Of a DNA stretch of 34,846 nt, positions 1 through 34,846 are shown in pieces. The stretch is from an uncultured Bacteroidia bacterium (GTDB lineage: Bacteria; Bacteroidota; Bacteroidia; Bacteroidales; Prolixibacteraceae). Position 1 is the first letter of the stretch. Every line of letters begins with the position of its first letter. The notes under the pieces are model-generated. The model did not search any database and was not told the DNA's origin. It worked only from the letters and a program-made list of their open reading frames with translations. Both the position numbers and the translations under genes were made by a program. The stretch lies in NCBI GenBank assembly GCA_903834845.1, contig CAILKW010000349.1:1-34846 (forward strand), read 5' to 3'.

Positions 1-111
1 ATTTAAAATTTCTCATTGCAATAATCTATTAATAAACTAATTAATCGTTCCTGGTGCTTTTAATGCAAAAATAATATCTTTTAGTGTTATAGAAAAACGA
101 TTTATACTATT

Positions 112-753
112 TTAACCCTTTAATATTTTTCTACTTATTCCGTCTGGATAATCATTATTAATAATTTGATCTCTAATTAACTGATAGTCTGCAATATTAT
201 TGACAAAATCTACATTGGAAGTGTCAATAATCAATACCGGGAAATCCGACTGCTGCGAAAAAAAATTAAAATATCCTTCTCTGATAGTCTTAAGGTAACT
301 CTTTTCAATTGATTTTTCGTATTCACGCCCACGCTTCTGAATATTTTCAATCAACCTATTCTCATCCAAATGCAAATAAACATACAAATCAGGCTTTGGC
401 AAACGCTCGTAAATTATATCAAAAAACTTACGATAAAGATTGTACTCATCCGGAGCAAGCGTATTTTGAGCAAAAATCAACGACTTCATAAAATAGTAAT
501 CGGAGATAGTCAGTTTGTGAAAAAGATCGCGGCTGGTAATATTAGCTTTAAGCTGAGAGTAGCGTTCGGCAAGAAAGGAGAGCTCAAGAGGAAAAGAATA
601 TTTAGCAGGATCGCTATAAAACTTAGGCAAAAAAGGATTATCAGAGAAACCCTCCAGAATTAATCTACTGTTCAAATCTACACTAAGCATTGTTGCCAAT
701 GTTGTTTTTCCAGCACCTATATTTCCCTCAATCACAAGATAATCAATACTCAT
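112..753 (-). CDS. Deoxynucleoside kinase family protein (deoxyadenosine/deoxyguanosine kinase-like)
   Basis: ORF with N-terminal P-loop IEGNIGAGKTTLA and an RGREYEKSIEKSYL lid-like region typical of dNKs. Confidence 0.9.
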   Translation of the reverse strand: MSIDYLVIEGNIGAGKTTLATMLSVDLNSRLILEGFSDNPFLPKFYSDPAKYSFPLELSFLAERYSQLKANITSRDLFHKLTISDYYFMKSLIFAQNTLAPDEYNLYRKFFDIIYERLPKPDLYVYLHLDENRLIENIQKRGREYEKSIEKSYLKTIREGYFNFFSQQSDFPVLIIDTSNVDFVNNIADYQLIRDQIINNDYPDGISRKILKG

Positions 754-803
754 ATAATGTTCTTATGTCAGTTGCGAAAATACAAACAAAAAATTTTGGG
801 AAC

Positions 804-829
804 AAAAAAATGCCCGGTAATTCCGGGCA
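804..829 (-). terminator. Rho-independent terminator downstream of pnp
   Basis: TGCCCGG-TAATT-CCGGGCA perfect stem; on the minus strand it is followed by a T7 run. Confidence 0.8.
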
Positions 830-844
830 CTTAAGCTATTTTTA

Positions 845-3088
845 TTATTGATTTGGCTTCCGAAGAGAATGGCTATGGCTTGGCTCTCTCGTTTCATTTC
901 GATCTGGACGAGGGGCACGTTCGCTTCTTTCACCTTTATTCTCACCTTTACTATCACTGGTAGTCTGACTTTCAGGTTTTGGAAGTAAAGCTTTACGCGA
1001 AAGTTTTAGTTTACCTGAACGTTGGTCAACTTCGAGTAATTTAACTTCAACGATATCACCAACTTTCAATACACTTTCAGGGTTTTCGATTCTTTTCCAA
1101 TCTATCTCAGAAACATGAAGCAACCCTTCTTTGCCAGGCATAATTTCGACAAAAGCTCCAAACTGCACTATTGACTTCACTTTCCCCTTGTAAATTTCGC
1201 CAACTTCGGGTAATGAAACAATGGCGCGAATTCTGGCAATCGCGGCGTCAATAGAGTCTTTGTCAGGTGCACTAATCTCAATCCGTCCAAAATCATCAAT
1301 TTCTTCGATAGCAATAGTTGCTTTTGTATCTGCCTGAATCTGCTGGATAATTTTACCACCAGGACCAATTACCGGTCCGATCATATCCTTAGGAATCATC
1401 ATAGTGACAATTCGTGGAACATTAGGCTTATAATCTTCACGAGCTTCACTGATTACTTCAAGTATTTTTCCAAGAATATGAGCTCTTCCCTCTTTTGCTT
1501 GCTGTAAGGCTTCAGCCATTACCTGATATGACAAACCTTCCACCTTAATGTCCATCTGGGTAGCTGTTATCCCTTTGGTTGTACCAGTTACTTTAAAGTC
1601 CATATCTCCCAAATGATCCTCATCGCCAAGAATATCGGAAAGAACTGCGAATTTATCAGAACCTTTATCAGTAATAAGACCCATCGCTATTCCCGAAACT
1701 GGTCGTTTCAGGTGAATACCGGCATCAAGCATAGCCATAGTTCCTGCACAAACAGTTGCCATCGAGGAAGAACCGTTTGATTCAAGAATATCTGAAACTA
1801 CCCTAACAATATAAGGAAAACCATCCGGAATCATACGTTTCAATCCGCGGTGTGCTAAATTTCCGTGACCAATCTCACGGCGCGAAAGTCCTCGTGGAAC
1901 TTTTGCTTCTCCGGTACTGAAAGGAGGGAAATTATAATGTAGCAAAAAACGTTCGCGACCTTTAAGTGTTACATTATCAATAATTTTCTCATCCATCTTT
2001 GTTCCCAGAGTAACACTTGTCAGAGATTGTGTCTCACCACGAGTAAAGATTGCCGAACCATGTGACCCCGGCAGGTAAGCTACTTCACCCCATATTGGTC
2101 GAATCTGGGTTGTTGAACGGCCATCAAGACGTACTCCGTCATCAAGGATCATCCGGCGCATTGCCTCTTTTTCAACGTCGTGATAATAACGTGAAATCAG
2201 GTTTTTATTAATTTCACCAGACTCTTTTCCTTCGCTGTAAGTAGCTACAAAATCTTCTTTAATTTTTGCAAAAGAACTAATTCTCAATTGTTTATCATTA
2301 ATAAGAGAACGAGCAGTTTCATAAGCTTTCTGGTATGTCTCTTTCCAGAGTAATTCGCGAAGTACTTCGTCATTTTGTTCATGACAATAATCACGTTTTT
2401 GGATGCCAACTTCGGCGGCCAATTCCTCTTGTAATTTACAGTGGATTTTGATGTTATCGTGGGCAAATTTGATAGCAGCGAGCATTTCCTCTTCAGAAAC
2501 CTCGTCCATCTCGCCCTCAACCATCATTATGTTGTCATAAGAAGCACCAACCATTATATCAATGTCAGCATTGGAAAGTTGTTCAGCCGAGGGATTAATT
2601 ACGAACTTTCCGCCTATACGACTTACACGTACCTCCGAAATTGGTCCATTAAATGGAACATCTGATACTGCGAGAGCAGCTGAGGCAGCCAAACCTGCAA
2701 GGCAATCAGGCATTTCGTTTTTTCCCGATGATATCAGTGTTATCATTACTACCGTCTCAGCATGAAAATTATCGGGAAATAGCGGACGCAATACACGGTC
2801 AACCAGACGGGCGATCAGAATCTCATCGTCCGAAGGCCTACCCTCTCTTTTAAGAAATCCACCGGGAAATCTTCCGGCTGCCGAGAATTTTTCACGGTAG
2901 TCAACAGAAAGCGGCATGAAATCAACGTTTTCAGCAGCCTCTCTCGCTGAAACTACAGTAGCAAGCAACATGGTATCACCCATTTTTACCACAACTGCAC
3001 CATCGGCTTGTTTTGCCAATTTACCGGTTTCGATGTTAATCGTACGGCCATCGCCCAGATCAATCGTCTTACTAATAGCTTTGTACAT
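845..3088 (-). CDS. pnp: Polyribonucleotide nucleotidyltransferase (PNPase)
   Basis: 747 aa; duplicated RNase PH domains, KH ([16 protein letters not shown]) and S1 ([33 protein letters not shown]) domains. Confidence 0.97.
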
Positions 3089-3144
3089 AATTGAAAAAAA
3101 TAATTTTATTAATATTTGATATAGATTGGTGGGGGTTTAAGATT

Positions 3145-3172
3145 TAAAAAAAGGCAATCCGAAAATTGCCTT
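3145..3172 (-). terminator. Hairpin terminator/attenuator between rpsO and pnp
   Basis: AAGGCAAT-CCGAAA-ATTGCCTT stem followed on the minus strand by a T run. Confidence 0.65.
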
Positions 3173-3183
3173 TCTGTAATCCT

Positions 3184-3453
3184 TTATTTACGAAGGTTGA
3201 GTTCCTTAATAATGGCACGGTAGCGATCGATGTGTTTCCTTTTGAGATAATCCAGTAACGAACGGCGTTTACCAACCAATCCGATCAGCGCACGTTGCGT
3301 ACCGAAATCTTTTTTGTTCACTTTCAGATGTTCCGTAAGGTGACTAATTCTGAATGAGAAAAGGGCTATCTGTCCTTCAACAGAGCCTGTGTTAGTGGCA
3401 GTAGTGCCATGCTTTTCGAAAATCTCCTGCTTTTTTTCTGTTGTTAAATACAT
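3184..3453 (-). CDS. rpsO: 30S ribosomal protein S15
   Basis: 89 aa; S15 signature TGSVEGQIALFSFRISHLTEHLK...RRSLLDYLKRKHIDRYRAII; upstream of pnp as commonly found. Confidence 0.97.
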   Translation of the reverse strand: MYLTTEKKQEIFEKHGTTATNTGSVEGQIALFSFRISHLTEHLKVNKKDFGTQRALIGLVGKRRSLLDYLKRKHIDRYRAIIKELNLRK

Positions 3454-3748
3454 TACTTAAAGAATTAAAAAAATTGTACAATCATTGCGCCGCAGTATTC
3501 GTGTTCGATATCAACGGATCAACATTATTTAAAAACCGGCACAAAAGTATAAAATTATCTCCGAATATTTAACGATTGCTTGGATTTAATTTGAGCAACG
3601 CCTGTAGTGAAAGATACAATTCCCAAACGTACAAGTGTTTGTATTATATAGTATATGTATATTTCTGATTTATAATGTATTTATATTTATCTCACTTAAA
3701 AAATACAATTACAATTGCAAAAACCTACATCCCGTAAATCAATTTGGT

Positions 3749-4774
3749 TCACATTTTCCCCTCAAGGAATTTGTTGAGATTTCGAACCTGTAAGGGAGAC
3801 CCTAAAACAAAAAGTTGATCCAGAGAACTAAGAATATAATCGCTTCCAGGATTAAAAACGTACTTGCCTTCTCCGTTTTTCAATCCTATTATAGTAGTTC
3901 CTGTTTCACTTCCCATCTTCAATTCACCAATAGTTCTCCCAAAATTAGATGCTGCCATATTTCTGCAATGTACTTCATGAATACTAACATCACGATTACG
4001 CTGAAGTAAAATGTATTCAACGAACTCAACCACATCAGGTTGTGTTACCAACCGAGCCATTCGCTGACCTCCCATACGCTCAGGCATAATTACATTTGTA
4101 GCACCTGCTCTTCTGAGTTTAGTATCAGAGCCAATTTCGGAAGCACGACTTATGATTGTTAATCCTGGATTCATACTACGGGCGGTTAGCACAACAAACA
4201 TATTGTCAGCATCGTTAGGAGTAGTTGCTATTAATGCTCTTGCATGATCAATGCCCGCAGTGCGAAGTACCTCCTCATTTGTGGCATCACCCTGAACGAA
4301 CAGAAGGTTTGGATCCTCCTGAATGCGCGAAATTGCATTTTCTCTCCGCTCTATGATCACAAACGGGTGGTTATGATCTGTCAATTCCAGGGCAGCCTGT
4401 TCGCCATTCCTACCATAACCGCAAATGATCACATGATCGGTTAATTTTTCAATCCTTTTGCTCACTCTGTTTTTTTTTAATTTTTTTACAAATTCACCAT
4501 CAATAAAAAACCGGACAACACTTGACCCTACAAAGGCAAAGCTGCCAAGGCTAAAGATAATTAAGAATGAAACGAACAACTTTCCCTGGGGGGAAAGAGG
4601 TCTCACAACCTCAAATCCAACAGTTGAAACGGACAGAACAGTCATATATAAAGAGTCTGTAAATCCGTATCCCTCAATAAAATGAAAGCCTACAATGCCA
4701 GTTGAAAATACTGAAACTATTAAAACTACTGCAATTCTGACAGTGCTGGATTTTTGTTCTTCAAATTGGTTCAT
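3749..4774 (-). CDS. Potassium channel with TrkA-N (RCK) and TrkA-C domains
   Basis: Two TM segments around a STVGFEVVRPLS pore, then Rossmann HVIICGYGRNGEQAA (TrkA-N). Confidence 0.9.
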   Translation of the reverse strand: MNQFEEQKSSTVRIAVVLIVSVFSTGIVGFHFIEGYGFTDSLYMTVLSVSTVGFEVVRPLSPQGKLFVSFLIIFSLGSFAFVGSSVVRFFIDGEFVKKLKKNRVSKRIEKLTDHVIICGYGRNGEQAALELTDHNHPFVIIERRENAISRIQEDPNLLFVQGDATNEEVLRTAGIDHARALIATTPNDADNMFVVLTARSMNPGLTIISRASEIGSDTKLRRAGATNVIMPERMGGQRMARLVTQPDVVEFVEYILLQRNRDVSIHEVHCRNMAASNFGRTIGELKMGSETGTTIIGLKNGEGKYVFNPGSDYILSSLDQLFVLGSPLQVRNLNKFLEGKM

Positions 4775-6038
4775 GTAATATTATTTTATGTCCGATAGTG
4801 CAATCGAGGCATTTCCGAGGCTCACAATAGTTGTGCTGCAACTGTAGCAATGCCTGCGATTCAAGTGCATTTGAAGCTACAACTCCTGCTCCTGCCCATC
4901 GGCTAATCAGACTGTTATTCTCCGGTGGCATCTGCTCAAGAATCTCGAGTGCTCTGTCTTTCAAAAATAGTTTATTTTGGCTTTCACCAAACAAAAAATA
5001 AAAGGGAACCACAACATTTATAACAATTAGACTGAAAATCTGCTCTCCGAACACCTTTTTCCTATTAACCGATGGTTTATTAAAGCTGTAGTGATTGTCC
5101 CAATAAGCTGAAGCAGAAACAGAAAACAGCGTCTTTAAATCCTCAAGGTTATTGGATTCAATTACTGCGGTAAATAGGCCTCTCGAAACATGAATCAGTG
5201 CCGCAAACTGTGCCAGCCTTAGTGTCGGAAAATTTCCTGGGTGCATTCTCATAAATTTCCATACATGGCCTTCTACAGGTTTCAACCCATATTTACCCGC
5301 AAGAAAACGATACTCTTTTCGAAGATCAATATAGTAATCATCACCAAATAATTCATCACCCAACAGCCCTGCTTGTCCGAAAAGTAGTGCCTCAATCTGA
5401 AACAATGAATCATGATGTTTTGCAAGTACCGACTGTGGCAAAGAACGAGCTACCATTTCGAAAGGGAGAGAGTTCTCACGAAGTCCAAAGCTTCGGGCGA
5501 GCATACGATAAAAAGTCTCGCTCCAATCATCTTTTGTTTCGAAAAGAACCTTACTTATAGTTTCTATTTTTTGCTTTAAACGCTCAATCATTACCCCGTT
5601 AAGGAAAAATTTGACTCGAAAAGGATCAACCTGATAAAGCAATGAAGCACAGCCAATCCATTCATGGCTTTTGATAAGCAATTCATAATTATCTTCAATC
5701 CATTTGGGCCAATTGATTACAAAAACAGGTACACTTGAGCCAATATCATTAATAACCGGAATATCAGCCATGGCAACCACATGTAAAATTGTATTCCTGT
5801 AGGCAGGATCGCTCTGATGGCCATGTTTGTTCCAATCAGAAGCCTTTAGGTGAATCTCGATATTTCCTGCCCATAATGTCCCTGCAATTTTTATTCTCGC
5901 ATCAAAAAAATCGGGTCCTGCATTAGTATTATGCCGTCCCGGATGTACAATTTGCAGTGATTCTCCTTCTTCAGTATAAAGGGAATCATCCTTGTACAAC
6001 TTGTTATTCCATATAAAATGAATAAATTCCTCTTTCAT
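4761..6038 (-). CDS. DUF2851 family protein
   Basis: 425 aa; recognisable N-terminus (HFIWNNKLY...LQIVHPGRHNTNAGPDFFDARIKI...WAGNIEIHLKASDW) and C-terminal CxxCxxxxKC-like motif; overlaps the channel gene by 14 bp. Confidence 0.85.
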   Translation of the reverse strand: MKEEFIHFIWNNKLYKDDSLYTEEGESLQIVHPGRHNTNAGPDFFDARIKIAGTLWAGNIEIHLKASDWNKHGHQSDPAYRNTILHVVAMADIPVINDIGSSVPVFVINWPKWIEDNYELLIKSHEWIGCASLLYQVDPFRVKFFLNGVMIERLKQKIETISKVLFETKDDWSETFYRMLARSFGLRENSLPFEMVARSLPQSVLAKHHDSLFQIEALLFGQAGLLGDELFGDDYYIDLRKEYRFLAGKYGLKPVEGHVWKFMRMHPGNFPTLRLAQFAALIHVSRGLFTAVIESNNLEDLKTLFSVSASAYWDNHYSFNKPSVNRKKVFGEQIFSLIVINVVVPFYFLFGESQNKLFLKDRALEILEQMPPENNSLISRWAGAGVVASNALESQALLQLQHNYCEPRKCLDCTIGHKIILHEPI

Positions 6039-6149
6039 TGGTTTACATCTTTAGCTTACCGCAAGATACAAAAAATTTAAAACAAAACTTCGTAAACTAA
6101 ATATTTACAGGAATAAAAACCGATATAGTGGTTTGAAATCAAATTCAAA

Positions 6150-7175
6150 CTATTTCGTTAAGAAACAAACTTTTACAGGAAGGTGGTCGCTTGTTCCACC
6201 GTGATACTTTGGTCCAAGATAGGTTCTAAATGGCTTTTTTCCTAGAAAATTTGGGTCAGGCTCTAATAAAAAGTCAAAATTACATATACCGCTTTGTTCC
6301 AAATCCATAAGTAATACCTTGTTTGATAATAGATTATTTGATATTATTATTTGATCGAAAATTTCCCATTGGCCACCGTTACGTATTGTTCCATCGGCAT
6401 TCCTTGTCCAAAAAGTTGAAAGATTAATTAAAAAGGAAGGTTCATTGTTCCCCGGATATGGAAGGGCTTTCAAAATATTGGTAAAACATTTTTCTTTCGG
6501 TGTGGCATTAAAATCGCCCATGAGTAAAATATTGGCATCTGGATTTTTAATATACAATGAATCAAGGCTTTGTCGCACTATTCGAGCTGTTATGTTTCGC
6601 TTTTCCTTAGTTTCGATATATCCGCCGCTTCTCGAAGGCCAATGATTGACAAAGAAGTGGATTTTCTCCTTTTCAATCTCTCCTGTAAAATGAAGAATGT
6701 CTCGTGATTTGAAGAAGTACTTTCCCAGGCTTGCTATTGGAATAAACTCAAAATCAAGAGGATTTACTCTGTCTTTACGAAATAGCAATGCTACGTCAAT
6801 ACCACGAGGATCGGGAGACTCTTTGTGAATAATACCGTAAGGAATTTGGTTTAAAGGGGTTTTGCTGATGAGCTGTTCAATCACCCAAATATTTTCCACT
6901 TCGGCAAGTCCAATGATATCAGGAAATTGACCACTACCTACAGTTATAAGAGTTTTATAAATCATTTTGATTTTAGCCTCGAAGCGTTCTCTTGTCCAAT
7001 GTTTTTCATTAAGTGGTGTAAACTCCTCATCGGCAGTTTCAGGGTCGTCCCATGTATCAAAAAGATTTTCAACATTGTAAAAAACAATATTGTATTTTTT
7101 CTGTGCTTCGGCGGGGGAATTGCCTGCGATTATAATCGCAAAAAAAATCAGAATCCATCTCAGAATCCCGGGCAT
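6150..7175 (-). CDS. Endonuclease/exonuclease/phosphatase family protein, secreted
   Basis: Signal peptide; NVENLFDT, IIGLAEVEN, VNHWPSRSGG, LLMGDFNATP and TSDHLPV motifs of the EEP fold. Confidence 0.9.
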   Translation of the reverse strand: MPGILRWILIFFAIIIAGNSPAEAQKKYNIVFYNVENLFDTWDDPETADEEFTPLNEKHWTRERFEAKIKMIYKTLITVGSGQFPDIIGLAEVENIWVIEQLISKTPLNQIPYGIIHKESPDPRGIDVALLFRKDRVNPLDFEFIPIASLGKYFFKSRDILHFTGEIEKEKIHFFVNHWPSRSGGYIETKEKRNITARIVRQSLDSLYIKNPDANILLMGDFNATPKEKCFTNILKALPYPGNNEPSFLINLSTFWTRNADGTIRNGGQWEIFDQIIISNNLLSNKVLLMDLEQSGICNFDFLLEPDPNFLGKKPFRTYLGPKYHGGTSDHLPVKVCFLTK

Positions 7176-7178
7176 AGA

Positions 7179-8615
7179 TTATTTTTTTGTTACGTTCTTT
7201 TTTTCAATTCGTTCGTAAGCCCCCAGATCGGGACCTTCATCGTCCAGTCTGTTTTCGTCCTTAAAATCAGTTGGATAAAATTTTGCATAATTGATTTTAC
7301 CAAAATCCTTTACAATAGACAAGGTATCTAATTCAAAATTACCTTTGTAAGGACTCTTAAAACGTGGGTTTACATTTCGGATGATATCAACAAAACGATT
7401 CGGCTCAATAAGTTTAAAAGTATCAGCAATTTGAATTAAGCTTCTGTCAAAAAGGTAATTCGATAAACCCTGTTTGTCCATCGAAACGAGTAACTCGTTT
7501 ACTCTGTTGCCTGTGATAATGCAATTTCCGAAAATAGCTTCTTTCAAATCACCGACAAACCTGACTCCGCTTTTATTATCAATCAGATAATTTGATACAA
7601 CCAGAGTCTCAGTAGTCCGTATTCCCGAAGTTAATAAATTATAGTAATTGGCAAAAGTTGTATGGTAAAACTGATAATCACCGCCAAGCAAAAGTGCAGT
7701 ATTATAGTATCTTACATTTGAAATTACACAATTATAAGCCAGAATTTTCGATTTCATTGCCCATATTCCCGACCAGCTCATATTCTCAATCCGTGTATTG
7801 GAGAGCTCTACAGAAGCAAAACCGCTATGCTCAATGGTTCCAACCTGTAAACCTATATTGGCATTTTTGATTTTTGCATAGTTTATTTTGTTATTATGAC
7901 TTCCTGAATAAAGGATGATACCGTTCCATTGATCGGGTATCTCGTTAAAGGCAGGTTCAAGACGATCACCTTTAAATTCAACGGGCTCTTCAAAAGTTCC
8001 ATTCACTTTTAAAGTTCCTTTTACTTTTAATCCTGCGTTTTTATGAAAGTAAATTGTAGTACCCGGCTCAATTGTCAGTGTTTGATTAGAGTCAACTAAG
8101 GCCTCACTGTAAACAAGATACGGGCGATCAGAATTCCAGATTGAAGTATTTATTATATTCGATTTAATCATTATAAAATCCTGTCCCCATGCCATAAGTT
8201 GCACCTTCTGCTCAACATTATTAATCCTGAAAATAATAGAGTCCTCAGTAATTAAAGGAACATTCTTTCCTGTTCTTGGAAGTGTAGCTTCAACAAAAAT
8301 GTAAATACTGTCCTGTGGTGCAATTTGTACATTGAAAGCTTCATTGGTAACTTCGCCGTTCACGTTTATTCGAAATCCGCTCAACTTTCCTCCTGCCAGT
8401 CTGACTGAAGAAATAACAGCATTTTCGTCTGATTGATTGATTACACGCAGATTTTTTGTTGTTGAGCCAATTGAGGTAAAAAGGGTATCGAAAGTTACTG
8501 TATCTGACGAAAAACGAAGTATTGAATCCGTAGCAGAGTTTATTTTCTCTTTTTCGCAGGCAAAGAAAAGAGAAAACACTCCGAAAATAAACAATATGTG
8601 CGCCAGACACTTCAT
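7179..8615 (-). CDS. Putative lipoprotein with right-handed parallel beta-helix-like repeats
   Basis: Signal peptide with cysteine (SLFFACEKE); repetitive NYAKIKNANIGLQVG / VELSNTRIENMSWSGI segments. Confidence 0.7.
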   Translation of the reverse strand: MKCLAHILFIFGVFSLFFACEKEKINSATDSILRFSSDTVTFDTLFTSIGSTTKNLRVINQSDENAVISSVRLAGGKLSGFRINVNGEVTNEAFNVQIAPQDSIYIFVEATLPRTGKNVPLITEDSIIFRINNVEQKVQLMAWGQDFIMIKSNIINTSIWNSDRPYLVYSEALVDSNQTLTIEPGTTIYFHKNAGLKVKGTLKVNGTFEEPVEFKGDRLEPAFNEIPDQWNGIILYSGSHNNKINYAKIKNANIGLQVGTIEHSGFASVELSNTRIENMSWSGIWAMKSKILAYNCVISNVRYYNTALLLGGDYQFYHTTFANYYNLLTSGIRTTETLVVSNYLIDNKSGVRFVGDLKEAIFGNCIITGNRVNELLVSMDKQGLSNYLFDRSLIQIADTFKLIEPNRFVDIIRNVNPRFKSPYKGNFELDTLSIVKDFGKINYAKFYPTDFKDENRLDDEGPDLGAYERIEKKNVTKK

Positions 8616-8692
8616 CTGATTGTCAGTTGATTGCGGTTAAAAACGCATTAAACCTGTTATTCTATAAAATTCCATTACAAATATAAAACAAG

Positions 8693-10165
8693 TTATCCAA
8701 TATCTTTAACGTTTTTTAACGAAACCGATGTTTTTTTTTGAATAAAAATCAACCCAAGAAAAGTTATTGCTCCGTTAATTATAATTAATTCAAAACCAAT
8801 TTGATAGCCATTAAACAATTGCTCTGAATTTGCATCAACAGCCCAGGCAATAAAAGGGGAGCATATAGTAATTAATGGAACCCAGCGATCTTTGACTTGT
8901 TTTCGAGTGAGAAACCCGAATGCAAACAGACCAAGAAGCGGCCCGTAGGTGTAGCCTGCGGCTTTAAAAACTGCAACAACTACACTTTGATCGTTAATAA
9001 TCCTGAAGATCATAATCACCATAAACAGCAAAAAGGAAAAAGCAATGTGGGTACGCTGCAACAGCTTTTTCATCATTTCCTGCGGACGGTTTTTTATATC
9101 CAAAAAATCAATACAAAAGGCGGTAGTCAGAGAGGTAAGAGCAGAATCTGCACTTGCGTAGTTTGCGGCTGTAATTCCCAGCAAAAAAAAGATTCCGATC
9201 ATCAAATTCATGTGATTAAGTGCGAGCATTGGGAACAGGTAATCCGATTTTTGAGGTAACTGAATCCCATTCGTATTGGCAAAAATGTATAGTAATACTC
9301 CAAGCAATAGAAACATTCCAACTACAAAGACAAAAATTGCACTGAAAGTAAGCATATTTTTTTGAGCTTCCTTCAGACTTTTGCAAGTAAGATTTTTTTG
9401 CATCATATCCTGATCAAGACCTACCATCACAATAGTGACAAAGATTCCGGCAATAAATTGTTTAAAAAAGTATTTGCCTGACTTCATATCCCATTCAAAT
9501 ATTCTCGAATAAGGATGCTCGTTAATTTTTTGCAATGTTTCAGCAACAGACCAATCGAAACTGGAAAATATATAGTAGATAGTTAGAAACACCGCACTCA
9601 ACAAAAATATGGTTTGTAAGGAATCTGTCCAGATTATTGTTTTTACACCTCCCCTGTAGGTATAAACCCAGATAAGGAAAATGCTGATCAATACAGTTAT
9701 AGCAAATGGAATACCTATAGCATCGAACAGAGCCAATTGAAGAACTTCAGCTACCAAATACATTCGAAAGGCAGCACCAATAGTTCTTGAGAGGAGAAAA
9801 AAGAAAGATCCCGATTTGTAAGAATAAAACCCCAATCGTTTCTCAAGATAAGTGTAAATCGAAATGAGGTTAAGTTTATAGTAAACAGGGAGAAGAACGA
9901 GTGCAACAATCCAGAACCCAACTAGATTTCCCATAATAAACTCGAAGTATGTACTTGCTGAGTTCCCCACTTCACCGGGAACAGAGATAAAAGTAACACC
10001 GGAAATCGTTGTACCGATCATTCCAAAGGCAACAATAAACCAGGGTGATTTACGGTTAGCGGTAAAAAAAGTATCGGTGGTTGCCGATTTGCCTGTGATT
10101 TGGGCAATTATTATAAGCATAAGAAAATAACCACCAAGCAGAAATGCTACCAGAATTGGATTCAT
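8693..10165 (-). CDS. Sodium:solute symporter (SSS family)
   Basis: About 13 hydrophobic segments; SSS features such as GTTISGVTFISVPGEVG and the YRGGVKTIIWTDSLQ region. Confidence 0.9.
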   Translation of the reverse strand: MNPILVAFLLGGYFLMLIIIAQITGKSATTDTFFTANRKSPWFIVAFGMIGTTISGVTFISVPGEVGNSASTYFEFIMGNLVGFWIVALVLLPVYYKLNLISIYTYLEKRLGFYSYKSGSFFFLLSRTIGAAFRMYLVAEVLQLALFDAIGIPFAITVLISIFLIWVYTYRGGVKTIIWTDSLQTIFLLSAVFLTIYYIFSSFDWSVAETLQKINEHPYSRIFEWDMKSGKYFFKQFIAGIFVTIVMVGLDQDMMQKNLTCKSLKEAQKNMLTFSAIFVFVVGMFLLLGVLLYIFANTNGIQLPQKSDYLFPMLALNHMNLMIGIFFLLGITAANYASADSALTSLTTAFCIDFLDIKNRPQEMMKKLLQRTHIAFSFLLFMVIMIFRIINDQSVVVAVFKAAGYTYGPLLGLFAFGFLTRKQVKDRWVPLITICSPFIAWAVDANSEQLFNGYQIGFELIIINGAITFLGLIFIQKKTSVSLKNVKDIG

Positions 10166-11388
10166 TTTATAGTTTTAAAATCGGGGTACAACAAATATTT
10201 TTGACGAATAACGGCATAATTTGCCAATTCTTCCTCCCAGGTTTTCCTAATTTCAGCTTCCGTTTTGCCTTCAAGGATAAGTTTCAAAGTCGTGTCATTT
10301 CCCATCAACTGATTAAACCATCGGCTTCTTGTCAGAAATTCATCTTTATTTTCAAACTTGAGAAGCCAGCTAATAAAATAAGATAGAGTGAACTGAGGAA
10401 TCTTCTTTAATTTACGGAAATCCTCACCAAAGCACAATTTGTCTTTTTGAAGAGGATTAATTTCCATTCCTTTCAAGCTCTGTGGCGTAAACGAAAACGA
10501 CCCGAAGGATTTATTCGGATAACCTAAAACCTGAAATGGGTGTTGTGTACCGCGTCCCACACTTACACTTGTTGCTTCAAAAAAACATAATGATGGGTAT
10601 AGCCTTATAGCTAAATAGTTAGGCAAATTTGGAGATGGTCTTACCGGCGGTTTGTATTTCCGGGAATGAGTATAATTCGCAACTTTAATTATTTCAATTT
10701 GGGTTTGAACACCATTTTTCAGCCATTTTTCACCATTGATCATAAGTGCCAATTCGCCTATTGTACAGCCATGAACTACGGGAATTGGATCCATTCCGAC
10801 AAATGACTGAAAGGCAGTTTGAAGAATCGGACCATCAAAATAGTTGCCATTCGGATTAGGACGGTCGAGAACAAGCATCTTTATATTGTTCTCTGCACAT
10901 GCCTCCATCATATAGTGCAAAGTGCTTATGAAAGTATAAAATCTGCATCCAACATCTTGTATGTCAAATATAATGATATCAATTCCTGTTAGTTGTTCTG
11001 CTGTTGGCTTTCGGTTTGTTCCATAGACTGAGATAATTGGAATACCAGTAGCGGCATCTTTTGAATTATCAATCAATTCACCTGCACCCGCTTCACCCCT
11101 AAACCCATGCTCAGGGGCAAAAATTTTAATTATCGTCATGTTATTGCTCAGCAGAAAGTCAACAAGATGCTGATAACCGATACGGGAAGTTTGATTAACT
11201 ACCAAACCCAATTTTTTCCCTTTCAATATTGGAAGATACAGATCGGGCTGATTTGCTCCGGTCAAAATCCTATTCCGGCTTGGATAACCTGTAAAGGCAA
11301 GACACAGAATTAACCAGAGCATTGTCAAGCGAAGTAACCAACTTCTGACTGTGAACATTTTCCGACTGTTTCCATTGACTTTAATCAT
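10162..11388 (-). CDS. DUF1343 / NamZ-like exo-beta-N-acetylmuramidase
   Basis: GLVVNQTSR, IIKIFAPEHGFRGEAGAGE, DIQDVGCRFYTFISTLHYMMEAC and LDRPNPNG motifs; 4-bp ATGA overlap with the symporter gene. Confidence 0.9.
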   Translation of the reverse strand: MIKVNGNSRKMFTVRSWLLRLTMLWLILCLAFTGYPSRNRILTGANQPDLYLPILKGKKLGLVVNQTSRIGYQHLVDFLLSNNMTIIKIFAPEHGFRGEAGAGELIDNSKDAATGIPIISVYGTNRKPTAEQLTGIDIIIFDIQDVGCRFYTFISTLHYMMEACAENNIKMLVLDRPNPNGNYFDGPILQTAFQSFVGMDPIPVVHGCTIGELALMINGEKWLKNGVQTQIEIIKVANYTHSRKYKPPVRPSPNLPNYLAIRLYPSLCFFEATSVSVGRGTQHPFQVLGYPNKSFGSFSFTPQSLKGMEINPLQKDKLCFGEDFRKLKKIPQFTLSYFISWLLKFENKDEFLTRSRWFNQLMGNDTTLKLILEGKTEAEIRKTWEEELANYAVIRQKYLLYPDFKTIK

Positions 11389-11559
11389 GATATTTTAAAA
11401 CTTAGGTATGCTTTGATAATGTGCGAAAGTATTGATATGATTTCAAAAAATACGATACTTTAGTGTTGTTTTTTATTAAAAAGATTTAAAGGTTTTCTTT
11501 TTCGTTGTTTTGTCTATTTTTGGGCGAAATCATTAAGCATGTTTTAAGTTTAAAAATAT

Positions 11560-14520
11560 ATGCGTAGGCCATTATTAATCACTATATTATCATTAATCAC
11601 CATATTACTTTCGGGTCAGAATAAAACCAGACCTCCATTTTTTCAGTACCAATCCGATCAATGGGTTGATTCTGTTTTAAACTCACTGTCTATTGACGAA
11701 AAAATTGGTCAGCTAATTATGATTCCTGCTTATCCATCAAAAGGGGCAACTCATATTTCGCAGTTAATCAACTTAGTACAGGATAATAAAATTGGCGGTA
11801 TCATAGCTATGGAGGGTGGTCCAATGCGCCTTGTAAATATGGTAAATCAACTTCAGGAAATTTCAAAAACCCCTCTTTTGGTTGCTATTGATGCTGAATA
11901 CGGTCTGGCAATGCGCCTCGACAGTTGTATTAAATACCCTTGTGGTTTTACAATTGGTGCTACACAAAACGATACCTTGGTTTTTAATTTGGGTGCAGAT
12001 CTTGGGCGGCAATGTAAAAGATTGGGTATCCATATCAATTTTGCCTCTGTTACCGATGTGAATAGTAATCCTCAAAACCCGGTTATCGGTTTCAATGCAT
12101 ACGGCGACAACCCAAAATTAGTTTTGAAAAAGTCAGTTTCGTTTGGTTCGGGGCTGCAATCACAACAAGTTTTGGCTATATTAAAACACTTTCCCGGATA
12201 CGGAAATATTCAAACAGATTCGCACTACTCGCTTCCCGTAAATCTTCAAAACAGAGCACAACTCGACTCTGTTGAACTTTTTCCTTTCCGAAACGCAGTA
12301 AAATATGGTATTGGTGGTGTAATGACCGGTCATTTTATTGTACCTGCATTAGACAGTACCAGTGTGGCATCCACTATTTCAAAAACAATTGTAAATGATT
12401 TATTGATTAGAGATTATGGCTTTGAAGGGTTGGTTGTTACCGATGCTATGAATATGGAGGGTGTGACAGAAAGTGAAAATAGTGAATCTTCAGAGGTAAA
12501 AGCCTTGGTTGCAGGAAACGATTTACTTGAATTTGTGAGTAATCCGGCGAAAACCATCAAAGCAGTGAAAGATGCAATTGAAAACGGGAAAATATCTGTT
12601 GCAGATATTAACCGGAAATGCAGGAAGATTTTAATGGTAAAACGTTGGGTTGGATTAAACAAATATGTTCCGGTAAAATCTGAAAATCTTTATTCCGATC
12701 TTAATCAATCCGCCTTCCGCATGACACTTCGGAATGTTGCCCAGCAATCGCTTACAGTACTCAGGAATGTTAATCACATTTTGCCTTTGAGACGGCTTGA
12801 TACTCTCAGAATTGCATCACTAAGTATCGGACGGGGAAATTTTACCGAATTCCAGCAATCATTAGCAAGATATACAGCAATGGATCATTTCTATATTGAA
12901 AAAACTGCTGACAACGAAATGATTAAAAAACTTTTAATCCAATTAAGAAAATACAATCTTGTGATAGCAGCCGTTAACAATCTTGGCAATATTGAATCAA
13001 CTGAATACGAGATAACCGACACTCAACAAAAAATAGTCAGAGAGGTTGCAACACAATTTAAATCGGTAATTGTCGCTTTCGGAAATCCTTACGTACTTAA
13101 TTATTTCGAAGAGGCGATGAAAGCAAAAAGCCTCATCGTTGCTTACGAAGAGAGTTTTGAATCACAGGATCTTACAGGGCAACTTATTTTTGGCGCATTC
13201 GCTTCGCAAGGAAAACTGCCGGTTACAGTAAATAATAATTTTCATTCGGGTGATGGTTTGGTTACCTCAGCCGCTGACCGTTTTAAATATACCCTACCGG
13301 AGGAGTTGGGAGTTGACTCTGCCTATCTAAAAAAACAGATTGATTCTTTGGTAAATGAGGGACTCAGGGAAAAAGCTTTTCCCGGATGTGCAGTTTTTTT
13401 GGCAAAAAAAGGTAAAGTGTTTTTTCAGGAATTTTATGGATTTCAAACTTATAGCGGAGAGCGTCCCATACTTCAGGATGATTTATTCGATTTTGCTTCA
13501 TTAACCAAAATATTGGCACCCATACCTGCTTTAATGCGATTTTATGATGAGAAAAAGTTTCTCGTAAATAAAAGAATGAGTGACTATTGGCCCGACTGGA
13601 AAGGGAGTAACAAGCAGGAGATACTTGTTGCAGACGTTCTTTCGCATCAGGCACGATTGAAGTCTGGTATTCCTTTCTGGATTAAAACTGTTGATTCAGA
13701 CGGCAATTTCAAACCGGGATATTACTCTAAGGATTCGACAGATATATTCTCACTTAGAGTGTGTAAGAATCTCTATGTTTTGAACAGTTTTGGCGATTCG
13801 GTCTATGCTGCTATTAAGAAGTCCTCGCTGTTAAAACGAAAACGTTACGTTTATTCCGATCTCGGTTTTATCGTTTTTCCACGCATCATTGAGTCTCTCA
13901 GCCGAAAAGATTATGAAACCTATCTTAAAGAAAATTTTTACCGTCCGCTTGGTGCTTATACACTCACTTACAGACCACATTTGTATCAACCAATCCCAAA
14001 AATGGTTCCTACAGAATTCGATGATACGTTCCGTAAAGAACAGTTGCAAGGATTTGTACACGACGAAAGTGCTGCCGTTCTTGGTGGTATCTCTGGTAAC
14101 GCAGGGCTATTCGGAACAATAAACGATGCTGCTAAAATGATGCAAATGTATTTGAATTACGGGTCTTATGGTGGCGACCGGTATTTGTCGGCGACAACCA
14201 TGAAGGAATGGACAAAGCGACACTTTGCGAATTTAAATAACCGGCGTGGCTATGGATTCGATAAACCGTCAATACATAATATTTCAAAAACAACTTATGC
14301 TTCATACCCTGCAACAATGCCAAGTGATTCCAGTTTCGGACACAGTGGTTTCACTGGCACTTTCGCATGGGCAGACCCCGAAACAGGTATTTTGTTTTTA
14401 TTTTTCTCCAACCGAATATACCCTACCCGCCTGAATAACCAGATTAATCACTTAAATATTCGCGAAACAATTCAGGAAATGGCATATAAGATCGTTCAAC
14501 AAGCGGAATCCGACAGGTGA
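11560..14520 (+). CDS. Bifunctional GH3 beta-N-acetylglucosaminidase (NagZ-like) – beta-lactamase-fold serine hydrolase
   Basis: GH3: KHFPGYGNIQTDSHYSLP, VTDAMNMEGV. C-terminal serine hydrolase: SLTK (SxxK), YSDLGF, HSGFTGT. Confidence 0.92.
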   Translation: MRRPLLITILSLITILLSGQNKTRPPFFQYQSDQWVDSVLNSLSIDEKIGQLIMIPAYPSKGATHISQLINLVQDNKIGGIIAMEGGPMRLVNMVNQLQEISKTPLLVAIDAEYGLAMRLDSCIKYPCGFTIGATQNDTLVFNLGADLGRQCKRLGIHINFASVTDVNSNPQNPVIGFNAYGDNPKLVLKKSVSFGSGLQSQQVLAILKHFPGYGNIQTDSHYSLPVNLQNRAQLDSVELFPFRNAVKYGIGGVMTGHFIVPALDSTSVASTISKTIVNDLLIRDYGFEGLVVTDAMNMEGVTESENSESSEVKALVAGNDLLEFVSNPAKTIKAVKDAIENGKISVADINRKCRKILMVKRWVGLNKYVPVKSENLYSDLNQSAFRMTLRNVAQQSLTVLRNVNHILPLRRLDTLRIASLSIGRGNFTEFQQSLARYTAMDHFYIEKTADNEMIKKLLIQLRKYNLVIAAVNNLGNIESTEYEITDTQQKIVREVATQFKSVIVAFGNPYVLNYFEEAMKAKSLIVAYEESFESQDLTGQLIFGAFASQGKLPVTVNNNFHSGDGLVTSAADRFKYTLPEELGVDSAYLKKQIDSLVNEGLREKAFPGCAVFLAKKGKVFFQEFYGFQTYSGERPILQDDLFDFASLTKILAPIPALMRFYDEKKFLVNKRMSDYWPDWKGSNKQEILVADVLSHQARLKSGIPFWIKTVDSDGNFKPGYYSKDSTDIFSLRVCKNLYVLNSFGDSVYAAIKKSSLLKRKRYVYSDLGFIVFPRIIESLSRKDYETYLKENFYRPLGAYTLTYRPHLYQPIPKMVPTEFDDTFRKEQLQGFVHDESAAVLGGISGNAGLFGTINDAAKMMQMYLNYGSYGGDRYLSATTMKEWTKRHFANLNNRRGYGFDKPSIHNISKTTYASYPATMPSDSSFGHSGFTGTFAWADPETGILFLFFSNRIYPTRLNNQINHLNIRETIQEMAYKIVQQAESDR

Positions 14521-14525
14521 GGAAG

Positions 14526-14550
14526 AAAACTGTTGTAAAACAGTTTTTTG
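14526..14550 (+). terminator. Rho-independent terminator after the GH3–serine hydrolase gene
   Basis: AAAACTG-TTGTAAAA-CAGTTTTTT stem-loop plus T run, right after the stop codon. Confidence 0.65.
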
Positions 14551-14779
14551 TTTTAAATATTTTTTATTCAAAATAAATACACAATTAATTGATTTTCTGT
14601 TATTTAATTTTGTAATAGAATTTTCGAATTGTTAATAATTCTAAATTTTAAGTTGTTTCACGAAAAGATGTCTTTACTCAGTATCAGTATTGGATATTTA
14701 ATGGTAATTTTCGGCGTACAAAATTGATAAACTTGTTTAATTGAATATTTTAATTACTAATTTTTTAAAACTTTTTGCT

Positions 14780-15031
14780 ATGACAATAAAGATAACCTTT
14801 AACGAGCTTCGGGATATCAAGGATCATTTACCTCACGGTTCGATGCAACGGATTGCACAGGAGCTTGGAATTGAAGTTGAGACCGTGAGGAATTATTTTG
14901 GTGGTTCGAATTACGAAAAAGGAAAAAGTGTAGGTATGCACATCGAACAAGGACCGCAAGGTGGAATCATACTTCTTGATGATGCCACTATTCTGGAAAA
15001 AGCTCAGGCAATATTGGAAGAAAAAGACTAA
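14780..15031 (+). CDS. Small putative DNA-binding protein (HTH-like)
   Basis: MTIKITFNELRDIKDHLPHGSMQRIAQELGIEVETVRNYFGG is HTH-like. Internal ATG at 14780 preferred over 14741 because the upstream extension is hydrophobic/low complexity. Confidence 0.65.
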   Translation: MTIKITFNELRDIKDHLPHGSMQRIAQELGIEVETVRNYFGGSNYEKGKSVGMHIEQGPQGGIILLDDATILEKAQAILEEKD

Positions 15032-15036
15032 ACAAC

Positions 15037-15834
15037 ATGAAAAAACTTGTTCTTATTTGTGTCGCGCTGTGTATCGCAGTGAGCGGCTTTACCCAAAAAG
15101 GTGCGAAATCTCTTTTTAACGGAAAAAACCTAAAAGGTTGGGAGACTTACGTTGGTGCTAAAGAAAAAGGTAGTGCACCTATTGGCTTAAATGTTGATCC
15201 ATTGAAAATCTTTACTATTGTGAAAATGGATGGTGCTAATGTTTTGCGTATATCAGGCGAGGTAAATGCCTCAATTGCAACAGTGAAAGAGTACGAAAAC
15301 TACCACGTGCAGATGGTTTTCAAATGGGGTGAAAAAGTTTACCGTCAACTAAACTCAGGTTTGTTATATCACAGTTACGGATCATTTGGTGCAGGATTGG
15401 ATGTATGGATGAGTTCACACGAATTTCAGTTATGTACAGCCAAAGTTGGTGACTCGTATTGTATGGGGAAAAGTTATTTCGAAATTCCCGTAGTGAAGAG
15501 TGCTGATGGAAAATCGTTTATCTATTCACCAACCGGTGAAAAAACAGATTTCGGCGATGGGAAAAAAGCAAAAAACGCATCAAAAGGTGCTGATTACGAA
15601 AAACCTAAGGGAGAATGGAATGTTGTTGATTTGTATTGCTTTGGCCGGACTGCGGTACATGTAGTAAACGGCAAGGTAAACATGGTTAATTATAACTCAG
15701 GGAAGATTGAAAACGGAGAAGTTATTCCTCTCTCGAAAGGGAAAATTCAAATACAGTCAGAAGGCGGAGAACTTTATGTAAAAAGTCTGAAATTGAATCC
15801 AATCAAAGAAATACCTGCCGAACTGCTTAAATAA
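15037..15834 (+). CDS. DUF1080 (3-keto-disaccharide hydrolase-like) secreted protein
   Basis: Signal peptide; KSLFNGKNLKGWETYVG, FEIPVVKSADGKSFIYSPTGEKTDFGDG, EGGELYVKSLKL. Confidence 0.85.
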   Translation: MKKLVLICVALCIAVSGFTQKGAKSLFNGKNLKGWETYVGAKEKGSAPIGLNVDPLKIFTIVKMDGANVLRISGEVNASIATVKEYENYHVQMVFKWGEKVYRQLNSGLLYHSYGSFGAGLDVWMSSHEFQLCTAKVGDSYCMGKSYFEIPVVKSADGKSFIYSPTGEKTDFGDGKKAKNASKGADYEKPKGEWNVVDLYCFGRTAVHVVNGKVNMVNYNSGKIENGEVIPLSKGKIQIQSEGGELYVKSLKLNPIKEIPAELLK

Positions 15835-15884
15835 ATGTAATATACCAGAAATGTCGGGTTCTTGCTATATTTCAAAACCGACCC

Positions 15885-15925
15885 CAAAAAGGACATCTCA
15901 AATTAACGGAGATGGCCTTTTTTTT
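15885..15925 (+). terminator. Rho-independent terminator after the DUF1080 gene
   Basis: AAAAAGGaCATCTC ... GAGATGgCCTTTTTTTT inverted repeat with T run. Confidence 0.65.
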
Positions 15926-15966
15926 ATTACGATACATTCCAAACCTTGAGGGTTTTAGTTCATTGT

Positions 15967-16733
15967 TTATTCCTTTTCGCGTAAAATCGCTATTTCCTTT
16001 TTAAGAAACTTTGCATATTGATCATACATAAACTTATAAAACAGGGTAATATCTTCGCCGTTTCTTGCGTTTTCCAAGGCATTGATATATTTCATTCTGT
16101 CCTGTTTAAAGACTATTGACAACGGCAAATTAAACCCTGACTGAATAAAATTCATCAAAAGCCGTGAAGTACGTCCGTTACCATCGCCGAAAGGATGAAT
16201 ACTTACGAAATCGTAATGAAGCTTAAAAGCCAAATTGGTTTTTTCTCAAATGTCATAACCTTCTTTATTTCAACATTTGTTGAGTCACACAATTGTCTTA
16301 CCATTTCTGGTACTTTTTTGTAATCTGGGAAAAGCCGGTTTCCTGCTCTTACTCCCGATAACCTAAAATCACCTTTATCAGTTTCGTAGCTACCCAAAAT
16401 AGTATTTACTGTTTCGCCGGTGTGCATTTTAACTTTTGAGGCAATAGCCTGAATAAACTGTACAGTAACAGGTTTTAGTTCTCTGCCAGCCCGTATAACA
16501 AAATCGAGTGCCTTATAATAGTCAAGGACCATCAAATGATGTTCAATTGGTTTATTTCCGGCAGTCCGACCATATTCCAACAAATTAACAGTTTGCTTTT
16601 CGGTTAGTGTTGAGCCTTCAATCGCGGTAGAATGATGGGTAATAGCATAGTAAGTATATTTATCATGATCAATCACTCCTTTTGATAATCGCTGATAAAT
16701 ACCGGCCAATTCGCTGATTTCGTCTATTCTCAT
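15967..16733 (-). pseudogene. Fic family protein, split by a frameshift at an A6 run
   Basis: Upstream frame (from about 16733, MRIDEISELAG...) has HHSTAIEGSTLT; downstream frame has the Fic motif HPFGDGNGRTSR. Frames join if the T6 run at 16239-16244 (A6 on minus) were 7 nt. Confidence 0.85.
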
Positions 16734-16865
16734 GTTTGCAAAGTTAAAAAAAATACCAATCATGGTTTCCAAAACCTTAAAAAACCAATCAAGGACTACT
16801 GCTAATCCATCCCATCGAAATTGTGTATCTTTGTAAACAGTAAAACTTGATAAAATAAACTGTAA

Positions 16866-17555
16866 ATGCACAAGCAAATAAAAATCATTGGGTTTGATGC
16901 CGATGATACTTTATGGGTAAATGAACCCTTTTTTCAGGATACAGAAAAAGAATTCTGCCAAATTCTGAAACCGTATAGTATTGAAACAGAGACTTCACAC
17001 GAACTTTTCAGAACTGAAATGCAGAATCTCGAAATTTACGGTTACGGCGCAAAAGGCTTTATCTTATCAATGATTGAAACTGCACTAAGTGTCACCAGAG
17101 GGAAAATTACTTCAGAAGAACTAAGCCGCATACTCGAAAACGGAAAAACTCTCCTAACAATGCCTATTCAACTCCTCTCTGGAGTAGAGAAAGTACTTGA
17201 AAAACTTCAGGGCAGGTACAAACTAATATTGGCAACAAAAGGCGATTTACTCGATCAGGAGCGGAAATTGCAAAAATCGGGACTTATTAACTATTTTCAT
17301 CATATCGAAATCATGAGCGACAAGCATGAAAATAACTACAAAAAACTACTCACACGGCTCGAAATCGAACCTTACGAATTTCTGATGGTTGGCAATTCGG
17401 TAAAATCAGACATTTTACCTGTTATAAACATCGGAGCAAAGGCTATCCACGTACCGTTCGAGACTATGTGGCAACATGAAAAAAATCACGCATCAATTGA
17501 CAATGAATTATATACAACAGTTTCCGAAATTTCTGAAATTTTGAGTTTACTCTAA
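16866..17555 (+). CDS. HAD family hydrolase
   Basis: IIGFDADDTLW (motif I), LILATKGD (motif II), MVGNSVKSDILPVINIGAKAIHVP (motif IV). Confidence 0.9.
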   Translation: MHKQIKIIGFDADDTLWVNEPFFQDTEKEFCQILKPYSIETETSHELFRTEMQNLEIYGYGAKGFILSMIETALSVTRGKITSEELSRILENGKTLLTMPIQLLSGVEKVLEKLQGRYKLILATKGDLLDQERKLQKSGLINYFHHIEIMSDKHENNYKKLLTRLEIEPYEFLMVGNSVKSDILPVINIGAKAIHVPFETMWQHEKNHASIDNELYTTVSEISEILSLL

Positions 17556-17575
17556 AATCAATCAACTATATTATT

Positions 17576-19744
17576 ATGAAATTATTCTTTTGGTTTCTCC
17601 TTTTACCTGTTACAATTTTTGCGCAATCACCTATACAATATGTTGATCCGTTGATAGGTACCGCTCCGGCTACTACCGAAAGTGCCCGCAAACACAGTGA
17701 AGCCGGTTCTGAACTGAAAGGTCAAACGTTTCCTAATGTAGGGAGGCCTTTCGGAATGACACAATGGACTCCTGAAACTCGCACCACAGAAGATAAATGT
17801 ATTTCGCCCTATTATTTTAATGACAAATATATTACAGGATTCAGAGCAACACACTGCATGAGTGGAAGTTGTACACAGGATTACGGAAGTGCAACTTTTA
17901 TGCCTTTTGTTACTGATCTGATTGATACGCTCAAAAACCGCCCAACATCACTATTCAATCATCAAAATGAGACTTCGTCACCCGCTTATTACAGTGTTCT
18001 GCTCGAAAATTTTGGAGTGAAAACAGAATTGGCAGGATCGGTCAGGTCGGGAATGATGCGATTCAATTATGCAGCCAATAAAGAGAGCTACCTCTATATA
18101 CGTGTCAACAGCGACGAAAAACAGGGAAAAATTTGGGTTGATAAACAAAATAATGAAATTTTGGGATACAACCCCGTTTTCAGAATCTATCAGGGATGGG
18201 GCAAATCAGCAGGATTCAGCGGTTATTTTGTAATCCAATGTGATCGTCCTTTTAAAGAGATCGGTAAAATCAGAACAGATCAACAACTTATAGTAAGTTT
18301 TGGAAAAGAGAAAAATGTAAAAGTACGTGTCGGAACTTCATTTACAAGTTTGGATGCTGCCAGAAAAAATCTAAACAGCGAAATTACAAATTGGGATTTT
18401 GATCAACTTGTGAAAGCTACTGAGGCTGAATGGAATAATACCCTCGGAAAAATCCAGGTAAAAACCTCATCGCACGACAATCTGATCAAATTTTATACAG
18501 CTCTCTATCATTGTTATCAGCTACCCCGAATTGTAAGCGATTTTGACGGAAGTTATCAGGGTTTTGCACAGGATACATTAATTCATAAGGCCGTAGGCTT
18601 TGATTATTACGATGATTTTTCGATGTGGGATACTTACCGCGCCCTCCATCCGTTAATGACAATTCTCGAACCAAAGCGGAGCCTCGATATGGTTAAATCA
18701 CTCGTTGCCAAAGCTCAGCAAGGCGGGTGGATGCCCATTTTCCCTGCTTGGGGAAGTTATACCGCTGCTATGATTGGCGACCACGTAAGCACCATGATTT
18801 CGGATGCTTATTTAAAAGGTATAACCGATTTTGACACAAAAACGGCTTATCATTATATGCGTCAGAATGCTTTCGATCAACCCAAATCTGCTGATTATAT
18901 TGACGGTAAAGGACGCAGAGCGTTGCCAAGCTACCTGAAATATGGTTATATTCCTTTGGAAGATAGTGTTTGGGAAGCGTTCCACAAACGTGAGCAGGTA
19001 TCACGAACATTGGAATATGCACTCGATGATTACGCATTATCTCAATTTGCAAATAAGTTGGGCAAAACCGACGATGCAAATATTCTATTGAAACGCTCGA
19101 AGAACTACAAAAATGTTATTGACCCATCAACAGGTTATGCCCGTGGACGATATGCCGATGGAAGGTGGATAGAGCCATTCAACCCGCTTATAAAAACCAA
19201 TTATATTTGCGAAGGAACACCTTTTCAATATACGTGGTATGTTCCGCAGGATGTATCTGGACTTATTACTATTCTTGGTGGCAGAACCGCTTTTGTAAAA
19301 CGTCTTGACGAATTTTTCGATGGTGGTCATTATTGGCATGGAAACGAAACAGATCAGCAGGCACCTTACCTTTATGCTTTGGCAGGAGAGCCTATAAAAA
19401 CAGCCAAACTTATACAACGCATTGTTGATGAAGAGTATGGTACAGGGCCGGGTGGATTGAGCGGAAACGAAGATGCCGGACAAATGTCGGCGTGGCTTGT
19501 CTGCTCTATGATAGGTTTTTATCCTGTCTGTCCGGGACGACCCGAATACGTTATCGGCACACCGGCTTTTGATGAGGTGCAGATAAAGATAAACAGCAAC
19601 GCGAAACCATTTATAATCACGGCAATCCGCGATATTTCAAAGACTCTTCCTGTTGGAAGCATCACCCTGAATGGAAAACCAGTGGAAGGTAACATCCTTC
19701 AGCACCGTCAGATAGTTGAAGGCGGAGAAATGATTTTCAGGTAA
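17576..19744 (+). CDS. GH92 family glycosyl hydrolase (alpha-mannosidase-like)
   Basis: YVDPLIGT, FPNVGRPFGMTQWTPET, GFRATHC, MWDTYRALHPL, GNEDAGQMSAWLVCSMIGFYPVCPG. Confidence 0.95.
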   Translation: MKLFFWFLLLPVTIFAQSPIQYVDPLIGTAPATTESARKHSEAGSELKGQTFPNVGRPFGMTQWTPETRTTEDKCISPYYFNDKYITGFRATHCMSGSCTQDYGSATFMPFVTDLIDTLKNRPTSLFNHQNETSSPAYYSVLLENFGVKTELAGSVRSGMMRFNYAANKESYLYIRVNSDEKQGKIWVDKQNNEILGYNPVFRIYQGWGKSAGFSGYFVIQCDRPFKEIGKIRTDQQLIVSFGKEKNVKVRVGTSFTSLDAARKNLNSEITNWDFDQLVKATEAEWNNTLGKIQVKTSSHDNLIKFYTALYHCYQLPRIVSDFDGSYQGFAQDTLIHKAVGFDYYDDFSMWDTYRALHPLMTILEPKRSLDMVKSLVAKAQQGGWMPIFPAWGSYTAAMIGDHVSTMISDAYLKGITDFDTKTAYHYMRQNAFDQPKSADYIDGKGRRALPSYLKYGYIPLEDSVWEAFHKREQVSRTLEYALDDYALSQFANKLGKTDDANILLKRSKNYKNVIDPSTGYARGRYADGRWIEPFNPLIKTNYICEGTPFQYTWYVPQDVSGLITILGGRTAFVKRLDEFFDGGHYWHGNETDQQAPYLYALAGEPIKTAKLIQRIVDEEYGTGPGGLSGNEDAGQMSAWLVCSMIGFYPVCPGRPEYVIGTPAFDEVQIKINSNAKPFIITAIRDISKTLPVGSITLNGKPVEGNILQHRQIVEGGEMIFR
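19691..19743 (+). repeat. Direct repeat copy A: 3' end of the GH92 coding sequence
   Basis: 53 bp, 49/53 identical to 21731-21783. Confidence 0.9.
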
Positions 19745-19816
19745 TTAATGGTTAATGGATAATTGATAGTTGATAATTGATAATGGATTAATGGTTAATG
19801 GGTTTATGAGTTAATG
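19743..19816 (+). repeat. Degenerate low-complexity repeat (TTAATGG / TTGATAATTGATAATGG units)
   Basis: Repeated taatggttaatggataattgatagttgataattgataatggattaatggttaatggg directly after the GH92 stop. Confidence 0.75.
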
Positions 19817-19948
19817 TTTTTGGGTATCCTGCTTGATTAGGAATTTCACGATTAAATGAAGCCGATAAACGTTTGGTGTATAGAATTAAATAATGATGGT
19901 TTGAAATTACGATGATTAAAGAGATAAAACAACTGACCAACCAATCAA

Positions 19949-19979
19949 TTTGAATATTGAATAAAATGGAGTAAATTTG
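19949..19979 (+). promoter_or_regulatory. Bacteroidetes-type promoter for the AAA-ATPase gene
   Basis: TTTG (19949-19952) -N19- TAAATTTG (19972-19979), about 25 bp upstream of the ATG. Confidence 0.7.
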
Positions 19980-20004
19980 TCTTTTAAATCGGCAATAATA
20001 CAAA

Positions 20005-21726
20005 ATGAAAGAGTTAGACCTTGGTAATTCAGATTTTAAAAGCATAATTGAGAACAACAGCTATTATGTTGATAAATCATTGTTAATCAAAGAGGTCATT
20101 AAAGCTCAAAAACAAGTAATACTATTGCCTCGTCCAAGACGTTTTGGAAAAACATTGAATTTGTCAATGCTTCACTACTATTTTGACATTAACCAATCAG
20201 CAAAACAAAACCTATTTACAGAACTGAATATTTGGAAAACTGAAAACGACATAAAAGAAAAATATGCCAAATACCCGGTAATTTTTTTAAGTTTCAAAGA
20301 TGCAAAAGAAAATACATGGGAACTTTGCTTAGAATTAATTATTTCTGAAATTTGCGAAGTATATACTCAACATATTTATTTGCTTTCGAGTCCTTTATTA
20401 GCTGATAATGAACGAAATGAATTTCAAAGAATAATTAATAAAAACGCAAGCATCTCTGAATATCAGGGAAGTTTAAAAAAGTTAAGCAAATACCTAAACA
20501 GTTATCATAGCCTGAAGGTAGTAATATTGGTTGATGAATACGATACTCCTATACAGGCCGGATATAAGAACTACTATGAAAATGCTATCTCGTTTATGAG
20601 GAATTTATTAAGTGGTGCTTTTAAAGATAATAAATTCTTATACAAAGGTATTATTACCGGAATTTTAAGAGTATCAAGGGAAAGCATTTTTACAGGCTTA
20701 AATAATGTGAGTACATATACAGTTTTAGACAATCAATTTTCGGATAAATTCGGTTTTACAGAAGATGAAGTCAGAAAAATATTACATGATTTTCAAGTAC
20801 CGACAGATTATGAGCAGGTAAAACTTTGGTACGACGGGTATAAATTTGGAAAAACCAACGATATTTATAATCCCTGGTCTATATTAAATTATGTACAAGA
20901 TGCAGAAAGTGGATTTCAAACTTTTTGGGTGAACACAGGTTCTGATGACTTATTGAGAGAACAGTTAAGTAACAAAGGAGATAATTATACCCGAGAGCAA
21001 CTTTTAAAACTCATTAATAATGAAACAATTGAAAAGACAATAGATCAAAATTTCATTTTTACTGATTTAGATATTAACAAAGAACTAATCTGGACACTAT
21101 TAACTTTTAGTGGCTATTTAACCGCGATTAATAAAACAGGACGTAAAAGTTATGAATTAGCGATACCAAATTACGAAATTAAAACAGTTTATCAAGATAT
21201 TATACTAAACTGGCTAAATACAGAAATCAAGATAAAGCAATCATTACTAATTGATACTACTACATATTTAACTAATAATCTGATTGATAAATTTGAAATC
21301 GGGTTTAAACAAATAATGGGTGACACATTCAGCTATTTTGATAACAAAGGCGAACCGGAAAACATATTTCAAGCTTATGTACTCGGTTTGCTTGCAATAA
21401 TTGGTGACGATTACATAATTAAATCAAATAGGGAAAGCGGCGAAGGGCGGTATGATATAATGTTGATACCTCACGACAAAACAAAATATGGTATTGTGAT
21501 CGAAATTAAGCAAATAACAAGAGAAAAAGGGGAAAAGGATGAAATCTTCAATAAACGCATTAACAGTAAAATAAAAGAAGCACAGGCACAAATTGATAAT
21601 AATAAGTATTTCAAAGAATTAGATGCCAATAAAGTGGTAAATATTATAAAATTACCAATTGTATTTGCCGGCAAAGAACCATTTATTACTTTGATAGAAT
21701 CCCAAAATATTAGGAAAGTCAATTGA
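20005..21726 (+). CDS. AAA-ATPase-like / PD-(D/E)XK nuclease domain protein (PF09820 + DUF1703 type)
   Basis: LPRPRRFGKTLNLSMLHYYF (P-loop-like), VVILVDEYDTPI (Walker B), C-terminal GRYDIMLIP...IVIEIKQ (PD-(D/E)XK). Confidence 0.92.
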   Translation: MKELDLGNSDFKSIIENNSYYVDKSLLIKEVIKAQKQVILLPRPRRFGKTLNLSMLHYYFDINQSAKQNLFTELNIWKTENDIKEKYAKYPVIFLSFKDAKENTWELCLELIISEICEVYTQHIYLLSSPLLADNERNEFQRIINKNASISEYQGSLKKLSKYLNSYHSLKVVILVDEYDTPIQAGYKNYYENAISFMRNLLSGAFKDNKFLYKGIITGILRVSRESIFTGLNNVSTYTVLDNQFSDKFGFTEDEVRKILHDFQVPTDYEQVKLWYDGYKFGKTNDIYNPWSILNYVQDAESGFQTFWVNTGSDDLLREQLSNKGDNYTREQLLKLINNETIEKTIDQNFIFTDLDINKELIWTLLTFSGYLTAINKTGRKSYELAIPNYEIKTVYQDIILNWLNTEIKIKQSLLIDTTTYLTNNLIDKFEIGFKQIMGDTFSYFDNKGEPENIFQAYVLGLLAIIGDDYIIKSNRESGEGRYDIMLIPHDKTKYGIVIEIKQITREKGEKDEIFNKRINSKIKEAQAQIDNNKYFKELDANKVVNIIKLPIVFAGKEPFITLIESQNIRKVN

Positions 21727-21730
21727 ACTC

Positions 21731-21783
21731 AACATTCTTCAGAACCGTCAGATCGTTGAAGGCGGAAAAATGATTTTCAGGTA
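21731..21783 (+). pseudogene. Direct repeat copy B: diverged GH92 C-terminal remnant (NILQNRQIVEGGKMIFR*)
   Basis: 49/53 identity to 19691-19743, keeps the frame and stop position, with no upstream GH92 body. Confidence 0.88.
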
Positions 21784-21890
21784 GGTGATTATTTTTTTTA
21801 AGAACTGATTAAGTAATAATACCTTTGTGGATATTTTAAAACATTGGGGAGAAGTAAAAGAGGATTATATGTAAAATAACAAAGCCAATT

Positions 21891-23003
21891 ATGAATAAGG
21901 AAATCTTTTCAAATATTAGCAAAATCATTGAAAGAGAAAGTAAGACTACTACTTATAAGTTTGCTCTATTGCGTGGGGTTATTGATATTATTCAGGATAA
22001 TTCACCATACATATTATTTTCAAATGACAGAGTTAATTTTCCAATTGGATTGTTGGTTGAAAAATGGATATTGTATTACTATCCAATCTTTGAATCCTCG
22101 GAATACATTCCTCAAATCAACGGTAAGACAAATCTTGCTTTTGTATTTCATTTAAAAAAAATCATTTCAGAATATAGTAGCAAGGGTGGTTTCTCTGTTT
22201 TTTACAACAATTTGAAGAACAAAGGAATTCCGGATAATCTTCATGCAGATTTTGTTTCTTTGGCCAAAAAAATTAATGATACAATCATCCGAATGCCAAT
22301 GAAATATATTGGGAGTTCGATTAGCAACGACTACTATTCAATTTTTCACTATGAATCCGGAACAAAAAGTAACATTTCAAACTGTACTGATGCTGAATTT
22401 TTGATAAATAGTTTTGGAACCTTTTCAATTCCGATTGACTACTACGAAGCATTTCAAGTATTGGGAAGTTTTATTAGTGGACAAGATTCAATACTTTTTA
22501 AGTGGGCTGAATTTTCCGTTAGTGCATCTGGTAAAAATCTTTCCATTGAAAAGGTTATAAGTGAAGTTTTAAAAAGTCCAATAACTGAAAGAGATGTTAA
22601 GGAATCAAAACAGATATTTAAAGACTTATTAAAGAACGAAGGGAAAGTTTATTGTGTTTGGACCGGCAAACTCATTACAAGCTATGATGTTGACCACTTA
22701 ATACCATTTTCAGTTTGGAAAAATAATGATCTTTGGAATCTACTACCATCTGAAGCAAAAACGAATAACCTGAAATTAGATAAGATACCTTCCATTGAGT
22801 TGATTGAGAAAAGAAAGGGTTTAATCTTTCACTATTGGGAATTACTAAATGAGAAACAAACACAGAGATTTCAAAAGGAAATTCAAATTACCCTTTTGGG
22901 TAACAATCCATTTTCAACATGGAAGGAAACCGCATTTGAACATCTGCTAATCAGATGCAATTATTTAATCTCTAATCGAGGATATACAGAATGGAAAATT
23001 TAA
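21891..23003 (+). CDS. HNH endonuclease domain protein
   Basis: C-terminal VYCVWTGKLITSYDVDHLIPFSVWKNNDLWNLLPSEAKTNNLKLDKIP (HNH signature); N-terminal helical domain YKFALLRGVIDI...PIGLLVEKWILYYYPIFE. Confidence 0.85.
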   Translation: MNKEIFSNISKIIERESKTTTYKFALLRGVIDIIQDNSPYILFSNDRVNFPIGLLVEKWILYYYPIFESSEYIPQINGKTNLAFVFHLKKIISEYSSKGGFSVFYNNLKNKGIPDNLHADFVSLAKKINDTIIRMPMKYIGSSISNDYYSIFHYESGTKSNISNCTDAEFLINSFGTFSIPIDYYEAFQVLGSFISGQDSILFKWAEFSVSASGKNLSIEKVISEVLKSPITERDVKESKQIFKDLLKNEGKVYCVWTGKLITSYDVDHLIPFSVWKNNDLWNLLPSEAKTNNLKLDKIPSIELIEKRKGLIFHYWELLNEKQTQRFQKEIQITLLGNNPFSTWKETAFEHLLIRCNYLISNRGYTEWKI

Positions 23004-23863
23004 ATTCTAATATATTTAGCCATCTTACAGCTAAGGAAAGAGAAACTATTTCATTCCCGGCAAGGTTATTACTAGATAAAAAATTATTGATAGGAGAGGT
23101 TCTTGATTTCGGCTGTGGTTTTGGAAAGGATGTTGAGTTACTAAAAGAAAAAGGAATAAATATTGTTGGATACGACAAGTATTACTTCCCTGAATATCCA
23201 ACTAAAAAATATGATACTATAATCTGCTTTTATGTTTTGAATGTATTATTACCGGAAGAACAAGCGAATCTATTGATGGAGGTTTCCCGTTTACTTAAAA
23301 CAAGCGGCAAGGCATTCTTTGCAGTTAGAAGAGATTTGCAAAAGGAAGGATTCAGGATGCACAAAGTACATCAAAAGCCGACTTTCCAATGCAATGTAAA
23401 GCTCGGCTATAAAACGATTTTCAAAAATGAAAACTGTGAAATATACGAATACAGACATTATAACCAAATTATAAACATTAAAGGTAATTCAACTTGTCCA
23501 TTCTGCAATCCTGATCCTGAGAAAGAATTGATAGTTGAGTCAGCAACAGCTTATTCCATCTATGATAGTTTTCCGGTTAGCGATGGACATTCTTTAATTA
23601 TTCCGAAAAAGCACTGCGAAGATTACTTTGATTTATCATTTAAGGAGCAATCCGCTTGCTGGTTCATGTTGAACACTGTTAAACAAATATTGATTAAAAA
23701 ATTTAATCCAGACGGATTCAATATTGGCATAAATGTAAATGAAGCTGCGGGTCAGACTGTTCCTCACGTTCATATTCATATAATTCCACGTTATTCAGGC
23801 GATGTGAAAGATCCTCAAGGTGGGGTAAGAGGAGTTATTCCTGAGAAGAAAAGTTATAAATAG
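22991..23863 (+). CDS. Class I SAM-dependent methyltransferase – HIT family hydrolase fusion
   Basis: N-terminal EVLDFGCGFGKDVELLKEKGINIVGYDKYYFP (SAM motif I); C-terminal CPFCNPD...GHSLIIPKKH...NVNEAAGQTVPHVHIHIIPRYSGD...GGVRGVIPEK (HIT HxHxH). Overlaps the HNH gene by 13 bp. Confidence 0.92.
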   Translation: MENLNSNIFSHLTAKERETISFPARLLLDKKLLIGEVLDFGCGFGKDVELLKEKGINIVGYDKYYFPEYPTKKYDTIICFYVLNVLLPEEQANLLMEVSRLLKTSGKAFFAVRRDLQKEGFRMHKVHQKPTFQCNVKLGYKTIFKNENCEIYEYRHYNQIINIKGNSTCPFCNPDPEKELIVESATAYSIYDSFPVSDGHSLIIPKKHCEDYFDLSFKEQSACWFMLNTVKQILIKKFNPDGFNIGINVNEAAGQTVPHVHIHIIPRYSGDVKDPQGGVRGVIPEKKSYK

Positions 23864-24260
23864 TTCATAAGATGTCATTTTAGATAATAATACCATTTAA
23901 AGGGCTCTTTATATCCTATACTTGTAAATTTGTTACTTTTGAATTAAATTTTAATGCTGCATCCTCTGCAAAACAATTGAGTTCAATAAAGCGTATTCTT
24001 CAAATCCATTCCCATAAGATTTTACCATGTATTGTACCTTCACCACTCCTACCATATTCGATTTTGTTGTGGCTAACGATGTTTCCCACAAACGGTGTAT
24101 TTGTCAGTAAAAAAACCTTTAGGAGTAATCACAATTTTAAGGAAAAACTTACCGAGAGAAAGAAATTAGTGAGAGGTATCCTGCTTACAAAAACTCTGAT
24201 TCAGATAAACAAAAAAGGATAAAAAGCATTAGCTTTGCAGCAGATAAAAAAAATGAAATT

Positions 24261-24464
24261 ATGAATGTAGCTGAAAAAAGAGATTTTATCAATAATCACT
24301 TACATCAAGAAGACGAAAGCCTAATTAATCAGTTTTATGAAACTCTTCGCAAAGAAGAAATTTTAAAAACGAAGCTAATAAGTAGAGCAGAAAAATCAGA
24401 AAATGATATCCTTACCGGTAAAGTTTTCACTAGAACTGAAATAGAGCTGAAAACTAAAGATTAG
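24261..24464 (+). CDS. Small antitoxin-like protein, no partner toxin seen
   Basis: 67 aa MNVAEKRDFINNHLHQEDESLINQFYETLRKEEILKTKLISRAEKSENDILTGKVFTRTEIELKTK resembles Bacteroidetes RelE/ParE-associated antitoxins; TAGCTTTG -7-like box at 24230-24237. Confidence 0.55.
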   Translation: MNVAEKRDFINNHLHQEDESLINQFYETLRKEEILKTKLISRAEKSENDILTGKVFTRTEIELKTKD

Positions 24465-24570
24465 AAAGTAGTTATTTAGGAGAATATATACTAAACACTG
24501 GAACTCGCTCCTAAAAAACAGAATATTAGTTCATTATGCCAAATGAGAGTTGAAAAATTTATCGTGTGAT

Positions 24571-24636
24571 AATGCCGAAGGCATGATAGGATTATAGCAA
24601 ATTAGTACGAAAGGGGCTAAAATGCCGAAGGCATGA
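24571..24636. repeat. Two REP-like palindromes AATGCCGAAGGCATGA spaced exactly 50 bp
   Basis: ATGCC-GAA-GGCAT hairpins at 24572-24584 and 24622-24634 with shared flanking bases. Confidence 0.8.
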
Positions 24637-24864
24637 CAGATTTATTTCACCACATCTTGGTTTAAGAACATTTCTCAGGAATTTTGTATAATCCTAACAA
24701 CTCTTCAGGTTTAAAAATCCAACCCTTGATTCGCATCCCATATATTTTTAGGCTTTGTTCACATCGTATTTAAAACTTCCTAAAGGTAGTGTTATATAAA
24801 AAAAAGAGACCTCTATTAGAACAAAAATGCTGTTAAAAACCATAAGCTATTGCAGTAGTAGAAA

Positions 24865-25569
24865 TTAGCAACAAGATAATGGATCACAATTCCAAACCGG
24901 TGGCAGATTAGAAATTTCGGGTAAGTAAATCCCATCCTGCTTATCGGGCCTAACAAATTTCACCAGAAAATCAACTTTCCCTTTGTTTTCAACTCGCCAA
25001 ACCGCACCCTCAACTTTATCAATTGCACCATGCCCCGATTTTTCAATGTGTTTCAAAACCCAATTAACTCCAATCGGCTGACCAATATGTATCAGGTGCG
25101 GTATCGTAAATCCAAACGGCAAAATGCGCAACATGAAGTTATGATAATTAAGTCGTTGATGTTTTTGCATTATATCGAAAGGGACAAAGGGTTCGTGAGA
25201 CAAATTATACCGCGTACTATGAGCCTGTAAAAGCCATTCACCTACAACACGTTCACCTTCAAAAAGCAATTTATCAAAGCGAGACTTTTCTTTTTCTACC
25301 CATTTTGAAAAATAGTGATGTTGTTCAAAAGGAGATGTATCTGCAACATATCCCGAACGGGTTAGAGCTATAATTTGTCCGTTGATTTTGGCAATTGAGC
25401 AATTTGACCCATCGAGCTTTTCCTGCACAATGACCAGATCGAATTTATCGCGCGGCTTCTCTGTGGCGATTTTTTCCTGCCCTATTTCGCAATGATGATC
25501 ACCTTCGCCTATACGCGATTTCGATAAATGTGGGATAGTTCCATAAGCTTTTTGTCCTAAAGGCTTCAT
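24865..25569 (-). CDS. RNA ligase family protein (Rnl2-like nucleotidyltransferase)
   Basis: VQEKLDGSN (motif I, KxDG), RVVGEWLLQAHSTRYNL, KVEGAVWRVE (motif IV), LVKFVRPDK (motif V). Confidence 0.85.
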   Translation of the reverse strand: MKPLGQKAYGTIPHLSKSRIGEGDHHCEIGQEKIATEKPRDKFDLVIVQEKLDGSNCSIAKINGQIIALTRSGYVADTSPFEQHHYFSKWVEKEKSRFDKLLFEGERVVGEWLLQAHSTRYNLSHEPFVPFDIMQKHQRLNYHNFMLRILPFGFTIPHLIHIGQPIGVNWVLKHIEKSGHGAIDKVEGAVWRVENKGKVDFLVKFVRPDKQDGIYLPEISNLPPVWNCDPLSCC

Positions 25570-25579
25570 ATATTAGATT

Positions 25580-26425
25580 TTATAGTTTTTTACCAAGCCA
25601 CAAAACAGCATCAAGAATCATTTTGTTTTGAACCGAACTTTCGAAGGTAAATGAAAGCTCTTTATTTGTACCACTTTCAAAGTCAAGGTCGTTGTGTCCC
25701 ATATTGAAATAAATCATCCGGTAGTTTTTATTTGTCCACACCACAGGGTAATCGCCACTGTGCCAGATCTCCCATAATTTCGGGCCTGTTCCGAGAGGAA
25801 AACTGGATTTATCAATTGAAGCAAGAACCTCAATATCTGGATTTTTGCGTAAGTCGTTTTTCCAGCTATACCATTCATTGGCAGAAGCTTTGTATGTCAC
25901 AGGTAAATGTTTCGTGGCAGGGTGTTTCCGGTTCTCAACTCGTAAAATAGCTGAGGTAGGTCGCCAGGTATTTCCTTTATATTCACCTGAACCTAAAAAT
26001 TCGTTATGATACCAGTCCCAATTTTGAGGAAAAGCGGAAGGTGTAAGTGCAAAACCTGCAAAATGAAACCCCATCCACGCGCCTCCATTTTTCATATACT
26101 GCTCAAAAGCAGCTCTTTGCTCAGGTTTTTCGGGGCGTGTACCGAGAAATATTACAACATCAAATTTTGCGAGAAATTCCATATTCAGGTTGCTCCAGTT
26201 GCTTGTTGTATCTAATGAAAACCTGTTTTTGGCACCCATTTCACCGAACCAACGGCTTGCTTCGTAAACAAAACTCAAATGAGCACTCTCATTATGTGCT
26301 GAATAGAACGCAATTACACTGAATTTTGTCCCATTCTTGCGGGCATAAATGCTAGAAAAGATCAATAAAAACGTCAGCATCAAAGCCACTCGGCCAATAA
26401 ACATTTTTCTGTTCCTGAATATCAT
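25580..26425 (-). CDS. ThuA-like domain protein, secreted
   Basis: Signal peptide; FDVVIFLGTRPEKPEQRAAFEQYMKNGGAWMGFHFAG, PVVWTNKNYRMIYFNMGHND. Confidence 0.85.
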   Translation of the reverse strand: MIFRNRKMFIGRVALMLTFLLIFSSIYARKNGTKFSVIAFYSAHNESAHLSFVYEASRWFGEMGAKNRFSLDTTSNWSNLNMEFLAKFDVVIFLGTRPEKPEQRAAFEQYMKNGGAWMGFHFAGFALTPSAFPQNWDWYHNEFLGSGEYKGNTWRPTSAILRVENRKHPATKHLPVTYKASANEWYSWKNDLRKNPDIEVLASIDKSSFPLGTGPKLWEIWHSGDYPVVWTNKNYRMIYFNMGHNDLDFESGTNKELSFTFESSVQNKMILDAVLWLGKKL

Positions 26426-26505
26426 TAAATGAAGATTTGAAGTTTATGGACAAAGATACCCCGATATTTATTTACTTTTGCCACGTTGTCCGAAATATTT
26501 AAACT

Positions 26506-29500
26506 TTGGAACTTAAGGAACTTTTAAAATATTACACTTTGCATCCGACAGTTATCGGTTTGCGGGAAATGATTGCCCAATCTGATGCCGGGAAAATTTC
26601 ACTCAAAGGATTGGCAGGATCCTCACCATCAGTAGTTTTAACTGCTGCATATCAGATAGAACCGTTTAGTACTGTCGCTATACTCAACGACAGAGAAGAG
26701 GCAGCCTACTTCTTCGATGATCTCAATTCGTTGGGTCTTGAAGAAAAAATCCTTTTCTTCCCTTCATCATTCAGGCGCAGTATTGTTCACGAAAGAGTTG
26801 ACAGTGAAAATATAATTTTCAGAACTGAAGTACTTAATAAGTTGGTTCTCAATGAAACAGGCTATCTCGTTATCACTTACCCTGAAGCAATTATGGAAAA
26901 GGTGATATCGGAATCTGGACTTGGAAAACTCACACTGCATATCAGGAAAGGAGACAAACTGTCTATCTCATTTATAAACGAAGTTCTGTATGAGTATGGT
27001 TTTGAAAGGGTTGAATTTGTTTATGAACCGGGTCAATATTCGTTACGAGGCTCAATAATTGATATCTTCTCCTTCTCAAACGAAGATCCTTACCGTATTG
27101 ATTTCTTCGGTGATGAAATAGATTCAATAAGAACCTTTGATATTGAGGATCAGATTTCGAAAGAGACTTTAACAAGAATCTCGATTATTCCTAATATTCA
27201 GGAAGGACTGAAAGACGAAAAACGAGTTTCAGTATTTGAATTTTTAGATAAAAAGACTGTTATCGCAGCTCATAACTTCACTTACGTTTCGGGACAAATA
27301 AAGCTTTTGCATCAGGAGGCAGACGTGAAGTATAAAGATGACATAATTGCAAATCTGGTAATCTCTGGAAAGGAGTTCAAGAGTGGAGTCGCAGACTTTA
27401 CCTGTGTTGAATTTGGTCATTCTCACTATTTTAATACGTCTGAAGAAATTCTTTTCAATACATCAAAACAACCTGTATTCAGTAAAAACTTCGATTTACT
27501 GGGTCACAATCTAAAATCGAACCGAAAAAATGGTTACCGGAATATACTTCTGACATCAAGTCCAAAGCAGATTGAAAGACTTCACGCCATTTTTGATGAC
27601 AAAGGCGATCCCCAAAAGATAGATAGTTTGCTATTCGCTATAAATGAGGGATTTATTGATCACGATCTGAAATTATGCTGTTATACCGATCACCAGATTT
27701 TTGAACGTTATCACCGGTTTAAGTTACGTTCTAAAAAATCGTCCCGACAGGCAATTACCTTAAAAGAGTTAACCAAACTTCATCCGGGAGATTTCGTTGT
27801 GCACATTGATCATGGAGTAGGAAAATTTGCCGGATTGGTTAAAACCGAAGTCAATGGGAAAGTTCAGGAGGCTATACGATTGATTTATAGGGATAACGAT
27901 TCGCTTTTGGTAAGTATCCACTCTTTGCATCGCATTGCGAAATATAAGGGAAAAGATGGACAGGAGCCTTCGATTAATAAATTGGGAACTGCTGCATGGC
28001 AGAACCTAAAAACAAAAACCAAAAATAAAGTTAAAGATATTGCCCGCGAACTGATAGCCCTTTACGCCAAACGGAAGATGGAAAATGGATTTGCTTTTTC
28101 AGCCGATTCGTACCTTCAGGAAGAACTTGAGGCAAGCTTTATTTATGAAGATACTCCCGACCAATTGAAAGCTACTTATTCCGTTAAGGAAGATATGGAA
28201 AAGCATATACCAATGGATCGTTTGATTTGCGGCGATGTTGGTTTTGGCAAAACCGAAGTTGCTATAAGAGCCGCGTTCAAAGCTGTTGCCGACAGTAAAC
28301 AAGTAGCAGTATTGGTTCCGACAACTATCCTTGCCCTTCAACATTACAAAACGTTTTCGGAAAGGTTAAAGGATTTTCCATGTAATGTACAATATATTAG
28401 TAGGTTGCGACATTCAGGCGATGTTAAAACCGTTTTGAAGGAGCTTAGCGAAGGGAAAGTTGATATTATTATTGGCACTCATAAACTAATTGGGAAAGAA
28501 GTTAAATTCAAAGATCTTGGATTGCTGATTATTGACGAGGAGCAGCATTTTGGAGTTTCGGTAAAGGAGAAACTAAAACAGCTCAAAGCAAATGTTGATA
28601 CACTGACACTTACTGCAACACCAATTCCGCGCACTTTGCAATTTTCGCTTATGGGTGCACGCGATCTATCTATAATCAACACGCCGCCACCAAATAGGTA
28701 TCCTATTAATACAGAGGTAAGTACATTTAATGAAGAGCTTATCCGCGATGCAATCAATTACGAAGTCGCTCGTGGAGGACAGGCGTTTTTTATTAATAAC
28801 AGGGTTCAGAATATTAACGAAATTGAATTGCTTATCAAACGACTTTGTCCCGGAGTAAAAACTGTTGTGGGGCATGGACAGATGGAGGGTGACAGGCTTG
28901 AAAAAGTGATGTTCGATTTTGTGAATGGCGATTTTGATGTACTTGTTGCAACAACAATTATTGAATCGGGTCTCGACATTCCGAATACCAACACTATAAT
29001 AATCAACAACGCCCAGAATTTTGGGTTGAGTGAACTACACCAATTACGAGGTCGTGTAGGCAGATCGAACAGGAAAGCGTTCTGTTATTTATTGGCACCA
29101 CCCTTGAATGTACTGTCAACAGATGCACGCAGAAGATTGCAGGCAATTGAAGAGTTTTCTGAAATAGGCAGCGGCTTCAACATTGCAATGCAGGACCTCG
29201 ATATTCGCGGTGCAGGAAATTTATTAGGTGGCGAACAGAGCGGATTTATTGCCGATATAGGTTTTGAGGCTTACCACAGGATATTGAATGAAGCGATGAT
29301 GGAGCTTAAATCGGGTGAATTTCAAGACCTTTTTGAAGATGAAAATGCAGAAGCTTCGGAAACTTTTCTTGATCTGAAATATGTAAACGACTGTAATATA
29401 GATACTGACCTCCAATTACTTTTCCCCGATGAGTATATCTCAAGTATTTCGGAGCGAATGTTGCTTTATCGCGAATTGGATAATATGGAGAATGAAAAAA

Positions 29501-29847
29501 CTGTTCAGCAGTTTGAGAAAGGGCTTATTGATCGTTTCGGGCCAATTCCTGAACCCTCACGCGAACTGATTGATGTTGTTCGTCTGCGTTGGATTGCTAT
29601 TTCATTAAATATGGAACGTATTATTCTGAAAGAGTCGCGAATGATATGTTATTTGCCATCAGATGTCAATTCTAAATATTACCAATCGCCTAATTTTCAA
29701 AAACTGATGCAATGGATTCACCTGAATCAATCGAGATGCCGTGTCAAGGAGGGAAAAGGAAAACTAAGTATTAACTTTTCAGAAATCAGCACTTTACGCA
29801 AGGCTGTAAATTTGCTTACTGCAATAGCTGAGAAGGTGATTATATGA
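26506..29847 (+). CDS. mfd: Transcription-repair coupling factor Mfd
   Basis: 1113 aa; CarD-like RID (HPGDFVVHIDHGVGKFAGL), helicase motifs GDVGFGKTEVAIRAAF, IIDEEQHFGV, TATPIPRTL, QLRGRVGRS. TTG start proposed. Confidence 0.96.
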   Translation: MELKELLKYYTLHPTVIGLREMIAQSDAGKISLKGLAGSSPSVVLTAAYQIEPFSTVAILNDREEAAYFFDDLNSLGLEEKILFFPSSFRRSIVHERVDSENIIFRTEVLNKLVLNETGYLVITYPEAIMEKVISESGLGKLTLHIRKGDKLSISFINEVLYEYGFERVEFVYEPGQYSLRGSIIDIFSFSNEDPYRIDFFGDEIDSIRTFDIEDQISKETLTRISIIPNIQEGLKDEKRVSVFEFLDKKTVIAAHNFTYVSGQIKLLHQEADVKYKDDIIANLVISGKEFKSGVADFTCVEFGHSHYFNTSEEILFNTSKQPVFSKNFDLLGHNLKSNRKNGYRNILLTSSPKQIERLHAIFDDKGDPQKIDSLLFAINEGFIDHDLKLCCYTDHQIFERYHRFKLRSKKSSRQAITLKELTKLHPGDFVVHIDHGVGKFAGLVKTEVNGKVQEAIRLIYRDNDSLLVSIHSLHRIAKYKGKDGQEPSINKLGTAAWQNLKTKTKNKVKDIARELIALYAKRKMENGFAFSADSYLQEELEASFIYEDTPDQLKATYSVKEDMEKHIPMDRLICGDVGFGKTEVAIRAAFKAVADSKQVAVLVPTTILALQHYKTFSERLKDFPCNVQYISRLRHSGDVKTVLKELSEGKVDIIIGTHKLIGKEVKFKDLGLLIIDEEQHFGVSVKEKLKQLKANVDTLTLTATPIPRTLQFSLMGARDLSIINTPPPNRYPINTEVSTFNEELIRDAINYEVARGGQAFFINNRVQNINEIELLIKRLCPGVKTVVGHGQMEGDRLEKVMFDFVNGDFDVLVATTIIESGLDIPNTNTIIINNAQNFGLSELHQLRGRVGRSNRKAFCYLLAPPLNVLSTDARRRLQAIEEFSEIGSGFNIAMQDLDIRGAGNLLGGEQSGFIADIGFEAYHRILNEAMMELKSGEFQDLFEDENAEASETFLDLKYVNDCNIDTDLQLLFPDEYISSISERMLLYRELDNMENEKTVQQFEKGLIDRFGPIPEPSRELIDVVRLRWIAISLNMERIILKESRMICYLPSDVNSKYYQSPNFQKLMQWIHLNQSRCRVKEGKGKLSINFSEISTLRKAVNLLTAIAEKVII

Positions 29848-30003
29848 CAAAATTACATTTCCGAAAAACCTTATTTTCCATTTATTCTGTATTGAATGAA
29901 TATTTTGGAAACAAATCGGATATTCATTTTGGCCAGGAATTGTAATTCTGTTTTTAATCCTTAATTTTGGCTTAAATTCTTAATTTATTTTCAAATTAAA
30001 ACC

Positions 30004-30597
30004 ATGGGACAAATTCAATTTAACCTGGATCAGCAATACTCCTTTGCCGATTACCTCACTTGGGGAGATGACAAAAGGTATGAACTGTTTAATGGAAAGG
30101 TTATGGAACTTTTGCCGTCCCCAACCTCGAAACACCAGAGCGTTTCAGGCAATATTTATGGCTTTTATTGGAATTTCCTAAAGGACAAAAAGCCATGCAA
30201 GGTTCTTTATGCACCAATTGATGTGCGGTTGCCTGTAAAACCTGATGCCATTACCGATGATCAGATATTTACGGTCGTCCAGCCAGATATTATTGTTGTA
30301 TGTGATTCTGAAAAGTTAGATGAAAAAGGTTGCCTCGGGGCACCTGATCTTGTTGTGGAAGTTTTGTCGCCATCAACTGCAAAGAAAGACGTGAAAGACA
30401 AGTATTTGCTTTATGAACTGGCAGGTGTCAGGGAATATTGGATTGTACACCCCTTAGACGAACTGCTCACAGTGTTCAAACAAAGCAGCGAGGGCAAACT
30501 TGCTTTTGATAAAATCTATACTTATGACGATGAGGTAAAAGTTGGGATTTTTGATGGGCTTGTAATCAACTTAAAGGATATATTCGACAGAAAATAA
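30004..30597 (+). CDS. Uma2 family (DUF820) endonuclease-fold protein
   Basis: YELFNGKVMELLPSPTSKHQ, QPDIIVVCD, GAPDLVVEVLSPSTAKKDVKDKYLLYELAGVREYWIVHP. Confidence 0.92.
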   Translation: MGQIQFNLDQQYSFADYLTWGDDKRYELFNGKVMELLPSPTSKHQSVSGNIYGFYWNFLKDKKPCKVLYAPIDVRLPVKPDAITDDQIFTVVQPDIIVVCDSEKLDEKGCLGAPDLVVEVLSPSTAKKDVKDKYLLYELAGVREYWIVHPLDELLTVFKQSSEGKLAFDKIYTYDDEVKVGIFDGLVINLKDIFDRK

Positions 30598-30620
30598 TCA
30601 TAACCAAATACATACCTAAT

Positions 30621-30779
30621 TCAGGTTAATTCCAAGACCTTTTGAAGAGGAAAATACAGAAGCTTCAGAAATTTTTCTTGAACTGAGATATCTAAACGAC
30701 TATAATACTGATACTGACCTTCAATTACTTTAACCCGATAAGAATATCTCAAGTATTTTGGAGCGAATGTTGCTTTAAT
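30621..30779 (+). pseudogene. Decayed fragment of mfd (copy of about 29311-29470)
   Basis: Hand alignment over about 160 bp gives roughly 86% identity with one 1-bp gap and an in-frame TAA at 30731-30733. Confidence 0.92.
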
Positions 30780-31178
30780 AGGCTTACAGTTTTTTCGCAT
30801 AAAACAGAGTTAGCTCAATTAGGCATGACAGGATTACCATTTGTGAAATTTATCATTGAAAACTTCACCGAAATACGAAAAGGAAAAAGGTACGAACTTT
30901 TTTTAATTGTGAGGAGTCGGTTATCGAAAGTGGCAATTATCAGGATGAATTTTGAAAGAATGGTTTATAAGATCGAATCGGCAACGGTAATGGAAGATAA
31001 GTATTTAAAAAACAAAAATTTGATATGGAAAAAGTAGCACACACTTTTAAACGGTTATCCGCACCCCATTCTTTCTCATCCTCGATACATCGCTAATTTG
31101 CGGGCAACATACAAGAGTACTGAAATCCATATCAAATCGAAACAAAGTTACATCAAAAACAATGTAAATGCAAATAGA

Positions 31179-31358
31179 ATGAAAAAGTTCAATTTCCTTC
31201 CACCATATCAAAAGAAAGGTAAAACGACATATCCCGAAACCCTAAATAAATCAGGGATTTATCTGATCAAGGAAAACAATGTCCAGGTTTATATAGGGTA
31301 CTCCGGACTTAATTTATATCGCACCATGTACCGCTATTTTCAGGCCTGGAATCACTAA
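31179..31358 (+). pseudogene. Truncated GIY-YIG nuclease-like protein
   Basis: MKKFNFLPPYQKKGKTTYPETLNKSGIYLIKENNVQVYIGYSGLNLYRTMYRYFQAWNH then TAA; has the GIY..YIG core but lacks the rest of the domain. The same frame stays open after the TAA. Confidence 0.65.
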
Positions 31359-31501
31359 CAACAGCGGGTAATAACATATTCCAACCAGTTAGCATATAAG
31401 AAATACAATGTTTGTAAAAATGTATTTGGATTTTATAGAAAATTATCAATATTGATGCAAAATAAAATCCAAATTCTTTGCGACAAAAATATTAAACCTA
31501 T

Positions 31502-31599
31502 AATGCCACAAAGTAACGAGGGCACAAAGTTTCACGAAGCCTTATTGAAAGAATTTCAATACTTTGTGAATCTTAGTGCCTCTGTGTCTTAGTGGCATT
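31502..31599. repeat. Large imperfect inverted repeat (about 38-bp arms, about 22-bp loop)
   Basis: Left arm AATGCCACAAAGTAACGAGGGCACAAAGTTTCACGAAG; reverse complement of right arm AATGCCACTAAGACACAGAGGCACTAAGATTCACAAAG; 29/38 identical. Confidence 0.85.
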
Positions 31600-31748
31600 T
31601 CTGTATTTTTAACCCAATTTGCAACAATGAATAATGAATTAACTGGAGATCAATAAATTGGCCATCCTCGATTTTCGATTTATCTATTACGGATTCTTCC
31701 TTATGAAGCAAAAGAATTTTAATTTTCAGCTTTTCAAAAAGTTAATTC

Positions 31749-34202
31749 TTATTGATTTTCCTTATTTTCGATAGATGGTTCTAAAGTCAGTTCTATCACA
31801 GTATCAATCAGATTTTGTTCTCTCTTTGGAAGACTGATTACAATTCCTTCGCTATTCCTAAATACTTTAGGTTTACCCCCGGTGAGAGACTTTACTGAAA
31901 CAATAGTTTCTTGGGGTGCTGGCAGTTTTAATGAATCACCTGTCCATTGTAAGACATGCAGCCAGATTTTGTTTCCTTTGAAAGTACTGCCACCCCATTT
32001 CCCGTTAATAAATGGACCACCACGTGTACCATATATGCTCACTCCGTACTTTTTGAGCCAACTACCCATTTTTTTGAGAACTTCCACCTGTTCAGGTAAT
32101 ATTTCACCGGAGGGCATCGGGCCAACATTAAGCAAAAGATTACCGTCACCAGTTACTGAGCTGACAAGCATTTTTATGCACTCTTCAAATGTTCTGGTCG
32201 GTTCTCCCGGACGGTAAGACCAGCCGCCGGTATCTTGACGGGGTTTGGTCATGGTAACACACGATTCCCAGGCGCGATTAGTCTGAAAATGTCCTATTTG
32301 CTGTTCAGGAGTGTCATAATCAGCTTCGGTCATAAGAAACATGCCACCGGCAGGAATATTGGTTAGGCCGCGTGCAGAGCGATTGTTAACAAGCAAGTCA
32401 GGTTGTGCTTTATACATATTACTGAAAAGATGTTCGATTGTAAACTGATTCCAATCACCGAAAGCATGATCGAACCAAATCATATCTACATTTCCATAAT
32501 TTGTAAGTAGCTCCTGTACCTGTGCTTCGTAGTAATTGTTGTAGATAAGGTTGTCTCCTTTAAGGTAATAAGGGTGTGTCCAGTCACGGGTAGAGTAGTA
32601 CCAGCCAAGTTTCAGTCCGTATTTTTTTGCTGCATCACTAATTTCGCGGCAGATGTCATGTTTGAATGGCGTATCTGCAATACTGTAATGTTTGGGGTGT
32701 ATTGAATCGTTCCACCTAATCTGTTTAGTTGGCCACATAGAAAATCCATCGTGGTGTTTGGTGATAAGTAACACATATTTAAAACCTGATTCCTTTGCCA
32801 TTTTCATCCATTGATCGGCATTGAATTTCAGTGGATTGAACTGTTTATAAAGATTATCGTAAACCTCACCCGGAACTTTCTGATACAATTCTCCTCCTTC
32901 GATGCGATCCTTTCTTCCCCAGCTGATTTCGGCACCACTGATACTTGAAGGACCCCAGTGGATAAACAGTCCGAATTTGGCATCGCGCCACCATTGCATT
33001 TGCGCAGGTGAAGCAGGTTGTGGATTTGAGATGCGGTCGGTGATTGTCAGGCGTTTGACATCCGTTGAATCTCCTGATTCAATTTCTTTTTCAAGCCATG
33101 CGGTCACTTTTGAAGCCCACATTTGTCCGTGTTGCTGTAAGCCCTTGCCATTAAAGTGGACACCACTGCGGAATTCTGTACGCAAAATATCTGTATCAGG
33201 TCCTTCCATCGAAATACCTTTTACCCATAGTTTCTTCATCGCCGAGCGGAATTCCTCATCAAAAGTATCCTTTTCGCTGTGATAAGTAGTCTGAGCGGTG
33301 AACCAGGGTACATTCCATCCCGCTTTCTCTTTGGACGATGCAATAAGCTGGTTCATATAACTGTAATACTGCTCACCCGTGATCTGGCGATCAGCAGGAT
33401 ATCCAGCGCGAGCCTGGCCTGCATCGCTCTCGCCCTGATGCCAAAGAACTGCACGGAATCCTTGTAACCCGAAGTAATCAAGTCGGTTTGCCAGCCTGTT
33501 GAACAGTGCACCAGTACTTTCCCATTCTCCTTCACCAACAAGTTTCATTCCACCAGTGGTTGGTTGCTGCTTTACACGCGCACCTTGAGGCAGCCATTGT
33601 CTAACGCTTGTTCCTCCTGATGCAATAGATGCTATACCAATTGGTATTCTAAACCGTTTATTCATAGCATCGCCGAATGCAGGTATGAAGCTACCACCAT
33701 TTCCCTCGGAACCCTGCTGCGGATCATTTGCCGGATTCCATTGCCTGCCATTGAATGAACTTACATTTCCTGTTGTCGTTATCTGTTTCTCTGAACCGTA
33801 ATTGCCTGCATTCGATTGGCCAGCTATAATAAAAACCTCTCCAATCCCAACATGTTCAACGCTGGCATCAACCGATTTATTCAAACGATTTGTACCTCGT
33901 ACCTCCAGCCGATACCAGCCTCCGGCATTTACTTTGACAGTAAAATCAAAAGTTCCATTTTTGATTGGTGATGTAAAAGAGTGCCATGTTTCATCTTCAA
34001 TTCCTGAAACAGGCTTACCTACAAGCCTGTACTGCCAGTTTTCTGCCTTAAAGGAAGTAATTCCTTGAATACGAAGCATCCCGTGTGTGGATGTCATGCG
34101 TTGAATAACTTGATAGTCAACAGGGCTTATTAGCGTAAGATTCTGACTGGACACATAGGCGTTAAGACCAATTAATAGTAATATGGTTGTAAATTTTTTC
34201 AT
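31749..34202 (-). CDS. Fusion of SGNH/sialate O-acetylesterase-like esterase (N-terminal) and GH29 alpha-L-fucosidase (C-terminal)
   Basis: N-terminal VFIIAGQSNAGNYG, AVLWHQGESDA; C-terminal WWRDAKFGLFIHWGPSSISG, LLITKHHDGFSMW, GWYYSTRDWTHP, LLLNVGPMPSGEI. Confidence 0.93.
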   Translation of the reverse strand: MKKFTTILLLIGLNAYVSSQNLTLISPVDYQVIQRMTSTHGMLRIQGITSFKAENWQYRLVGKPVSGIEDETWHSFTSPIKNGTFDFTVKVNAGGWYRLEVRGTNRLNKSVDASVEHVGIGEVFIIAGQSNAGNYGSEKQITTTGNVSSFNGRQWNPANDPQQGSEGNGGSFIPAFGDAMNKRFRIPIGIASIASGGTSVRQWLPQGARVKQQPTTGGMKLVGEGEWESTGALFNRLANRLDYFGLQGFRAVLWHQGESDAGQARAGYPADRQITGEQYYSYMNQLIASSKEKAGWNVPWFTAQTTYHSEKDTFDEEFRSAMKKLWVKGISMEGPDTDILRTEFRSGVHFNGKGLQQHGQMWASKVTAWLEKEIESGDSTDVKRLTITDRISNPQPASPAQMQWWRDAKFGLFIHWGPSSISGAEISWGRKDRIEGGELYQKVPGEVYDNLYKQFNPLKFNADQWMKMAKESGFKYVLLITKHHDGFSMWPTKQIRWNDSIHPKHYSIADTPFKHDICREISDAAKKYGLKLGWYYSTRDWTHPYYLKGDNLIYNNYYEAQVQELLTNYGNVDMIWFDHAFGDWNQFTIEHLFSNMYKAQPDLLVNNRSARGLTNIPAGGMFLMTEADYDTPEQQIGHFQTNRAWESCVTMTKPRQDTGGWSYRPGEPTRTFEECIKMLVSSVTGDGNLLLNVGPMPSGEILPEQVEVLKKMGSWLKKYGVSIYGTRGGPFINGKWGGSTFKGNKIWLHVLQWTGDSLKLPAPQETIVSVKSLTGGKPKVFRNSEGIVISLPKREQNLIDTVIELTLEPSIENKENQ

Positions 34203-34531
34203 TATTTTCTTTGTATTATGAATAATATGATATTTAGTTTTACATCTGTTAATAAAGAAAAATATTTATTTTACTCTTTAAATACCCCGGTCGCTACCAT
34301 ATTTGATCTTCTCCAGTTTATTTCCCACCTGTATATTTATTCGAGTCGCATGCTGATCTGCTCAAAGCTTTCCATAGATAGTAAAAAAAAACTAACTGGA
34401 AAAGAATGTTCAGAATTAGCGATCTTAAATAAAGTGCACGTAATCAGACAGATGAAGCGTATTTTGCTGGGAAACCAATCATTGCAGATTGGGAATGATC
34501 ACCGCATCCAAAATAGGTTGCTTTTAGTTAC

Positions 34532-34846
34532 CTATTTTTCCGTTACGCCTTTCCAGCTATCGGTGCGAAACGGGGATGCAGGCAAACCTTCCTTATTGGA
34601 GAGATTTGGTTGTGCGTCATCGTGCCAGGCGTACCGAACTGCTACTGGATTAGTAATCTCATTATTAGTAACAACGATTTTGTTTCCCTTAACTTCGGCC
34701 TTGCCGGGAAGGAATACTTTATCCTGTCCTGCAATTGTAAATTCCACTAAAGGCTTCCCATCGCAGGTGGTTAAACCGCCTCCACTGTGCTCAAAATTAA
34801 GAGTAATTTGGTTTTTATTGATGCTCATTGATTTGTAAATCGGGCC
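34532..34846 (-). CDS. Sialate O-acetylesterase, C-terminal part (runs off the window edge)
   Basis: Frame open to the window end: GPIYKSMSINKNQITLNFEHSGGGL...FTIAGQDKVFLPGKAEVKGNKIVV...PVAVRYAWHDDAQPNLSNKEGLPASPFRTD. Confidence 0.85.
   Translation of the reverse strand, partial: GPIYKSMSINKNQITLNFEHSGGGLTTCDGKPLVEFTIAGQDKVFLPGKAEVKGNKIVVTNNEITNPVAVRYAWHDDAQPNLSNKEGLPASPFRTDSWKGVTEK

Follow-up and report, generated by a model that had tools for sequence, protein, structure and literature searches.

In Type II restriction-modification systems the methyltransferase and the nuclease share one specificity and co-evolve. HNH nucleases are also associated with the DNA phosphorothioation systems Ssp (SspABCD-SspE) and Dnd (DndABCDE). 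Surveys of Dnd systems (PMC10853773) and of BREX/PT systems (PMC12839542) list other HNH effectors. ThsC, a HIT protein of Thoeris variants, has been proposed as a possible signal off-switch (PMC8565338, the PADLOC paper). Keyword searches of these papers gave no match for a pairing of HIT with HNH or of a methyltransferase with HIT. A literature search of partial coverage found no published description of the HNH and methyltransferase-HIT (MTase-HIT) pair analysed here, and an earlier description is possible.

The pair lies in a window of 34,846 nucleotides, the whole stretch of DNA that was analysed, which is one contig from an 8.2-Mb draft assembly of an uncultured Bacteroidia bacterium. 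The preliminary description had reported two same-strand reading frames with a 13-bp overlap, an HNH motif in the first, and an intact SAM motif I together with a full HIT domain in the second. The coordinates were reproduced exactly and the motifs proved genuine by the profile matches and conservation given below. The features, all on the plus strand, are as follows.

21891..23003, + strand: HNH protein, type A (370 aa), with a conserved N-terminal TYKF helix, a divergent middle region and a C-terminal HNH_4 nuclease domain
22653..22790, + strand: HNH core, aa 255-300 (C255, H269, P272, W282, N283, N292, K295), closest by sequence to the HNH domains of Cas9
22991..23003, + strand: 13-bp overlap of the HNH and MTase-HIT genes
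22991..23863, + strand: MTase-HIT fusion protein (290 aa)
23018..23455, + strand: methyltransferase domain of class I (SAM), spanning roughly aa 10-155; its kin are the N-terminal part of TIGR04096 and the single-domain methyltransferases of viral contigs
23102..23131, + strand: SAM motif I, aa 38-47 (LDFGCGFGKD)
23486..23860, + strand: HIT domain, aa 166-290, with a Fhit/Ap4A-phosphorylase-like fold, of the subfamily ending PRGGVRGVIP
23765..23779, + strand: histidine triad H259-V-H261-I-H263

The C-terminal domain of the fusion belongs to the HIT superfamily, carrying the HxHxH triad in a HIT fold, and the first protein belongs to HNH_4, with its catalytic residues kept and a score above the cut-off (aa 263-300, E 2.7e-7, 30.9 bits, cut-off 22). 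The fusion matches Pfam HIT (E 4.9e-22) and Methyltransf_23 (E 4.4e-11), its methyltransferase part being about 165 aa long. Loss of catalytic residues, named beforehand as a reason to abandon the reading, is not what the family displays: active-site residues of HNH, methyltransferase and HIT are all kept. Invariant in 78 fusions are D39, G41, G43, G45 and D47 of motif I and D62, R113, R122, H124 and Q133 in the methyltransferase part, and H200, Q255, H259, H263, P266, R267, D271, G278 and R280 in the HIT part, with H261 nearly so. In 76 HNH partners Y22, K23, C255, H269, P272, W282, N283 and K295 are invariant. AlphaFold2 gave confident models of both proteins (pLDDT 90.2 for MTase-HIT, 85.9 for HNH), and in a Foldseek comparison the HIT domain fits onto Fhit (1.0 A over 92 columns) and its Ap4A-enzyme relatives.

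Each known relative resembles the pair in part. The HNH core is nearest by sequence to the HNH domains of Cas9, yet the protein has only 370 aa, lacks any Cas9 match outside the HNH region and reaches 21.4 bits against 100 for TIGR01865; membership in Cas9 was rejected since only the HNH region matches. It differs from other HNH_4 nucleases in its helical N-terminal part (about 230 aa), which has no clear PDB match and gave no PDB or viral-library structure match at E <= 0.001. SBD, SRA and GmrSD-type domains were not detected in it. ThsC too is a nucleotide hydrolase of the HIT family found in a defence context, but the likeness to MTase-HIT is limited to the HIT domain (E 2.5e-9), and the partner of MTase-HIT is an HNH nuclease. 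Beyond this match, the five proteins scanned gave no Thoeris hit (the partners would be ThsA and ThsB), and membership in Thoeris was dismissed since the similarity stops at a single domain.

Relatives of MTase-HIT were collected from a set with one genome for each species, which gave 494 stretches; among the best 80 of these, which were analysed, the closest relatives are mainly Bacteroidota and Ignavibacteriota. An HNH gene lies directly upstream on the same strand in 79 of 82 full-length fusion loci and overlaps the fusion gene in 69. The distance is at most 60 nt in 78 loci and 69 nt in one more (L057), the commonest spacings being -13 (29 loci), -4 and -8. The 82 include a few loci from near-identical or the same genomes, such as L007 and L071, so that the count of paired loci is slightly inflated. 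The only unpaired fusions among them (L070, L076 and L083, all from Nostocales) have no detectable HNH gene nearby. Among 299 evenly drawn Bacteroidota genomes, 15 (about 5%) hold a full-length fusion, two with an in-frame stop, and an HNH homologue adjoins it in 14; the fifteenth (L247) has a 305-aa HNH_2 protein 3 nt upstream instead. Low dN/dS, about 0.04-0.16 for MTase-HIT and 0.04-0.19 for HNH, shows strong purifying selection on both genes, whose products are thus kept as functional proteins. HNH and MTase-HIT form a conserved unit, and chance adjacency is excluded; no fixed third gene was found, none recurring in more than five loci. Two further grounds on which the preliminary description would have given way, homologues that fail to co-occur and a housekeeping role, are thereby answered: the pairing is kept, and so patchy a spread is unlike that of a housekeeping gene.

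The nuclease, by comparison with its partner, is far from constant. HNH partners separate into no fewer than three deep types, with 31 proteins of type A, 45 of type B and 2 of type C. Between types the profiles align over the HNH core (A with B at E 3e-14, C less well), whereas N-terminally the alignment is confined to a stretch of about 30 residues at the TYKF motif, with low probability, the middle being too divergent. The types interleave on the MTase-HIT tree, which was built quickly and has many weak forks, such that 19 changes are needed; individual pairs of loci are clearer. Between L023 (type A) and L025 (type B) the upstream flank is about 95% and MTase-HIT 97% identical in DNA, whereas the HNH proteins share 21% identity. 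Homology breaks off at position 4893, 8 bp short of the HNH start, and returns at 6019, 6 bp past the HNH stop. Likewise, in L049 (type B) and L051 (type A), from two Algoriphagus genomes in which ATP-synthase genes adjoin the pair, flank and MTase-HIT are each 95% identical in DNA and the HNH proteins 20% identical. From these alignments, the HNH reading frame alone is exchanged in both cases. Similar contrasts are seen in L067/L068, L055/L061, L063/L094 and L045/L037/L039; L039 and L045 share MTase-HIT and then the same Wadjet-type gene array. As several of the swap cases come from isolates, binning artefacts can hardly account for every one. In L247 it is an unrelated HNH_2 nuclease that stands beside the fusion.

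HIT is also found with HNH in other architectures. Without a methyltransferase it pairs with an HNH of the same superfamily on Polaromonas and Aromatoleum plasmids (HIT first) and on a Hymenobacter plasmid (HNH first), as well as in sampled Bacteroidota genomes (L226, L227, L228, L231). On viral contigs and in one genome, an McrA-type HNH is fused to the same HIT subfamily in proteins of about 350 aa, with the following single proteins joining an N-terminal region, McrA-type HNH and HIT.

L135:5368-6435
L147:5350-6405
L229:1972-2967

A lone HIT gene adjoins two HNH_2 genes in L230. Because HIT-only pairs, McrA-type fusions and HNH_2 neighbours all occur, the link between HIT and HNH recurs in several independent architectures. 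Another methyltransferase is fused to a TYK-type HNH in L233:3660-5327 and L234:2309-4075, and in L233 an MTase-HIT gene then follows. Relatives of the methyltransferase are encoded alone on viral contigs, with motif I, R113, D115 and Q133 conserved; such single-domain enzymes were seen at L113:5989-6441 and on about 30 other viral contigs (mostly L155-L188), many longer than 100 kb. The idea that phages carry the fusion as a unit was dropped, as the 80 viral-contig loci retained from the scan included only MTase-alone, HIT-alone or HNH-HIT proteins, and the viral-contig scan gave no relatives of type A HNH.

Defence genes are clearly enriched near the pairs, as the preliminary description had anticipated. 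Strong PADLOC matches among 147 pair-flanking genes include, among the matches listed, SspD (4), SspB (3), JetA (3), PbeA (3) and HamA (2), whereas a control of 116 genes from 16 stretches of related genomes had, among the 25 families listed, only PDC-S05, PDC-S23 and DpdF, with two genes each; given so small a control and counts drawn from listed families, the enrichment is left unquantified. Overall, the neighbours include genes for phosphorothioation (Ssp, Dnd) and type IV restriction, together with Wadjet and Hachiman genes. At most loci a recognised defence neighbour is absent, and the window's own defence neighbours are weak. The accessory location claimed for the pair held in part: nine same-genus genomes gave stretches containing mfd, several of them short, and except for mfd none of the window genes tested was present there; upstream of mfd, synteny with same-genus relatives is lacking. 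An RNA ligase family protein (24865-25569, minus strand; Pfam RNA_ligase E 9e-20) is encoded 1 kb from the pair on the opposite strand, and its gene was not found in 17 other same-genus genomes searched. KptA RNA 2'-phosphotransferase genes lie near three loci.

Some single loci stand out. The pair comes after SspB-SspC in L093; SspB lies 5 nt upstream of it in L030; SspB and an SspC fragment precede it in L037; and the pair of L077 has a cysteine-desulfurase-like gene immediately before it and an SspB-type (DUF4007) gene downstream. Next to L024, L063, L088 and L027 stand genes resembling SspD (E 1e-88 to 1e-94). HNH homologues with neither MTase-HIT nor HIT adjoin DndC/DndD in L222, SspA/SspB/SspC in L224, and NUDIX and type IV restriction genes in L225; the latter two kinds of gene are also near the Hymenobacter locus L106. 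The genome of L222, with its longer HNH beside Dnd genes, also holds an HNH copy with in-frame stops (L223:2550-3242), and an intact orphan HNH adjoins a transposase in L221. Thus HNH homologues occur inside Ssp and Dnd loci and SspB, SspC or SspD flank several pairs, but the pair itself encodes no phosphorothioation enzyme, and no SspB, SspC, SspD, DndC or DndD was found among the window genes scanned with PADLOC and Pfam. NCBIfam's closest model to the methyltransferase, TIGR04096 ('DNA phosphorothioation-associated putative methyltransferase'), matches aa 10-86 (E 4.2e-15, 55.5 bits against a cut-off of 150), a SAM-binding core homologous over about 77 residues. The likeness proposed in the preliminary description is therefore real but partial: the 478-position model is only partly matched, below cut-off, the core is here fused to HIT, and a phosphorothioation operon is usually absent near the fusion. 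At the level of family and neighbourhood matches the phosphorothioation link is real, though the window has no such genes.

What these comparisons show is pairing, swapping, conserved active sites, recurrence of HIT and defence neighbourhoods. Judging from them, the widespread mobile pair is probably a defence module, so far undescribed, that acts against viruses or other foreign DNA. In specific terms, we lean somewhat towards a mobile two-gene candidate module that joins an exchangeable HNH effector to a constant, nucleotide-processing MTase-HIT partner. The HNH protein would be the effector and would presumably cut DNA, and its divergent middle region, framed by the TYKF helix and the HNH domain, would probably sense infection or the target. 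MTase-HIT, as the constant partner, may protect the cell or gate the effector by a nucleotide chemistry that does not depend on target sequence and would be common to all effectors. HIT would be the indispensable part and the methyltransferase an added step. On the simplest view HIT would remove a nucleotidyl group, be it an adenylate carried by DNA or protein or a small signal such as ApnN; such removal would restrain the nuclease or reverse a mark, which would leave nucleases exchangeable beside MTase-HIT. The broader proposal, that a constant HIT partner, with or without a methyltransferase, controls interchangeable and even non-homologous HNH effectors by a new chemistry, for instance nucleotidyl removal from nuclease, DNA or signal, and so represents a new class of modular immunity, is a speculative one that we rate as rather doubtful.

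Are other readings compatible with these observations? The main alternative is a restriction coupled to phosphorothioation-related modification, in which MTase-HIT would write or edit a mark on the DNA backbone or a base and HNH would read the mark or its absence, like PT-sensing nucleases. We take it as a tentative contender: the TIGR04096 match, the SspD-like genes adjoining four loci, SspB or SspC beside L093, L037 and L030, the HNH homologues that lie in a Dnd locus (L222) and an Ssp locus (L224) with no MTase-HIT, and modification-dependent type IV nucleases as neighbours all agree with it, whereas most loci have no phosphorothioation genes and the methyltransferase lacks a domain for target recognition. 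Since HNH also pairs with HIT alone, a methyl mark cannot be the principle common to all. That same observation bears on classical restriction-modification, where HNH would be the nuclease and the methyltransferase its cognate sequence-specific modifier. The two genes do adjoin, but HIT-only versions have no methyltransferase at all, an enzyme of 165 aa without a recognition domain is an unlikely specificity partner, and the nuclease is swapped without the methyltransferase. The shared specificity of Type II systems thus fails, with HNH exchanged beside MTase-HIT of about 95-97% DNA identity in a family with 19 type changes. A near-constant methyltransferase beside nucleases about 20% identical, and in one fusion beside an HNH_2, argues against a cognate pair; we consider this reading highly improbable and rejected it on the nuclease swaps. 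Accordingly, of the restriction-like system first suggested for the locus, the cognate modifier has been given up, while the defence reading is retained on the conserved operon, intact active sites and association with defence genes.

A toxin-immunity pair kept by addiction, with a toxic HNH neutralised by MTase-HIT through binding or covalent modification, would account for a mobile two-gene operon with overlapping genes and an exchanged nuclease beside a constant partner. A binding antitoxin, however, is expected to co-evolve with its toxin, and here HNHs about 20% identical and one unrelated HNH_2 share a conserved partner; the orphan HNH of L221 is intact, and the Nostocales fusions stand alone, although an immunity gene could do so. 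This makes addiction an unlikely explanation. Improbable, in our estimate, is an operon for nucleic-acid repair or nucleotide salvage without a defence role, its HIT being an aprataxin-like deadenylase or an Ap4A hydrolase. The HIT fold resembles Fhit and Ap4A phosphorylases, and KptA genes near three loci and the window's RNA ligase gene, at a distance of 1 kb, fit such a role, but the distribution is patchy, nucleases are swapped, defence genes are among the neighbours, and the ligase lies on the other strand and is absent from the 17 same-genus genomes searched.

Returning to the candidate module of exchangeable nuclease and constant partner, confirmation would establish a compact, widely distributed immunity module in which the nuclease is replaced in nature, like a cartridge, next to a single constant partner. 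It would allow one to ask how one partner tames unrelated nucleases, what HIT hydrolases do in bacterial defence, and what the phosphorothioation-linked methyltransferase family modifies. Were the modular-immunity proposal true, viral-contig members of this HIT subfamily could be counter-defence proteins. Exchanges between closely related genomes already supply ready-made experiments.

Other genes of the window deserve mention. Directly upstream of the pair, 20005-21726 on the plus strand encodes an AAA-ATPase-like/PDDEXK_9 protein for which PADLOC gave no match, and downstream of mfd, 30004-30597 on the plus strand encodes a putative restriction endonuclease of the Uma2 family. A 67-aa reading frame at 24261-24464, plus strand, matches the Pfam plant RST domain (E 4e-4, 20.6 bits against a cut-off of 22.7), which is probably a remote or chance similarity.
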